Below are positions 1 through 64,000 of a stretch of DNA of 64,000 nt, one piece after another. The notes under the pieces were generated by a model, which was not told the origin of the DNA, searched no databases, and saw only the letters and a program-made list of their open reading frames with translations. Positions within the stretch are counted from its first letter, which is position 1. Every line of letters begins with the position of its first letter. The position numbers were made by a program, and so were the translations under genes. Origin of the DNA: Shewanella sp. NFH-SH190041 (GTDB lineage: Bacteria; Pseudomonadota; Gammaproteobacteria; Enterobacterales; Shewanellaceae); contig NZ_AP026070.1 of the NCBI RefSeq assembly GCF_024363255.1, positions 3,472,001-3,536,000 of the forward strand, written 5' to 3'.

Positions 1-1027
1 CAGAGATACTGACAGTTTTGCTGATGCGCACATGCTTCATCTTCATACCCTGAGTATATTTACCGGATACAATGCGCATAAAGGCGATACGGTCACGGTG
101 CTTAGGATCCATATTGGCCTGAATTTTAAACACAAAACCGGAGAATTTCTCATCATCTGCCGTTACCAAACGATCACTGGTTTGACGTGGCATCGGCGCA
201 GGTGCCCATTGAGTCAAGCCATCCAGCATATGATCCACACCAAAGTTACCCAGTGCAGTACCGAAAAATACCGGCGTCAATTCACCGGCTAAAAACAGCT
301 CTTCATCAAATTCATTGGATGCACCAACCACCAGTTCCATCTCATCACGCAAGGTGTCAGCCAAATCGCTGCCTACAGCATCATCCAGTTCTGGGTTATC
401 CAGCCCTTTGATGATCCGCACTTCCTGAATCGTGGCACCTTGGCCAGTTTGGTACAGGATGGTTTCATCACGGTGAATGTGGTACACACCCTTAAATGAC
501 TTACCACAACCGATAGGCCAGCTGATTGGTGCACACATCATATTCAGCTCGGTTTCTACCTCATCGAGCAGCTCCATCGGATCACGAATATCCCGGTCCA
601 GCTTGTTCATAAAGGTGACAATCGGAGTATCACGCAGACGGGTCACTTCCATCAGCTTACGGGTACGGTCTTCCACACCTTTAGCTGCGTCAATCACCAT
701 TAGACAAGAGTCCACCGCCGTCAGTGTACGGTAAGTATCCTCAGAGAAGTCTTCGTGTCCTGGAGTATCGAGCAGGTTGACCAAGCAATCATTGTATGGG
801 AACTGCATAACAGAGGTGGTCACCGAAATACCACGTTCTTTTTCCATCTCCATCCAGTCAGATTTTGCATGGTGGTTAGAGCCCCGGCCTTTTACGGTAC
901 CGGCTGTTTGAATGGCCCGTCCGTGCAACAATACTTTTTCAGTAATAGTGGTCTTACCGGCATCCGGGTGAGAGATAATAGCGAAAGTGCGGCGTTTGCC
1001 CACTTCCTGCTGCAGTGAATTAGACAT
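1..1027 (-). CDS. prfC: Peptide chain release factor 3 (5' part; 3' end outside window)
   Basis: RF3 is the translational GTPase that removes RF1 or RF2 from the ribosome after peptide release. The visible 342 residues start [20 protein letters not shown]. They carry the P-loop (HPDAGKTT, about residue 19), the switch II motif DTPGHEDF and the guanine-specificity motif NKLDRD, followed by the start of the second domain. Family members are usually about 526-530 residues, so roughly a third is missing beyond base 1. The ATG at 1027 was chosen because it gives the conserved RF3 N-terminus. The gene reads out of the window and its nearest neighbour is an AT-rich region more than 600 bases long, so it is probably monocistronic at its 5' end. 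The identification is secure. Confidence 0.97.
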
Positions 1028-1641
1028 GTGTGACTATCTTCTGGTTAACCGACGCAGCCTGACAACGGAATAATTCCGGATAGCACGGCGCCGGGTAGGT
1101 GAATCAAATTTGTCGGCTATTTTCCCTCATCGCCGGATGATTCACAATCATAGTGGTTAATTTAATCCACAGAAACTCTGACCAAGCGGTATGTAGATGT
1201 TTCATGCTGATTTCGGTAATTTGCACCGCAATCATATAGATAGACTTATAAAATCAAGGCTACGCCGGATGAATGGCACATCATCCTACCTGGCTAATCA
1301 ATGAGTAACGTCCTCTTCTTGAGGGGGCCGCACTGATGCATCTGTAGTTTTAGCCACAACATCGAGAGTAGCCTTGCGCGCGCGACTAACAATGAACCGA
1401 GCCCCCCATCCCACTGCATAAAATTTGTAATATTTTGTATTATGAAATTTATTTTTCCATTATTTGAAATACACATACAAAACAATATCTGTTAGATACA
1501 ATTTGTATAATAAAATAAAAACAAATAAATAAAGGAGTTAGCTAAATAATTTTGAAAAGCATTTTCCTTACCATCGCAAAAAAGATTTTTTCAGTATAAT
1601 GACTTGCATGTAACAGCAGTATTTAACGTTACAGGGGGAAT
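1028..1641. other. Intergenic region, partly AT-rich
   Basis: There are 614 bases between prfC and the next gene. The half nearest prfC has ordinary composition and must hold the prfC promoter, but no convincing hexamer pair stands out. From about 1430 onward the sequence becomes strongly AT-rich. A possible coding remnant at 1298-1424 is listed separately. A TATAAT lies at 1595-1600, but no good -35 hexamer sits at the right distance. Confidence 0.5.
1298..1424 (-). pseudogene. Possible 3' remnant of a coding sequence
   Basis: Reading the minus strand to a TGA at 1298-1300, one frame gives about 40 protein-like residues. They include GWGARFIVSRARKATLDVV and end PPQEEDVTH. Upstream of about 1424 the same frame runs into AT-rich sequence that encodes only Lys, Asn, Tyr and Phe-rich residues. 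This fits the tail of a gene whose 5' part was replaced or lost. I do not recognise the family. A chance open frame is possible, so confidence is low. Confidence 0.3.
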
Positions 1642-2190
1642 ATGCTGCACATTAAAGATAAAAGTCTATTCAATATAAAACTGTTAAGTCTTGAATATGT
1701 AAAGCTTAAAATTAAATATTCAAAGCAACAGGATATTGTTAAAGCGCCGGGTTATCACAAATCCCACTATTCATATCAGATCCTCAACCGGGTTGCGGAT
1801 ATCGATGACAGTTTTGAAAAATTGAACAGTCAACACAATGAAACCCACCACAACCCTGATTGTAATCAGTATCTTGATTTGGTCGACAAGTGTTATCAGC
1901 TGGTGACCACTGCGGTAGAATGGGAACATGCTGCGAAAAACATACAGCTAAATCAAAACGATATTATGACCTATTTGGCAGATGGACATAGTGGTGTTTT
2001 GCTCAGTCTTAAGCGAATTGAGACTGTAGCCAAACAATGCCGAACCCGAGCAATGTCAGGGATTCATGAAAATACCGCATTTGGAAAGGGTTATTGCCCT
2101 AAATGCCTTAAAGAGTTACATACATCTGTATCTGAACTGCAGATTTCTCTTAGCGATATTTTTAAACATAAATTATCTCGGTTACATTAA
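1642..2190 (+). CDS. Orphan hypothetical protein with C-terminal CPKC
   Basis: This encodes a 182-residue soluble protein that I do not recognise. There is no signal peptide or membrane segment. It is rich in Lys, His, Asn and Gln, with a C-x2-C pair (CPKC, residues 152-155) near the end and further cysteines at 74, 84 and 133. The middle (about 75-150) looks largely helical. A purine-rich GGGGGA sits just before the ATG, which supports the start. The gene lies in sequence clearly more AT-rich than its neighbours and is flanked by non-coding DNA on both sides, which suggests horizontal acquisition. No operon partner is visible. It could be a small metal-binding or regulatory protein, but nothing in the sequence settles this. 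Confidence 0.6.
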   Translation: MLHIKDKSLFNIKLLSLEYVKLKIKYSKQQDIVKAPGYHKSHYSYQILNRVADIDDSFEKLNSQHNETHHNPDCNQYLDLVDKCYQLVTTAVEWEHAAKNIQLNQNDIMTYLADGHSGVLLSLKRIETVAKQCRTRAMSGIHENTAFGKGYCPKCLKELHTSVSELQISLSDIFKHKLSRLH

Positions 2191-2465
2191 TTATATCTTT
2201 ATTTATGAAAGGCTATTTCCATCGGATATGAGTGTAGATAATTCACAATATACATCATAACGATAAGCTGACTGAAAAATAACATTAGGAGTCTTAAACC
2301 AAATACTGAATATTCAATAAATAAGAATGGGTATGCATTCCCAAGGCAAGCTAATAAGGTATTACCTTTTTGTGGCGCTCTCTTTATTTACCGTGCCCAA
2401 CCTTTCTCTAGCAAGCCAATATGCATAACTGAATCCATGGCCATGATAGCCTTGTGTGTATCACA

Positions 2466-2765
2466 TCAGGAACCTTGGCCATTTTCAGGGCTATGATCTT
2501 CTTCCTCACCAAAATCAAAACTGCCATTCACATCATCACGTTGCTTGATTAATGCTGCTTTTCTAGCGCGTAATATCGATAATTGCCGATTACGACGCCG
2601 ACGTTTACACAAACGTATCACCTCAAGCTTTTGCGCATCTGAAAATTGATTCCACTGGAATCGCTCTTCTCGACTGCGCAGACACCCCAAGCAATAGCCC
2701 CTGTTATCTGTTTTACAAATGCCTAAACATGGACTGGGAAGGGCAAAAAAACCTAGCTGTTCCAT
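2466..2765 (-). CDS. DUF1289 family cysteine-rich protein
   Basis: This is a 99-residue protein with the N-terminal pattern C13-x3-C17-x7-C25-x2-C28 inside SPCLGICKTDNRGYCLGCL, followed by a W and a basic segment (KRRRRNRQ). That matches the DUF1289 family, small cytoplasmic proteins thought to bind a metal or an Fe-S cluster through the four cysteines; the role is unknown. The C-terminus is acidic and not conserved. The ATG at 2765 has GGGGGT just upstream. It stands alone, divergent from the lipoprotein gene at 2899. The family call is confident; the function is not known. Confidence 0.85.
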   Translation of the reverse strand: MEQLGFFALPSPCLGICKTDNRGYCLGCLRSREERFQWNQFSDAQKLEVIRLCKRRRRNRQLSILRARKAALIKQRDDVNGSFDFGEEEDHSPENGQGS

Positions 2766-2898
2766 AGACCCCCGAATTTAACACCGCAGCTTAAATTAAC
2801 CTATGTATAACATCTGCGTGGGTAATAAAACAGAATTCCTTGCCAAACCGGCGAGAAACTGAATACTCTTGAAACCAGTATCCCGATGAGGAGTCATT

Positions 2899-3423
2899 AT
2901 GAAGCGCTACCGAATTCTGACATTATTACTGTCCGCCGTGCTGCTGACTGCCTGTGCAGGTCATCCACCTCGAACCGACTATCAACTGGGGTTTGATTTC
3001 AGCAGATTAAAAAATTTTACTATGCTGCCAGCAACAAAAGGCGATAATCCGCTCAGTGCTGACCGGGTGACAACGCAAATAAACCGAGAGATGACCGCCA
3101 AGGGCTACAGCAACTACCCAAGAGCGCCAGACTTTTTAGTCGGCTTCAAAATTGTTACTGCTGAGAAACCTGCTGATTCAGGTATAAAGCTGGGCGTTGG
3201 CGCCGGCACTGCGGGGCTGAACCTAGGCGTCAATGTCTCGCCTCAAGTAAAAACACTCACACAAACGCTGGATATTCGCATCTATGATCAAAGTAGAAAA
3301 CTTATTTGGCGCGGCAGCGATAATTACAAACTCAGTGATAACGCCAAACAGAATGCAAAACAAACCCTAAGTGCGGTTAACGATATTCTGGCTCAGTTTC
3401 CACCAACCCTAACGGTCCAATAA
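2899..3423 (+). CDS. DUF4136-like lipoprotein
   Basis: This encodes a 174-residue exported lipoprotein. The N-terminus is a lipoprotein signal, with basic KRYR, a hydrophobic stretch and the lipobox LTAC, so Cys19 would be lipidated. The mature part (DYQLGFDFSRLKNF, then a Gly-rich VGAGTAGLNLGV segment and IRIYDQSRKLIWRG) fits the DUF4136 family of small envelope lipoproteins of unknown role. A GAGGAG precedes the ATG. The following SRPBCC gene is on the same strand, and the two may be cotranscribed. The lipid anchor is well supported, while the family assignment rests on recognition by eye. Confidence 0.8.
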   Translation: MKRYRILTLLLSAVLLTACAGHPPRTDYQLGFDFSRLKNFTMLPATKGDNPLSADRVTTQINREMTAKGYSNYPRAPDFLVGFKIVTAEKPADSGIKLGVGAGTAGLNLGVNVSPQVKTLTQTLDIRIYDQSRKLIWRGSDNYKLSDNAKQNAKQTLSAVNDILAQFPPTLTVQ

Positions 3424-3510
3424 CCCTCATTAAGAATAATGCCAGCGTTGATGCCACAATGGGCTCAACGCGGCATATCAGCTATTGCCTTCCCCAGAGT
3501 TCACTACACC

Positions 3511-3966
3511 ATGTTACTGACCCAGCAATCCATTTACCTTCCTCTGCCACCAGCGCAAGCATTTGACATAGTCTGTCGCCTAGAAAACTTCAGCCAATGG
3601 TTTCCCGGTATTATCCGCGTTACACCGGAAGATAACCGTCCCAACTTTCAAATAGGTAAACGGTATCGAGAAACCATCAAAGTACCGATAAAGGGGGAAA
3701 TGGATATTATCCTGACTGTGGTGACATCTATCCCAGGCCAGCGCTTTGCTACCCAAGCAGAATTACCGATATTAGCCCCAAAAATGGAGATGCTATTTGA
3801 ACCTCAAGGGCAAGGAACCGGGTTGACCTGGCGGATGCACAGTGAGCAACGTCATCATTGGTTGGGATGGCTACTGGCAAACAGCGCCGGAAAGATAATT
3901 GGTAGACGAGCTAACATTGGGCTGCAGACATTGGCAGCCCAATACCGTCAGACATTAACGGAATAA
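3511..3966 (+). CDS. SRPBCC (START-like) domain protein
   Basis: This is a 151-residue protein with the layout of the polyketide cyclase/START-like fold: LPLPPAQAFDIVCRLENFSQWFPGI at the start, a beta-rich middle and a C-terminal helix. These proteins bind hydrophobic ligands, and no substrate can be inferred here. The frame is open from an ATG at 3439, but the ATG at 3511 begins exactly where the family fold begins, so it is preferred; neither start has a strong ribosome site. The last 12 bases overlap the convergent phosphoribosyltransferase gene (3955-3966). Confidence 0.75.
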   Translation: MLLTQQSIYLPLPPAQAFDIVCRLENFSQWFPGIIRVTPEDNRPNFQIGKRYRETIKVPIKGEMDIILTVVTSIPGQRFATQAELPILAPKMEMLFEPQGQGTGLTWRMHSEQRHHWLGWLLANSAGKIIGRRANIGLQTLAAQYRQTLTE

Positions 3967-4521
3967 TTCGCGGATATTGTGAATATCGCTTTTACCATGC
4001 TCCAGCTCTTCAGCAGACAAGCCGGCAACTTCATGGGGGAATACCAACCATTCGTCTGAGTTATGGATATAGTAATCTGGCGTTAATGGCACTTGGCAGT
4101 TTTGAGGCTTGTAATAAGGGCAGGCGATACGGATATCTTTTGGTATATTCAAGCGCATCTGCTCTTTGAGGTTTTGCATCAGGGCATAAACACTGCGACC
4201 AGAATCAAATACGTCATCCACGATCAACAGACCATCGTCAGCATTCGCGTTTTCAACAATGTAGTGCAAGCCGTGCACTTTGATTTCTTTGCTTTGCTTA
4301 TCGGTACCGATACCGTAGTAAGAAGATGTACGCACAGCGATATGGTCAGTTTCAACTTTTTTAAAGTCGAAGTATTCCTGAACTGCGATACCAATTGGAG
4401 CGCCGCCACGCCAGATACCGACGATAAACTGTGGCCGAAAACCACTTTCATAAACCTGAGCAGCCAAGCGGAAGGAGTCTTCAAGTAACTCTTGAGCGGA
4501 AATAAAGCATTTTTCAGTCAT
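3955..4521 (-). CDS. Purine phosphoribosyltransferase (hypoxanthine/xanthine type)
   Basis: This 188-residue cytoplasmic enzyme has the type I PRTase fold. The PRPP-binding loop is clear (LLIVDDVFDSGRS, about residues 98-110), as is an N-terminal GIWRGGAPIG motif. Enzymes of this family transfer phosphoribose from PRPP to a free purine base. It is not close to E. coli Hpt or Gpt in detail, so the preferred base (hypoxanthine, guanine or xanthine) is inferred only at family level. The gene is convergent with and slightly overlaps the SRPBCC gene. Its promoter must lie in the 4522-4700 region. It belongs functionally with the adenine deaminase and guaC elsewhere in the window. Confidence 0.85.
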   Translation of the reverse strand: MTEKCFISAQELLEDSFRLAAQVYESGFRPQFIVGIWRGGAPIGIAVQEYFDFKKVETDHIAVRTSSYYGIGTDKQSKEIKVHGLHYIVENANADDGLLIVDDVFDSGRSVYALMQNLKEQMRLNIPKDIRIACPYYKPQNCQVPLTPDYYIHNSDEWLVFPHEVAGLSAEELEHGKSDIHNIRELFR

Positions 4522-5030
4522 CGTGCCATTCTCTTAATTATCATCAGCAATAATATCCGGTGGCACAGTCCAAAGTCTGGAGCGACGCAGTGCCGACCGG
4601 ATTTTGGAGGCGCATTCTACTGCAAATACGCCAACATTGCTTGCAGAAATTCAACAAACTGATCAATTAACCTGACAAGCCCGCCAGCACAGCACTTATC
4701 ACGCCCGCAAGCGTGCTTCCCACCAAGATTTTCCGCGTATCAAGACGCTATTTTGCGACGCTAACTGACCTCAAAGCCCGAAATAAACCTAAAAAGCCCC
4801 GTGGAAATCCACATCACAAACAGTAGAAAAACATGACTAAACGGCAACAAAGCTTCTGTTAATTGTGACAGAAGTTAATGGTGACGGAGAGGCCAGCACA
4901 ACAAGCCTACACACGTACTCAATAGCCGTGGTGCTACACTATGTCAGAGTGAAGGATTTAGTCGATATTAAGCCAATAAACAGCAGCAATAAGATAGACC
5001 TTAACGGCATAATCAGCACAGCCAAACCAT
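4522..5030. other. Intergenic region without recognisable gene
   Basis: About 510 bases lie between the starts of the phosphoribosyltransferase gene and the lrgB terminator. I see no convincing coding frame. A short hairpin (CTTCTGT/ACAGAAG, 4853-4875) and a repeated GTGAC are the only local structure. The minus-strand promoter of the phosphoribosyltransferase should be in the first 150 bases. Confidence 0.4.
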
Positions 5031-5054
5031 AAAAAAGGCCCCGATACCGGGGCC
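5031..5054 (-). terminator. Intrinsic terminator of lrgAB
   Basis: The arms GGCCCC (5037-5042) and GGGGCC (5049-5054) form a hairpin with a six-base loop. On the minus strand it is followed by a run of six T. It lies about 50 bases past the lrgB stop. Confidence 0.9.
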
Positions 5055-5104
5055 AAAGCGTCTTTCTTTCAAAGATAAATACAAGGTGCAAGTCAACAGA
5101 TTAA

Positions 5105-5794
5105 TTAACTCAACCAGCCAGCAAACACTGGGGCGCCCAATACCATGGAAATCCCGGTAAAAATCATGGTTAATGACGCGATGACGCCTTCTTGCTGACC
5201 AATTTCACTGGCTTTTGCAGCGCCGGCGCCATGGGCCGAAGCCCCTAATGCACACCCTTTACCAATCGCGCTTTTTATCCGCGCCAGTTTAAATAAAGGC
5301 TCACTCACCAACATCCCTATTACGCCAGTCGCTAACACCAACATTGCCGTCAGTTCCGGCACGCCGCCAAAAGAATGCACCGCAGCTAAGGCAAAAGGGG
5401 TAGATACTGAGCGAACTAAAATACTGTGTGATAAATCTGACGGCAGCTGCACCAGTTGCACTAACAACCAAGTGGTGCCCAGTCCAAGCGACAGGCCAGC
5501 CAATACCCCAAGACTGATGGTCAATGGATAACGACAGATCAATGCCCGTTCGCGATAAATGGGCAATGCAAAGGCAATGGTCGCAGGCGCCAACAAGGCA
5601 ACCAGGTAATGGGTATATTCAAAATACACAGGTAATGGAATTTTCAACAGCATCACCAGCACCATCAAGGTCACAGGCGCCAACAAAATAGGTGCCCGCC
5701 ACCAACTTTTATGGCGGCGATACAGCTTTTTGGCACCGTAATAGCACACTAAGGTCATGGCAAAGCAGGCTAATGCAAGAAGCGTCTGGCTCAT
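5105..5794 (-). CDS. lrgB: LrgB family inner membrane protein
   Basis: This is a 229-residue polytopic membrane protein with at least six hydrophobic segments. It has the typical LrgB/YohK ending (SAIGKGCALGASAHGAGAAK, about residues 175-195). LrgB pairs with LrgA/CidA proteins. The pair has been called holin/antiholin-like and, more recently, linked to export of small metabolites such as pyruvate. The start overlaps the end of lrgA by 4 bases, indicating translational coupling, and an intrinsic terminator follows. The LysR gene divergent from lrgA is the probable regulator. The family is secure; the physiological substrate is not deducible. Confidence 0.9.
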   Translation of the reverse strand: MSQTLLALACFAMTLVCYYGAKKLYRRHKSWWRAPILLAPVTLMVLVMLLKIPLPVYFEYTHYLVALLAPATIAFALPIYRERALICRYPLTISLGVLAGLSLGLGTTWLLVQLVQLPSDLSHSILVRSVSTPFALAAVHSFGGVPELTAMLVLATGVIGMLVSEPLFKLARIKSAIGKGCALGASAHGAGAAKASEIGQQEGVIASLTMIFTGISMVLGAPVFAGWLS

Positions 5795-6234
5795 GCCTGT
5801 ACTCCCTGCATACGTCTTAGGTGCAGTTTCTGCTCCAGCTTAAATACCCGATCAACCACAAACCCGGTTCCCACCATCACAGATGCCGTTCCCAACACCA
5901 GGGTTAATAGCAGCTTCAAACCATAATGTTCCAGCATGCCTTCATATTTGAGCACAGAAATAACCGGGGGAATAAAAAACAGCAAAAGATCACCGATAAG
6001 CCAGGCGGCACCGACTTTTAACGCACTTTCCGGCACCCAATTCATCAGCAGCGCAAACAGTAATACGCCAAGGCCAATAACACTGCCAGGGATCGGAATA
6101 TGGGCCGCCAATGCCAGATAATGACCAGCCATAGCGAGCAGACAGAACATCACCACCTGACCGCATAATTTTATTCCGGTAACTGACTGTTGTTTCCACT
6201 GACTGGAACCCTGCGGCTTAACTGCCAAAGACAT
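5791..6234 (-). CDS. lrgA: CidA/LrgA family membrane protein
   Basis: This is a 147-residue membrane protein with four predicted transmembrane segments. It carries the family signature around HIPIPGSVIGLGVLLFALL and a C-terminal charged tail. The ATG at 6234 is preferred over the upstream GTG at 6243 because a GAGGTG ribosome site sits at the right distance. It is the first gene of the lrgAB operon and overlaps lrgB by 4 bases. Control by the divergent LysR protein is likely, with a candidate operator in the 100-base gap. Confidence 0.9.
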   Translation of the reverse strand: MSLAVKPQGSSQWKQQSVTGIKLCGQVVMFCLLAMAGHYLALAAHIPIPGSVIGLGVLLFALLMNWVPESALKVGAAWLIGDLLLFFIPPVISVLKYEGMLEHYGLKLLLTLVLGTASVMVGTGFVVDRVFKLEQKLHLRRMQGVQA

Positions 6235-6283
6235 TTGACGCACACCTCATCACAAAGAATTTTGCGATTCTATGCTTGCTGAT

Positions 6284-6309
6284 TAGATAAAAAAAATGAA
6301 TATTATCTA
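6284..6309. promoter_or_regulatory. Candidate LysR operator between lrgA and its regulator
   Basis: An inverted repeat TAGATAA (6284-6290) and TTATCTA (6303-6309) with a 12-base spacer sits in the short divergent gap. The position, AT richness and dyad symmetry fit a LysR-type site. No binding data are implied. Confidence 0.35.
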
Positions 6310-6335
6310 TTAACTCAATAACCCATGATTATGCA

Positions 6336-7250
6336 ATGGACCTGAAAGTTATCCGCCAGTTTATGGAGATTGCCGATGCCGGTGGATTCGGCAAGGCTGC
6401 CGACAAAATTCATCTCAGCCAGCCTGCACTATCCAAGGCAATGCAGCAACTGGAGCAAGAATTAGGGCTTACTTTGCTGGAGCGGGGCAAACGCGGCACA
6501 GCAATCCGTTTGACCGAAGCCGGGGAGGTAGTTTACCGACATGGGCAGGAACTCCTTAACAGTCGTAAACGTATGCTGGCTGAGTTGGCTGAGCGACGCC
6601 AACTAAAACAAGGCACCTTACGGCTGGGACTTGCGCCCCTAGGCAGCGCGGAGTTATTCGCCCCTGTTATTGCCCGCTACCGGGCGCGCTATCCGCAGAT
6701 TGATATGCAACTGATGGCCCGTGGGGGAGTAGAACAGACCCAGGCGCTACAACAGGGTGATATTGAGCTGGCAACCGGGATTATCGCATTTGGCAAAGAG
6801 TTTGATGGGATACATATCCGTCGCGAGCCCATGGTTGCAGCAATCCCCAAACAACACGAACTGGCAGATGCTGCGGAAATTCGGCTGAGCATGTTAGCCC
6901 GGGTACCACAAATTATGTTCACCCCGGAATATGCCCTGCATGACCTGATCACTCAAGCTTGCCTAAGTGCAGGCTTCAACCCTTGGGATGTGACCCAAGT
7001 TAGCTACCCAGATTTTGGGCTGGCTCTGGTCGCGGCCGGTGGAGGGGTGATGATTTTGCCGCGCCTTATCGCCGAGCGCCATAGTGTCAGCGGGGTTGTG
7101 ACTCGACCACTACTGGACAGTGAGCTGCACTGGCAATTGTCTTTATTCTGGCGGGCACAACATCCACTTTCCTTTGCTGCCCGAGCCATGATAGAAATGG
7201 TCAGTCAACATGTTATTCCCCCACTGCCAGACAATGGATATTCAGGATGA
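6336..7250 (+). CDS. LysR family regulator, probable lrgAB regulator
   Basis: This is a 304-residue transcription factor. Residues 1-60 form the LysR winged helix-turn-helix (FGKAADKIHLSQPALSKAMQ), and residues 90-295 the periplasmic-binding-protein-like effector domain. It is divergent from lrgA with about 100 bases between the starts. This is the arrangement seen for CidR-type regulators, which in Gram-positive bacteria control cid/lrg genes in response to acetate-type overflow metabolites. The regulatory link here is inferred from position. A candidate operator dyad lies in the gap. Confidence 0.9.
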   Translation: MDLKVIRQFMEIADAGGFGKAADKIHLSQPALSKAMQQLEQELGLTLLERGKRGTAIRLTEAGEVVYRHGQELLNSRKRMLAELAERRQLKQGTLRLGLAPLGSAELFAPVIARYRARYPQIDMQLMARGGVEQTQALQQGDIELATGIIAFGKEFDGIHIRREPMVAAIPKQHELADAAEIRLSMLARVPQIMFTPEYALHDLITQACLSAGFNPWDVTQVSYPDFGLALVAAGGGVMILPRLIAERHSVSGVVTRPLLDSELHWQLSLFWRAQHPLSFAARAMIEMVSQHVIPPLPDNGYSG

Positions 7251-7344
7251 ACACTGTGGCTCAGGATGACCCGGCGCAGTGGTGGCGTGATAATCAAATC
7301 ATCGGCATATTACTATGCCAAGTGAGATAAACGAGCGCACCTGT

Positions 7345-8013
7345 ATGATTGATACACATAAAATTGATATTGCTGCTTTAGCCAAAAGCCGTTACACCAC
7401 CAAAGCCTTCGACCCAGCTAAAGCTATTTCTGCTGCAGACATTGCTCAGTTGAAAACCTTATTGCAATACAGTCCATCGTCGGTCAACTCCCAACCCTGG
7501 CACTTTTTCCTTGCTGGCAGCCCCCAAGGTAAGCAAACCTTGGCCAAGGCCACCGAAAAGTTCAGCTTTAATACCGAAAAAATCCTCAATGCTTCCCATG
7601 TGGTAGTACTGTGCCGCCGTACTGATATTGACAATAACTATCTTACCGAGCTGATTGAGCAAGAAGCCGCTGATGGCCGCATTCCTGATGACACAGTCAA
7701 AAATACCATCATGGGGGCTAGACAATATTTTGTTGGTCTGCACCAAAACCAACTGCATGATATGGAAAGCTGGATGGACAAGCAGGTCTATCTGGCACTG
7801 GGAACCCTACTGTTGGGTGCAGCGGCCCGACATATTGATGCTTGCCCGATTGAAGGCTTTGATGCTGATATCCTCGATGAGGAATTAGCACTAGCAGAAA
7901 AAGGACTTCATGCTAGCGTAATGGTGGCACTGGGATATCGGGCTGAAGGCGATTTTAACGCCAGCTTGCCAAAATCCCGGCTGCCGGAAGCTAAGATCAT
8001 TACCGAAATGTAA
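7345..8013 (+). CDS. nfsB: Oxygen-insensitive NAD(P)H nitroreductase
   Basis: This 222-residue FMN flavoenzyme is closely similar to E. coli NfsB along its length. It matches in the N-terminal STKAFD-like segment (TTKAFDPAKAI), in LLQYSPSSVNSQPWHF, in PIEGFDADILDEE and in the C-terminal NASLPKSRLPEA. These enzymes reduce nitroaromatics, quinones and dihydropteridines with NAD(P)H. The ATG at 7345 matches the family start; the upstream in-frame ATG at 7315 would add ten unconserved residues. The gene follows the LysR gene on the same strand after 94 bases, and cotranscription is possible but unproven. Confidence 0.92.
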   Translation: MIDTHKIDIAALAKSRYTTKAFDPAKAISAADIAQLKTLLQYSPSSVNSQPWHFFLAGSPQGKQTLAKATEKFSFNTEKILNASHVVVLCRRTDIDNNYLTELIEQEAADGRIPDDTVKNTIMGARQYFVGLHQNQLHDMESWMDKQVYLALGTLLLGAAARHIDACPIEGFDADILDEELALAEKGLHASVMVALGYRAEGDFNASLPKSRLPEAKIITEM

Positions 8014-8046
8014 CCCTCACAGAGGAAATGCTTTCTGGGATGGGTA

Positions 8047-8224
8047 GGGACTGTTGACCTTTCAAGTTTACTATTGCAGCGATTTGAGGGTGCTTTATAC
8101 AAGGCCGGGGCTTTGATATATCATTGTGCTAAACATAGGTAGTTGTGCGACTTGATAAGCCGATAACACTGTAAAAAGAAGCCCCAGACGCTGCCCGACG
8201 GGTTCGGCTAAAATCAACAGTCTC
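8047..8224. repeat. Possible miniature inverted-repeat element, copy 1
   Basis: The left end is GGGACTGTTGACCTTTCA (8047-8064); near 8211-8224 the sequence reads AAATCAACAGTCTC, a partial inverted copy (shared GACTGTTGA). The left end and the following interior (GACCTTTCAAGTTTA, three variable bases, then TTGCAGCGATT) recur in a second element at 24373-24458. No open frame is inside. It fills most of the gap between nfsB and dsbA. Confidence 0.45.
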
Positions 8225-8409
8225 CTGTCCCCGGACAGCACAATCTGTATCACTAAAATAGCCACAGATTATGTAAACCTTTGGATAGGTCACACTATTT
8301 GCCGCAAACCTCACTAGCGTTTCAGCCATAATTAAGCCAGAAAAACTACCCTTGGCAGCATTAACCCCGGTATGCGGGTTTCCCTATCCCAGACTATCCA
8401 GAGGAATAC

Positions 8410-9081
8410 ATGATAAAGAAGATCGCCCTGGCCCTTACCTTGGCCATCGCTCCACTGAGCAGCTACGCCGCGAATTTTTACGAAGGCACCCATTACACTG
8501 AGATCTCTGATAAAGCAGCCAGCACCCAACCTAAGCTGACTGAGTTTTTCTCTTTCTACTGCCATAATTGTTATACCTTCGAAAACCAGTATATGCCGGC
8601 CATCAAGCCGCATTTAAACAAGAATATTCAGTTTGAAACCAAGCATGTGGAGTTTCAGCCCAGTACCTTGATGACTGAAGTGATGCGATCTTTAGCTGTC
8701 ATTCAAGAACTATCCAAAGATAATCCCCAAAAAATGGGACCAATGAATTTGGCCATGTTTAACGCTATTCAAGGTGAGCCGACAGACACCCATGATCATG
8801 GTGCACCAGGCGATAACCATGAGCCAAAAATTAAAAACCGCGATGACATCAAAAAGTTATTTATGCAATTTGGCGTGTCCGCAGATCAATATGACAAGTT
8901 AGCTGACAGCAAAGAAACCAATGACAAGCTGGCTTTGTGGCGCAAACAGGCTCGTGAATTCCGGGTTCAAAGTGTACCGGCCTTTATTGTTAACGATAAA
9001 TACATGGTCAACTTAGGTAACATCCGCAATCTGGGTGAAATGATTGATTTGATCAACTTCCTCTCTACCAAGCAGGGATAA
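8410..9081 (+). CDS. dsbA: DsbA-type periplasmic thiol:disulfide oxidoreductase (CHNC active site)
   Basis: This is a 223-residue exported thioredoxin-fold protein. A signal peptide covers residues 1-20 with likely cleavage after SSYA. The active site is FSFYCHNCYTFE with Cys51 and Cys54, and the cis-proline loop is QSVPAFIV. The overall DsbA layout, with its helical insertion, is intact, so it should introduce disulfides into envelope proteins and be reoxidised by DsbB. Two things are odd. The dipeptide between the cysteines is HN, whereas classical DsbA has PH. There is also a His/Asp-rich insertion (DTHDHGAPGDNHEP, near residue 125). It is followed by a terminator, so it is probably a single-gene unit. 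Confidence 0.88.
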   Translation: MIKKIALALTLAIAPLSSYAANFYEGTHYTEISDKAASTQPKLTEFFSFYCHNCYTFENQYMPAIKPHLNKNIQFETKHVEFQPSTLMTEVMRSLAVIQELSKDNPQKMGPMNLAMFNAIQGEPTDTHDHGAPGDNHEPKIKNRDDIKKLFMQFGVSADQYDKLADSKETNDKLALWRKQAREFRVQSVPAFIVNDKYMVNLGNIRNLGEMIDLINFLSTKQG

Positions 9082-9104
9082 TTTCCTCCCCTTGATGCAC
9101 AACG

Positions 9105-9131
9105 AAAACACCCCGCCATGCGGGGTGTTTT
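9105..9131. terminator. Bidirectional terminator between dsbA and the cytochrome b-like gene
   Basis: The arms AAAACACCCCG (9105-9115) and CGGGGTGTTTT (9121-9131) pair perfectly around a 5-base loop, with T runs on both strands. It serves the convergent dsbA and the 9166 gene. Confidence 0.9.
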
Positions 9132-9165
9132 ACTTTGATGTGAGAGTGGCTAAATCACAACAAGA

Positions 9166-9678
9166 TTACTGGCGGATAAAATCCAATAAATGCAGCAAGG
9201 CACAGACAATATGCACACACAAAAGCACGGTAAAGGTCATTGTCGCGTCAATATGCCAACTGCGCCATAACATGGCATCAGCACTGCCCTGGGTAATAAA
9301 CCAAGCCAATCCGCTCAATACGGTCACCAACAGACTCACCATGGTCAGCCCCTCAATCACACTGAACAGTCCGCGCCCGCCTGCAACCGGCAAACGTCCC
9401 CGCCCCAAAGCAACCAGATCTTGCAGTAATGGTTTGAAATCCCCTTTAAGCCAAGGGAAATATTGCTGCCAGCGGCCATCCTGCACATTACTCAATAGCA
9501 GTAGAGCCCCGGTCAGGCAGGTCAACAAACCTAAATAGACATGGGATAGATTCCACCAGCTGGTCTGCTCCGGTAAGCGCCGGGCTAACATGACCCAAGG
9601 GCTGGTCAGTAACAAATATACCGAGGGCACTAGCACCAGCACATGCAGCTTAAGTCTCAGGGACTGCCACGCCGTCAT
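9166..9678 (-). CDS. Four-helix b-type cytochrome-like membrane protein, hemG partner
   Basis: This is a 170-residue inner membrane protein with four hydrophobic segments (about 11-32, 44-63, 106-127 and 147-166). Histidines at 12, 46, 142, 156 and 163 lie in or beside them, a pattern compatible with bis-histidine heme b ligation as in cytochrome b561/b6-type proteins. The start overlaps the end of hemG by 4 bases, so the two are translationally coupled. From this I infer that it may pass electrons from HemG into the quinone pool or anchor HemG at the membrane. No sequence motif proves heme binding. Confidence 0.7.
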   Translation of the reverse strand: MTAWQSLRLKLHVLVLVPSVYLLLTSPWVMLARRLPEQTSWWNLSHVYLGLLTCLTGALLLLSNVQDGRWQQYFPWLKGDFKPLLQDLVALGRGRLPVAGGRGLFSVIEGLTMVSLLVTVLSGLAWFITQGSADAMLWRSWHIDATMTFTVLLCVHIVCALLHLLDFIRQ

Positions 9679-10220
9679 GCTGCTTGCTCCGCAGGGTTCT
9701 GCTGATGCTGAAAACGGTCAATAAAGTCATCTACCTTCTGCCAATCGGTAAACTCAAGATCGACATTCGGATCCGTCGGCCCTTTGGTCATCCACATAAT
9801 AAAGCGGATAATATTGCGATCCATAAAGCCATAGCCTTGATAGTTTAGTCTGCCACCAAATACCGCCAGCTGCTTAGGCTGCCAATTGATTTGTGCCAAA
9901 AACGCCTGCATATAAGGATTGGTTTCCGGGGTGTTTTTCAGTGGCTTACGCGCCACCAAGCTGACAGAGAAAAAGCCATTCGCTTTTGACTCCAACTCAT
10001 GCTGATGAGCGGCAATATATGCCTGCACTGCCGGATTATGTTTTCCATGTCGAATACTGGCGCCGATCAGCACCTTATCAAACCCGGTCAATGTGGGCGC
10101 ATCAGTCAGATGGGAAACCGTGACATTGTCCCCCATGGCCGTCAGTTGCTTTGCCATATAACGACAAATTTTCTCAGTGTGGCCATGCACACTGGCATAC
10201 AAAATTAGTGTGTTACTCAT
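9675..10220 (-). CDS. hemG: Menaquinone-dependent protoporphyrinogen IX dehydrogenase
   Basis: This 181-residue flavodoxin-like enzyme oxidises protoporphyrinogen IX to protoporphyrin IX, the penultimate step of heme synthesis. The FMN phosphate loop is at the N-terminus (LILYASVHGHTEKI). The long HemG-specific insertion is present (FFSVSLVARKPLKNTPETN), as is GYGFMDRNIIRFIMWMTKGP, the segment linked to membrane and substrate contact. Its length matches E. coli HemG. It heads a two-gene operon with the cytochrome b-like gene. The identification is secure. Confidence 0.95.
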   Translation of the reverse strand: MSNTLILYASVHGHTEKICRYMAKQLTAMGDNVTVSHLTDAPTLTGFDKVLIGASIRHGKHNPAVQAYIAAHQHELESKANGFFSVSLVARKPLKNTPETNPYMQAFLAQINWQPKQLAVFGGRLNYQGYGFMDRNIIRFIMWMTKGPTDPNVDLEFTDWQKVDDFIDRFQHQQNPAEQAA

Positions 10221-10370
10221 TTGCGCGTCTGCTGTTAACAGTTTATGTAGGTCAGTCTAGGGGATTGGCCGGGGTAATTTTATGAAACGGATCACTCTAT
10301 TTCATTTCCCAAGCGGACAAGCCGCCAAACTTCTAGCCAATTCACAAAAATGTATCAATGCAATAGCCCG

Positions 10371-10447
10371 TTATACCAATCCGTATAGAAGGTTGCGCTC
10401 ATCATAACGGGGGCTAAGTAACTAACTTCTTTATCTTGATTGGTATT
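10371..10447. repeat. Palindromic intergenic repeat with ATACCAATC ends
   Basis: The left end TTATACCAATCCGTATAGAAG and the right end (10427-10447), read on the other strand as TTAATACCAATC, share ATACCAATC in inverted orientation, with weaker similarity further inward. The 77-base unit lies alone in the 309-base gap between hemG and the TIGR03899 gene. No coding frame is present. It resembles a mobile or extragenic palindromic unit. Confidence 0.5.
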
Positions 10448-10529
10448 AACACTGTTTTGCCAAACAGCCAGAGACTGACTACCTTTGAAAAATCCCCCAT
10501 CTTTCAGAATGACCTGATAGGGAGTCAAA

Positions 10530-11450
10530 GTGCCTACGGCCCCTCACCCCATCATCGCCGCCAAGCAAGCAGCATTGTCTGATGACAATGATGCAGTCCC
10601 AGTTTCCCCAACTACAGCGGCGGCTCAAGAGAACACCGCATCAAGCCAGGCTGGAAATAGCACGCCCACAGGCTCTGCCCGGCAAAAAGCCTTGAAGTTA
10701 GGGCGAACACTTGGATTTGCCGCTACAGAGACTGAAGACATCACCGGACATGACAGCCTTATCCGCGCTCAGCGACGGCAACAGCGACTCACGCTGCAAT
10801 ATCAGCAGAATGTGGAACACATCTATCAACTGGCCTTGGGATATACTCCATCGAATGTGACGGGGAACGATTTAGATCCAGACTGGCAGCACCGCTTTTT
10901 TCAAATGGCCGAGCAAATTTTCAGTCGCAGTATGCAAAAACTGTGGGGCAAAATTTTGGCAGCAGAGCTGGTACAGCCGGGACGCTTCAATCTGCATACT
11001 TTAGAGGCCCTGACACGATTGACCCAGCGGGAAGCCAAAATACTGGAGCTAGCAGTAACACTGGCCTGCCGCCTATCGCAAGATCAGCGTCTAGCCATTG
11101 TGACCGGGTATCGTCTTAATGGCGGCCTGGGACAGGTATTTCGGCGCCAGCAGGGGATTAATGTCGATTTAGCCAGTATAGGCTTACCCTATTCCAGCCT
11201 GCTCAACCTTATGGATAGCCACATTCTCTATCGGGAAGAATTTGAAACAGGCCAGTTAGTCAGCGGTCAACCACTGGCATTGCAATTTGGTGACAGCCAA
11301 GTGTTATTGACCCCAAAGCACAGCCATCTGCTACTGCGTTATTACCGCTTTACACCGCTGGGGGAAGAATTAGCCCAGTTGCTGCCCAGCAGAGCAACTG
11401 TAAAATTTACCAAACTATTGCAGCACAGTTTTGCCCGGGATTTTACTTGA
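10530..11450 (+). CDS. TIGR03899 family protein
   Basis: This encodes a 306-residue cytoplasmic protein. Residues 1-55 are low complexity (Ala, Ser, Thr, Pro). From about 55 onward the sequence is conserved-looking, with an Arg/Gln-rich helix (SLIRAQRRQQRLTLQYQQNV), a segment MQKLWGKILAAELVQPG typical of DUF2806-like proteins, and a compact C-terminal domain. I place it in TIGR03899, a Vibrio/Shewanella family of unknown function. The start is GTG with GGGAG upstream. It is convergent with cysC. No role is assigned. Confidence 0.75.
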   Translation: MPTAPHPIIAAKQAALSDDNDAVPVSPTTAAAQENTASSQAGNSTPTGSARQKALKLGRTLGFAATETEDITGHDSLIRAQRRQQRLTLQYQQNVEHIYQLALGYTPSNVTGNDLDPDWQHRFFQMAEQIFSRSMQKLWGKILAAELVQPGRFNLHTLEALTRLTQREAKILELAVTLACRLSQDQRLAIVTGYRLNGGLGQVFRRQQGINVDLASIGLPYSSLLNLMDSHILYREEFETGQLVSGQPLALQFGDSQVLLTPKHSHLLLRYYRFTPLGEELAQLLPSRATVKFTKLLQHSFARDFT

Positions 11451-11465
11451 GTCAGCCCATAAAAG

Positions 11466-12086
11466 TTATTGTCCTGCAGCAACCTTAACCACGCCACAAG
11501 CTTGCAGATAGTTCAGCATCTGCATAACCTGGTCATCAATACTGCCACTGGCGGTATCAATAACCACTTCAGGCTGTAATGGGGGCTCATAGGGCGCGGA
11601 AATACCCGTAAAGTCACGGATCTCTCCAGCACGAGCTTTACGGTATAACCCCTTAGGATCGCGTCGCTCACACTCAGCCAAATCCGTGGCTACATGCACT
11701 TCAATAAATTGTCCTGCTGCTAATCCGGCGCGGATACTGTCCCGCTCTCGCCGCTGGGGGGAAATAAAAGCGCACAACACAATCAGTCCGGCATCTAACA
11801 TCAGTTTGGCGACTTCTCCTACCCGACGCAGATTTTCGGCCCGATCCGCCGTAGAGAAACGTAAATCTCGACACAGCCCATGGCGCACATTATCACCATC
11901 TAGCAGATAAGTATGACAACTTAACTGAAGCAACCTCTGCTCCAATGCTCCGGCCAAAGTGGATTTACCCGAGCCTGACAGTCCGGTAAACCAGAGCACT
12001 GTAGGTTGCTGCTGTTTTAGTCCGGCCCGGGCAGCCATGTCCACACTGTGGCTATGCCAGACAATATCAGTATCAGGGCTAGACAT
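11466..12086 (-). CDS. cysC: Adenylyl-sulfate kinase
   Basis: This 206-residue cytosolic kinase phosphorylates adenosine 5'-phosphosulfate to PAPS using ATP. The P-loop is GLSGSGKST (residues 35-43). [16 protein letters not shown] and [13 protein letters not shown] are the APS-binding signatures, and [12 protein letters not shown] is the family's C-terminal motif. The ATG at 12086 is chosen because AGGAG lies just upstream; a TTG further out would add five residues. It is the last gene of cysD-cysN-permease-cysC, with a 24-base gap after the permease. There is no frameshift or odd residue. Confidence 0.95.
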
Positions 12087-12110
12087 AGGATTCTCCTGCA
12101 ATACAAAGTG

Positions 12111-14018
12111 TTAAAATGGAAAAAATAATGGAATAAGCCACAGTACTAAAGCTGAATATAACAGCGAGACTGGTAACCCCAGTTGCAGGTAGTCCCGCAA
12201 TTGATAGCCACCGACCTGCTGTACCATCAAATTAGTCTGGTAACCGTAAGGCGAAATAAAACTGGCACTGGCCCCAAACACCACGGCCAGAATAAAAGGA
12301 CGGCTATCTACCGACAAATGTAATGCCGCGGCATAGGCGATGGGAAACGCCAGTGCCGCAGCGGCATTATTCGTCATTAATTCTGTCAGGAGTAACGTCA
12401 GCAAATAGACTGTGATCAGCACAGCCAATGGGCTGTGATCTGACAACAGGCCTAACAGCCCATCGGCCAAAGTACCTGCCAAACCGCTACTTAGCATTAA
12501 CCCGGCTAAATTTAGCGCACTGGCAATAATCACCGCCAACTCCAGCGGGAACCGTCGCTGCAACTCAGTGGGGCTAATCACCCGAGTGGCCAGCAATAGC
12601 AGTAACAACAAGATCAAACCATTAATCAATGGCAACCACCCCGCCACGCCCAATCCAATCACAGCGAGAAACCCCGCCATCACCCAGCGACTCCGGCCCG
12701 GTCCCAATCCGGCTGCTAATGGCGTATCACTGACAATCACAAAATCCCGAGGCACAGGTCCTGCACTGGCAATGCTCTCTACCTGCTGGCGATATGCGCT
12801 TGGTGAAGGAGTGAAACGGGTATCGAATGCTGATATTGAAGGGCTAGCTACATTAGGTGCCGGCACTTTATTCACAGATGGCGCAGTGATTGGCACAGTA
12901 ACCGCTTCTGCTTTGGGTGACAATGGGGCAAGGGGGGAGCCATTAAAGCCAACGCCAGGTTGCAGCAGTAGTTCATCCCCGGCGCAGAGGCGAAGATCCC
13001 CCAGCGCCACCGTTAATTGACGCTCACCTCGCCTTACCGCTAATACTGCTGCGTCAAACCGCCGGCGAAAATCGGCACTTTTCAAGCTTTGTCCGACCAA
13101 TTGAGATGACGGTGATAATACCGCCCGTAACACCCCTTGTCCTCTGGCTTGTGAACGGCCATGCCACTGTAATCCTTCAAACTGTTGCAGCACGGCAACC
13201 GCGTTTTCATCACCACAAAAAGCCAATTGATCCCCTGCCTGCAACAGCATCTGCGGCGGCACAGGCGCAATACGACGACCATTACGGGTCAGCGCCGCTA
13301 AATACAACTGTCTAAGGCCGCGTAGACCATTATCCTGCACACTGCGTCCTATCAGGGCAGAAGCAGGCATTACGCCTGCTTGCAAAAGATAAGGCCGATG
13401 ATGTTGTTGGGCTGCATGAGCACGTTCAGGCAAATAAGGCGCTGTAAGGATCAGCAGTAACAAACACGCTGCGGTGACCACTAACCCAATTATACTGAAT
13501 TCGAAAAAGCCCAACGGTGCTAACCCGGAGTCAGTCACAAAGCCATTAATCAATAAATTGGTGGAGGTGCCAATCAAGGTCAAGGTGCCGCCTAAAATAG
13601 CCGCGTATGACAGTGGCAACAGCAAACGGGCGGGGGCATGGCGACTGTTACGCAATACCGGGGTCATCAGCGATGCCACCACAGCAGTGTTATTGGTTAT
13701 CGATGACAGTAATGCCGCCGATAATCCCAAGCGAGTAAGGGTAATAGAGAGATTATCCTTCGCAAGGGTGCGGCTTAGCCGAGTAAAGTAGATGGTTTTT
13801 TCCAGTGCAATACTGACAGCGATTAGCAGTAATAAGGTGATTAACGCACTATGGGTAAAACCGGACAGCCAATGTGATAAAGAGACTTGCCCAGTTAAAT
13901 ATGTCAGCAAGGAGGCGGCAAAAAACAGTACGGCAGGCCGCCCGCGACCACTGAGCAAGCCAATTAAAAGCCCCAGTAAAATCAGCCCCAGCCATAACTG
14001 CTGTGATGCCCAGGCCAT
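12111..14018 (-). CDS. SLC13/DASS family permease with RCK_C domains, probable sulfate transporter
   Basis: This is a 635-residue inner membrane transporter. An N-terminal bundle of transmembrane segments carries the SITNNTAVV motif of the divalent anion/Na+ symporter family. Two RCK_C (TrkA-C) regulatory domains follow (about residues 210-350), then a Pro/Ala/Ser-rich linker (about 360-430), then a second transmembrane bundle with the matching ELMTNNAAAALAFP motif. The start follows the cysN stop by only 3 bases, and cysC follows, so it belongs to the sulfate-activation operon and most likely imports sulfate. Substrate specificity is inferred from context. The unusually long linker between the RCK_C part and the second bundle is odd. 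Confidence 0.88.
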   Translation of the reverse strand: MAWASQQLWLGLILLGLLIGLLSGRGRPAVLFFAASLLTYLTGQVSLSHWLSGFTHSALITLLLLIAVSIALEKTIYFTRLSRTLAKDNLSITLTRLGLSAALLSSITNNTAVVASLMTPVLRNSRHAPARLLLPLSYAAILGGTLTLIGTSTNLLINGFVTDSGLAPLGFFEFSIIGLVVTAACLLLLILTAPYLPERAHAAQQHHRPYLLQAGVMPASALIGRSVQDNGLRGLRQLYLAALTRNGRRIAPVPPQMLLQAGDQLAFCGDENAVAVLQQFEGLQWHGRSQARGQGVLRAVLSPSSQLVGQSLKSADFRRRFDAAVLAVRRGERQLTVALGDLRLCAGDELLLQPGVGFNGSPLAPLSPKAEAVTVPITAPSVNKVPAPNVASPSISAFDTRFTPSPSAYRQQVESIASAGPVPRDFVIVSDTPLAAGLGPGRSRWVMAGFLAVIGLGVAGWLPLINGLILLLLLLLATRVISPTELQRRFPLELAVIIASALNLAGLMLSSGLAGTLADGLLGLLSDHSPLAVLITVYLLTLLLTELMTNNAAAALAFPIAYAAALHLSVDSRPFILAVVFGASASFISPYGYQTNLMVQQVGGYQLRDYLQLGLPVSLLYSALVLWLIPLFFPF

Positions 14019-14021
14019 CAC

Positions 14022-15548
14022 CTACCTGCGTTTCAGTTTACGAATATCCAGCGCCTGCCAATGAGGGTAATATCGCCGGATATAGGCATTGAGCTCTAGC
14101 TCTGCAGAAGAAAACGCTTGCTCATTAGATGCTTGCTGTGCGGACAAATCTGCAGTACGACTGATTGCGCCTGTCTCCGAGGCTGCCTGTCGGCTAGTAC
14201 TCACTTGGCCGATTTCATTACTGGCTATATCTGTGATCATAGCTGCCGCTAAGGTAGCATTACTGAGCCGGTCAATCACAATCAACCCGCCAGTATCACG
14301 ACAGTGAACATACTTATCAACTGCCAGAGGCTCTGTCAGCGACAGCGTCACCTGGGCGATGGCGTTAAGGCCAATATCTTTATGTGGCAATGGATTATAG
14401 GTATTGATATCTAAGACATAATCGACGGCTGTTATCTTGGCTTGGGTTACCCGGCCAGCTAACTTAACATCATATAAAGTCCCCAATGCCATTGGGCTTT
14501 GGTGTAGCCAGACCAGCATCACGGTCAACTCTGTAGCCAGATGGGCCGGGGCATTCATGTCACAGAGCAGATCGCCCCGGGAAATATCAATATCATCCTT
14601 CAGACACAAGGTAACAGCCTGACCAGCGTAGGCCCGGGGTAAATCACCATCAAAGGTGACAATCTGGCTAACTTGGCTGCACTGACCGCCAGGCAAGAGT
14701 AACACCTCATCACCCACGGCCACCTCACCGGCGGCAAGGGTGCCAGCATAGCCGCGAAAATGCCCATCGGGGCGATTTACATACTGCACAGGGAAACGCA
14801 GCGGCTGCGCGGTATCCTGGGCTTGGATATCCACGGCTTCCAATAAACTCAGCAGCTCAGGCCCCGAATACCAAGGCATATTCTTGCTGCGGTTAACGAC
14901 GTTATCACCGCCAAGGGCAGATAGGGGAACACACTCTACTTTTGGGATCTGACCGGCCAAAGGTAAACCTTGTAGCAATGCCGCAAAGTCATTGCAGATC
15001 GCCTCAAAAACCGACTGGGAAAAATCCACTAAATCCATTTTATTGACCGCCACCACAAAGGTGCGGATCCCCAACAGTGCGGCAATAAAGGCATGACGCC
15101 TCGTCTGGGTCTGCACGCCACTGCTCGCATCAATCAAAATCACGGCCACTTCACAATTGGATGCGCCTGTCGCCATATTGCGGGTGTACTGTTCATGTCC
15201 TGGGGCATCAGCAATAATAAATTTGCGTTTTTCACTGGAAAAATACCGGTAAGCGACATCAATGGTGATGCCCTGCTCTCGCTCAGCCTGCAACCCATCC
15301 ACTAGCAGGGCTAAATCCAACTCTGCACCTGTAGTGCCATGGCGCTGACTGTCTTGCTTTAGCCGACTGAGCTGATCATCGTAAATCTGAGCCGTGTCAT
15401 GTAACAGCCGGCCGATCAGGGTGCTTTTACCATCATCAACACTGCCACATGTCAGCAATCGCAACAGCCCTTTATGCTGTTGCGCAGTCAGATAGTCCTG
15501 CACTTGCTGCTGCGCGGTTAACTTACTCTGCTGCTGGGATTGCGTCAT
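14022..15548 (-). CDS. cysN: Sulfate adenylyltransferase subunit 1 (GTPase)
   Basis: CysN is the GTPase subunit of ATP sulfurylase, which couples GTP hydrolysis to APS formation by CysD. The 508 residues show an EF-Tu-like GTPase domain with GSVDDGKST (35-43), [12 protein letters not shown] and NKMD, followed by beta-barrel domains. The C-terminal 45 residues (after [14 protein letters not shown]) are a Ser/Ala/Gln-rich extension ending in a charged helix. The ATG at 15548 is preferred because GGAG sits 7 bases upstream; an ATG four codons earlier lacks a site. The gene lies 26 bases after cysD. Confidence 0.95.
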
Positions 15549-15574
15549 CTTATGCTCCATTCTGGTTAGCGTGT

Positions 15575-16576
15575 TCAGAAATATCCCTGACGTTTTTTGC
15601 GCTCCATGGATGCGGCCTGATCGCTATCAATTAAGCGCCCTTGCCGTTCGCTGTCACGGGTCTGTAGCATCTCAGCGATGATTTGTTCCAGCGTGGTAGC
15701 ATCAGATTGCACAGCGGCGGTCAGGGGATAACAACCCAGAGTACGAAAACGCACTTGCTGCTGAGTCACCTGCTCGCCCGGCTCCAAAGGCATACGCTCA
15801 TCATCCACCATAATCAATTGCCCCTGGCGGGAAACCACCGGGCGATGACGGGCAAAATACAGCGGCACAATATCGATATTTTCCTGATAGATGTATTGCC
15901 AGATATCCAGCTCAGTCCAGTTTGACAGGGGAAATACCCGGATACTCTCTCCCTGATTGACCGCTGCGTTATAGTTATGCCACAACTCAGGACGCTGATT
16001 TTTGGGGTCCCATCTATGGTGGCTGTCGCGAAATGAATACACCCGCTCTTTGGCTCGTGAGGCTTCTTCATCCCGACGTGCACCACCAAAAGCGGCATCA
16101 AAACCATACTGATCCAACGCCTGTTTTAGCGCTTGGGTTTTCATAATATCCGTGTGTTTGCTGCTGCCGTGATCAAAAGGGTTAATCCCTTGCGCCAGCC
16201 CCTCTGGGTTGGTATGCACCAAGAGTTGCAATCCTAATTCGCTGACTTGCTGGTCACGAAACGCTATCATTTCCCGAAATTTCCAAGTGGTATCCACATG
16301 CAACAGGGGAAATGGCAGCGTACCGGGAAAAAAGGCCTTTCGGGCAAGGTGCAACATCACGGAAGAATCCTTACCGATAGAATAAAGCATCACAGGATTA
16401 TCAAATTCAGCCGCAACCTCTCGGATAATGCGGATACTTTCAGCTTCCAACTGTTGTAGGTGAGTCAACTCGCCCCCAATGGCTGGTTCTGCTGCAAATT
16501 TCTCGGCAGTTAGGGCTTGCGCATGATGCAATCTTTCTTCCGTGCGGCATTGTTTAGCTGTATCTGTGACACTCAT
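15575..16576 (-). CDS. cysD: Sulfate adenylyltransferase subunit 2
   Basis: CysD is the catalytic PP-loop ATPase subunit of ATP sulfurylase and forms a complex with CysN. The PP-loop [10 protein letters not shown] begins at residue 66, and the adenylyl-sulfate contact motif [20 protein letters not shown] is intact, as is the typical C-terminus ERKKRQGYF. At 333 residues it is about 30 longer than E. coli CysD because of a variable N-terminal extension. The start at 16576 is chosen for the GGGGGAGA site just upstream. It heads the cysD-cysN-permease-cysC operon, with cobA upstream on the same strand. Confidence 0.95.
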
Positions 16577-16698
16577 GGCGATCTCCCCCTCTGCTAATGC
16601 CAGTTTTGCTTTGCTCCTGACACTCTTCATCTGCTTAGCTTTAACTGTGTTATCTCAGCCGCAGGATTTTGACCTAGCGCTTTTTGACTGCAACGCAC

Positions 16699-17571
16699 TC
16701 ATTTACTCGCAATACCTGCTGAGACGGACTCTAAGGGCCAAAGGCTGTCACGCTCAACGGGTGCTAACCAAGGCGAAGGTGATGCAAATAACGCAGGCTC
16801 ACTAAACGAAATCTCGGACTGGCGACAATTCACCACCTCCCCAATAATGATCAAAGCTGGCATCAGTTTGTTATCATCAGGGCATAAGCGAGCAAGATTG
16901 GCCAACTGGCCGGTAAACACCTGTTGAGCGGCGCTGCAGGCGCGAGAAATAATGGCGACCGGCGTCGCTGGCGGCATGCCTGCAGCAATTAACTGCTGAC
17001 TGATAATTGCGCGGCAGTTAAAACCCATATAAATCACCAGAGTCTGCCCACCAGCAGCGTAAGGTTGCCAATCAAAGCCGCTATCGCCCGCGCCTTGGCC
17101 AGCAATAAAACTGACTGAGCGGGCATAATCTCTGTGAGTCAATGGAATTCCAGCAATTGCCCCTGCACCACTGGCTGCCGTCACGCCGGGGATCACCTCA
17201 GCATGAATATTGGCCTGAGCCAGTTGTTGTAACTCCTCCCCCCCACGACCAAAGATGAAGGGATCGCCACCTTTAAGCCGGACCACCATCAGCCCTCGTC
17301 GCGCTAATGCGATCATTCGTCGACAAATATCATCCTGACAATGGCTGGGCTGACCTGCCCGCTTACCAACCGGTAGCAGCTCAGCCTTAGTTGACACCAA
17401 GGCTAATATGCCTGGACTGATTAGGGCGTCATACAGCACAACATCTGCTTGCTGCAGGCATCGCCATGCACGAATCGTCAGTAAATCTGGATCGCCGGGA
17501 CCGGCACCGACCAGAAAAACCTGACCTGAGGCCTTACCCGAACCGACAGGTTTGAACCTGGGTAACACCAT
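16699..17571 (-). CDS. cobA: Uroporphyrinogen-III C-methyltransferase
   Basis: This is a 290-residue SAM-dependent enzyme that methylates uroporphyrinogen III to precorrin-2, the precursor of siroheme. The SUMT motifs are intact: VFLVGAGPGDPDLLT at the N-terminus, DALISPGILAL, RLKGGDPFIFGRGGEE and IPGVTAASGAGA. It corresponds to the CysG C-terminal half only, so the dehydrogenase/ferrochelatase must be encoded elsewhere. GGAGG precedes the ATG at 17571. It lies directly upstream of cysD (about 120 bases) on the same strand, which ties it to the siroheme needed by sulfite reductase CysI. Confidence 0.93.
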   Translation of the reverse strand: MVLPRFKPVGSGKASGQVFLVGAGPGDPDLLTIRAWRCLQQADVVLYDALISPGILALVSTKAELLPVGKRAGQPSHCQDDICRRMIALARRGLMVVRLKGGDPFIFGRGGEELQQLAQANIHAEVIPGVTAASGAGAIAGIPLTHRDYARSVSFIAGQGAGDSGFDWQPYAAGGQTLVIYMGFNCRAIISQQLIAAGMPPATPVAIISRACSAAQQVFTGQLANLARLCPDDNKLMPALIIIGEVVNCRQSEISFSEPALFASPSPWLAPVERDSLWPLESVSAGIASK

Positions 17572-17805
17572 AAACGGCCTCCGCATCAGGCAATATTCAA
17601 CAGAACTAAACTATAACCCCTGTTTTTATTACATAAAAAATAGATATTAGTTCATTTTTATAACAAAAAGTTATGAAGCTTATGGGGTCGGCATCAGGTC
17701 TGTCCCGATGGGCTGTGATACATTGCGGAGGATAAAACTGCTTTATGTTCAAGCAAGAACATTCGAAAAACAGCACATAACAGCAAGAGCAAAAAGGAAG
17801 TGCAG

Positions 17806-18819
17806 ATGTCAGCAGTATTGCACCAAATTATTCGCCAGCTATCTTTAGCCACTCTGCTTGGTGGGACTGTATATAGCAGCAGTACCTTAGCGGATCTCAC
17901 CGCAACAAAACGGCCAGTAAGTACGTCCACCGTGTCTGCGCAATCAGAGACTACAAAAAATAACGGGGCCGCGACACATAAACAGACGGAAACTGAACAT
18001 AATTCACTTATTGCCCACCGAGTGGAGGATGAACGCAATACCGCTGAATTGCCTTTCGTTATCACGCCACACAAAGTGAATTACATCCTACCGGTCAGTT
18101 ATAACAGTCACCCCAATATGGCACCTTACACCACGGTCACTGACACTCAGTCCCATCAACTCGATCATTTGGAAGCCAAATTTCAGATCAGCTTTAAGCT
18201 GCCTCTGTGGCGAGATATCTGGCAAGGTAATGGCCAACTCTTTTTTGCCTATACCAATCAGTCTTGGTGGCAGGTTTACAATCAGGATATCTCCGCCCCT
18301 TTTCGAGAAACCGTGCATGAGCCTGAGCTGTTTGTATTGTTCAATAATGATTGGCAGTGGCAAGGCTGGACTAATGCATTCTGGGGGCTGGGTATTGTGC
18401 ACCAGTCTAATGGCAAATCAGGGCAATTGTCCCGCAGCTGGAACCGGATATACGGCACAATGGTTTTTGATCGTGGACCATTAGCGATTGCAGCCAAGGT
18501 TTGGTGGCGCCTGCCAGAAAGCGCTAAGCGTTATCCCGGCGATCCCCGTGGGGATGACAACCCGGATATCACGGATTACACAGGTAATTTTGAGATCACC
18601 TCTGTTTATGGTATCGACAAACACAGATTTAGTATGCAGTTAAGGAATAACCTGCAGCGGGATAACCGTGGCATGATTGAGTTAACTTGGAGTTATCCAA
18701 TTCTCGGCAATTTAAGATTTTATACGCAATACTTTAATGGCTACGCAGAGAGCCTTATCGACTATAACGCACATAATCAACGCATCGGCATCGGTCTGGC
18801 TCTGAATGATTTGTTATAG
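17806..18819 (+). CDS. pldA: Outer membrane phospholipase A
   Basis: This is a 337-residue outer membrane beta-barrel esterase that removes acyl chains from phospholipids in the outer leaflet. The catalytic block HQSNGKSGQLSRSWNR contains His199, Ser201 and Asn213, with the same spacing as His142/Ser144/Asn156 of E. coli PldA. A signal peptide (about residues 1-26) is followed by a low-complexity, Thr/Glu-rich stretch of about 55 residues before the barrel, longer than usual. AAGGAAG precedes the ATG at 17806. The next gene starts 32 bases after the stop, so the two may form an operon. Confidence 0.93.
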   Translation: MSAVLHQIIRQLSLATLLGGTVYSSSTLADLTATKRPVSTSTVSAQSETTKNNGAATHKQTETEHNSLIAHRVEDERNTAELPFVITPHKVNYILPVSYNSHPNMAPYTTVTDTQSHQLDHLEAKFQISFKLPLWRDIWQGNGQLFFAYTNQSWWQVYNQDISAPFRETVHEPELFVLFNNDWQWQGWTNAFWGLGIVHQSNGKSGQLSRSWNRIYGTMVFDRGPLAIAAKVWWRLPESAKRYPGDPRGDDNPDITDYTGNFEITSVYGIDKHRFSMQLRNNLQRDNRGMIELTWSYPILGNLRFYTQYFNGYAESLIDYNAHNQRIGIGLALNDLL

Positions 18820-18851
18820 CCAGTCCGGTCTGGCTGTTTTTAGGGATTGCT

Positions 18852-20258
18852 ATGCAGCCAGGATACCGGGAGGTTCTCCTCCTTTTTACCGCAGCATTGT
18901 TATTGTCTGTCGGGGCATTACTTTATCTTCACTTGCCATCGGCGCCGCCAGCAAAGCTGCTACACCAGCGCCAGATACAACAAGCTGCGCAACAATTTTT
19001 TGCAGCAATAAAAAACCACAGCGCCCATTACCCTTTACTGTCCGATAGTCAACAAAAGGATATCGCAACAGCGTTATCCCATCTGGGTAATCACAGCTTT
19101 ATTCGCCGCCATGAGTTATATGCCGAGCTGAGTAAAATTCTTGCGCAACTGGGCGATCCGGCAGCCCAACTGACCGACATCCATGCTGACCATATTGCTT
19201 ATCCGGTCATATTGCGCCCAGTTGTATTACAACCAGACTTACGACAACATCAGCCCCCGGCAAGTAACCCGGTATCGACACCGCCTATCCAACCACGCTG
19301 GCAGATAAGTGCTATCAACGGTGAGTTATTAGATCCTGCCCATCCTTATCTTAGCCATATTGATGGTATCGCCATTGATAATTTTATTGCCGCAGCCAAA
19401 AGGTATCTTCCCCAGCAATTTCACGATTCAGACAAACATTTAGCTCAGCAACTGCAATTAATGGATAGACTCAGGCAAGATATCGGCACAGATAGTCTTC
19501 AGCCGCCACGTCTCACCCTGACCAATCGAACTGGCCAGTCGGTTATCCGACGTCTGGCACCACAACGACGTAAAAGCCTCTCGACAACCACAGCATCCAA
19601 GCCCCCCTTTCCCGTCAACCGCCTAAGTTGGCTCTCGGCAGATACCGCTATCTTGATATTAGGGAATCTTGATACCTTGCCACCACATACTCTCCGCACG
19701 GCCCTAACCCAGCGAAGATTGATTCTCGATTTACGCCAAGTGGTAGGAGATCCTTTGCCATTATTGCAGGCATTATCTAAGGAAAATCCTACCATCCCCC
19801 CCGCTAATCAGTGGCTAGCTGCTTATCGGCTACAACCTGGCCGTACCCGGGACTATCTGCAGCCGGATCACTTTGTGCCCACGGACTATCTTGCCCTGCC
19901 TCAACCGGCCGCTCAGCTCAGTGCCCTGCACCCTTATCAGGATTTACCCCAAGGTGAAAAATATGGCAGGCAGCGGATTTGGTTAATTGGCCCCCATTGC
20001 GGCATAACCTGTGCCCGGCTAAGTTACTTTGCGAACCTGTGGCCCAATAGTCGCTTAGCTGGCCACAATACCCATGGCAACTACAGCCGCACAAGCCAAC
20101 ATAATTTGTCTGCAGTAGAATTTAGCTTATCACTAAGTACCACGGTCTTTTTCAACCACAGAGGAGAGTTACTGTCTGGCGTACCGGTTAAAGTGGACAT
20201 GCCCCTAATATTAAAAGGCATCCGCCGCAGCCAACTACTGCAACTGTTCCATCCCTGA
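18852..20258 (+). CDS. S41-like exported protein, probably inactive
   Basis: This encodes 468 residues with an N-terminal signal anchor (LLLFTAALLLSVGALLYLHL). The C-terminal third has the ground plan of S41 (tail-specific protease-like) proteins: IWLIGPHCGITCARLSYF, then LAGHNTHGNYS, a strand pair SLSLSTTVFF, and GELLSGVPVKVDMPL. In the S41 subgroup it resembles, the nucleophile serine lies in a C-x-S-A-C motif. Here the corresponding block is Cys383-G-I-T-Cys387, so serine appears replaced by Ile385 and catalysis is doubtful. It sits 32 bases after pldA. The family call is by eye and moderately sure. The role is unknown, possibly peptide or substrate binding in the envelope. Confidence 0.55.
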   Translation: MQPGYREVLLLFTAALLLSVGALLYLHLPSAPPAKLLHQRQIQQAAQQFFAAIKNHSAHYPLLSDSQQKDIATALSHLGNHSFIRRHELYAELSKILAQLGDPAAQLTDIHADHIAYPVILRPVVLQPDLRQHQPPASNPVSTPPIQPRWQISAINGELLDPAHPYLSHIDGIAIDNFIAAAKRYLPQQFHDSDKHLAQQLQLMDRLRQDIGTDSLQPPRLTLTNRTGQSVIRRLAPQRRKSLSTTTASKPPFPVNRLSWLSADTAILILGNLDTLPPHTLRTALTQRRLILDLRQVVGDPLPLLQALSKENPTIPPANQWLAAYRLQPGRTRDYLQPDHFVPTDYLALPQPAAQLSALHPYQDLPQGEKYGRQRIWLIGPHCGITCARLSYFANLWPNSRLAGHNTHGNYSRTSQHNLSAVEFSLSLSTTVFFNHRGELLSGVPVKVDMPLILKGIRRSQLLQLFHP

Positions 20259-20424
20259 TGTATGACTACCTAGCTCGGTAAAACAATCAGATATAAAACA
20301 GCCTTGCTCGATCATCTAGCCGGCCTTAGCATCCCGGGCTTTCACATAACGCACCATAAAAAGTGCTGCAGTCAACACAGAGAAAAAGCCGACAAGACAG
20401 AGATGAAATGCATCGGAAGAGAAA

Positions 20425-20453
20425 AACAAAAAGGCCGGATATCACCGGCCTTT
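20425..20453 (-). terminator. Intrinsic terminator after the 20476 gene
   Basis: AAAGGCCGG (20430-20438) and CCGGCCTTT (20445-20453) form a hairpin. On the minus strand the sequence continues into a T-rich tail. It lies about 20 bases past the stop. Confidence 0.88.
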
Positions 20454-20475
20454 AACAGTTACAGATAACACAAAC

Positions 20476-22185
20476 TTACTTAGCTGTAGCTTGTGCCGGT
20501 GCTTGAGTCGCCATACGGGTATCAAATACCAAGCCTTTACTGTTTACGTCTATACCAAAATGCATCTGTACATTGGCATGTTTCAAGTCCGCCAGTTCAG
20601 ATGGAATAGTTTCACCCATGCTTTCAGCCATGGTGATAAATGGACCAAAGAACTTTTTGTAATCCACAGAGCCTGACAAAATGCCATTACCAGTTAAGGT
20701 ATTGCTCTTAGCCAATTCATTCGCCAGTTTTTCTGACTTAGGACCTGAGTAGGCAACTAAGTGCTTACCTTTAATAGCCATCATCACTTTCAGATCTGGG
20801 CTCACCCCCAAAGCATCAGAGACATCAACTGCAGAGCCATCTTCTGGTAACTGGATAGCCGCTAGTGCAGGATCAAAACCACTGGCAACGGAGAACAGCT
20901 TCTTAGGGTCATTTACAGCAACGCTTACAAGCGCATCAACATTATCCAGCTGGCCATTCTGATTCATCGCATAGTCAGATACCACAACAGAAACACCTTT
21001 AGCGCCCTGTGCCATACCGGATGCCATGCTCAACATGGCAGGGTTGGCCTGAGATAATTCAGACTGCAAACTTGCTAATACTTGACACTGGAATTGAGGG
21101 CGGGTCATCTGCTCCCAAATTGTATTCATTGCAGAGGCAACATTATCAGTATTAATGCCCAGTCCCAGTGTAAATACACTGTCACCGAATTTTTCAACCG
21201 CAGGATCAATAAAGCCACGCAGACTCTGCAGCGCGGCCATTACCTTAGCATTCTTACTTTCAATAATGGTTTGAATATCCATATCGCTGTGATCAGCAGT
21301 GATATCCATATTCTTCATCCCCATGACAGTCATGGGCCAATTTGCTGCCAGCGCATTAATCTCTTTTTGGCAAACTGGTGTACGCAGTTCAGCCAGAGCG
21401 TTATCACCTGAGTCTGCAAACAGGGCAGTTAATTGTTTGCCCAGTTCATTCTTGTCTTCAGTCAGCGCTTTGGCAATTGCTTGATGATTGATAAAGCTAA
21501 CGCTTTCACGTAGGAAACCATGTCGAGCGACAATATCCTTAAGCAATGGTGACTCAGTCATATTGTTAGCGACAGGTTTCAGTCCCAGAGACTGTTCAAG
21601 CACTAACTTATCTTCACCTTTGTAAGATACAGTCACTGTCATCCAGCCCAGATGCTCACCCACCAGCATATGCAGATCACTATTACCGCTATCCAGTGGA
21701 TAAGAACGGTATTGGTAACCCCCAATATCAACCATTTTCGCAGTTAAACCGCTTTTTTGAGATGCTAAATCCAACTGACTGAACAAGGCTTCAGGCTTGG
21801 TAACCTGCACCTTAAGCACAGGCACCATACCTAAAGTATAAAAATAAGCCTGTTCATAATTAGGAAGCCCAAATGCAGCTAACAGAGCATCCGGATCTTT
21901 TTCCAACGCAACATATTGGTTATACAAGGAAAAGAAGAAACGTTTTTGTGGAGAGTCCTCACTAGAAATAGGCAGTGGAGCAGATTGCGGATAACTGGCA
22001 GCAAGGGAATGCAAGTAGTCTTTTAGGGGGAAGGGAGCCAACTGGCCTGAGAATACTGCGGTGTCTGCCGGTACATATTCCAATGCACCGTTTGGCCCAT
22101 ATCCTTCGGCCTCAGATTTATGAACCAAATAATACGCACCGGTGCCAGCCACTACGATTATTAGTGCAATCAATAGATTTTTCAT
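20476..22185 (-). CDS. Large exported/membrane-anchored hypothetical protein
   Basis: This encodes 569 residues with an N-terminal hydrophobic anchor or uncleaved signal (LLIALIIVVAGTGAYYLV), after which the whole protein would be periplasmic. The body is soluble, without transmembrane helices. It has repeated patterns such as FSQLDLASQKSGL and VASAMNTIWEQ that suggest an alpha/beta repeat architecture. The start GGYGPNGALEYVPADTAVFSGQL resembles DUF3352-type periplasmic proteins, but I am not certain of the family. The ATG at 22185 has a GGAG site. It is monocistronic by position, with its own terminator. No function is assigned. Confidence 0.7.
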   Translation of the reverse strand: MKNLLIALIIVVAGTGAYYLVHKSEAEGYGPNGALEYVPADTAVFSGQLAPFPLKDYLHSLAASYPQSAPLPISSEDSPQKRFFFSLYNQYVALEKDPDALLAAFGLPNYEQAYFYTLGMVPVLKVQVTKPEALFSQLDLASQKSGLTAKMVDIGGYQYRSYPLDSGNSDLHMLVGEHLGWMTVTVSYKGEDKLVLEQSLGLKPVANNMTESPLLKDIVARHGFLRESVSFINHQAIAKALTEDKNELGKQLTALFADSGDNALAELRTPVCQKEINALAANWPMTVMGMKNMDITADHSDMDIQTIIESKNAKVMAALQSLRGFIDPAVEKFGDSVFTLGLGINTDNVASAMNTIWEQMTRPQFQCQVLASLQSELSQANPAMLSMASGMAQGAKGVSVVVSDYAMNQNGQLDNVDALVSVAVNDPKKLFSVASGFDPALAAIQLPEDGSAVDVSDALGVSPDLKVMMAIKGKHLVAYSGPKSEKLANELAKSNTLTGNGILSGSVDYKKFFGPFITMAESMGETIPSELADLKHANVQMHFGIDVNSKGLVFDTRMATQAPAQATAK

Positions 22186-22375
22186 CAATAGACTCCATAT
22201 AGAGATTTTTTTTGCATCTTATACGACAAGTGTATCAGAGTGCATCAAGCGCGTATAAAACACCATGACCGAATCAATAGCAATATTAAACTTCTTCTGC
22301 TGGTTACATTTACAGCAAAATCAACTAAATATATATTTCAATCCTCGTTGCCACGAAAGTGCCAACATGTGCTGA

Positions 22376-22912
22376 TTACCCAGCTGGCAACACGGATAAC
22401 AAAAGCGGCACATTTAATTCCCGGGGAAGCACTATGCCTTCGGGATGGGCCGGACTATATACCCGGTTATAAGGGACGCCGCTGTGTCCTTGAGTGGTGA
22501 GATAACGTTCAACCACAGGGTTAGGCTGTGACCAGTCCCCACGCATCAGTACGATATTTCGCTTATCTAATGCTCTCGTTACCTGCTCCCGCTGCCACAC
22601 TCTGGCTTTGTTCTGCTGACAAGTGCTACACCAATTAGAAGTAATATCAACCAATACCGTTTTACCTTCAGAGACTAATTGGGGGATCTGCTCCGGTACC
22701 AGAGGCTGCCATTTCAGCGTTTGCCAATGGTTGTAATCCTCTCCACGGAAAACAAACACCACTACAGCCGCTAAGACGATAGATAAGCCACCCTGCACAA
22801 AAATAGCGCCCATCGGCACCTTTTTCTGTTTTATGCGCATCCAAATCAGCAAGGCCAGAATGATCAGCATGATAGCCAGCAAAGTAAAACTGGCAGCTTC
22901 TGTAGCGGTCAT
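22376..22912 (-). CDS. Membrane-anchored thioredoxin-like protein resembling the C-terminus of ScsB/DsbD
   Basis: This 178-residue protein has two transmembrane segments (about 9-27 and 37-56) followed by a periplasmic thioredoxin-like domain. The redox motif is SNWCSTCQQNK, with Cys95 and Cys98. Downstream, MRGDWSQPNPVVERYL and GVPYNRVYSPAHPEGIVLP match the C-terminal gamma domain of ScsB-type DsbD proteins. What is missing is the large electron-transporting membrane domain and the N-terminal domain of a full DsbD/ScsB. A TGA lies four codons upstream of the ATG, so it is a free-standing frame. It could be a reduced, still-functional thioredoxin or a relic of a larger gene. There is no terminator or operon partner. 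Confidence 0.75.
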   Translation of the reverse strand: MTATEAASFTLLAIMLIILALLIWMRIKQKKVPMGAIFVQGGLSIVLAAVVVFVFRGEDYNHWQTLKWQPLVPEQIPQLVSEGKTVLVDITSNWCSTCQQNKARVWQREQVTRALDKRNIVLMRGDWSQPNPVVERYLTTQGHSGVPYNRVYSPAHPEGIVLPRELNVPLLLSVLPAG

Positions 22913-23231
22913 CTTGTTGTCTCAGAGGTTAATTGTCAGGGGATTCACAGCTTTAATCACCAGATATGTTTACTGGCGACAATTATTCGTTACGCAAAAT
23001 CCAGGCGCCCCAAGCACCTCGATATTCATATAACGCAGGTGTGATTGGCAGCTAAAAGTGATACGCCATAAACCACAACCAAGTGCCAGTGTAGCGGCAA
23101 TTTTAACCAATTAACAATCCAGCTAATGGATTTTATTAATCTAAATTAGCGATTTCACCGTTAGAAAATCAACACCATGGCCACTTCATGTTGGGGGATG
23201 TCAACGCAAAACCTAGTTTGCAGCATGGTAG
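22913..23231. other. Intergenic region, possible decayed sequence
   Basis: About 320 bases lie between two genes that both look like C-terminal pieces of larger ones. No frame of useful length and no clear hairpin with a T run were found. Loss of the 5' part of the S10 peptidase gene may have happened here, but no remnant can be read with confidence. Confidence 0.35.
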
Positions 23232-23582
23232 ATGAATGAGTATGCTGCTGCGCATAAAAGCATCAACAAGGACGATAACCCCATGCCGTACGTATTCCTG
23301 CGTCTTATATTTTCCCTACCACTATTTATTAACAGAAACTGGCAGCTGGGCATAGTGCAGCGAGGAAATCGGGATTTTCGTATCTTTATTGGCAATGGTT
23401 ATTTCGATTTAGCCACACCATTTTTTGCCACGGAAAACACTATCGCAGACAACGGTATCATCCCAGATAGAGTCACAATGCACTACTATCCTGCCGGTCA
23501 TATGATGTATGTTCAGCCAGAATCCTTAGCACAAATATCCGCGGATCTTCGCCAGTTTTACCAAACAGGTTCCGGCCAATGA
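23232..23582 (+). pseudogene. C-terminal remnant of an S10 serine carboxypeptidase-like gene
   Basis: The 116-residue frame is recognisable only over its last 75 residues. These contain DFRIFIGNGYFDLATPFFAT and MHYYPAGHMMYVQPESLAQI, the C-terminal catalytic Asp and His regions of bacterial S10-type carboxypeptidases. Full-length family members are about 500 residues, and the nucleophile-serine part is absent. The first 40 residues are unrelated-looking and probably not derived from the enzyme. Its stop overlaps the LysE start by 4 bases, so the fragment may survive because it provides translational coupling. It could also be expressed as a short protein, but it cannot be an active peptidase. 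Confidence 0.65.
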
Positions 23583-24208
23583 CGCTGACAATCTGGCTTA
23601 GCTTACTCCTTATCTGCTTATTGGGCGCCGCATCCCCCGGCCCGAGTCTGGCTATGGTGATGCGCCATACCCTCAGCCGAGGCGCCGTTGCCGGTCTTAT
23701 TTGTGCTTGGGCTCATGCTATCGGTATTGCGTTATATGCATTACTGACACTAATAGGGTTAGCGCTGGCGCTACAACAAAGTCCTGTTCTATTTAATGCC
23801 TTAACACTGGCCGGGGCGGGGTATCTAGGCTGGCTCGGCTGGCAAGCGCTGCAATCAAACGGTACAAGTCAAACCTATGCCAATAAGGCACAAGCAGTCT
23901 CGTACTGGCGCGCAGCAACCGATGGCCTGGCGATTTCACTGTTTAACCCCAAAATACTGTTGTTCTTTTTGGCGCTTTTTAGCCAGTTTGTCACCGCGGC
24001 GGATAAACACACTGGCCGGATATTGCTACTGGCAACGCCGGCGTTAGTTGACGGACTCTGGTATAGCCTGATTGCCCTGACGCTATCCCGGCCTGATATC
24101 GTTTCCCGGCTACGGCACCACAGTGCCCTCATTGATAAGCTGTCAGGAATCGTACTCATTTTGCTCGCTCTGCGTGTCGTTTATACCCTGTTAACTGCAA
24201 CGGAATAA
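23579..24208 (+). CDS. LysE/RhtB family exporter
   Basis: This is a 209-residue inner membrane protein with about six transmembrane segments. It has the family start (LGAASPGPSLAMVMRHTLSRG) and the middle motif AISLFNPKILLFFLALFSQF. LysE/RhtB proteins export amino acids such as homoserine, threonine, leucine or lysine. The substrate here is not deducible. The start codon overlaps the stop of the upstream peptidase remnant by 4 bases (ATGA). A terminator-like hairpin follows at 24316. Confidence 0.9.
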   Translation: MTLTIWLSLLLICLLGAASPGPSLAMVMRHTLSRGAVAGLICAWAHAIGIALYALLTLIGLALALQQSPVLFNALTLAGAGYLGWLGWQALQSNGTSQTYANKAQAVSYWRAATDGLAISLFNPKILLFFLALFSQFVTAADKHTGRILLLATPALVDGLWYSLIALTLSRPDIVSRLRHHSALIDKLSGIVLILLALRVVYTLLTATE

Positions 24209-24315
24209 ATTCTCGGACAAAGTGCTAAAACTCAGTACTACTCCAAACTAGGGTAATTTGAGCTTAGCAACGCTAATCCTTATTTCACCTTTGCCGCGAG
24301 ATCCTGCTATGGAAA

Positions 24316-24353
24316 ATAAAAATGCCCCGCAAAACTCTGCAGGGCATTTTTAT
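24316..24353. terminator. Terminator after the LysE gene
   Basis: ATAAAAATGCCC (24316-24327) and GGGCATTTTTAT (24342-24353) form a 12-base stem with a 14-base loop and T/A runs on both sides. It can act in both directions. Confidence 0.75.
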
Positions 24354-24372
24354 TATCACTTCAGTTACTTAG

Positions 24373-24458
24373 GGCCTACCGACCTTTCAAGTTTATTTTT
24401 GCAGCGATTAAAAGGCTTATATCTCGAACAAATTTTAATCATGAAAGGTCAACAGGCC
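24373..24458. repeat. Miniature inverted-repeat element, copy 2
   Basis: The 17-base terminal repeats GGCCTACCGACCTTTCA (24373-24389) and TGAAAGGTCAACAGGCC (24442-24458) match in inverted orientation at 14 of 17 positions. The interior GACCTTTCAAGTTTA..TTGCAGCGATT is shared with the element at 8047. At 86 bases without a gene, it fits a non-autonomous mobile element. It sits between a terminator and the DUF3144 stop. Confidence 0.6.
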
Positions 24459-24467
24459 TTCCTAAAG

Positions 24468-24797
24468 TTAACCTTTAAAGATTTCCACACCGTCTGCGGC
24501 ATTGTCGCTATTGACGTCATCACTATTGGTTACCGGTGGATTAGCAATATGATCTTCAAGGTTATCATTGAGCATTTCCCGGAACTCTGAGGTGAACCAT
24601 TCCAGCGCATTTTCTTTTTCTGCGGCCAAATCAGCAGACTTAATTGCAGCTTCAAAGGCATTGAATCGGGCAGCGGCAAAACGCAACGCAGTGCCGACCT
24701 TGCCGACATCTTGCTCCTGTTGCACCAATTGGTTAGCCAGAGCAATAAATTGATCAGCCAGTTGGTACAGGGATGTTTCATTGGCTTGTTCAGACAT
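24468..24797 (-). CDS. DUF3144 family protein
   Basis: This 109-residue cytoplasmic protein has the DUF3144 core in residues 10-80: ADQFIALANQLVQ, then GTALRFAAARFNAFEAA, and EFREMLNDNLEDHI. It is mostly helical, with an acidic, Asn/Asp-rich tail. The function of the family is unknown. It is divergent from the DUF2956 gene at 24917. The 3' end lies only 10 bases from the inverted-repeat element at 24373-24458, which could supply a 3' structure to the transcript. Confidence 0.82.
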   Translation of the reverse strand: MSEQANETSLYQLADQFIALANQLVQQEQDVGKVGTALRFAAARFNAFEAAIKSADLAAEKENALEWFTSEFREMLNDNLEDHIANPPVTNSDDVNSDNAADGVEIFKG

Positions 24798-24916
24798 ATG
24801 CGGATAACTCCAGAAAAATACAAATTACGCCCATGATACATGAGTTAGCGTGTGAATTAACCTGCAAATCTACCGCCATGGTATAGTCTGCGCATCACTG
24901 TGTTGCAGAGTCTGCT

Positions 24917-25249
24917 ATGAAAAACACTATTTCCGACGAAAGCCGCATCGAAGCGGCCAAAATTGCCCGGGCCACCCAAAAACCGGGACAAACCAAAGAG
25001 CAAACCAAATTAATTGCTCAAGGTATTGAGAAGGGCATTGCTGAGTATAAAAAACAGCAAAAAAGCAAAGCCAGAGAACGGGATAAAAACCGTAAGCAGC
25101 AACAAAAAGCTAAAATCCGTGAGCCGCAGCCTCAATTAATAACAAGCCCTGAAACGATGGAAACCTCAAATTACTCGGGGAAATTGCCGTGGATATTACT
25201 GGCATTAAGTTGGGTCGGCTTTATCGCGAGTTATCTGCTCTTGCACTAA
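24917..25249 (+). CDS. DUF2956 family protein
   Basis: This is a 110-residue protein. Residues 1-65 are highly charged and helical (EAAKIARATQKPGQTKEQTK, then IEKGIAEYKKQQKSKARERD), the DUF2956 signature. Residues 90-109 form a C-terminal transmembrane segment (LPWILLALSWVGFIASYLLL), so it is a tail-anchored inner membrane protein with a basic cytoplasmic part. The role is unknown. It stands alone between divergent and convergent genes. Confidence 0.85.
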   Translation: MKNTISDESRIEAAKIARATQKPGQTKEQTKLIAQGIEKGIAEYKKQQKSKARERDKNRKQQQKAKIREPQPQLITSPETMETSNYSGKLPWILLALSWVGFIASYLLLH

Positions 25250-25321
25250 GCACTCGGCAAAAATTGAACCGACTGATAATACTGCAAAGGTAACATTATC
25301 AGTCGGCATATTTGGTATTGA

Positions 25322-25615
25322 TCAACTGGCGGTCAAAAGTGCTGCTAATGCATCAACTTGGTTAGCAACCCACTCAGGTTTAATCGGTCCCCAATCTTCC
25401 ACCCGATAAAATCCGGCATTATTTCTTGGCCCCTGCTGTACAAAGCTAACCCGAATCCCCACATCACCAAATGCAGCAATGGCATCTTGCAAAGTGCGGC
25501 GAGGCATACCCGTCAACTGCTGCAAAGCCGGTAAATTATGCTCCCCCTGATCGATCAGGTACGCCAGATAGAGTTTGCGCAAAAATGCCTTGTGTTGCTT
25601 ACTGATATTATCCAT
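25322..25615 (-). CDS. Small winged helix-turn-helix protein
   Basis: This is a 97-residue DNA-binding-like protein. MDNISKQHKAFLRKLYLAYL is followed by a helix-turn-helix (LPALQQLTGMPRRTLQDAIA) and a wing with FYRVEDWGPIKPEWV. It is compatible with the HTH_43-type winged helix families. The frame stays open upstream to 25708, but the ATG at 25615 begins at the conserved fold and is preferred. Target genes cannot be inferred. It is divergent from the DUF924 gene. Confidence 0.72.
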   Translation of the reverse strand: MDNISKQHKAFLRKLYLAYLIDQGEHNLPALQQLTGMPRRTLQDAIAAFGDVGIRVSFVQQGPRNNAGFYRVEDWGPIKPEWVANQVDALAALLTAS

Positions 25616-25870
25616 TTTGCACCATCCTGTTTCGCGGATAAGTGATCCCCTTGGCCTCAGGCGCCGAACCACCCAGAAATAGAAGTTGTTATAGATACAT
25701 ATCAACATGTTATATCAGTAAGGTCTGTGGCACCCTTCGCAGATATACTGATTTCCACCGATGAAATTTTCATCAAGCTTAACTTTACAGTGCCCAGACA
25801 CAGTGGCACTGTAATCCGGCAACACGCCATTTTTTCTGGTAAAACAAACCGCTATACCAAGGAGAGAATT

Positions 25871-26416
25871 ATGTCTGTTTGTCCGGAAACCATATTGCAA
25901 TTTTGGTTTGATGAAATTGAGCCTAAAGCCTGGTGGGTAAAAGATGCGACATTTGATCAAACCGTGAAACAACGTTTTGAACCTATATTGACGCAAGCCA
26001 AACGGGGGGAGTTTTATCACTGGCGCACCAGTCCCCGGGGACGTTTAGCGGAAATCATCATTCTGGATCAGTTTTCGCGCAATATTTACCGCGACACCCC
26101 ACAAGCATTTGCTGCCGATGCCATGGCGCTTGCTCTTGCTCAAGAGGCGGTCGCCCATCATATCGAATCTGAGCTTACCCCTCAGCAAATCCAGTTTTTA
26201 TATATGCCCTTTATGCACAGTGAATCCCCTGCAATTCATCAGGTTGCAGAAACGCTATTTCGACGTGATGCGGTAAAAGATAATCTTGATTTTGAACTGC
26301 GCCATAAAGCGATTATTGATCGTTTCGGCCGCTACCCGCATCGCAACAATATTCTAGGGCGGGAGTCGACCACTGAAGAGTTAGCCTTTTTGACTCAGCC
26401 CGGATCTTCGTTTTAA
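25871..26416 (+). CDS. DUF924 family protein
   Basis: This 181-residue soluble alpha-helical protein has the DUF924 (TPR-like) signature: ILQFWFDEIEPKAWWVKDATFD at the start, LAEIIILDQFSRNIYRDTPQAF, FLYMPFMHSES and the C-terminal GRYPHRNNILGRESTTEE. The family's biochemical role is unknown. A GGAGAG site just before the ATG at 25871 fixes the start; the open frame upstream (from 25727) is unconserved. Confidence 0.9.
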   Translation: MSVCPETILQFWFDEIEPKAWWVKDATFDQTVKQRFEPILTQAKRGEFYHWRTSPRGRLAEIIILDQFSRNIYRDTPQAFAADAMALALAQEAVAHHIESELTPQQIQFLYMPFMHSESPAIHQVAETLFRRDAVKDNLDFELRHKAIIDRFGRYPHRNNILGRESTTEELAFLTQPGSSF

Positions 26417-26499
26417 TGGCTATGGCCTGATGACATTGACTGTGGCTGATTAAATCATTGCCGTGACAGCCTACCCTGCCACGGCAAAATAGGCTCAAC

Positions 26500-26925
26500 T
26501 TACTGAGAAACCTGGCAAGCCGCGGGGATCGTCTCTGAATATGTTTTCAGCTGCTCTAGCCGTAATACCGCATCATAATCTGCGGGAAAACCATCTTCCG
26601 CTTTCCCTTCATTAACCCCGGTAAACTCGACATAAAGTGCGGGATAGGGCTGTTTTTGCTGCAAGCGGATATCATCAAAACGCTTTGCCATTGCTGTCGT
26701 TGTGGCAGTTTCATGCGGTACATACAACCAGTAATCCTGCTGACTACCACAGGGGGTAAAAGCACTGACTTCAAATCCGCTAACCAATACCCCGCGCCAA
26801 TGAACAACATTATCTTGTGACGCAGGAGCCGTTTCAGCCTGTAGCCGTGAGGAAAGCTGACTGCATCCAGTCGCTCCCATGATAACGCCCAATCCAATTA
26901 ATGCAGCACCAAACAAGGGTTTCAT
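26500..26925 (-). CDS. Small lipoprotein
   Basis: This encodes 141 residues with a lipoprotein signal ending at MGATGC, giving a lipidated cysteine near residue 21. The mature part has two further conserved-looking cysteines and a beta-rich layout (VHWRGVLVSGFEVSAFTPCG, YPALYVEFTGVNE). It resembles the small OB-fold or META-like envelope lipoproteins but is not assignable to a named family with certainty. The ATG at 26925 is preferred over the GTG two codons earlier. It shares a terminator region with the deaminase gene upstream. Confidence 0.72.
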   Translation of the reverse strand: MKPLFGAALIGLGVIMGATGCSQLSSRLQAETAPASQDNVVHWRGVLVSGFEVSAFTPCGSQQDYWLYVPHETATTTAMAKRFDDIRLQQKQPYPALYVEFTGVNEGKAEDGFPADYDAVLRLEQLKTYSETIPAACQVSQ

Positions 26926-27000
26926 AGTCACTTACCTTAAATTCATTGTATTTATGCTAATTTTATCTTTTTTATCAGAGTGATGCTCTTATACCTGCCA

Positions 27001-27030
27001 AATAAAAAGGGCCAATAGGCCCTTTTTATT
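27001..27030 (-). terminator. Terminator of the adenine deaminase gene
   Basis: The perfect 13-base arms AATAAAAAGGGCC (27001-27013) and GGCCCTTTTTATT (27018-27030) enclose a 4-base loop. The stem is followed by T-rich sequence on both strands. It lies 20 bases past the stop of the gene starting at 28057. Confidence 0.9.
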
Positions 27031-27049
27031 TATCCAAACATACCAATGG

Positions 27050-28057
27050 TTAGCTATGTTGCGCCAGATAAGCACAGGTTCGCTCAGCTAACTGCTGTTT
27101 AGCTGCATCAGTAATAAAACTGGCTTCAATGGCATTGAGCGTAAACTGAGCCAACTCCTTATGATTCAATGGCAATGCCTCTGCCACAGCCATAAAGTTG
27201 TCAGTCATATAGCCACCAAAATAGGCTGGGTCATCAGAGTTAATGGTGACGCACAATCCACGGCGCAGCAGATCGGTAATATTGTGTTCACTCATTTTAT
27301 CGAACACTTTCAGCCGAGTATTCGATAGCGGACAAACTGTCAGCGGCATGCGATTAGCGGCCAGTTCATTCATCAGCGCTTCATCCTGAGAACAGGCCAC
27401 CCCATGATCGACCCGGGATACACCCAATAGGCTCATCGCATCACGGATATTATCTGCCGTGCCCTCTTCACCGGCATGGGCCACAGTGAGAAAACCGGCC
27501 TCACGAGCTTTGGCAAATACCCGGGCAAATTTCTCCGGAGGATTACCCTGCTCAGAAGAATCCAACCCTACCGCAATAATTTTGTCCCGGTATGGCAGCG
27601 CCATTTCCAGCGTGGCAAAAGCAGATGCCTCATCCAGATGACGCAAAAAACACATGATCAGTTCACTGCTGATCCCCAGTTGCTCGCGGCCGTCAGCCAA
27701 TGCCCGGCTGATACCATTAATCACTGTGGCAAAGGCCACACCGCGATCAGTATGTGTCTGAGGATCGAAAAAGATTTCAGTATGAATAACATTATCAGCA
27801 TGACAATGCTGCAGATATGCCCAGGTCAAATCATAAAAATCCTGCTCATGGATCAGGACATTGGCCCCCTGGTAATAAATATCCAGAAATGATTGTAAAT
27901 TATGGAAATCGTATGCCGCCCGCACCTGCTCTGGCGTCGAAAATGGAATGTGTACCCCATTGCGCTGCGCCAATTCAAACATTAAGTCCGGCTCCAGCGT
28001 CCCTTCAATATGCAGATGTAATTCTACCTTGGGTAAACCCTGAATAAAGTCTCTCAT
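27050..28057 (-). CDS. Adenine deaminase (adenosine deaminase superfamily)
   Basis: This is a 335-residue cytosolic zinc hydrolase. Metal and substrate motifs are intact: ELHLHIEGTLEPD near the N-terminus, VAHAGEEG, RVDHGVACS and INSDDPAYFGGY. The segment GLDSSEQGNPPEKFARVF is characteristic of the adenine deaminase branch (Aah1-like, adenine to hypoxanthine) rather than true adenosine deaminases, though many databases label such genes add. The ATG at 28057 begins the conserved MRDFIQGLPKVELHLH and has AGGGTG upstream. An adenine-type riboswitch with a terminator lies in the leader, so expression probably rises with adenine. The hypoxanthine product can feed the phosphoribosyltransferase at 3955. 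Confidence 0.9.
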   Translation of the reverse strand: MRDFIQGLPKVELHLHIEGTLEPDLMFELAQRNGVHIPFSTPEQVRAAYDFHNLQSFLDIYYQGANVLIHEQDFYDLTWAYLQHCHADNVIHTEIFFDPQTHTDRGVAFATVINGISRALADGREQLGISSELIMCFLRHLDEASAFATLEMALPYRDKIIAVGLDSSEQGNPPEKFARVFAKAREAGFLTVAHAGEEGTADNIRDAMSLLGVSRVDHGVACSQDEALMNELAANRMPLTVCPLSNTRLKVFDKMSEHNITDLLRRGLCVTINSDDPAYFGGYMTDNFMAVAEALPLNHKELAQFTLNAIEASFITDAAKQQLAERTCAYLAQHS

Positions 28058-28121
28058 CACCCTGTACTCTCTTGATAACAGTGAATATCGTGAACGGGAT
28101 AGGCCTAGGGTGCTGATTGCT

Positions 28122-28169
28122 AAAAAATACAAAGAGCAAAGCGCCGGTAGGCTTACCTCACTCTTCGTA
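28122..28169 (-). terminator. Riboswitch expression platform: intrinsic terminator
   Basis: On the minus strand the arm TACGAAGAG (28169-28161) pairs over all nine positions, with one G-U, with CTCTTTGTA (28136-28128). An inner GGTA/TACC helix lies between, and TTTTTT (28127-28122) follows. The first six bases of the 5' arm are the 3' strand of aptamer helix P1, so the two structures exclude each other. Confidence 0.78.
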
Positions 28170-28228
28170 ATCTGGAGTTTACGGTTCCAGGTAGAGACCC
28201 CCGTACCGAATTAACGGGGTTATACGAA
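28164..28228 (-). promoter_or_regulatory. Purine riboswitch aptamer, predicted adenine-specific
   Basis: This 65-base aptamer fits the purine riboswitch fold throughout. P1 is TTCGTA/TACGAA, J1/2 is TAA, and P2 is CCCCGT/ACGGGG with loop L2 ending in the conserved GG. J2/3 is GTCTCTACC (consensus GTTTCTACC). P3 is CTGGA/TCCAG with loop ACCGTAA, whose CC can pair with the L2 GG. The J3/1 base at the position equivalent to 74 is T (GATTA), the adenine-sensing state; guanine aptamers have C. It lies 107 bases upstream of the deaminase start. Confidence 0.92.
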
Positions 28229-28234
28229 GTACCA

Positions 28235-28263
28235 GATAAACAGTTAGGTGCACTATCGCCCAA
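28235..28263 (-). promoter_or_regulatory. Candidate promoter of the riboswitch-deaminase transcript
   Basis: On the minus strand TTGGGC (28263-28258) and TTTATC (28240-28235) are separated by 17 bases. A start about 7 bases later falls at 28228, the first base of aptamer helix P1. Hexamers are only moderately close to consensus; the position is what supports the call. Confidence 0.45.
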
Positions 28264-28293
28264 TGCTGCTCTGGTTAGGTGCGGATTCTGGCA

Positions 28294-28324
28294 CACTCTC
28301 TCGCGCTGGACAAGCCAGAGAGTG
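28294..28324 (-). other. Hairpin after the usp gene
   Basis: CACTCTCT (28294-28301) and AGAGAGTG (28317-28324) form an 8-base stem, about 50 bases past the usp stop. There is no T run, so it may be a weak terminator or an mRNA 3' end structure. Confidence 0.35.
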
Positions 28325-28371
28325 AGTCCATCGTCATGAATATTCTCTCCGCATTCATCATTACTAATGTG

Positions 28372-28812
28372 CTATTTCACGATCAGCACAGGACAACTGG
28401 CTCGTGCCGTCACCGCCTCAGCAACATTATCGTGCCATAAATGCGCAAGTCCGGTGCGACCATGGCTGGCCATAACAATCATGCCAATGTCACCCTGCTG
28501 CGCTTCTTTGACAATCTGCTCGGCGATATTATTTTCCTCACAGCGGCGTACCAAGGTTTCCACTTTGACATCTGTATCTAATTTCGCCAGCAAGCCCTGC
28601 ATCTGCTGCGCCGCAACGGCTTCCATATTCTGCATTAACTCTTCTGGCGTAATAGCTAGGATTTGGAAATTTTCATCCCCGGACAGCTGTTCAACAACAT
28701 GCAAGATCCGCAGTCCTACATGGTAAAAATTGGCCATTTCTACCGCATAGGATAATGCGTGCAGAGCAGTTTCAGAAAAATCGGTCGGCCATAGAATATT
28801 GCGAGTACGCAT
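28372..28812 (-). CDS. Universal stress protein (UspA family)
   Basis: This is a 146-residue single Usp domain protein. It starts with the nucleotide-binding NILWPTDFSETALHALSYAV and ends with MVMASHGRTGLAHLWHDNVAEAV and CPVLIVK. The usual ATP-binding pattern G-x2-G-x9-G is only partly kept: the last Gly is replaced by Ala in DNVAEAV, so ATP binding is uncertain. It is followed by a hairpin and lies downstream of a SpoIIAA-like gene on the same strand with an 85-base gap. A stress role is inferred from the family alone. Confidence 0.9.
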   Translation of the reverse strand: MRTRNILWPTDFSETALHALSYAVEMANFYHVGLRILHVVEQLSGDENFQILAITPEELMQNMEAVAAQQMQGLLAKLDTDVKVETLVRRCEENNIAEQIVKEAQQGDIGMIVMASHGRTGLAHLWHDNVAEAVTARASCPVLIVK

Positions 28813-28897
28813 GCACTACCTCCTGTTACCGGGATCCAGAGGCTGTCAGCTGCCGGCCATCACCGGCACTGACAGGCTTACAGGGTAAAATGGCTTA

Positions 28898-29281
28898 TCA
28901 ATCCTTCAGCCAATGGATAGCATCAAAGGTATTGAGGAAAAATTTCACCTTGATGGAAGTAAACCAATTGGCCACTTTGGTCAGCCACTCTTGGGTATTG
29001 GTATCGCCAATCACAGCGATTTTTTCAAAGTGACGGCCATGTTTAAAGTCTAGCTTCAAATCATCCCACATGGCCCGGGCCTCCCATCCTTCTAGCTCGG
29101 TAATATCACATAACACATAGATATCGGGATCTTTAACCCCAGCAATAGCAGACTCCAACATAGGTACCATCTGCTCATAATCTGCGTGGGTCAGTTTGCC
29201 TACCAGTTTGAGCGTGACAAAAAAATCATCTTCGCCGACCCGCTCAATGCCCACTGAAATCCCGTGACGATCAAGTTTCAT
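28898..29281 (-). CDS. SpoIIAA-like (STAS/SEC14 type) protein
   Basis: This is a 127-residue soluble protein with the SpoIIAA-like fold pattern of PF11964: FFVTLKLVGKLTHADYEQMV, YVLCDITELEGWEARAMWDD, KIAVIGDTNTQEWLTKV and the C-terminal FFLNTFDAIHWL. Such proteins are thought to bind lipids or act in signalling, and no partner is evident here. GGAGGGATT before the ATG at 29281 fixes the start. It is upstream of usp on the same strand and may be cotranscribed with it; both are typical stress-induced families. Confidence 0.82.
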   Translation of the reverse strand: MKLDRHGISVGIERVGEDDFFVTLKLVGKLTHADYEQMVPMLESAIAGVKDPDIYVLCDITELEGWEARAMWDDLKLDFKHGRHFEKIAVIGDTNTQEWLTKVANWFTSIKVKFFLNTFDAIHWLKD

Positions 29282-29407
29282 AATCCCTCCTGAATCATTC
29301 ATCTGCTTAGTGAGTGTAGCCCTGCCAACATACACCACTTATGCCACAGATCACATTTGTTGTTTTATTGAACTGCTCACCAAACTGCTCTAACATTGGC
29401 CAAACAT

Positions 29408-29427
29408 TAGACCGACTAATCAGTCTA
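29408..29427. promoter_or_regulatory. Candidate TetR operator upstream of the aldehyde dehydrogenase
   Basis: TAGACCGACTAATCAGTCTA is a 20-base imperfect palindrome (TAGAC.GA.TA.TC.GTCTA) located 25 bases before the dehydrogenase start. It has the size and form of a TetR-family operator. The likely binder is the TetR gene at 30936, the second gene of the same unit. Confidence 0.55.
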
Positions 29428-29452
29428 TTTTTATGCCGGCAGGAGATTTTTG

Positions 29453-30907
29453 ATGGATATGGCAACCGAGGGAATGCAACAGCAACAACTGCATCAACAC
29501 TTTACCGCGCAACGGCAGGCATTTTCTCAAACAGACATGCCCGATTATCAACACCGTATCGCCCAGCTCAAAGCACTAAAGCAAGCATTGCTCGCCCATC
29601 AAGATGAATTGCTCCGTGCGCTGAGCGAGGATTATGGTTACCGTAGCCCGGATGACAGCATGCTGTCAGATATTCTGCCGGTGATCAGTAATATCAATTA
29701 CAGCATCAAACACCTGCGCCGCTGGATGAAACCCAGCCGTCGCCATGCCGGACTGATGCTTGCTCCGGCCAGCGTCACTGTGCATTATCAACCCCTCGGC
29801 GTTGTGGGCATTATTGTGCCGTGGAATTTCCCCTTAACCCTGTCACTGGGACCATTAGCCACTGTACTGGCCGCGGGGAATCGAGCCATGCTGAAATTGT
29901 CTGAGTTTACTCCAACAACTAATCAGGTTATCCGCCGATTATTAGCTAAAGCCTTTTCACCTAAATGGGTGTGCGTTATTGAAGGTGAAGCTGATATCGC
30001 CGCCGCGTTTTCTGCCTTGCCATTTGATCATCTGCTTTTTACAGGCTCAACCTCAGTGGCTAAGCATGTCATGCATGCGGCAGCGGATAACCTGACCCCG
30101 CTGACACTGGAGCTTGGTGGCAAATCTCCGGTGATTATTGCTCCGGATATGCCAATAACAACTGCGGTTGAACGACTTATTTATGGCAAATGCCTCAATG
30201 CTGGGCAGATTTGTGTAGCACCAGATTATGTGCTTTGCCCCGCCGGGCAGGAACAAGCGTTTATCCAAGCCTACCGGCAACAATTTCGTGCTATGTACGG
30301 TGCCAAATTGGCTGACACTCCTGACTATGGCAATGTTATTAATGCGCGGCAATTTAACCGCTTGCAGACATTACTGGATGATGCCCAAGCCAAAGGAGCC
30401 CAAATTACTCCGGCACTGGATGAAACACAGGGCTCACAAGATAACAAAACTACAAATCAGCAAAACAGCCGTAAATTAGCTACCCAGTTAATCACCAGGG
30501 TAACGGATAACATGCTGTTAATGCAGGAAGAAATCTTTGGTCCGCTACTGCCTATCGTCAGTTATAACACGTTGGATGAGGCCATTGCTTATATTAATGC
30601 TCGTCCGCGACCATTGGCGCTTTATCTAATGAGCTTTGATAATCGGACACAACAGCAAGTGTTAAGCCGTACTCACTCCGGCGGTGTGTGCATTAATGAA
30701 ACTGTGTTTCATGTCGCCGCTGATGATGCACCTTTTGGGGGGATCGGCCCATCCGGCATGGGGCATTACCATGGCCATGAAGGTTTTTTGCAATTTAGCC
30801 ACGCTAGAACCGTGCTGCACCGCGGCCGACTCAATACCGGGAAGTTGGTTCATCCCCCTTACGGCAAGTTCTGGCAAAAATGGTTAGTGCGTCTGTTTGT
30901 CCGTTAA
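29453..30907 (+). CDS. Aldehyde dehydrogenase, coniferyl-aldehyde dehydrogenase type
   Basis: This is a 484-residue NAD(P)-dependent aldehyde dehydrogenase. The Rossmann and active-site landmarks are present: GIIVPWNFPLTLSLGPLA, LLFTGSTSVAKHVM, the general-base region LELGGKSPVII, the nucleophile cysteine in LNAGQICVAPDYVLCP and EEIFGPLLPIVSY. The short N-terminus and the C-terminal PPYGKFWQKWLVRLFVR are typical of the coniferyl-aldehyde/fatty-aldehyde branch. A low-complexity, Gln/Asn/Thr-rich insertion lies near residue 325. AGGAG precedes the ATG at 29453. A TetR operator-like palindrome is upstream, and the TetR gene follows by 28 bases. Confidence 0.9.
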   Translation: MDMATEGMQQQQLHQHFTAQRQAFSQTDMPDYQHRIAQLKALKQALLAHQDELLRALSEDYGYRSPDDSMLSDILPVISNINYSIKHLRRWMKPSRRHAGLMLAPASVTVHYQPLGVVGIIVPWNFPLTLSLGPLATVLAAGNRAMLKLSEFTPTTNQVIRRLLAKAFSPKWVCVIEGEADIAAAFSALPFDHLLFTGSTSVAKHVMHAAADNLTPLTLELGGKSPVIIAPDMPITTAVERLIYGKCLNAGQICVAPDYVLCPAGQEQAFIQAYRQQFRAMYGAKLADTPDYGNVINARQFNRLQTLLDDAQAKGAQITPALDETQGSQDNKTTNQQNSRKLATQLITRVTDNMLLMQEEIFGPLLPIVSYNTLDEAIAYINARPRPLALYLMSFDNRTQQQVLSRTHSGGVCINETVFHVAADDAPFGGIGPSGMGHYHGHEGFLQFSHARTVLHRGRLNTGKLVHPPYGKFWQKWLVRLFVR

Positions 30908-30935
30908 CTCACTGAGTACCGATAGGAGTCACTTA

Positions 30936-31502
30936 ATGGCCGACAGTAAAAAACAAGCCATTTTACAAGCGGCACTGCCGTTGTTTGTCGAGCGGGGTTT
31001 TGATGCCACCTCAACAGCAATGTTAGCGCAGCAGGCCGGAGTGGCAACCGGTACTCTATTTCACCACTTTGCCAATAAAGATGCGGTATTAGCAGCGTTA
31101 TTTATCAGTACTAAGCAGGAATTTGCAGATCATATGCAAGCGTTCTCCCCTGTAGGGGAATTCGCTCAGCAACTGCAACAATTATGGGACAGAGCAATAG
31201 AGTGGTCGCTGGCAAATCCTCTCAAACAGCAATTTTTCCAACACTATTGTTTGTCACCAGCCCTGCCGCAGGCCCTTCGTGACCGCGCTATGTTTGATAT
31301 TTTGGGCTTTTTGGCTGAGCACTTACGCCAAGGACAAGCAAGTGGAGAATTAAGTCACTGGCCACTGACCTTGTTACTGCATTACTGTCACGGCCAATAC
31401 CTTGCCAGCAGCCAATTGTTTGTGCAGCAGCCGCAACTGTGGCAGCAAGCAGATTACCGCTTGGGCAGTTTTCAACTGCTCTGGCAGGCAATTAAAGCGT
31501 AA
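30936..31502 (+). CDS. TetR family transcriptional regulator
   Basis: This is a 188-residue repressor-type protein. Residues 1-55 form the TetR helix-turn-helix (ILQAALPLFVERGFDATSTA, VATGTLFHHFANKD); the rest is the ligand-binding, mostly helical domain. TAGGAG before the ATG at 30936 fixes the start; the frame is open upstream but overlaps the dehydrogenase end. It is the second gene of the unit and probably represses it through the palindrome at 29408. The inducer may be an aldehyde or related lipophilic compound; this is inference. Confidence 0.9.
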   Translation: MADSKKQAILQAALPLFVERGFDATSTAMLAQQAGVATGTLFHHFANKDAVLAALFISTKQEFADHMQAFSPVGEFAQQLQQLWDRAIEWSLANPLKQQFFQHYCLSPALPQALRDRAMFDILGFLAEHLRQGQASGELSHWPLTLLLHYCHGQYLASSQLFVQQPQLWQQADYRLGSFQLLWQAIKA

Positions 31503-31518
31503 TTTAAGCATCTTAACG

Positions 31519-31547
31519 TATCAGCCCAGCAACTAGCCGGGCTGATA
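31519..31547. terminator. Hairpin between tetR and the MAPEG gene
   Basis: TATCAGCCC (31519-31527) and GGGCTGATA (31539-31547) pair perfectly. T runs are weak, so it is a probable but not classical terminator for these convergent genes. Confidence 0.5.
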
Positions 31548-31580
31548 CTCTGCAATAGGTTTAATCACAGAGGTGATAGA

Positions 31581-31970
31581 TCAGAAATCAAATACCTGAC
31601 TGAGGATCACCAAGCTACTCAGCATACCGATAAGCCAAGCCAGTGAACGCGCTTTATCGAAATCTTTCAGGTACAGATAATGATAAACAATGCGGGCAAC
31701 AATATGCACCATGGCGGCAATTTCAGCGACAACAGTGACTCTATCGGTTGCCAAAACGGCCAATACAGCGCAAGCAAAGATCAACAAGGACTCAAAAGCA
31801 TTTTGATGAGCCGCCAATGCCCGGGCGCCAAAACCGGTTAACTCCGACTGCTGCGTCCGAGGTTCACTGTTATCATACCCGCCATCGTGGCGCATCGCCT
31901 TAGCTAAAGGGTATTTCGCCATATAAGGCAATAACATCGCGAGGGTCAGGCAGGTCAGCAGCAGTGTCAT
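31581..31970 (-). CDS. MAPEG family membrane protein
   Basis: This is a 129-residue protein with four hydrophobic segments and the MAPEG-like motif AALAAHQNAFESLLIFACAV (here ARALAAHQNAFESL). It belongs to the membrane-associated eicosanoid/glutathione metabolism family. Bacterial members are small inner membrane proteins, some with glutathione transferase activity, but the activity here is not shown. AAGGA lies just before the ATG at 31970, which is preferred over the upstream ATG at 31997. It is convergent with tetR. Confidence 0.85.
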   Translation of the reverse strand: MTLLLTCLTLAMLLPYMAKYPLAKAMRHDGGYDNSEPRTQQSELTGFGARALAAHQNAFESLLIFACAVLAVLATDRVTVVAEIAAMVHIVARIVYHYLYLKDFDKARSLAWLIGMLSSLVILSQVFDF

Positions 31971-32053
31971 AGCGGTATCCTTGTGATTGATTTCCATAAA
32001 CTATCTCTCAAACACAAGCTAGCAGACAGCAAAGGATAGCGCCAATTTTGCCC

Positions 32054-32716
32054 CTAGAAACGGAATTGGATCCCTAAGTTGGCCTGTCCTTGCAGCAAGG
32101 TACTGGCACTGATTAACCATTGGCAGCGACTGCCATCGCAAAACAGCTCATTATCGGCATCAACAAAGGTGGCAAAACCCCGCACCTCGGCCAGTAAAGC
32201 CAAATGATCTGAAAACCGCACTAACGTACCAAGCCCAAGCCCCATGGAAAAACGGGTTTCACTGTTCAGCTCGCCCGCAGGTCGTAACTGAGTCAATCCT
32301 GCTGAGGCGGTAACATAGGGCTCCCACATACCGGAAGGGAAATAGAGCGTGCCACCTAAATGCAGATAATCCAGCTGCAGATCGCTAAGCCTTTGGGCCG
32401 CAAATAATCCACCACTACGTAACTCAGTATCTTGATGACTGTAGAGCAGATAAACATCTCCAGGGTCATTAGTGGTCATCCCCAGCATCAAGGCATAATT
32501 AGCGGATTCCTGAATTGATGCACTATCACTTTGCTCTGCGGCTGCATCAGTTAAATCCAGAGAGGATGCACCAAAACTGTATCCCCCCATTGGCGTGAAA
32601 AATATCCGTCCCGCTTCTGCCGCCGCTAAGGGCCCACTCAGTAACCCAGAGATGACGGCAACCCTGATACCTGTTTTAACATGCTGACTAACAGCCCTAC
32701 GCTTATATCCCGGCAT
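32054..32716 (-). CDS. Predicted outer membrane beta-barrel protein
   Basis: This is a 220-residue exported protein. The basic N-terminus (PGYKRRAVSQHVKTG) and hydrophobic stretch (VAVISGLLSGPLAAAEA) form a signal peptide. The mature part is a series of alternating amphipathic strands ending in GQANLGIQFRF, with a terminal Phe typical of outer membrane barrels. A disulfide is possible between the two cysteines in LFCDGSRCQW. It is OmpA/OmpW-like in size, but the family is not identified. It stands alone, upstream of the MAPEG gene on the same strand. Confidence 0.7.
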   Translation of the reverse strand: MPGYKRRAVSQHVKTGIRVAVISGLLSGPLAAAEAGRIFFTPMGGYSFGASSLDLTDAAAEQSDSASIQESANYALMLGMTTNDPGDVYLLYSHQDTELRSGGLFAAQRLSDLQLDYLHLGGTLYFPSGMWEPYVTASAGLTQLRPAGELNSETRFSMGLGLGTLVRFSDHLALLAEVRGFATFVDADNELFCDGSRCQWLISASTLLQGQANLGIQFRF

Positions 32717-33006
32717 AACAACTTACTCCCTGTTGATTTGCAAAGGGTTTACCCTGCTCCGGCCTGTTATAACCCGCCCAGCGCACAGGTTCAACACAGC
32801 GTATACAAAATGTTCACCCGCCCTGAGATTAACATCAGAAAACTGGTGAGCAGCATATGTCTGATTAAAGCACCATTGGCATATCATCAAGGGAATCGCG
32901 GCAAAAGAGCACGGATAGCAACGACGGTATAGCAGTAAATAATGCTCGCAAGTCTGATTAGGCTCGCCGATACTCAGTCAGTATCAAGTCAATGAAGGAG
33001 AGCAAT

Positions 33007-33444
33007 ATGCTGTTACCCTGTGATATGAAACAGCAATATCTATCTCTGGGGGAGCTACCCACCACCCACTGCCCACGTTGTGGTTATCAATATCCTTGGC
33101 AGTTGTGGCAAGAGTCAGAGCAAGCAACCGTGCTGTTTATTCCCGTGTGGCGTTTCACTCCTCGCTATTTGGTCTGTTGCGGACAATGCGGCATCTCTTG
33201 GCGACTACCAGACAAGCTCGCAGCGGGTGCAGCACAGTACGCAAAAACACGCTCAGCAACCACGCCCTTTGACGTCAGCCCAACAAACACGCCCCAAGTA
33301 CAAACCGAGGCTGAGCATAATCCGGTTCAAACCCATGATGAATTGCTCAATGCAACTCAGCACACTAACGCTGATATCTCCCCATGGGGAGAAGAGGTTT
33401 GCCGATGGATTACTAACCAACGCCCGGATCATCCCGCCTATTAA
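33007..33444 (+). CDS. Zinc-ribbon protein
   Basis: This is a 145-residue cytoplasmic protein with an N-terminal zinc ribbon. One knuckle is HCPRCGY (Cys22, Cys25) and the second is CCGQCG (Cys57/58, Cys61), separated by a strand-rich segment. The C-terminal half (about 75-145) is low complexity (Thr, Gln, Asn), ending with a short helix EEVCRWITNQRP. AAGGAG precedes the ATG at 33007, which is preferred over the ATG at 32992. No function can be assigned beyond metal binding. Confidence 0.7.
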   Translation: MLLPCDMKQQYLSLGELPTTHCPRCGYQYPWQLWQESEQATVLFIPVWRFTPRYLVCCGQCGISWRLPDKLAAGAAQYAKTRSATTPFDVSPTNTPQVQTEAEHNPVQTHDELLNATQHTNADISPWGEEVCRWITNQRPDHPAY

Positions 33445-33690
33445 TTAGGTAAAAGACATCTCAGCGAAACATTGGGATACACTTGATGATTTTAACGGCG
33501 CTAAAGTGATTATTCCGCCTGAAAAACCCTGAATTCTGCATATTAATTAAGTAATAAAAAACTAATAAAGTAATAATTAAAATCTTTTTAATTCAATCTG
33601 TTAACTTGATATTAAAAAGCTAAAACCGTTAAATACAGAACAGGATAATCGAAGCGGCGGGGAATTATGATGGTTGTCAGAAATCTCTAC

Positions 33691-33718
33691 TTGCCAGACA
33701 TAGTTACGTGCCTATAAT
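33691..33718 (+). promoter_or_regulatory. Strong promoter-like sequence upstream of guaC
   Basis: TTGCCA (33691-33696) and a perfect TATAAT (33713-33718) are separated by 16 bases. The predicted start (about 33725) falls at the first base of the terminator hairpin that precedes guaC. Confidence 0.65.
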
Positions 33719-33725
33719 GCCGAAA

Positions 33726-33757
33726 ACCGGAGCGTCTGCCAACGCTCCGGTTTTTTT
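33726..33757 (+). terminator. Terminator-type hairpin in the guaC leader
   Basis: ACCGGAGCGT (33726-33735) and ACGCTCCGGT (33742-33751) pair perfectly around a 6-base loop, followed by seven T (33751-33757). It lies 83 bases before guaC, on the same strand, immediately downstream of a consensus-like promoter. Confidence 0.88.
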
Positions 33758-33840
33758 GTGCCTGCCTGTCAGAGCATGGTGATTATCTGCCGATAATCTT
33801 AAGCAATGACCGGCGCCAGACAGATTTAAGGAATTGCCAA

Positions 33841-34884
33841 ATGCGTATCGAACAAGACTTGAAACTGGGTTTTAAAGACGTTCTGTTTCGCCCGAAACGT
33901 TCTACCCTGAAAAGCCGGTCCCAGGTTGAATTAACCCGCGAGTTTACGTTCAAACACAGTGGTCGCCAATGGTCCGGGGTGCCGGTTATCGCCGCCAATA
34001 TGGACTCGGTCGGATCCTTTAATATGGCCAAATCCCTAGCTGAACATGGCTGTATCACCGCCGTACACAAGCACTACAGTGTGGCGGATTGGGCTGAGTT
34101 TGTAGCCAGTGCCGATAAACAGACGCTGAACAATGTTATGGTATCCACCGGTACATCAGCGGCCGATTTTGAAAAGACGCAGGCGATTATGGCCATGTCT
34201 GATGAGCTGATTTTTATCTGTGTGGATATCGCCAATGGTTACTCAGAGCATCTAGTGGAATATGTCCACAGGGTGCGTACCGCCTTCCCTGACAAGGTGA
34301 TCAGTGCCGGTAATGTGGTCACCGGTGACATGGTGGAAGAACTTATCTTGGCTGGTGCCGATATTGTCAAAGTCGGTATTGGTCCTGGCTCTGTCTGTAC
34401 CACTCGGGTAAAAACCGGTGTCGGCTATCCGCAACTGTCAGCCATTATTGAATGCGCCGATGCGGCCCACGGTCTGGGTGGTCAAATTATCGGTGATGGC
34501 GGCTGTACCTGTGCCGGTGATGTTGCCAAAGCATTCGGTGGCGGCGCTGATTTTGTCATGCTTGGTGGCATGCTGGCTGGTCACGAAGAAAGTGGCGGTG
34601 AAGTATTTGAACAAGATGGCAAAATGATGATGAAGTTTTACGGTATGTCATCCCAAAGCGCCATGGACAAACACTCTGGCGGGGTTGCGAAGTATCGCGC
34701 CGCTGAAGGGAAAACCGTGCTGCTGCCATTTCGCGGTACCGTACATAACACCATTGCCGATATTCTCGGTGGCGTCCGCTCCACCTGTACCTATGTTGGT
34801 GCCGCGAAACTCAAAGAGCTCACGAAGCGCACCACCTTTATCCGGGTACAAGAGCAAGAAAATATCGTTTACGGCAAAGAATAA
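33841..34884 (+). CDS. guaC: GMP reductase
   Basis: This 347-residue cytosolic enzyme reduces GMP to IMP with NADPH, linking guanine to adenine nucleotide pools. It closely matches E. coli Gua[21 protein letters not shown] at the start, IAANMDSVG, the catalytic loop [11 protein letters not shown] (active Cys) and [18 protein letters not shown] is upstream of the ATG. The leader holds a strong promoter followed directly by a terminator hairpin, so attenuation or an internal 5' structure may control it. A hairpin terminator follows at 34922. Confidence 0.97.
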
Positions 34885-34921
34885 CCGCAAATAATGTAGC
34901 CAATAACGGGATAGATACCAC

Positions 34922-34950
34922 AGGCCGTGCAGGCAACTGCCCGGCCTTTA
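34922..34950 (+). terminator. Terminator of guaC
   Basis: AGGCCG (34922-34927) and CGGCCT (34942-34947) pair with an inner GCAG/CTGC helix, followed by a short T-rich tail. It lies 37 bases after the guaC stop. Confidence 0.7.
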
Positions 34951-35291
34951 TGCTACCAAATTCATACTACTCATCTCGGTAGCTCCAACCTTTTTATTCT
35001 TCATGGCACACAATTTGTCCCTCTCGCATCGCCATTAGCCAATCTTATTCAGCATAAATTCAACAAATTCTTGCGCCGTCATGCTTGTTGTCGACAAGTT
35101 CATTTCACTAAAACTATCAATCACCTTGCCCAGATCACAAACATTCCTCCGCCCAAGCTACCCGATATTCTCTGGCTTTATCGCATTTTGACAGTAACAA
35201 GTTCTTATTATGGGCGGTCTGATGACAAATGCCTCGCCGTTACCCCCCATAGCACAGAGGATGACTTAACCTGCCCCCGGAGGAAAATCCA
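34951..35291. other. Intergenic region before the glutamate synthase-like gene
   Basis: There are 340 bases with no convincing gene. An open frame from 34927 runs into the next gene but has low-quality composition and no ribosome site. The promoter of the 35292 gene should be here; no clear hexamer pair was found. Confidence 0.4.
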
Positions 35292-36773
35292 ATGCACGAC
35301 ATGCTGTTTAATTTCCTCGATCTGATGACCAGCCTGTTTTTATTTGCTGTCGGCTGTATTGTGGTTTGGATCGTCTATATGTACATAGTGGATAAACACC
35401 AACAGCGTCACGCCATTCGCCATAATTACCCCGTTATTGGCCGCTTTCGGTACTTATTCGAAAAACAAGGTGAGTTTTTCCGGCAGTATTTTTTTGCTCA
35501 AGATAGAGAGGAGATGCCCTTTAACCGCGCTGAACGCAGTTGGGTTTACCGCGCCGCAAAAAATGTCGATCGCACTGTCTCATTCGGCTCCACCCGCAGT
35601 CTGAGCCCCAGTGGCACCATATTGTTTATGAACCATCCTTTTCCCACCTTAGAAGAAGATGCCTGTCCCGTGGGGGAAATTACCTTTGGCCAGACACTGC
35701 CTCACCCCTTTACCACGGCGGCCATCTTTAATATCTCCGGTATGAGTTACGGCGCACTTTCTGCTCGGGCTGTTCTGGCACTGTCTCGCGGGGCAAAGCA
35801 AGCCGGTTGCTGGATGAATACCGGCGAAGGCGGACTAAGCCCTTACCATCTCGAAGGTGGCGCAGATATCGTGTTTCAAATCGGCACGGCCAAATACGGT
35901 GTCCGTGATTGTGAAGGGCAACTCAGTGATGACAAATTGCGGGAAATTGCCGCGCATTCCCAAGTCAGAATGTTTGAAATCAAACTCAGCCAAGGGGCAA
36001 AACCCGGCAAAGGCGGGATGTTGCCCGGCGCTAAAGTCTCAGCTGAAATTGCTGCTATTCGCGGCATAGCTCAAGGACAGGATTCATACAGCCCCAACCG
36101 GCACCCGGATATTAATAGCTGCGCGGATCTGCTAGACATGGTTAGCCGGATCCGCAGGGTAACCGGTAAACCCTGCGGGTTTAAACTGGTGGTAGGTTTT
36201 AGCCAGTGGCTCGATGAGTTATTAGGATTAATTGCCGCTCAAGATGAGCAGTTAGGGCCAGATTTTATCACCATCGACAGTGCTGACGGTGGTACCGGCG
36301 CGGCGCCTCAACCTCTTATGGATTATGTCGGGCTGCCGCTACAGGAAAGTTTGCCTTTAATCGTTAGTCTGCGGCATAAACATGGCCTAGATAAACGGCT
36401 GCGAATTATTGCATCAGGAAAACTGATCACGCCGGGCAAAGTTGCCTGGGCACTGGCTTGTGGAGCAGATGCCGTGGTATCAGCTCGGGGAAATATGTTT
36501 GCCCTTGGCTGTATTCAAGCGCTGCAATGCAATAAAAACACTTGCCCCACCGGCATTACAACCCATAACCCGAAGCTGCAACAGGGGCTAAATGTGGATG
36601 ACAAAGCGCAACGCGTCGCTAATTACAATCGGTATATCCATTATGGTGTCGGGTTGATAGCCCATTCCTGCGGCGTTGGTAACGTGCGTCAGTTAAGTCC
36701 GCAGCATGTCCGCATTGTTACAGATAACAGTATGTCTGAGGCAATGGACAAGTTATACCAGCATTATCACTGA
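35292..36773 (+). CDS. FMN-binding glutamate synthase family protein
   Basis: This is a 493-residue protein. Residues 1-30 form an N-terminal transmembrane segment (LFLFAVGCIVVWIVYMYIV). The rest is a glutamate-synthase-type TIM barrel with the FMN/substrate motifs ISGMSYGALSARAVLALSRG, NTGEGGLSPYH, KPGKGGMLPGAKV and TIDSADGGTGAAPQPLMDY. Its Cys-rich CIQALQCNKNTCPTGITTH is the 3Fe-4S ligand pattern. No amidotransferase domain is present, so it is not a full glutamate synthase and the true substrate is unknown. GGAGG precedes the ATG. Confidence 0.9.
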   Translation: MHDMLFNFLDLMTSLFLFAVGCIVVWIVYMYIVDKHQQRHAIRHNYPVIGRFRYLFEKQGEFFRQYFFAQDREEMPFNRAERSWVYRAAKNVDRTVSFGSTRSLSPSGTILFMNHPFPTLEEDACPVGEITFGQTLPHPFTTAAIFNISGMSYGALSARAVLALSRGAKQAGCWMNTGEGGLSPYHLEGGADIVFQIGTAKYGVRDCEGQLSDDKLREIAAHSQVRMFEIKLSQGAKPGKGGMLPGAKVSAEIAAIRGIAQGQDSYSPNRHPDINSCADLLDMVSRIRRVTGKPCGFKLVVGFSQWLDELLGLIAAQDEQLGPDFITIDSADGGTGAAPQPLMDYVGLPLQESLPLIVSLRHKHGLDKRLRIIASGKLITPGKVAWALACGADAVVSARGNMFALGCIQALQCNKNTCPTGITTHNPKLQQGLNVDDKAQRVANYNRYIHYGVGLIAHSCGVGNVRQLSPQHVRIVTDNSMSEAMDKLYQHYH

Positions 36774-36799
36774 GCTTGTTGAAAGAGCCGTCGAGCAAC

Positions 36800-36830
36800 A
36801 AAAAAGGAAGCCTCAATAGGCTTCCTTTTG
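36800..36830. terminator. Bidirectional terminator between the glutamate synthase-like gene and djlA
   Basis: AAAAGGAAGCCT (36802-36813) and AGGCTTCCTTTT (36818-36829) pair perfectly with a 4-base loop. A and T runs flank both sides. Confidence 0.92.
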
Positions 36831-36861
36831 CGATGGGACTAACCTGATAAACTGAGCTTAT

Positions 36862-37644
36862 TTATTTCATGCCCCGTTCCAGTTTCACCCTGTCATAGGC
36901 GGTCTGGATATCTTGGGCTTTATGCTTGGCTATTTCCATCATTTCCGGTGGTAACCCCTTGGCAACCAGCTTATCCGGATGGTGTTCATTCATCAGCTTA
37001 CGGTATGCCCGCTTGACTTCCTGATCAGATGACTCTGCCGTCACTCCAAGCACAGAATATGCCTGACCAATTGGCTGCATCTGGGCATTACCATGGCTTT
37101 GGCGGAAACGAAATTCAGCCTGCCAGCGGCTAAGCAGTTCATCCAACTGGCGGCGATTAAAGCCTAATTCTTTCCCTATGGTATGCAGAATTTCCAGCTC
37201 ATTGGGATGCAACTCACCATCAGCCAGTGCGGTTTGTAATTGGATTTCCAAAAACATCTGCAACAGTTCTGGTCGCCCCATGGTCAGCATGCGAAATGAA
37301 CGCAGACAGCCCCGCAGATCAAAATCCGCTGATTTACCATCTCGAAATGCTTGCTGGGCATCCCGGCGCGCATCACCATTTAGGCGCATCTGATCCATAA
37401 TCATGCTGGCGAGGCGAATATCATTTTCCGTCACCCGACCGGATGCCTTGGCCATATGGCCCATCACAGCAAAGGTTGAATTGAAAAAAACCGCCTGACG
37501 GCTGTTTCCACGCCCAACCATGCGCTTTATTTTGCCACCACGTGTATCCCAGTAATGGCCAATCACCAACCCAAGCAGCGCCCCGCCAAACCGGCCGAAC
37601 ATAAAGCCGATAACGACGCCGAAAAATTTACCCCAAATCCGCAT
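36862..37644 (-). CDS. djlA: Membrane-anchored DnaJ-like co-chaperone DjlA
   Basis: This is a 260-residue protein. Residues 1-30 form a Gly-rich transmembrane dimerisation segment (GVVIGFMFGRFGGALLGLVIG). A central TerB-like helical domain follows (about 50-180), then a C-terminal J domain (AYSVLGVTAESSDQEVKRAY, with HPD in EHHPDK). DjlA recruits DnaK to the inner membrane and is tied to envelope stress in E. coli. It lies 15 bases after murU, with amgK upstream, giving the common amgK-murU-djlA order beside lptD. Confidence 0.95.
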   Translation of the reverse strand: MRIWGKFFGVVIGFMFGRFGGALLGLVIGHYWDTRGGKIKRMVGRGNSRQAVFFNSTFAVMGHMAKASGRVTENDIRLASMIMDQMRLNGDARRDAQQAFRDGKSADFDLRGCLRSFRMLTMGRPELLQMFLEIQLQTALADGELHPNELEILHTIGKELGFNRRQLDELLSRWQAEFRFRQSHGNAQMQPIGQAYSVLGVTAESSDQEVKRAYRKLMNEHHPDKLVAKGLPPEMMEIAKHKAQDIQTAYDRVKLERGMK

Positions 37645-37659
37645 TGCATTATCCGTTAT

Positions 37660-38367
37660 TTAGCGTGCCCGGTGACACGTCTGTATTAACCGCTGTTCCA
37701 GCCCCTGTAGGCGGGTAACCGTGCCGACATCGCACCAATAGCCTTCAAAGTGGCTACCGCACACCCGACCCCGAGCAATTTCCCGGCGGATCAGTAAAGG
37801 GGTGCCAAATGCACCTGTGGGCGAGTCATTAAAAAACTCTGGATGATACACTCCTATCCCACTGAAGGTCAGCCGTTTATGGTCAAATTCCGGCTGCAGG
37901 GTCAGTAACTGACCATCTAGGGCAAAATCACCTTGGGGATGTTGCGCAGGATTATCTACCAGAAACAATTTTGCCAGCATGCCGTCAGGCAGTGTCCAAT
38001 GCTCAACATGAGGTAATTGATCAACAAATACATCCCCGTTAACCACCAAAAAAGGCGCCGGATTTCGGCCATTATCTGTCAACAGTGGCAAGGCTTGTTT
38101 AATGCCGCCGCCCGTTTCCAGCGCTGCGGTTTCCGGGCTGTAAACAATCTCTAACCCCCAGCGACGACCATCGCCCAGCTGCTGCTCCAGCATATGCCCA
38201 AGCCAGGCATGATTAATCACCACCCGGGTCACCCCGGCGGCGGCCAGATTTTCCAAATGGTATTCAATCAAAGGTTTGCCCGCAGCCTTAATCAGTGGCT
38301 TGGGGCTGTGATCCGTCAAAGGACGTAACCGCTCTCCCCGGCCAGCGGCCAGAATCATGGCATGCAT
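37660..38367 (-). CDS. murU: N-acetylmuramate alpha-1-phosphate uridylyltransferase
   Basis: This is a 235-residue nucleotidyltransferase. It begins with the signature MHAMILAAGRGERLRPLTDH and KPLI, then GGGIKQALPLL and VVNGDVFVDQLP. In the MurNAc recycling route of Pseudomonas-type bacteria, AmgK makes MurNAc-1-phosphate and MurU converts it to UDP-MurNAc, bypassing de novo synthesis. It overlaps the amgK stop by one base, which supports a coupled pair. Confidence 0.92.
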   Translation of the reverse strand: MHAMILAAGRGERLRPLTDHSPKPLIKAAGKPLIEYHLENLAAAGVTRVVINHAWLGHMLEQQLGDGRRWGLEIVYSPETAALETGGGIKQALPLLTDNGRNPAPFLVVNGDVFVDQLPHVEHWTLPDGMLAKLFLVDNPAQHPQGDFALDGQLLTLQPEFDHKRLTFSGIGVYHPEFFNDSPTGAFGTPLLIRREIARGRVCGSHFEGYWCDVGTVTRLQGLEQRLIQTCHRAR

Positions 38368-39377
38368 TATTTTGCCTCCCGAGCCGCAAACGCAGGCATC
38401 AACTCCGCCTCCACCCAGTGCCCAAAAGCGCTGAGCTCTGGATATTTCCGGGCGATATCGCGAATGTATTCTAGGGTTAGTGGGATATCTTTAAGGTAAC
38501 CGGCTTTGCCATCACGATGATAAAGCCGGGCAAAAATCCCCGCCGCCTTGATATGGCGTTGCAGCCCCATCAAGTCAAACCAACGTTGGTAGACTTCCCA
38601 GCTGACATCCGCATCTAAGAAGCCTTTATCTTGCATCAGCTGCATATGGTAGCGAGCCAGCGACATGACTAACTCATCACCCCAGCGCACATAGCAATCT
38701 CGCAGCAAGGAGACCGCGTCATAGGTCAATGGGCCAGATACCGCATCTTGAAAATCAATCAAATACAACTGATCATCGCGCACCATAATATTGCGGCTGT
38801 GAAAATCACGATGCATACCGCAAACAGGCTGAGCTAAAGCACTGACAGAGAGACAATGGTTCACATCACTGAGTAGTTGCTGCGGCAATTGCGCATCTCG
38901 CCAGCCTAAATGGACGCCTAATAACCATTCGGGGAAAATCGCGAGCTCACGGGCAATAAACTCGCTGTTATACACAGGCAATGGCCCGCCGTCCGTCTGC
39001 TGTACCGCGGCCATCTGCGGTAGCAAATCCAGTGCCCGGGTATACCACTGACGAACATTATCGCCACGAAGACACATCCCAAGTTGGCAATCCCCCAAAT
39101 CCTCCAGCAGCATAAAACCCAACGCCTCATCCTGCGCCAACACAGCGGGCACCAACAACCCAACATCAGACAGCGCCTTATCTAACGCGATAAAAGGCGC
39201 GATTGGCACCAGCTGTGGCGGAGAGTCAACCGCAATAAAGTGGGTATCATTGTCTGTCACCCGGAAATAGCGGCGGAAACTGGCATCCCCGGAGATCAGG
39301 GTGATGCTGATACTGTCATTCAGGCGCTGCGTTAACCAGGTCGCCAGGCGAAGAAATCTCGGGTCGGACTGGGTCAT
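38367..39377 (-). CDS. amgK: N-acetylmuramate/N-acetylglucosamine kinase
   Basis: This is a 336-residue aminoglycoside phosphotransferase-like kinase. The catalytic loop GMHRDFHSRNIM and metal-binding LIDFQDAVSG are intact, as is the nucleotide region ISGDASFRRYFRV at the N-terminus. It phosphorylates the anomeric position of MurNAc or GlcNAc for peptidoglycan recycling. The start at 39377 (MTQSDPRF) is preferred; the frame is open upstream into the lptD promoter region. It is divergent from lptD by about 160 bases. Confidence 0.92.
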   Translation of the reverse strand: MTQSDPRFLRLATWLTQRLNDSISITLISGDASFRRYFRVTDNDTHFIAVDSPPQLVPIAPFIALDKALSDVGLLVPAVLAQDEALGFMLLEDLGDCQLGMCLRGDNVRQWYTRALDLLPQMAAVQQTDGGPLPVYNSEFIARELAIFPEWLLGVHLGWRDAQLPQQLLSDVNHCLSVSALAQPVCGMHRDFHSRNIMVRDDQLYLIDFQDAVSGPLTYDAVSLLRDCYVRWGDELVMSLARYHMQLMQDKGFLDADVSWEVYQRWFDLMGLQRHIKAAGIFARLYHRDGKAGYLKDIPLTLEYIRDIARKYPELSAFGHWVEAELMPAFAAREAK

Positions 39378-39540
39378 TTCATGGCTCTTGGGGAAAAATT
39401 GCTTTATTATAACCAGCATAAAATCCGGAAGCAGCCAAGATAATGAATATTCTTGGTTTGACAGTGTTGCGACAGGAAAATGCAACCTTTCCCTCCGATA
39501 TTTGTCCAGACAAAGAAATCACAGTTTTTATTGACCTAGA

Positions 39541-41835
39541 ATGCAGATCCGTTATCTCGTGGCCCTGAGCCTGTTTTCCCAATTCGCAATGGCAGGCGAG
39601 CCCCCCGCTGACACGGTCTCTCAGTGTTTGGTGGAGCCGCCTGTGCCCCGGCCGGAAGCGCCGGTGTCCGGCAATGCCATTAATAAACAACTGATCAGCA
39701 TCAGTTCAGAATCCTCTGAAGCCCAAATGGGCAAAGAAGCCAAATTTCAAGGCAATGTGACCTTTAAGCAGGGTCAGCGCCGCATCCAAGCTGATGAAGC
39801 GATTTTAAATCAGCAAGATGAAAAGCTTGATGCCAATGGTAATTTGGTATTCCAAGACAGCATGTTCACCGTAACCGCAGATTCTCTGGTAGCACGGATG
39901 AAAAGCAACAGCGCCACCCTTAAAGGGGCGCAATACTGGCTGCACGGGCAGCAGGTACATGGCGACGCTAAAAAGTTGGAAATTACCCCCAACAATAACC
40001 TGCTGCTGACCGATACCAACTTTACCACCTGCCCCCCAGACGATGCCTCTTGGCTACTGGAAGCAAACAAAATTAAAATCGACTCCAGTGATGAATGGGG
40101 CGAAATTTGGGGTGCCAAACTGCGTATTGGCGGCATCCCTGTGTTGTACATTCCCTATATGACCATCCCGGTGTCAGATAAACGTAAAACCGGTTTTCTG
40201 TTTCCCAATTTCAGCACCAGTACTACCAATGGGGTTGAAGTCTCCATACCTTGGTACTGGAATATCGCTCCGGAATATGACCTGACATTTACACCAAATA
40301 TCATGTCTAACCGTGGCTTATTCCTGAAAACCGAATTCCGCTATCTGGCTGGTGAAGCCCAGCAAGGTAAAGTGAATGTAGAGTATTTAGGCGATGATCA
40401 GAAACTGACAGGCCATCCCAACCGGTATTTGTACCACTGGGAACATCAAGGCGCTATTGATGAAAACTGGCGGGTACTGGCCAACTATACCGGAGTGTCT
40501 GACAACAATTATTTTAATGACTTGCCATCAGACGTCGCCCGGGCAACCGATAACCAGATCTCTCGGGTGGGCGAGATCAGTTATTTCCAACAAAACTGGA
40601 ATACCAGTTTAAAAGTGCAAGACGTCAAGGTATTAGGGGAAACCCAAGAACCTTATCAAGTCATGCCGCAATTTAGTTTCAACTACAGCTCGCCGGATAT
40701 GTGGCGTAATCTCGACTTTGCCTTCCATAGCGAAGTGAGCAACTTTGAGCATACCAGTACAAAAAAAGGGTATCCGACAGCTACCCGGGTACATCTTGAG
40801 CCGTCTTTAACTTGGCCAATATACGGGCCGGCGGGCGCTTTTGTGTCTGAAGTTAAGCTGTATCAAACCAATTACTGGCAGCGGGATAACCGTCTGCAGC
40901 CTGAACTAGCATCTCATGTCAGCCGGACAATTCCTCAGGCACGTTTATATGGCCAGATTAATTTTGAGCGCCATACCAAGCTATTTGATGAAAATTACCG
41001 CCAGACATTAGAACCCCAAGTGCAGTATCTGTATGTCGGCTATCAGGATCAGTCTGATATCGGCATTTATGATACCGCTGCGCTACAGGATGACTTTTAC
41101 GGTTTGTTCCGCGACCGCCGTTACTCCGGCTTGGATAGAATTGCCAATGCCAACCAAGTCACGGTGGGGATGACGAGCCGCCTGTACGACAGCCACAATG
41201 AAGAGCAAATGAAGTTCAGTCTGGGGCAAATTTTCTATCTGGAAGATAACAAAGTCAGCCTCAACCCAAATTTAGTGGAAGAGACACCTTCATTTTCAGT
41301 ATTGGCAGCAGAAATGGATGCCAAGCTGTACCAGGATTTCTATTTCAGCGGTGCCCTGCAATATGACACCAAAGAAAAGGACAACAAAAAAACCGAGGTG
41401 ACACTGGATTATCGTCCCGGCGCGAATCAATTAGTGCAACTCAGTTACCGTTATGTACCGGATTTGCTCAATACCAATACCAATAATCGGGTAGATATTT
41501 CTCAGGCCGGATTACGTACTGCATGGCCGGTACGGGACGATCTGTATTTCGTCGGTAGCTGGTATTACGACTTAAAAGAGCACCGCAGCGTTGAAGCCTA
41601 TACTGGCTTCCAGTATGAATCTTGCTGCTGGGCGGTACGGTTAAGCTACCACTACCGTATCAATACCAATTATGATGACAAGTTCGATCCAGTGGATGAC
41701 CGCGCCCAGTTTGAAAGTGGTTTTTATCTCAACTTTATGCTGAAAGGATTGGGCGGCTCCGGCCCGCTCGGCGTATCAAAGATGCTGGATCAAGGCCTGT
41801 TCAGCTATCGCAAGCCACTGTATTTGAAAAACTAG
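39541..41835 (+). CDS. lptD: LPS-assembly outer membrane protein LptD
   Basis: This is a 764-residue outer membrane barrel that, with LptE, inserts lipopolysaccharide into the outer leaflet. The signal peptide ends near FAMAG. The N-terminal periplasmic OstA/LptA-like domain (EAKFQGNVTFKQGQRRIQAD, LDANGNLVFQDSMF) is followed by the large C-terminal barrel (GFLFPNFSTSTTNGVEVSIP). Cysteines in CPPDDA and CCWAVRL match those used for inter-domain disulfides in E. coli LptD, which makes the dsbA gene in this window functionally relevant. It heads lptD-surA-pdxA-rsmA-apaG-apaH. Confidence 0.97.
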   Translation: MQIRYLVALSLFSQFAMAGEPPADTVSQCLVEPPVPRPEAPVSGNAINKQLISISSESSEAQMGKEAKFQGNVTFKQGQRRIQADEAILNQQDEKLDANGNLVFQDSMFTVTADSLVARMKSNSATLKGAQYWLHGQQVHGDAKKLEITPNNNLLLTDTNFTTCPPDDASWLLEANKIKIDSSDEWGEIWGAKLRIGGIPVLYIPYMTIPVSDKRKTGFLFPNFSTSTTNGVEVSIPWYWNIAPEYDLTFTPNIMSNRGLFLKTEFRYLAGEAQQGKVNVEYLGDDQKLTGHPNRYLYHWEHQGAIDENWRVLANYTGVSDNNYFNDLPSDVARATDNQISRVGEISYFQQNWNTSLKVQDVKVLGETQEPYQVMPQFSFNYSSPDMWRNLDFAFHSEVSNFEHTSTKKGYPTATRVHLEPSLTWPIYGPAGAFVSEVKLYQTNYWQRDNRLQPELASHVSRTIPQARLYGQINFERHTKLFDENYRQTLEPQVQYLYVGYQDQSDIGIYDTAALQDDFYGLFRDRRYSGLDRIANANQVTVGMTSRLYDSHNEEQMKFSLGQIFYLEDNKVSLNPNLVEETPSFSVLAAEMDAKLYQDFYFSGALQYDTKEKDNKKTEVTLDYRPGANQLVQLSYRYVPDLLNTNTNNRVDISQAGLRTAWPVRDDLYFVGSWYYDLKEHRSVEAYTGFQYESCCWAVRLSYHYRINTNYDDKFDPVDDRAQFESGFYLNFMLKGLGGSGPLGVSKMLDQGLFSYRKPLYLKN

Positions 41836-42002
41836 TTAGCTAATCCCGGTGTAGGCAGCTGCACCGGGTTGTCGTCACAGACAAACCCGCTGTTGCGGGG
41901 AAAAATATGGTAAATTGCTGAACCAGAACAAGGACTGGCAGTCCAATAACAAAACAATATTCAGGCGATCAGCCTGAGTCATTTACGGCCAAGGATTTGT
42001 GG

Positions 42003-43301
42003 ATGAGACCCTTTAAAAAACTGATTTTTGCTTTTTTGGCACTGGTACTAAGCCAAAATACATTTGCCGCTCCCCAACCACTGGATCAGGTTGCGGTGCA
42101 GGTGAATGATGGTGTGATCCTGCAAAGTGAAATTGACAATATGCTGGCCAATGTGAAACGCAATGCCAAAGAGTCCGGGCAAAAACTGCCATCGGATAAA
42201 GCACTGCGGACCCAGGTGATTGATCGCTTGATCCTCACCCGGCTGCAATTGCAGATGGCTGACCGTATGGGGCTGCATGTTGGTGACTTACAACTGGATC
42301 AAACCATCGAAAATATTGCCAAAGATCAGAAAATGACCGTGGCGCAATTGCGTCAAGAAATTGAAAGAAGCGGCGAAAGTTTCAGCCAATATCGTGAGCA
42401 GCTACGCCAGGAGATCACCCTGGGTGAAGTGCAACGTATTCAGGTGCAACGCCGTATTCAGGTCTCCCCTCAGGAAATCAATGCGCTGGTAAAGCTGATC
42501 AATCAACAGGGCATGAAAAATGTGGAATTCCAAATCGGCCATATTTTGATTGAAGTACCCAATAATCCAACAGAGGCTGAGCTGGCTGGTGCGCAAAAGC
42601 GGGCTGATGCTGTGATGAAGCGACTGAAAAGCGGTGCTGATTTTCGTCAGGTTGCCATCGCTGCCTCTGCTGGGCCCAAAGCGCTGGAAGGTGGGGTATG
42701 GGATTACATGAATATCAATGAAATGCCTACCCTATTTGCTGAAGTGGTCAATGGCGCGAAAAAAGGCGACATTATCGGCCCGATAAAGAGTGGTAGCGGC
42801 TTCCATATTATCAAAGTACTGGGGATCCGCGGCCAGCAAACGAAAGAAGTTGATGAAGTTAAATCCCGGCATATTTTGCTAAAGCCATCACCGATCCTGT
42901 CAGAAGACAGAGCTAAAGCGATGCTGACCAAATTCGCAACCGAGATCCGCGATGGCAAAGCCAGCTTTGCCGAATTAGCGAAAAAGTACTCTGAAGACCC
43001 GGGCTCTGCCGCTAAAGGTGGTGAGCTGGGCTGGGCTGATCCAAGCATGTATGTACCGGCTTTTGCCAATAAACTCAAAGAACTGAAAAAAGGCCAAATC
43101 AGCGCACCATTTCGCTCCAGTCACGGCTGGCATATTGTGCAGCTGGAAGAGCGGCGAAAGACTGATGCAACCGAACAATTCAATACCAATCGGGCGCATC
43201 AGCTGATTTTCCGCCGTAAGTTCAATGAAGAGCTGCAAAACTGGCTGGACGAAATGCGAGCAGATGCGTACATTCATGTGTACGACACCGATAAGGAGTA
43301 G
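42003..43301 (+). CDS. surA: Periplasmic chaperone and peptidyl-prolyl isomerase SurA
   Basis: This 432-residue periplasmic chaperone guides outer membrane proteins, including LptD, to the Bam complex. A signal peptide ends at NTFA. The N-terminal chaperone domain ([18 protein letters not shown]) is followed by two parvulin domains, one with [13 protein letters not shown] and one with [24 protein letters not shown] precedes the ATG at 42003. It is followed by pdxA after 4 bases. Confidence 0.97.
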
Positions 43302-43305
43302 CAGC

Positions 43306-44295
43306 TTGAGTATCAAACGCATTGCAATCACCCCGGGGGAACCGGCCGGTATCGGCCCGGATCTGGTGGTGCAACTCGCGCAGCAGGCTTGGCCTGATGC
43401 AGAGCTGATTGTCTGTGCGGATCCCAATCTGCTGCAGAGCCGGGCAAAACGACTGGGGCTGCCGCTTCAACTGCGGCCTTATCAACCTGGTCAGGCACCC
43501 AGAGCTCAAGAAGCCGGTACCCTGACCATAGTACCTTTTAATTTGGTGGCTGAGGTAAAATGCGGTCAACTGAATGAGGCAAACAGCAGCTATGTTGTCG
43601 ATACCCTGCGCTATGCAGGGGAAAAGAACATTGCCGGTGAGTTTGATGCTGTCGTGACAGGGCCGGTACATAAAGGCATCATCAATCAGGCAGGGATCCC
43701 CTTTAGTGGGCATACGGAATTTTTTGCTCAACAGGCAAATTGTCAAGATGTGGTCATGTTATTGGCCTGTCCCGGTCTGCAAGTGGCATTGGTCACCACC
43801 CATATTCCGCTGGCCTATGTGGCCAAAGCTATCACCCGGGAGCGACTACAGCATATTATCTGTATTTTGCACCGGGATCTGGTGGCGAAATTCGGCATTA
43901 CGGATCCGAAAATTTATGTCTGCGGATTAAACCCCCATGCGGGGGAAGACGGCCATCTTGGTCGGGAAGAACTGGATGTAATGATCCCGGCGCTTGATGA
44001 GCTCAGAGACGAGCAGAATATGAGTATTGTTGGCCCACTGCCAGCAGATACTCTGTTCCAGCCCAAATATCTGCAGGATGCTGATGTGGTGCTGGCGATG
44101 TATCATGATCAGGGCTTACCTGTGCTCAAAGCACAGGGGTTTGGCAGAGCGGTTAATATCACCCTCGGCCTGCCCTACATCCGCACCTCGGTGGATCATG
44201 GTACCGCACTGGAATTGGCAGGCACAGGAACCGCCGACACAGGCAGTTTTGTCTGTGCCTTAAATAAGGCCATTGAGCTGGCCTCAAAGAATTGA
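43306..44295 (+). CDS. pdxA: 4-hydroxythreonine-4-phosphate dehydrogenase
   Basis: This is a 329-residue enzyme of pyridoxal 5'-phosphate biosynthesis that oxidises 4-phosphohydroxy-L-threonine. Motifs are intact: [57 protein letters not shown] and [11 protein letters not shown]. The start is a TTG at 43306 with AAGGAG upstream, just 4 bases after the surA stop; no ATG fits the conserved N-terminus. The stop is 11 bases before the rsmA ATG. Confidence 0.95.
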
Positions 44296-44306
44296 AATCT
44301 GAGTTA

Positions 44307-45113
44307 ATGAGTAACAAAGTCCATTTAGGCCACACGGCCAGAAAGCGTTTCGGCCAGAACTTCCTGACCGACAGCAATGTAATTAACCGCATCGTGGGTG
44401 CCATTGCCCCGGATAACGATCATGTTATGGTGGAAATTGGTCCCGGCTTGGCTGCACTGACTGAGCCTGTTGCCGAAGGCATTGATAACCTGACAGTGGT
44501 TGAACTTGACCGGGATCTGGTTGAACGTTTAAAAGTACATCCCGTACTGAAGGATAAATTAACTATCCATCAAGGTGATGCACTGCAATTCGACTTCAAC
44601 AAATTGATGGTACCGGGCAAAAAACTGAAAGTATTCGGTAACCTGCCTTATAACATTTCAACACCACTGATGTTCCATCTGTTTGAGTTTGCCGAACAGA
44701 TTGAAAATATGCACTTTATGTTGCAAAAAGAAGTGGTGCTGCGTCTGTCAGCGTCCCCCGGCAGCAAAGCTTACGGCCGTTTGACTGTGATGGCGCAATA
44801 TTATTGTCAGGTTGTTCCTGTGCTGGAAGTACCACCAGGATGCTTTACGCCACCACCAAAAGTGGACTCCGCCGTCGTACGCCTGGTGCCATATGAGCAA
44901 AAACCTTGGCCATGTAAAGATGTAGCTGTACTGCGCCATTTGTGTACCACAGCCTTCAATATGCGTCGCAAGACATTGCGTAATAACCTGAAACAACTGT
45001 TATCCGATGATGACTTCGCCGCTTTAGGCGTGGATGCGACTCGTCGGCCAGAAGAGATCAGCGTTAAGCAATATGTCGCTATGGCCAACTTGCTGTGTGA
45101 TAAAAACAATTGA
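44307..45113 (+). CDS. rsmA: 16S rRNA (adenine(1518)-N(6)/adenine(1519)-N(6))-dimethyltransferase
   Basis: This is the 268-residue SAM-dependent methyltransferase (KsgA) that dimethylates two adenines near the 3' end of 16S rRNA. It starts [20 protein letters not shown]. It has the SAM motif [13 protein letters not shown] and catalytic NLPYNIS. Length and start fit E. coli KsgA. The gene follows pdxA by 11 bases. A strong terminator lies 3 bases after the stop, separating it from apaG in the operon. Confidence 0.97.
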
Positions 45114-45115
45114 TT

Positions 45116-45141
45116 AAAAAGGGCACCTTGGTGCCCTTTTT
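45116..45141 (+). terminator. Terminator between rsmA and apaG
   Basis: The perfect arms AAAAAGGGCACC (45116-45127) and GGTGCCCTTTTT (45130-45141) are joined by a 2-base loop with a T run at the 3' end. It sits directly after rsmA and 22 bases before the apaG ATG, inside what is usually one operon. Confidence 0.88.
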
Positions 45142-45163
45142 ATTATTTTCTGGAACAACATCA

Positions 45164-45544
45164 ATGACTGCATCCGAAGCCAGCATCCGGATTGAGGTGG
45201 AAAGCCAATATGTGGCTCAGCAATCGAATCCGGAAGAAAACAAATATCTGTTCAGCTACACAGTAACCATCATCAATCAGGGCACCCAGGCTGCCAAACT
45301 GGAAAATCGTCACTGGATCATCACAGATGCCAACGGCCTAAAAAGTGAAGTACAAGGCAAAGGTGTGGTGGGAGAAACCCCGACGATTGAGCCTGATGGT
45401 ACTTATCAATACACCAGTGGCACCGTATTGGAAACGCCACTGGGAATTATGCAGGGCAGCTATAAAATGCGCCTCGCTTCTGGTGAAAGCTTTAATGCCC
45501 CGATCCCACCGTTCCGCTTGGCTGTCCCCGGGTTATTACATTAG
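45164..45544 (+). CDS. apaG: ApaG, Co2+/Mg2+ efflux-associated protein
   Basis: This is a 126-residue beta-sandwich protein (fibronectin III-like) with the ApaG signature: RIEVESQYVAQQSNPEENKY, FSYTVTIINQG, RHWIITDANG and GVVGETPTIEPDGTYQYTSG. Its biochemical role is unresolved, though it is genetically linked to metal ion resistance. The ATG at 45164 is at the conserved start; the frame is open back through the terminator at 45116. It is followed by apaH after 9 bases. Because of the terminator after rsmA, readthrough or a local promoter is needed for its expression. Confidence 0.95.
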   Translation: MTASEASIRIEVESQYVAQQSNPEENKYLFSYTVTIINQGTQAAKLENRHWIITDANGLKSEVQGKGVVGETPTIEPDGTYQYTSGTVLETPLGIMQGSYKMRLASGESFNAPIPPFRLAVPGLLH

Positions 45545-45553
45545 GAGTGCAAA

Positions 45554-46381
45554 TTGGCACATTATTTTGTAGGTGATCTCCAGGGCTGTTATCGCGAATT
45601 TAAACTGCTGCTGGATAAAGTGGCCTTTAATCCATCCAAAGATGAGATTTGGGCCGTAGGCGATTTGGTTGCCCGGGGGCCGGACTCCTTATCAGTGCTA
45701 CGATTTTTCGCCGATGAAGCTAATAGCGGCCGAGTGGTATTAGGCAATCATGATCTGCATTTACTGTCTGTTTATGGCGGGCTAAAACGCGCGAAACCCA
45801 GTGATCAACTCCAGCCACTGCTTGATGCACCAGATACGGGGCAATTGATTGATTTTATCCGCCATCAGCCACTGGTGCGGGAGCTGCCAGAATTTAATCT
45901 GGTCATGACCCACGCTGGCATTCCCCCCCAATGGGATTTAGCGACGCTGCGTCATGAGGCTGCAGCAGTCTCTGACGTGCTGCAGCAAGATAATTACCTC
46001 GATGCCTTGATCAGTCACATGTACGGTACGGATATCAATCGTTGGTCAACCGAGCTTAGCGGCCTAAACCGGCTAATTTATTGTATCAATGCCTTGACCC
46101 GTATGCGTTATCTGCATCCTGATGGCACATTGGATTTTGACTGTAAGCTCCCGCCGGGAGATGCTGCAACCCATGATGACCTGCGCCCTTGGTTTACCTT
46201 TAACAGTAAACTGCCACAGCAAACTCAAGTGGTATTTGGCCATTGGGCAGCGCTGATGGGCCAAACACATAATTGCCGTTATCAGGCCTTGGATACCGGC
46301 TGTTGCTGGGGTGAATATCTGACTTTACTGCATCTGGAAACTGACGAAAAGCTCACGCAGCAAGCGCTTTCCCCGCGTTGA
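45554..46381 (+). CDS. apaH: Symmetrical bis(5'-nucleosyl)-tetraphosphatase
   Basis: This is the 275-residue metallophosphatase that hydrolyses Ap4A to two ADP and also decaps Np4-capped RNA. The phosphoesterase motifs are clear: YFVGDLQGCYREF, WAVGDLVARGPDS, VVLGNHDLHLL, MTHAGIPPQW and VFGHWAALMG. The start is TTG with AGGAG upstream. It is the last gene of the lptD operon and converges with folA. Confidence 0.95.
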   Translation: MAHYFVGDLQGCYREFKLLLDKVAFNPSKDEIWAVGDLVARGPDSLSVLRFFADEANSGRVVLGNHDLHLLSVYGGLKRAKPSDQLQPLLDAPDTGQLIDFIRHQPLVRELPEFNLVMTHAGIPPQWDLATLRHEAAAVSDVLQQDNYLDALISHMYGTDINRWSTELSGLNRLIYCINALTRMRYLHPDGTLDFDCKLPPGDAATHDDLRPWFTFNSKLPQQTQVVFGHWAALMGQTHNCRYQALDTGCCWGEYLTLLHLETDEKLTQQALSPR

Positions 46382-46494
46382 TTACACGATTGATGGTTGG
46401 CAAACCGGCTCTATACCCATCATAGATACCATAATGCACTTCACAGCGCCTAAAACGCGCTGTGAACGACGTTTTAATAGCTGTTTGAAAGGGC

Positions 46495-46977
46495 TTAGCC
46501 TTTTCGAGTCAACTTCTCAAAACTATATTTAAGCCCTGTCGCACTGGTGCCACCACCCAAGACCTCTGTATGCCACTGCTGAGGCTGCCAGTCAGGAAAT
46601 TGCGTATCGCCGGCAACATCCAGATCTATCTGAGTCAAATATAAAATATCTGCCTGAGCCAGCAATTGAGCGTATAACTGGCCACCACCAATAATCACCA
46701 ACTCATCACATGAATCTGCTGCATCACAGGCAGCTGCAAATGATGTCACACAGGTCACCCCGTCAATCTGCAATGCTGGATTTCGACTGATAACAATATT
46801 ATGCCGCCCCGGCAATGGCCGCCCGATAGAGTCAAAGGTTTTACGCCCCATCACCACGGGTTTACCCAGCGTCATTGCCTTAAAATGCTTTAAATCTTCC
46901 GGCAAATGCCAAGGCATAGTGTTGTCTTTGCCAATCACCCGGTTATGGGCCATGGCGGCAATCATGGCAATTTTCAT
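46495..46977 (-). CDS. folA: Dihydrofolate reductase
   Basis: This is the 160-residue NADPH-dependent enzyme that makes tetrahydrofolate. All landmarks of chromosomal FolA are present: MIAAMAHNRVIGKDNTMPWHLPED split as IAAMAHNRVIG and MPWHLPEDLKHFK, then VMGRKTFDSIGRPLPGRHN and VIIGGGQLYAQLL. It is convergent with apaH, as in many gammaproteobacteria. It is single-gene by position. Confidence 0.97.
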   Translation of the reverse strand: MKIAMIAAMAHNRVIGKDNTMPWHLPEDLKHFKAMTLGKPVVMGRKTFDSIGRPLPGRHNIVISRNPALQIDGVTCVTSFAAACDAADSCDELVIIGGGQLYAQLLAQADILYLTQIDLDVAGDTQFPDWQPQQWHTEVLGGGTSATGLKYSFEKLTRKG

Positions 46978-47099
46978 TGTAATTCCTTATATGGCAGATA
47001 AACAAAACGGCCGGGATAAGCAGATATCCTCAGCCGTTTAATCTATTGTCGTTACCGTTGTAAAATTTATCTCCAACCCGGAAATAAACATTAAGCGGA

Positions 47100-48383
<1,284 letters not shown>

Positions 48384-48430
48384 TCAGGCTCTGCGTAGTT
48401 ATACCCGTTCATTTATCCGGAATGGGCATA

Positions 48431-48459
48431 AAACAAAAGCCCCACCAATGGCGGGGCTT
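48431..48459 (-). terminator. Terminator of rplU-rpmA
   Basis: AAGCCCC (48437-48443) and GGGGCTT (48453-48459) pair; on the minus strand the stem is followed by T-rich sequence. It lies 25 bases after the rpmA stop. Confidence 0.85.
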
Positions 48460-48483
48460 AGAAATCAAGCTTGAAAAAGAAAA

Positions 48484-48741
<258 letters not shown>

Positions 48742-48753
48742 TCAGACTCCTAA

Positions 48754-49065
48754 TTACGCGTTGATAGCAGTGATTTTAACTTCAGTGAACCACTGACGGT
48801 GGCCCATTTTCTTTTCGTGGTGCTTACGACGGTTGAATTTCTGGATAGAAACTTTCTCGCCGCGACCGTGGCTGATAACTTCAGCAACAACTTTGCCGCC
48901 TTCAACCAGAGGAGCGCCAACTTTAACGTCTTCGCCATTAACAACCAGCAGAACCTGATCAAATTCGATGGTTTCACCAGTAGCAACTTCGATTTTTTCT
49001 AAACGCAGGGTGTGGCCTTCAGCAACACGGTGCTGCTTACCACCACTTTGAAAAACAGCGTACAT
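48754..49065 (-). CDS. rplU: 50S ribosomal protein L21
   Basis: This is the 103-residue 23S rRNA-binding protein of the large subunit. The sequence starts [20 protein letters not shown] and contains [20 protein letters not shown]. The ATG at 49065 is at the family start with GGAGT upstream. It is the first gene of rplU-rpmA. A well-spaced promoter lies about 90 bases upstream, leaving an 80-base leader that may carry autoregulatory structure, though none is claimed. Confidence 0.98.
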
Positions 49066-49152
49066 AGCTATTTTACTCCGAAACATTTAACACACTGGCC
49101 TACAAAGTGAGCAGGGCAGGTGCTACAAAAACTTTATTGACAATGGGCGCGG

Positions 49153-49181
49153 AGTTTACGCTAAGAATGGTTAACTCGCAA
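49153..49181 (-). promoter_or_regulatory. Promoter of rplU-rpmA
   Basis: On the minus strand TTGCGA (49181-49176) and TAAACT (49158-49153) are separated by exactly 17 bases and followed by a GC-rich discriminator (CCGCGCCC), as is typical of growth-rate-controlled ribosomal promoters. Confidence 0.6.
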
Positions 49182-49339
49182 CCCCTTTCGCCGAAAGATT
49201 AAAAAAAGATCGGCTAAATTCTCACAACTCTCCAGCAATAATGCCTTATTCAATTCATTCAGGTAAAATCTGCGATATCATACAACTTTCGACTAAAATC
49301 AGGGCTACTTCCCAGCCCTTTTTGAACCAGAGTCTTCCT

Positions 49340-50311
49340 ATGGATTTAAATGCCATCCGTCAATTGGCGGACGCCGATATGCAAGCGGTCAATCAACTGA
49401 TCTACAAGCAACTGGAATCTGATGTTGCCCTGATAAATCAGTTGGGGTTCTACATTATTAATGGCGGCGGGAAACGACTTCGCCCACTGCTTGCGGTGCT
49501 GGCCGCCAGAGCCGTGCAATATGAGGGTGAAGCCCACCTGAAACTGGCTGCCATTATCGAATTTATCCACACGGCGTCTTTATTACATGACGATGTGGTT
49601 GATGAATCAACCATGCGTCGAGGTCGTGAAACCGCCAATGCCATGTTTGGCAACAGCGCCAGTGTATTGGTTGGCGACTTCCTTTATACCCGCTCATTTC
49701 AAATGATGACTGAGCTGGAAAATATGAAGGTACTGTCTGTTCTGGCCGATGCCACTAATGTGCTGGCGGAAGGGGAAGTGCTGCAGTTGATGAACTGCCA
49801 GGATCCTGATACCACAGAAGCCAGTTATATGCGGGTTATTTATTGTAAAACAGCCAAACTGTTTGAAGCCGCAACTAGACTTGCTGCTGTATTGGCAGGT
49901 AGTGATCCTGCCTGGGAAACCGCACTGGGTGACTATGGTAAATATTTAGGCACCGCCTTCCAGCTGACGGATGATTTGCTTGACTACACCGCTGATGCAG
50001 AAGAGTTAGGTAAAAATATTGGGGATGATTTGGCCGAAGGAAAACCGACGTTACCGCTGATTTATGCCATGGCCCACGGCACTGATGATGAAAAACGTAT
50101 GATCCGCAACGCCATTGAACAAGGTGATGGCACACAGGATATTGAGGCTATCATCAGCGCCCTGCACCATTGCGGCGCGTTGGAATACACTCACACCCGC
50201 GCGGTGGAAGAATCCCAAAAGGCTATTGATGCCCTAGCAATCATACCTGATAGTGACGTAAAAACAGCGTTGGTATCCTTGGCGAAACTGTCTGTGGCAC
50301 GCAACCACTGA
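49340..50311 (+). CDS. ispB: Octaprenyl diphosphate synthase
   Basis: This is the 323-residue trans-prenyltransferase that makes the octaprenyl side chain of ubiquinone and menaquinone. The two Asp-rich motifs are LLHDDVVDESTMRRG and LTDDLLDYTAD, with GGGKRLRP near the N-terminus. The ATG at 49340 is the conserved start (MDLNAIRQLADADMQAVNQL); the frame is open upstream to 49241. It is divergent from rplU, as in E. coli. A hairpin terminator follows at 50338. Confidence 0.96.
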   Translation: MDLNAIRQLADADMQAVNQLIYKQLESDVALINQLGFYIINGGGKRLRPLLAVLAARAVQYEGEAHLKLAAIIEFIHTASLLHDDVVDESTMRRGRETANAMFGNSASVLVGDFLYTRSFQMMTELENMKVLSVLADATNVLAEGEVLQLMNCQDPDTTEASYMRVIYCKTAKLFEAATRLAAVLAGSDPAWETALGDYGKYLGTAFQLTDDLLDYTADAEELGKNIGDDLAEGKPTLPLIYAMAHGTDDEKRMIRNAIEQGDGTQDIEAIISALHHCGALEYTHTRAVEESQKAIDALAIIPDSDVKTALVSLAKLSVARNH

Positions 50312-50337
50312 TGGCAGAGTATTAGCGCATTAAGTTC

Positions 50338-50369
50338 AAGCTGTCGCGATGCTGCGACAGCTTACTTTT
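50338..50369 (+). terminator. Terminator of ispB
   Basis: AAGCTGTCGC (50338-50347) and GCGACAGCTT (50354-50363) pair perfectly with a 6-base loop; a short T run follows (50366-50369). Confidence 0.85.
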
Positions 50370-50391
50370 ATCGCGTGACACCAGCTTGGAA

Positions 50392-50484
50392 TTAGTCATA
50401 TTTACCGGCCCTCTCCACTTGATTTAGACGAACAAACACTAAAACTGTGTAGACGACTAAAAGTAACAGTATTCCAGTCATCAT
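50392..50484 (-). CDS. Possible 30-residue single-span membrane protein
   Basis: This is a 93-base frame starting at tandem ATG codons (50484 and 50481). It translates to MMTGILLLLVVYTVLVFVRL followed by NQVERAGKYD. A clean 15-residue hydrophobic helix and a short charged tail give the layout of small membrane proteins. A GGATGG lies upstream of the start but is somewhat far from the ATG. No coding gene otherwise occupies this 450-base gap. I do not recognise the family. A chance hydrophobic frame is possible, so confidence is moderate. Confidence 0.4.
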   Translation of the reverse strand: MMTGILLLLVVYTVLVFVRLNQVERAGKYD

Positions 50485-50764
50485 CTGACTATTTCATCCA
50501 TCCTTTTACCCATTACCGCCCCTAACGCCGCCTCACACAAAACAGACCATTTCCCAATAACCACAGCTGAGCTTGCTTACTGCCTGGCATAACATCGCCC
50601 CGCAAACTTAAGGGAATAGCACAATTTCCACGCTGACATGGTTAACCTACTCTTCATCACAGGTCGAACTCAGAATTTAACCATGTTTTTACATTGTTAA
50701 CTGGAATTAAATAATTGTTGCACACTATACTGGGCTAATAATCAACCAACATGAGGTTCAACAT

Positions 50765-51325
50765 ATGCCCATCAAAGACCGGCTAAGTCGCGCCCGCCAT
50801 CAAGGGTTTACCCTAATTGAGCTTATCGTGGTCATCATTATTCTGGGATTGCTCGCTGTTGTAGCAGCTCCAAAGTTTTTGAATTTTGAAGATTATGCGC
50901 ATTCAGCAACTGTCAAGGCTACCGGTGGGGCGTTTAAAACCGGGGTCGATTTAGTGCAAGCAGCTTGGGTAGTCAGAGGTGCACCTCCAGGGGGAATAAA
51001 TGATGCGCCCGTTTTTTCCGATAATCCCAATAAGTCCGGTACTGTAGATATCAATGGCAAAGGTTGGCCAACACAGCATTTTATTACCGGTCCTGCAGCA
51101 GGAACTGAACCCACGTTAAATAACGTACCGGACTGCCTTTCAGTGTGGCGCATTTTATTTTCTGGGGATGAACCTACGGTAACAGATACAACTGGCGCAC
51201 AATATAAAGCCACGTATACTGATCCCGGCAAGTGTCGCTATACCTTGATTGGAAACCCCAATATGTATATCGATTACGATTCTAATACTGGCGATGTGAT
51301 CACAACGGCTCCGGATGGACAATAA
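50765..51325 (+). CDS. Type IV pilin-like protein (prepilin)
   Basis: This is a 186-residue protein with a class III prepilin signal: a basic leader (PIKDRLSRARHQG) and then FTLIELIVVIIILGLLAVVA with the Glu at +5. Cleavage and methylation would be by PilD at the Gly-Phe bond. The C-terminal globular part is rich in Gly, Pro, Thr and Asn and has a possible disulfide loop between the cysteines in DCLSVW and KCRYTL. It is MSHA- or pseudopilin-like, but no other pilus gene is nearby, so it is either an orphan minor pilin or a moved copy. It is followed by a 64-base palindrome. Confidence 0.82.
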   Translation: MPIKDRLSRARHQGFTLIELIVVIIILGLLAVVAAPKFLNFEDYAHSATVKATGGAFKTGVDLVQAAWVVRGAPPGGINDAPVFSDNPNKSGTVDINGKGWPTQHFITGPAAGTEPTLNNVPDCLSVWRILFSGDEPTVTDTTGAQYKATYTDPGKCRYTLIGNPNMYIDYDSNTGDVITTAPDGQ

Positions 51326-51360
51326 GTCATCTTAGGGAATTCAATTTTCGTTATCCCATC

Positions 51361-51424
51361 GCTAATGATGCTACAAGTAAATAAGGCCGCAGTTGCGGCC
51401 TTATTTACTTGTAGCATCATTAGC
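51361..51424. terminator. 64-base near-perfect palindrome, probable bidirectional terminator
   Basis: Two 31-base arms, 51361-51391 and 51394-51424, pair without a mismatch across a 2-base loop (GT). The centre includes AAATAAGGCCGCA and its complement. It lies between the convergent pilin and ung genes, 36 bases after the pilin stop. Ordinary terminators have arms of about 8-15 bases, so this is far longer than needed. Confidence 0.85.
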
Positions 51425-51478
51425 TTACAACTTAACGTGCACGAATATAACTGCAGAAATCCAGTGTGTGACTAAGTA

Positions 51479-52147
51479 TTAAACCTGCCAGTGGATCGGC
51501 TCCTCACCTCGTTCTGCCAATAATGCATTTACTTTCGAGAAGTGCCCACAACCGAAAAATCCTCGATAAGCAGAAAGCGGTGATGGATGTGGACCTGTCA
51601 ACAAAGTATGCTGCGGCGCGGTAATTACCTTACCTTTTTTAATGGCGTGACTGCCCCACAATACAAAAATAATTGGCTGGGTTTGTTGATTCAGTAATTG
51701 CATTGCTGCACCGGTAAACGTCTCCCACCCCGCTTTTGCATGTGAGTGCGCCTTACCTTGCTCGACCGTCAGTACCGTATTAAGCATTAAAATGCCTTGC
51801 TGCGCCCAGGACTCCAGATAACCGTGATCTGGAATGGTAAAGCCGGGAATATCCGTAACCAACTCTTTATACATATTGGCCAAAGATGGCGGGGCCTTAA
51901 CACCGGGTTTGACTGAAAAACACAGTCCATGGGCCTGACCCGGGCCGTGATAAGGATCTTGTCCCAAAATCACAACCCTCACTTTATCCAGTGGTGTTAA
52001 CTCAAATGCGCGATAAACCTCATCCTCGGGTGGAAATACGGCTTTACCCTCAGCGCGCTGCGCAGCAACAAACTCATTGAGCTGTTGAAAATAGGGCAAG
52101 TGTTGCTCAGCAGCAATAAACTCCGGCCAACTTGTGGGCAAGGTCAT
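51479..52147 (-). CDS. ung: Uracil-DNA glycosylase
   Basis: This is the 222-residue repair enzyme that removes uracil from DNA. It has the catalytic motif [20 protein letters not shown] and the leucine-loop motif [16 protein letters not shown], with [12 protein letters not shown] between. The length is typical. It is a single gene convergent with the pilin gene and shares the palindromic terminator with it. Confidence 0.97.
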
Positions 52148-52492
52148 AATTCAATCCTGTCTGTAAAAATCGGCACAAGAGTAAAGCCATGATAGAGAAA
52201 ATTCAATCACTGCCATTTCGCTATCAACCACGTCCAGCCAAAACAAATAACCCCGGATAAATAGTCTTTTTCACCCACTATTTGTTCACTTACAGTGACA
52301 ACTCAATAAGCGCTAACATAACGGCGGTACATTTACTTTGTTCATACCTGCCTTATCCATGGCATCAATGCCTTAATAACTGCTCCCTTGTTATAAGCTT
52401 AAAGTCAGCCTATGTGCAGATAATGCCGATACGCTAAGTTCAAGTGATATCAACTAATCCTTTGTTCGTCCCAGTAGTGACGACAAGCTGAT
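52148..52492. other. Intergenic region between ung and the ABC exporter
   Basis: These 345 bases separate divergent genes and must hold both promoters. I see no clear promoter hexamers or coding frame. A weak inverted repeat AAATAGT/ACTATTT spans 52259-52283. Confidence 0.4.
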
Positions 52493-54451
52493 ATGATACA
52501 GTCAAATTATCAACCACTTGAAAACAAGGATCGCCAGGTGACAGTGCATGATGACAGTGATACTCCCAGCTCTACTGCTGATAAAACATCCCACCAGCTT
52601 CCCCATCCTGTGCGCCCCCAAAACCAAGCTAGCACTTCGGAGCACAATCACACACTGACATCACCCCATCACAAACCAGACACAATGCCAGATAAAGCTG
52701 TAGCCAAGAGAGCTGTCTTTCACTGGCTAGCCAGTTTTTTACGGCCATACGCCGGCCAGGTATTAGCTGCGTTGTTTTTTTTACTACTAAGCTCTCTGGC
52801 CTGGCTCGCCATCGGTCAGGGAATACGCATGTTAGTGGATCAGGGCTTCAAGGAAGGTGCGGAGCAACTGCATCAGGTATTACTGGGGCTCGGCGCCGTG
52901 ATTTTACTCAGCGCAGCGGCAATATTTGGCCGATATTACCTGATGAGTTGGCTGGGAGAACGGGTCAGTGCCGATATCCGCCTGACGGTATACCGGAGAC
53001 TATTGCAACTGTCCCCGGCCTTTTATGCCAAAGCCCGAACAGGTGAAGTGCTCAGCCGTTTCACCTCAGATACCACACTGTTGGAAAATGTAGTCGGCTC
53101 CAGTTTTTCCATGGCGCTACGCTCGCTAATATCCATGTTGGGCGGTTTAGCCATGATGTTATTTACCAGCTGGACACTAACCGCCATGGTATTAATTATG
53201 GTTCCTTTAGTTATCGTGCCAGCGGTATTTTTCGGCAAAAAAGTGCGGCAACTGGCCCGACATAGTCAAGACCGTATTGCCCAACTCGGGGCGTTTGTTG
53301 ATGAAAGCATCCATGAAATTCATACATTACAGTCTTATGGCCATGAACCTATCGCCCAGCGCCACTTTGGCCATCACGTAGAAGCTGTACTGAGTACAGC
53401 CAAACAGCGCATTTTTTATCGGGCTATGCTGGTCTGTCTGATTATGACCCTATCTTTTTTCGCGATTCTGGCAATTATATGGGCTGGCGGCAACGCCGTT
53501 ATTGCCGGAAATATCAGTACCGGTGAGCTCTCTGCCTTTATGTTTTATGCCGTACTGGTGGCAGGCAGTGTCGGAACCATCAGTGAAGTCTTCAGTGAAA
53601 TACAGCGCGCCGCTGGTGCCAGTGAAAGACTGATGGAGCTGGCTCACAGCCAAAGTGATATCCCCGAACCCTGCCCTGCCCAAGCGCTGCCACAACAGGT
53701 AAAAGGGGCACTGCAGTTACACAATTTAAGCTTTGCCTATCCGCAACAACACAAGTGTGTATTGCACCACCTTGATCTTGAAGTGCAACCCGGAGAAAGG
53801 ATTGCATTGGTTGGTGCCAGCGGCGCGGGGAAAAGTACCTTACTGGCATTACTGCAACGTTTTTATGCCGCTCCGCCCGGTAGCATACGTTTAGATGGTA
53901 TTGCGATTGATCAACTCCGTCTGTCTGATCTGCGCGCTCAATTTGCCTTAGTGCCTCAAGAGTCGGTAATTTTTGCCACGAGTGTGCTCGATAATGTCCG
54001 CTTCAGCCGCCCAACAGCCAGTGAGCAAGAGGTCATTGATGCCTGTAAAGCGGCCAGAGCCCACGAGTTTATCTGTGAATTAGAGAATGGTTACCATACT
54101 GATTTAGGTGAGCGTGGGGTGAGACTGTCTGGCGGACAAAAACAGCGGATTGCAATTGCTCGGGCGATTTTAGCTAACCGGCCAATATTATTACTCGATG
54201 AAGCGACTAGTGCATTAGATGCCCGCAGTGAAATTCTAGTCAAACAAGCATTAGACAGTTTGATGCAACATAAAACCACCTTAGTCATCGCCCACCGGCT
54301 GGCGACCGTGATTAATGCCGATCGCATCCTTGTGTTAGATAAAGGCCGAATCATTGCCAATGGCAAACACGCCGACTTGCTTAACGATTGCGAGCTGTAT
54401 CGGGAGTTGGCTAGCTTACAATTACTCACAGACACTTTTGAGACATGCTGA
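52493..54451 (+). CDS. ABC exporter, MsbA/BmrA-like half transporter
   Basis: This is a 652-residue half-transporter with a fused membrane and ATPase domain. Residues 75-350 contain six transmembrane segments. Residues 405-640 form the nucleotide-binding domain with Walker A GASGAGKST, signature LSGGQKQR, Walker B ILLLDEATSALD and the switch IAHRLATV. It would dimerise and export lipids, drugs or peptides; the substrate is unknown. The first 70 residues are an unusual polar, His/Pro/Ser-rich extension with no membrane segment. The start codon is uncertain because no good ribosome site precedes the ATG at 52493. No accessory genes are adjacent. Confidence 0.9.
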   Translation: MIQSNYQPLENKDRQVTVHDDSDTPSSTADKTSHQLPHPVRPQNQASTSEHNHTLTSPHHKPDTMPDKAVAKRAVFHWLASFLRPYAGQVLAALFFLLLSSLAWLAIGQGIRMLVDQGFKEGAEQLHQVLLGLGAVILLSAAAIFGRYYLMSWLGERVSADIRLTVYRRLLQLSPAFYAKARTGEVLSRFTSDTTLLENVVGSSFSMALRSLISMLGGLAMMLFTSWTLTAMVLIMVPLVIVPAVFFGKKVRQLARHSQDRIAQLGAFVDESIHEIHTLQSYGHEPIAQRHFGHHVEAVLSTAKQRIFYRAMLVCLIMTLSFFAILAIIWAGGNAVIAGNISTGELSAFMFYAVLVAGSVGTISEVFSEIQRAAGASERLMELAHSQSDIPEPCPAQALPQQVKGALQLHNLSFAYPQQHKCVLHHLDLEVQPGERIALVGASGAGKSTLLALLQRFYAAPPGSIRLDGIAIDQLRLSDLRAQFALVPQESVIFATSVLDNVRFSRPTASEQEVIDACKAARAHEFICELENGYHTDLGERGVRLSGGQKQRIAIARAILANRPILLLDEATSALDARSEILVKQALDSLMQHKTTLVIAHRLATVINADRILVLDKGRIIANGKHADLLNDCELYRELASLQLLTDTFETC

Positions 54452-54643
54452 GCTTAGGGTCTATTGATTTTTAATGATTAAATTCACTCGAGACAAAAGT
54501 CACTGACAAAATAGGGAAAACTCCCGCCCCAAAAGTCAGAACAAGAACAATAAATGTCCCGCCAGAGCCATAGAAATATCGATAGGTTTAATGAATTTAG
54601 ATGCACCAGAATATTGCAGATACAAAGCAAAGACCAAGCATAT

Positions 54644-54672
54644 CCCGGGCAGCGGTGACGCCGCTGCCCGGG
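54644..54672. other. Strong GC-rich hairpin
   Basis: CCCGGGCAGCGG (54644-54655) and CCGCTGCCCGGG (54661-54672) pair perfectly around a 5-base loop. There is no T run on either side. It lies about 190 bases after the ABC exporter stop and could be a Rho-independent-like stop without a U tract or another structural element. Confidence 0.6.
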
Positions 54673-54911
54673 GAGGGACTGATGATTGTCTAGCGCTAGC
54701 AAGTCAACCAATCAGTTGCCGCTAAAGCGGCTAGCCTGTGACACACTGCGCCGATTCATCCTTGAACCATCCGGAGCACCTGTGGTTACCAAATAGCGAC
54801 CTAAAACAGGTTGGAAGCTTCCGGGGATAAAGCGGTTTAAAACCGTTTATCGAGCAGTGTTATATCCCAGACCATCTACGGGAACACTGACTATATAACA
54901 ACTTATTAACC

Positions 54912-55127
54912 TGTGCATAACCGTGTGGGTAAAACTGTACAAAAGTATGAATAAAATACAAATAAACAGAGTTAAAGCACTGTTTCAAATAAAGTAAATA
55001 TTTACAATTCTCATTCAGCAAGTGTTAAATCCATTATTCACACGTTTTTTACCCCTGTAATTTGTAAGCCGATTTTTCTGCTGTGATGCAAAATCTGACC
55101 GCAGGATCGACTGATCGCAGATCGATC
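54912..55127. other. DnaA-box and GATC cluster in a convergent gap
   Basis: Perfect TTATNCACA boxes lie at 54912-54920 (minus, TTATGCACA) and 55034-55042 (plus, TTATTCACA), with a one-mismatch box at 54924-54932. An AT-rich stretch lies between them (about 54940-55010). Four GATC sites follow at 55105, 55113, 55120 and 55124. The 696-base gap holds no gene. The arrangement recalls replication-control loci, but the true oriC neighbours are absent. Confidence 0.35.
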
Positions 55128-55147
55128 CCAATACCGAGGTCATAGAC

Positions 55148-55948
55148 TCACAGATCCAAGTGCAAACCGCATTCCCGAGTCATGCCATTAAAGCGGGTCT
55201 GCTCTTCAGTCATGCCACTGCTAAGTGGCGCACTGGAATGCCAATCCCCCACAGAAACATAACCTTCTTGCCACAGGGGATGATAAGGCAAATGATGCTG
55301 CTGCAAATATTGATGTACCCGACGGTTATCCCAGTCGATAACCGGCAGCAATTTAAACCGGCCGGCTTTTAATGCCAACACAGGCAAACTACTCCGGCTA
55401 TCGGCCTGACTGCGCCTTAACCCGGCAAACCAACACCCAGCATTATGTTCAGCCAATGCTCTGGCCATAGGTTCCACTTTGTTAAGTTGATTGTAACGCC
55501 GCAGCCCTGCTTCTCCCTGCTGCCAAAGCTGACCATACTTTGCCTCCTGCCAAGCCGGACTCAACTTGGCCCGATATATCTGCAGATTGAGTGACAGTTG
55601 CTGGGTTAACTGATCGATAAAACGATAGGTTTCAGGAAACAGATAGCCAGTATCTGTTAACAATATCGGGATATCAGGCAATTGCCGACTCACTAGATGC
55701 AGCATCAGCGCCGCCTGAATACCAAAACTGGATGACAATACATGATGTCCCGGCAAGGTTTGCAGCGCCCAACTCACCCTTTGTTGCGCAGTCAAAGGCT
55801 GCAACCACTGATTCAGATCCGCTATCAGAGATTGATCGTCCCGCTTTGCGGCTTGTACTAACTCATCGGCCGACACCGGACTAGTAGGAAAAGTAACAGG
55901 CACCGCCAACCGATTGGTAGAGTTGGGATTTGAGTGAATGTCAGTCAT
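55148..55948 (-). CDS. cysH: Phosphoadenosine phosphosulfate reductase
   Basis: This 266-residue cytosolic enzyme reduces PAPS to sulfite using thioredoxin. It has the PP-loop-like [32 protein letters not shown], and the C-terminal catalytic ECGLH. The ATG at 55948 (MTDIHSN) lies within the last bases of cysI (8-base overlap), so translation is coupled. It is the last gene of cysJ-cysI-cysH. Its substrate comes from the cysDNC genes in this window. Confidence 0.95.
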
Positions 55949-57632
55949 AAAAGTCCTCCGCAGCATTGATAACCGCTTTCACTCGGCCGACACGCACGCA
56001 GAAATCACCGATCCCCTCGCCATCAAGCCGTTCTGAGGCATAATCACGAAACAAGCTATCCAAAATGCTCAGTATCTCGGCCTCAGTCTGATTCTCCCGA
56101 TAACATTTATTTAGCCGGTCGCCATTAAAGCTTCCCCCTAAATACAGGTTGTAACGTCCAGGAGACTTACCCACCATACCGATTTCCGCCGCAAATGGCC
56201 GAGCGCACCCATTCGGACACCCCGTCATGCGGATCACCATGGGTTGCTGTGCAATATCATGCTGTTGTTGCAGCGCCTCGATCTGAGAAAGCAGTGACGG
56301 GAAATAGCGCTCTGCTTCCGCCATCGCGAGAGGACAAGTAGGCAATGCCACACAGGCAATGCCAAGGCCACGACTGGCACTGACCTGTCGCAGTAAACCG
56401 TATTGCTCTGCTAGCGCAGTAATTTTGGCTTTATCTTCAGCAGTAACCGAGCTGACAATTAAATTCTGATTTGCCGTCAGGCGAAACTCCCCCTGATGAC
56501 ACTTGGCTATTTCTCTCAGCCCCGTCTGTAACGGCTGGTCGGGCTGATCACTAATGCGTCCCCCTTCGATAAACAGGGTCAAATGCCATAATCCATCCGC
56601 CCCTTCATGCCAGCCGTAGCGATCTCCCCGATTGGTCAGCGTCACGGTCTTTGCTGGCTGAAACACGACATTAGCCCGGCGACTCACTTCTGCTTTTACC
56701 TTATCCAGCCCATGATCTTCCACTGTGTATTTCAACCGTGCTCGGCGACGGTTTTCCCGGTTACCCCAATCACGCTGCACTGTCATCACAGCTTTCACCG
56801 CGGCCATGGTGTCGGCCAGTGACACGAACCCCAACGGCTCAGCCAGACGGGGAAAGGTCTGATGATCGCCATGAGTACACCCCATGCCACCACCGATCAG
56901 CATATTAAAACCAATCAGCTGCTCCCCATCAGCAATCGCTATCAACCCCAGATCATTGGTGTAAACATCCACATCATTATCCGGCGGCACAGCAATGGCC
57001 ATTTTGAATTTACGTGGCAGGTAGGTCTCACCATAGATAGGTTCCTGCTCAGCCGCGGTATCCAGCAGAGTTTCACCGTCCAGCCAGATCTCCGCATAAG
57101 CACGGGTATGGGGCAACAATTCATCGGACAGCTGTTTAGCCCACTGCTGTACTTGGGTATGCAATATGGAAGCTTGGGGATTAGGACTACACATCACATT
57201 ACGGTTTACGTCACCACAGGCAGCAATGGAGTCGAGCGCTTGACGATCCAGCCCCTGGATCAAGGTTTTCAGATTGCGCTTGGCAATACCGTGATACTGG
57301 AATGTCTGTCGGCTGGTTAAGCGGATAGAGTGGGAATGGGTCAGCTCAGAAGCGATGCTATCTACCCCCAGCCATTGCGCTGTAGTACAAACGCCACCCG
57401 CCACTCGGGCCCGAAGCATAAAGGAGTAGAGCGGTTCAAGTTTCTGCTCTGCCCGCTCGCGGCGCAGATCCCTGTCATCCTGCTGATAAAAACCATGAAA
57501 TTTAATTAGCTGCTGATCTCCGGCGGCAAAAGCTCCGGTCACCTGAGTTGCCAGCCCTTCGGTAATGGTGCCGCGCAATAACCGGCTATCCCGCTTCAGG
57601 TATTCATTTTCTGCCAGTTTTTTTTCTGTCAT
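55941..57632 (-). CDS. cysI: Assimilatory sulfite reductase hemoprotein subunit
   Basis: This is the 563-residue siroheme and 4Fe-4S subunit of NADPH-sulfite reductase, which reduces sulfite to sulfide. The cluster and siroheme ligands are in [17 protein letters not shown] and [12 protein letters not shown]. It has the typical N-terminal [19 protein letters not shown] and ferredoxin-like repeat motifs. The siroheme precursor comes from cobA at 16699. It follows cysJ by 47 bases. Confidence 0.97.
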
Positions 57633-57679
57633 ATCGGTTCTCCGCCTATAGCGCCACAGTCCGGTGTGGGTTGATAGGC

Positions 57680-59611
57680 TTAGTAAACATCTTTCTGATA
57701 GCGCTGCTGCTGCCGTAACTGGTTCAAATACTCCGCAGCTCCAGCCTCATCCAGCCCGCCATACTCTGCGACCACATCCAGCAGTGCCCGGTGTACATCT
57801 TTGGCCATATTGCTGCCATCACCACAGATATACAGATGAGCGCCCTGCTCCAGCCACTGCCACAACAGCTCGCCTTGCTCTGCAATACAATGCTGTACAT
57901 AGCGCCGCGAGGGACCATCGCGGGAAAATGCCACATCTAAACGGGTTAACAGACCGGATTTAAGGTGTTGCTGCCACTCGGTCTGATAAAGAAAATCCTG
58001 CTCAAAATAGCGATTGCCGAAAAACAGCCAGTTTTTCCCCGTATCACCACGCACATCACGCTGCTGCATAAAGGCACGAAATGGTGCAACCCCGGTACCG
58101 GGGCCAATCATAATCACAGCGGTATCTGGCGAGGGGGGCAAACGGAAATAACGGTTAGCAACCAGGTACACCAACAGCTCAGTACCAGCATCCATCCGAC
58201 TCAGAAAACCAGATGCGCCACCAAAACGGGGAATGTCGGCATGTAAATCGGTTTTCAGAGCGACAGTGAGATGCACTTCATCACCCACATCATCTTGAGC
58301 GGAGGCGATAGAATACAGTCGTGGCGTAAGCGGCGGCAGCATATCTACCAGCTGCTGCGCCGAGATAGTTATCGGCCAACACCTGAGTAAATCTGCCAAT
58401 TGAAATTCACAGGCAAACTCCCGGATAGAATCGACCTCATCAAGCAGCGTGCTGAGGGTATTATCCGATTGTAATTCCGCCCACTGCTGCAATAATCCGG
58501 CTGACACTTGAGTCAGCTCACGCCGGGTGAGTAATGCCTGTTCAAGCGATATCGTCTCAACTTGCCCGTTATCATTATCCGGCGCTAAATTTCCCTTAGC
58601 TATGCTATCGGGTTCTGAGGGCATATCAGCTGTTATGGTGGCAGTATGTAATACGCCTTGATGTAGAGGTGCTACCTGCACAGGCGTCTCAGCGGCCAAT
58701 GATAACCCTGCGAGAATTTCGCCAACCAGCTCGTGACTATTGTGAAACCATACCCCTAAAGCATCACCGGGGTGGTATTGCAGCTGCTCGTCCGGCAAGG
58801 CGAGCTCAAGGTGATGTATGGCGCGCCCGGCGTCTCGCCCGGTAATAGGCTGATTAACCAGTACCTTAGCAATAATGGGGCGGTCTTTATTGACCGTCAT
58901 CGCCGCAGCTTGCGGCAACGCTGCGACGCCAAGCTCTCCGCCCAACCCCGCGCCCTCCCCAACCACATCGTTTGGCTGTAACGTCTGCAGCCTTGCCAAC
59001 AGACTGCGGCGCCAATCTGCTGCAAGCGCGCTGTAATCCACATCGCACTCCTGCAATGGCAACAATGGCTGAGCACCGAGTGCACTCAATTGCTGGTCAA
59101 ATTCACGCCCTGTCTGACAAAAATACTCATAACTGCTATCCCCCAGAGCTAACACTGCATATTGCAAGTCCGGCAACTGACCCGCTCGGGAAGAGTGCAG
59201 AAACTGATGGAGCGCCAACGCATCATCGGGAGGATCACCTTCACCATGAGTCGATACCACTACAGCCAAAAAGGCTACCTGTTTCAGGCGCCTGGGCTGA
59301 AAGTCTCCCATCGCGGATAAGCTCACCTGCCAACCGGCTTGTTTCGCCTCCTCAGCTAATTGTTCTGCCAATGCCTGGCCATTACCCGTTTGGCTACCAT
59401 AAAGCACCGTCAGGATAGGGGATGATGTTACCGCGGGTGATTCCGTTGTTGACGTGCCCGCAGCTGTTGTGGCAACACTGGCTTGCCCGGCTAAATAGCC
59501 ACTAAGCCAGGTGAGCTGTTGTGACGACATATCGGCAGTCAACTGAGACAGCAATAATTGTTGTTTCTCAGAGAGAAGATGGGGAAAAGGTGAAGAAACG
59601 TTAAACGCCAT
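57680..59611 (-). CDS. cysJ: Assimilatory sulfite reductase flavoprotein subunit
   Basis: This is the 643-residue NADPH-dependent flavoprotein that feeds electrons to CysI. Domains in order are flavodoxin (VLYGSQTGNGQALAEQLAEE), a connecting domain, FAD (TPRLYSIASAQDD) and NADPH (IMIGPGTGVAPFRAFMQQRD). It ends with the usual QQRYQKDVY. It is about 45 residues longer than E. coli CysJ, with a low-complexity insertion (SEPDSIAKGNLAPDNDNG) in the connecting domain. It is the first gene of cysJIH and divergent from pntAA by 270 bases. Confidence 0.95.
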   Translation of the reverse strand: MAFNVSSPFPHLLSEKQQLLLSQLTADMSSQQLTWLSGYLAGQASVATTAAGTSTTESPAVTSSPILTVLYGSQTGNGQALAEQLAEEAKQAGWQVSLSAMGDFQPRRLKQVAFLAVVVSTHGEGDPPDDALALHQFLHSSRAGQLPDLQYAVLALGDSSYEYFCQTGREFDQQLSALGAQPLLPLQECDVDYSALAADWRRSLLARLQTLQPNDVVGEGAGLGGELGVAALPQAAAMTVNKDRPIIAKVLVNQPITGRDAGRAIHHLELALPDEQLQYHPGDALGVWFHNSHELVGEILAGLSLAAETPVQVAPLHQGVLHTATITADMPSEPDSIAKGNLAPDNDNGQVETISLEQALLTRRELTQVSAGLLQQWAELQSDNTLSTLLDEVDSIREFACEFQLADLLRCWPITISAQQLVDMLPPLTPRLYSIASAQDDVGDEVHLTVALKTDLHADIPRFGGASGFLSRMDAGTELLVYLVANRYFRLPPSPDTAVIMIGPGTGVAPFRAFMQQRDVRGDTGKNWLFFGNRYFEQDFLYQTEWQQHLKSGLLTRLDVAFSRDGPSRRYVQHCIAEQGELLWQWLEQGAHLYICGDGSNMAKDVHRALLDVVAEYGGLDEAGAAEYLNQLRQQQRYQKDVY

Positions 59612-59880
59612 GTGCTGTCATCCACAGAATATTCCTGTTGGCAGCATAGCTTTGTTAAATAAAGGCAAAAAAGAATAAAATAAAATTTTTTATTACTGTT
59701 TCGAATATGAGATGTTGCTTTTTTGCGCTACAAAAACGTGACCCAGTGCAAACTATTTATGCCTCACTGGTCAAAACCTGTCATGGACTCAGCCTTAAGG
59801 CTTGTTAAAAAAGAAAGACTTGCCACAATGTCAGTCTCTTCTGTGACGAAAGTCAATTTCCTGTAAGCGAGGTTTCCCCG

Positions 59881-61077
59881 TTGAAAATAGGTCTGCCCAA
59901 AGAGAATTTTAACCAAGATACCCGGGTTGCACTGATTCCGGCCAATATAACTAGGTTAATGAAAAAACCTGTCCAAGTCTTAGTGCAAAGTGGGGCCGGA
60001 GACGCCGCCGGATTTACCGATGATGATTATGCCAAGGCCGGGGCGACGATCGTTACCGACCGTGCCGCCCTGCTGCAGGAAGCGGATATTATCACCCTAG
60101 TTAATGCTAAAGAAAGCCAGCTGGAGGAGATAAAATCCCACGGCAAGCCTGGGCAAATTATCATAGGTATGATGGATCCTCTCACCAGTGCCGCTGAGCT
60201 AGCAAAACTGGCTGATGGCGGTCAAACCAGCATTGCCCTTGAACTGATTCCCCGTATTACCCGCGCCCAGAGCATGGATGTGCTCTCTTCCATGGCCACT
60301 ATCGCTGGCTATAAAGCCGTTATTCTGGCTGCCCACTACGCTCCCCGCCTATTCCCTATGATGATGACCGCAGCTGGCACCCTCAAACCGTGCCGGGCCT
60401 TTGTCATGGGCGTTGGGGTTGCAGGTTTGCAGGCCTGCGCGACAGCAAAACGCTTGGGCGCAGTTGTCGAGGCCTATGATATCCGCCCAGCAGCCCGGGA
60501 GCAGATTATTTCTGTGGGTGCTAAGCCGGTTGAGTTAGACATTGAAGCGGAAAACACTGAAACCAAAGGCGGCTATGCTGCTGAGCAGAGTGATGACTTT
60601 ATCCAGCGCCAACAACAGGCGATGGCCAATGTGCTGGCACAACAAGATGTGGTGATTACCACAGCGGCGATCCCTGGCCGTAAAGCCCCGGTACTGATCA
60701 CTAAAGCCATGGTGGATGCCATGAAACCTGGCACTGTGATTGTTGATTTAGCCGCAGAAACCGGTGGTAACTGTGAGCTGACCCAAGCCGGTGAAATCGT
60801 TGTGCACCAAGGCGTGACGATTTTAGGACCGAAAAATATTCCCGGCAGCGCCGCAACCCATGCGAGCCAGATGTATGGCACCAATGTGGAAAATCTGCTG
60901 AAACTGCTGCTGGATGCTGAAGGCAAATTGCAGTTAGATTTTGCCGACGAAATTATTAACGACACTGTGGTCACCCATCAGGGTGAGCTGGTCAATGCCC
61001 GCCTGCGAGAGCTGGCAGGTATGCCAGCCCTTAATCCGGCCCCCGTCACTGAGGACAGCGAGAAGGAGGCTGAATAA
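59881..61077 (+). CDS. pntAA: Proton-translocating NAD(P) transhydrogenase subunit alpha, part 1
   Basis: This is the 398-residue NAD(H)-binding domain I of transhydrogenase, which uses the proton gradient to move hydride from NADH to NADP. It has the substrate-binding segment RVALIPANITRLMKK, the nucleotide motif GVGVAGLQACATAKRLGAVV, and AAIPGRKAPVLIT. In E. coli this domain is fused to the first membrane segment; here it ends in a free charged tail, so PntA is split. The start is TTG with AGG upstream. The stop overlaps the next ATG (TAATG). Confidence 0.95.
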   Translation: MKIGLPKENFNQDTRVALIPANITRLMKKPVQVLVQSGAGDAAGFTDDDYAKAGATIVTDRAALLQEADIITLVNAKESQLEEIKSHGKPGQIIIGMMDPLTSAAELAKLADGGQTSIALELIPRITRAQSMDVLSSMATIAGYKAVILAAHYAPRLFPMMMTAAGTLKPCRAFVMGVGVAGLQACATAKRLGAVVEAYDIRPAAREQIISVGAKPVELDIEAENTETKGGYAAEQSDDFIQRQQQAMANVLAQQDVVITTAAIPGRKAPVLITKAMVDAMKPGTVIVDLAAETGGNCELTQAGEIVVHQGVTILGPKNIPGSAATHASQMYGTNVENLLKLLLDAEGKLQLDFADEIINDTVVTHQGELVNARLRELAGMPALNPAPVTEDSEKEAE

Positions 61078-61352
61078 TGGATCTGTTATTGTTACTGACC
61101 CTATTTGTGGTCGCGGTATTTTTAGGGGTTGAACTGATCACTAAGGTGCCCCCAACCCTTCATACCCCTTTGATGTCCGGCTCTAATGCGATTTCCGGTA
61201 TCTCCTTGGTCGGCGCCCTGTTGGCTGCCGGTAGCGGTGCTGGATGGTGGGTTAATGTACTGGGCTTTATCGCTGTGGTACTGGCAACCATCAACGTGGT
61301 CGGCGGTTACTTAGTAACCAATCGTATGCTTGCCATGTTTAAGAGGAAATAA
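61077..61352 (+). CDS. pntAB: NAD(P) transhydrogenase subunit alpha, part 2
   Basis: This is the 91-residue membrane part of PntA with three transmembrane segments (ITKVPPTLHTPLMSGSNAI in the family signature, then hydrophobic spans). It joins PntAA and PntB in the proton channel. The split into pntAA and pntAB is the arrangement known from several proteobacteria. The ATG overlaps the pntAA stop by one base, and pntB starts 6 bases later. Confidence 0.95.
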   Translation: MDLLLLLTLFVVAVFLGVELITKVPPTLHTPLMSGSNAISGISLVGALLAAGSGAGWWVNVLGFIAVVLATINVVGGYLVTNRMLAMFKRK

Positions 61353-61358
61353 GCCGAC

Positions 61359-62741
61359 ATGAGTACAACTATTATTTATCTTGCGTATTTGTTGGCTGCC
61401 AGCCTGTTTATTCTGGGTATCAAAGGCATGACCAAACCACGCACCGCAGTGCGAGGTAATCAATTATCCGCTATCGGTATGTTGATTGCGGTCGTTGTCA
61501 CCTTATTTGACCAACACATTCTCAGCTATGAGTGGATCTTGGCCGGTCTGGTTATCGGTGCCGTGATCGGCGGCGTAATGGCGGTTAAAATCCAAGTAAC
61601 CTCCATGCCACAGATGGTGGCATTGCTCAATGGTTTTGGCGGTGGCGCCTCTCTGTTTATCGCACTGGCTAACTTTGTTGATCCAGAGTCAGCAACGCAT
61701 GTGGTTGCTTTAATTTCTATCGCTGCCACCGTCTTAATTGGTGCCGTGACCCTGTCTGGCTCACTGATCGCCTTTGCCAAGCTGCAGGAACTTATGTCCG
61801 GTAATCCGATTCGGGTACCCGGCAACAAAGTGATTAACGCAGCGCTGCTGATCGCCGCGGTAGTTCTGAGTGTTCTGGTCGTCACTGAGCCTGCCAACCA
61901 TGACTATATCTATATTCTGGTTGCCGTTTCGCTGGCGCTGGGGATTTTCCTTGTCGTGCCCATTGGGGGCGCAGATATGCCTGTGGTCATCGCCTTGCTG
62001 AACTCCTATTCAGGTATTGCAGCTGCAACCACAGGTTTTATTACCGGTAACACAGTGCTGATCGTTTCAGGCTCTCTGGTGGGCGCATCCGGAATTATTC
62101 TGACCCAGATTATGTGTAAAGCGATGAACCGTTCACTAGTCAACGTACTGTTCGGGGTCATGGGTGAAGGTGGTGAAACCATTGATGCCGATGAAGTCTA
62201 TGCCGGAAAAGTTAAAGCATCTTCTCCAGAAGAAGTCGCTATGCTGCTGGAAACTGCAGAGCGAGTCGTGATCGTGCCCGGTTATGGTCTGGCGATGGCA
62301 CAAGCCCAACACGCGGTGCGGGATCTGGCTAACCTGCTGCAAGAACGTGGCGCAGAGGTAAAATACGCGATTCACCCTGTGGCAGGCCGTATGCCAGGCC
62401 ATATGAACGTGCTGCTCGCTGAAGCTGAAGTACCTTATGATCAGCTGGTTGAAATGGATGAAATCAACCCACAGTTTGAACAAACCGATGTGGCAATTGT
62501 GATTGGTGCCAACGATGTGACCAACCCAATGGCGCGGGAAGACAAAACCAGCCCTATTTATGGCATGCCTATTTTGAATGTGGATAAAGCCAGAACCGTG
62601 GTTGTGGTGAAGCGCTCTTTAAGCCCGGGCTTTGCCGGTTTGCCTAATCCGCTATTTGCCAAAGATAACACCCTGATGTTATTTGGCGATGGTAAAAAGG
62701 CCATTGTTGAACTAACTCAAAATCTGAAAGATGCTGACTAA
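61359..62741 (+). CDS. pntB: NAD(P) transhydrogenase subunit beta
   Basis: This is a 460-residue subunit with eight or nine N-terminal transmembrane segments and a C-terminal NADP(H)-binding domain III (VVIVPGYGLAMAQAQHAVRD, VAIVIGANDVTNP, and NPLFAKDNTLMLFGDGKKA near the end). With PntAA and PntAB it forms the complete enzyme. It ends in a terminator at 62757. The NADPH it supplies can serve CysJ, encoded divergently. Confidence 0.97.
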   Translation: MSTTIIYLAYLLAASLFILGIKGMTKPRTAVRGNQLSAIGMLIAVVVTLFDQHILSYEWILAGLVIGAVIGGVMAVKIQVTSMPQMVALLNGFGGGASLFIALANFVDPESATHVVALISIAATVLIGAVTLSGSLIAFAKLQELMSGNPIRVPGNKVINAALLIAAVVLSVLVVTEPANHDYIYILVAVSLALGIFLVVPIGGADMPVVIALLNSYSGIAAATTGFITGNTVLIVSGSLVGASGIILTQIMCKAMNRSLVNVLFGVMGEGGETIDADEVYAGKVKASSPEEVAMLLETAERVVIVPGYGLAMAQAQHAVRDLANLLQERGAEVKYAIHPVAGRMPGHMNVLLAEAEVPYDQLVEMDEINPQFEQTDVAIVIGANDVTNPMAREDKTSPIYGMPILNVDKARTVVVVKRSLSPGFAGLPNPLFAKDNTLMLFGDGKKAIVELTQNLKDAD

Positions 62742-62756
62742 GCATCAATATTAATT

Positions 62757-62783
62757 AAAAGCCGGCTTGTTGCCGGCTTTTTT
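62757..62783 (+). terminator. Terminator of pntAA-AB-B
   Basis: AAAAGCCGGC (62757-62766) and GCCGGCTTTT (62772-62781) pair perfectly around a 5-base loop, with six T from 62778 to 62783. It lies 16 bases after the pntB stop. Confidence 0.93.
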
Positions 62784-62989
62784 ATTGTCTAAATCACCGT
62801 AAGTATCCAACTTGTACTCAAGTTCAATTCCTGCTTATATAGAAAGACAAAATCTATAATAAACATCACGTTGTATCTGTTTTAATTTCAAGCTACAGAT
62901 ATCCGTCAGGCTCTATTCGAGCAAGGGGCCAAAGCATAACACTGACAGTTAATCTATGATGGCCAGCGATGACTCAGGGAGGAGACACT

Positions 62990-63280
62990 ATGGCATTACT
63001 GATATCCCATCCACAACCGGCCAATATGATAGACAGGCGCGCGGCACCTGCTTATCCACCTGAACACTGGGCACATATGAATCTGGCGCAACAGTTTGCC
63101 TTTTACACCCTTACCAAATTGGGGTATCAATTATTGTTTGTGAGACAACAGATGACTGAATTGGCGATAGCCGTAGCCTGCCTAAATGAGCAACTGGCTA
63201 CCATAGATGCTGCCGGAGATATTCATTTTTCACCGGATATCAGGCTCAGAAGCAGAACTAATCAATCTATGCCCCTGTAA
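62990..63280 (+). CDS. Small hypothetical protein
   Basis: This is a 96-residue protein with no signal peptide. Its middle (AHMNLAQQFAFYTLTKLGYQLLFVRQ) is amphipathic, and the ends are polar. I do not recognise the family. GGAGGAG precedes the ATG at 62990, a strong ribosome site that supports the start. It overlaps the 3' end of the convergent peptidase-like gene by 51 bases (63230-63280), which is long for a convergent pair. Confidence 0.7.
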   Translation: MALLISHPQPANMIDRRAAPAYPPEHWAHMNLAQQFAFYTLTKLGYQLLFVRQQMTELAIAVACLNEQLATIDAAGDIHFSPDIRLRSRTNQSMPL

Positions 63281-64000
63281 CAAGGTGGTCGCCTTATGCG
63301 TCCCTATCAGCGCCGTGAACGTCGGCGCTAAGTACTGGCCAAGCGCTGGACGACGCCAGTATAAATATCCAGGTAAAGTCTGCATCATACCACTGCCAAA
63401 CAGCCGCTGAACCAAGTTGTTATACTCATCAAGCACAGGTTGTGACGGCAGTCCTTGTTCCCACATTTTCCCCGCTGTAAGCGGCTGGCGGCGGGAGACA
63501 AGCTGTAGTTCATGTAGCAAATCGGCAAAACTGTCTAGTTGTGCCAGATGCGCAATATCACCTCGTTGCAGCAACAAGTGCAGCACAGGCCCACTCCAAT
63601 GGCTGATATTGTCGCGGTCATTTATCAGCGCCAGATTGCGCCGATGCAGTTGCTGCCAAGCCAGGCTTGCATCTGAGCATAATGACAAACTGCGCCAAGC
63701 AGCAAACAGATCGGCTAAAGCTTCATGCTGATATAGGGATAACTGGCGCGGTAGTATCTGCCCCTGTAATCGAGTGACCTCAAGATGCCCTAACTCATGC
63801 CACAACGTCAGCAGCGGCTGAGATTTCAACGGTAAACGATAAACGCTGGCGCCAAGAATACTACTGAGTTCAAACGCAATCTGCTGGTGCTGATAAACAA
63901 TCACACCTGTTAGTTGTACTTGATCAGCAGGAGGCGATGAAGATGAAGGGGCGTAGGATTCGGGAAGCAAGAGCAACGCCATGGCGCCGCGCTGGCCTAA
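63230..64000 (-). CDS. Putative exported zinc metallopeptidase with HELGH (5' end outside or unclear)
   Basis: The frame has no stop up to the window edge, so the true start may lie beyond 64000. A possible ATG at 63982 lacks a ribosome site, and the residues around it (AMALLLLPESYA) look like the end of a signal peptide. The motif LWHELGHLEVTRL gives a zinc-binding HExxH, and a later HEALADLFAAW supplies a plausible third ligand. That suggests a zincin-type peptidase, but I cannot name the family. The 3' end overlaps the 62990 gene. Confidence 0.6.
   Translation of the reverse strand, partial: LGQRGAMALLLLPESYAPSSSSPPADQVQLTGVIVYQHQQIAFELSSILGASVYRLPLKSQPLLTLWHELGHLEVTRLQGQILPRQLSLYQHEALADLFAAWRSLSLCSDASLAWQQLHRRNLALINDRDNISHWSGPVLHLLLQRGDIAHLAQLDSFADLLHELQLVSRRQPLTAGKMWEQGLPSQPVLDEYNNLVQRLFGSGMMQTLPGYLYWRRPALGQYLAPTFTALIGTHKATTLLQGHRLISSASEPDIR

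Follow-up and report, generated by a model that had tools for sequence, protein, structure and literature searches.

An adenine-class riboswitch with a probable added intrinsic terminator upstream of a probable adenine deaminase gene in Shewanella sp. NFH-SH190041

Upstream of a deaminase gene, Shewanella sp. NFH-SH190041 carries an adenine riboswitch to which an intrinsic terminator has probably been added, so that an expression platform of translational type would have been converted, or supplemented, in this lineage; we give this reading a probability of about 0.7. The element lies on the minus strand of a stretch of 64,000 nucleotides (contig NZ_AP026070.1, positions 3,472,001 to 3,536,000), here called the window, and all coordinates are those of the window. 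Transcriptional and translational platforms are both known for one aptamer class, and conversion between them is seldom visible. Since aptamer, hairpin and gene stay constant across genera while the U-tract varies, such a conversion is testable in a few leaders. The element itself is a real riboswitch of known class and mechanism; its interest is moderate and lies in the evolution of the platform.

An Rfam scan, as suggested in a preliminary description of this DNA, returned the purine riboswitch family RF00167 as the sole match within the window, scoring 69.3 bits (gathering score 37; E-value 4e-10). The match is full length (model positions 1-102 of 102) and spans 28247-28148 on the minus strand, flanks of the model included; a search of the 4.37 Mb genome gave this element as the only RF00167 place. 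The aptamer proper (28163..28229, minus strand, from the RF00167 alignment and folding) is a three-way junction with the conserved J2/3 and the L2-L3 kissing bases. P1 consists of seven standard pairs (28229-28223 with 28169-28163), P2 joins 28219-28214 to 28204-28199, and P3 joins 28190-28186 to 28176-28172. J2/3 reads GUCUCUAC (28198-28191), and the kissing bases are GG in L2 (28207-28206) and CC in L3 (28184-28183), which confirms the purine aptamer first proposed from the letters alone. The alignment reads GAUUACG around the specificity base, with AU as J3/1, and places the U at 28170; we take this base to be position 74 and U74 to be the adenine state, in agreement with the earlier assignment. 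Judged by its sequence, the RNA is a purine riboswitch of the adenine subclass, and we infer adenine as its ligand.

Guanine or another purine derivative as the true ligand is very improbable. U74 can be overridden in some variants, but J3/1 is AU in all seven Shewanellaceae leaders of the window's kind, with AC in examples of permease and phosphoribosyltransferase leaders, and the deaminase of adenine type downstream also speaks against a different ligand. Scarcely credible is a decaying relic without function: the riboswitch can be lost, since near orthologues with 76-78% identical proteins (L108, L110 and L132) are without the element, yet the conserved core is kept in the window and the full-length RF00167 match argues in the same direction, as does a score of 100.1 bits with model R1, the window being among the 49 sequences used to build R1.

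The gene behind the leader (27050..28057, minus strand) encodes an A_deaminase protein by domain match. Its closest solved relatives are 3ou8 (415.5 bits) and 3rys (343 bits), with the next at 127.2 bits, which places the protein nearer to the PA0148 type than to adenosine deaminases; the names attached by NCBIfam (NF006850) and PDB are adenosine deaminase. We take 3ou8, 3rys and their kin to be PA0148-type adenine deaminases, and PA0148 is said, going by the title of a 2011 study by Goble cited in PMC6281700, to deaminate adenine. Because these structures are the nearest and PA0148 is reported to act on adenine, the gene most likely encodes an adenine deaminase of the PA0148 type. The gene upstream (28372-28812, minus strand) encodes a universal stress protein (Usp) and is followed by a gap of about 140 bases, within which the leader begins.

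Behind the aptamer, the arm UACGAAGAG (28169-28161) pairs with CUCUUUGUA (28136-28128) in nine standard pairs, one of them G-U. These outer pairs and an inner stem form the anti-P1 or terminator hairpin (28128..28169, minus strand), which is followed by UUUUUU at 28127-28122. The preliminary description had a nine-pair hairpin with six T, its 5' arm reusing the whole 3' strand of P1. The outer nine pairs and the U6 stand, and the 5' arm does take in the complete 3' strand of P1, with two further bases; the full stem is longer and folds as 15 + 3 pairs, an 18-pair hairpin. Scored for stem and U-tract in the manner of d'Aubenton-Carafa, this hairpin reaches 23.1, against 20.7 for the terminator behind the deaminase gene (27014..27037, minus strand, approximate ends), which was used as positive control. 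A simple terminator scan gave no match, because its rule accepts only simple stems with loops of 3-8 bases. When 28160-28058 was shuffled 20,000 times at the dinucleotide level, 269 shuffles offered the arm a full nine-pair partner, and 3 offered such a partner plus a U-tract.

Co-folding of aptamer and terminator, also proposed earlier, yields two structures in which P1 and the terminator are mutually exclusive and the inner stem of the hairpin is present in both states. With the transcript ending at 28122, enforcing the aptamer costs 6.3 kcal/mol relative to the free fold, which contains the terminator. Up to 28136 the two folds are at most 0.3 kcal/mol apart; they diverge from 28134 to 28128, the difference exceeding 1 kcal/mol only from a transcript end at about 28132 onward, and the choice would therefore be made in the final nucleotides ahead of the U-tract. 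Since the P1 3' strand is used by the hairpin, adenine binding should prevent termination and so turn the gene ON, as in pbuE. Activation by adenine through antitermination, as originally put forward, is thus supported computationally by U74, by the exclusive P1 and terminator and by the deaminase downstream, and is to be read as a prediction from the sequence. In the absence of adenine, the 3' strand of P1 would be drawn by strand exchange into the 18-pair hairpin with its six U, the intrinsic terminator would form and transcription in the cell would stop ahead of the gene. With adenine bound, the closed junction would hold P1 and the polymerase would pass before the terminator is completed, so that an adenine-destroying enzyme would be made when adenine is present.

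A transcript start at the first base of P1, another part of the preliminary description, is unsupported. No hexamers were given there; the pair presumed to be meant, TTGGGC/TTTATC, agrees with the consensus in 6 of 12 letters, and a better candidate lies 55 nt upstream. A promoter scan at 9/12 consensus letters found none. A looser scan fixed the A and T positions in the -10, a rule by which TTGGGC/TTTATC is excluded, and gave as best pair TTGTCC-17-CAGAAT (28285..28313, minus strand; -35 at 28313-28308, -10 at 28290-28285), a weak candidate with 8/12 letters that ends 55 nt before P1 and implies a start near 28278. Across 53 homologous leaders, the distance from the end of the best pair to P1 is 33-61 nt in 34, shorter (7-19 nt) in 9 and longer in 10. 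To judge from this weak candidate, the transcript probably starts about 48 nt upstream of P1.

The comparison with leaders of related genomes, likewise suggested at the outset, covered 53 distinct leaders from e.g. Vibrio, Photobacterium, Moritella, Colwellia and Kiloniella, which are related, so that the counts are not independent. The competing strand CTCTT[TG]GT stands behind the aptamer in 51 of the 53; L157, which is without it, was left out of the counts of second partners, terminator scores and start accessibility (n=52). An alignment of 49 leaders, excluding L098, L200 and L209 with their long inserts, has 94.6% of the hairpin cells paired, against at most 67.7% when the arms are slid. 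The covariation score of the hairpin is 0.172 against 0.088, with 0 of 500 shuffles as high. Two of the five measures stand out poorly: pairs changed on both sides number 4 against 2.8 (reached in 90 of 500 shuffles), and there are 14 further pair types against 11.7 (reached in 35 of 500). The outer part is nearly constant, with six of its nine pairs invariant, and the changes on both sides sit in the inner stem.

The hairpin is conserved; a terminator-like score is rare. Of 52 leaders, the window and its near relative L055 (13.5) have a positive terminator score and the other 50 a negative one, so that termination was rejected as the mechanism common to the leader family. Plain U counts are less strict: runs of at least four U within 12 bases occur in 8/52 leaders and six U in eight bases in 4/52. 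The leaders L080, L084 and L205 (Moritella dasanensis; L080 is identical to L205) carry six or seven U at a distance of 3-4 bases behind the anti-P1 hairpin and do not pass the score; they may reflect a terminator gained a second time, independently.

In 40 of 52 leaders the 3' arm of the hairpin has a second downstream partner at p <= 0.05 relative to shuffles, typically GAGAAAAGCGC for GCGCUUUUCUC, and compensated changes in this partner are visible in L047, L102 and L105. This fourth strand continues into a stretch able to cover the ribosome-binding region. This start cover has z below -1.65 in only 24 of 49 leaders, e.g. L176 (L001, L187 and L193 gave no value). With the aptamer enforced, the accessibility of the start rises from 0.326 to 0.446 in the 52 leaders; shuffled linkers give 0.383 to 0.398, a smaller rise than that of the real leader in 46 of the 52. 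By folding, accessibility increases by more than 0.05 in 37 of 53 leaders and falls in one (L102). Because the hairpin is conserved, the terminator score is rarely positive and the 3' arm has a second partner, the common platform of most relatives looks translational. Without adenine, the P1 strand would hold the 3' arm in these relatives and the fourth strand would cover the start; with adenine bound, the 3' arm would take the fourth strand, the start would open and translation would be affected.

As the window's own mechanism this relay is unsupported: pairing of the 3' arm with a second partner falls short of significance there (p 0.18), as it does in L055 (p 0.22) and in L076 (p 0.26), a leader that was missed by the leader pattern and was added for this comparison. 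What pairs downstream in L055 and L076 is instead the stretch between the hairpin arms (p 0.003 each); in the window the corresponding value is p 0.093. There, the aptamer-enforced fold suggests a possible alternative helix of the adenine-bound state, 28161-28148 with 28107-28090 (28090..28161, minus strand; z -1.5, p 0.093), and complementarity by eye a possible start-site cover, CACCCU (28112-28107) with AGGGUG (28063-28058) before the AUG at 28057-28055 (28055..28112, minus strand). Two of the three leaders have a U-tract. Over all leaders, the U score is not significantly correlated with loss of the second partner (Spearman 0.21, p 0.13). A rebuilding of the platform from translation to transcription would fit these leaders, but it is read from one clade.

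It is unlikely, to a degree that still deserves weight, that the window's switch has stayed mainly translational, the six U being minor or a chance feature and most transcripts reading through. The 50 of 52 leaders without a terminator-like score favor this, as does the start accessibility of the window itself, which folding predicts to climb from 0.28 to 0.48 once the aptamer is enforced; however, a terminator score on a par with that of the gene's 3' terminator argues against chance U, the near relative L055 is likewise above zero, and the second partner of the window's 3' arm falls short of significance. Far less likely is a switch that adenine turns OFF, in which P1 would be closed and the freed arm CUCUUUGUA would pair with the AAGAG that precedes the start, blocking translation. 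The best downstream duplex of the arm is with AAGAGAGUACAGGGUG (-13.7 kcal/mol), but it is no better than shuffles (p 0.18), closing the aptamer gives more access to the start in folding, not less, and the terminator would act in the opposite sign; this candidate was rejected.

We keep to the added terminator as the preferred reading: in the window's lineage a translational platform would have been converted to, or supplemented by, transcription termination. A broader proposal, which we hold tentatively and at somewhat less than even odds, is that of a marine gammaproteobacterial family distinct from Vibrio add, in which helices would relay the signal from P1 through anti-P1 and the fourth strand to the start cover, and in which a few U would have converted one Shewanella lineage to transcription. 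If true, this would provide a natural before-and-after pair for the conversion of riboswitch expression platforms.

Outside the phylum of the window's host, the riboswitch of pbuE controls an efflux pump gene. The gene add of Vibrio vulnificus is presumably of the type found behind 45 other Shewanellaceae leaders, with products 24-28% identical to the window's protein. In Bacillus subtilis, pbuE is adenine-ON, its terminator takes P1 by strand exchange and the decision is kinetic (PMC7707468). The window resembles it in an intrinsic terminator that shares the 3' strand of P1 (here with nine shared pairs, U6 and a score of 23.1), and in an inner stem present in both states like P4/L4, where strand exchange through P1 starts; unlike the window's terminator, which takes P1 only, that of pbuE is described there as invading P3 too. 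V. vulnificus add is adenine-ON at the level of translation, the ribosome-binding site being freed (PMC5847336), and it shares with the window a U74 aptamer before a deaminase gene and the 3' strand of P1 as the switching strand; the window differs from it in having a U-tract terminator. The contrast with Vibrio add drawn in the preliminary description is real, but add is the other paralogue, and the difference lies within one homologous leader family, since Vibrio species carry a window-type leader before the orthologue without a terminator-like U-tract.

Purine riboswitches before an 'adenosine deaminase' and a purine transporter of Shewanella are in print (PMC3223726); in the available part of that account of the purine regulon, deaminase types are not separated and the mechanism is not given. 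A whole-riboswitch covariation model for RF00167 includes a covarying downstream hairpin that competes with the aptamer and is presented as general for the class (PMC13273304). This model was built on terminator-bearing sequences, and the gammaproteobacterial anti-P1 hairpin without terminator and with a fourth strand is not described in the portion of the paper at hand. Since the logic of pbuE (PMC7707468) and control in Shewanella (PMC3223726) are both published, the novelty first attributed to a transcriptional ON switch was overstated. An adenine deaminase leader family with a fourth strand, and with a terminator in one lineage, was not found in the open-licence library searched.

Purine riboswitches occur in 58 of 152 Shewanellaceae genomes, at 77 places, all of which were read. 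By J3/1 and P1 these comprise 7 of the window type (GATTACGAAG), 45 with GATTATGARG, 22 with C74 and 3 others. The seven window-type leaders precede an adenine deaminase 68-100% identical to the window's. In 44 of the 45 GATTATGARG leaders the first frame of at least 120 codons is the add-like paralogue, 24-28% identical to the window's protein and thus equipped with a U74 riboswitch of its own; in the remaining one (L017) the first frame is another, short one. Two frames downstream of C74 leaders were identified, a xanthine phosphoribosyltransferase (L042) and a permease (L070). The U74 elements of Shewanellaceae precede the adenine deaminase, the adenosine-deaminase paralogue and, at three places, a small protein; Vibrio add is not the sole U74 leader in these bacteria.

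The adenine deaminase gene is present in 25 of the 152 Shewanellaceae genomes, with the leader at 7 of the 25 loci. Among 80 named loci with this gene, the leader was recovered in 39 by pattern and in 43 by covariance model at >=67.5 bits, with four further loci at 22.5-34.4 bits; the 29 loci L078-L106 were screened for the window-type leader only. Hosts of the leader are Vibrio, Photobacterium, Moritella, Colwellia, Psychromonas, Marinobacterium, Amphritea, Parendozoicomonas, Shewanella, an Aliivibrio bin and the alphaproteobacterium Kiloniella, and the near relatives of the window's leader occur in records named Shewanella. A class-wide search with a model of aptamer plus anti-P1 hairpin listed 1 of 369 genomes, the window's own, under stricter filters and with few genomes of the order included. 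Kiloniella laminariae (L166) has the leader in full together with a deaminase of 73% identity, which suggests that riboswitch and gene moved together by horizontal transfer. The close orthologues at L108, L110 and L132 (Shewanella hanedai) have another leader in place of the riboswitch.

The small protein behind a U74 riboswitch (L054, L056 and L077) starts with MRQGK. In L056 and L077 the base preceding U74 is C, not A, and the aptamer starts near base 1401 in both L054 and L077. The small protein of L077 has a weak match to HD_3 (23.3 bits, cut-off 22.5), and an unusual target or ligand is possible for these three riboswitches. In the 45 add-like leaders (e.g. L023, L026 and L032) GGTAGAGAC, which precedes the start, is complementary to the aptamer core J2/3, GTTTCTACC, and the ligand pocket itself may cover the ribosome-binding site.
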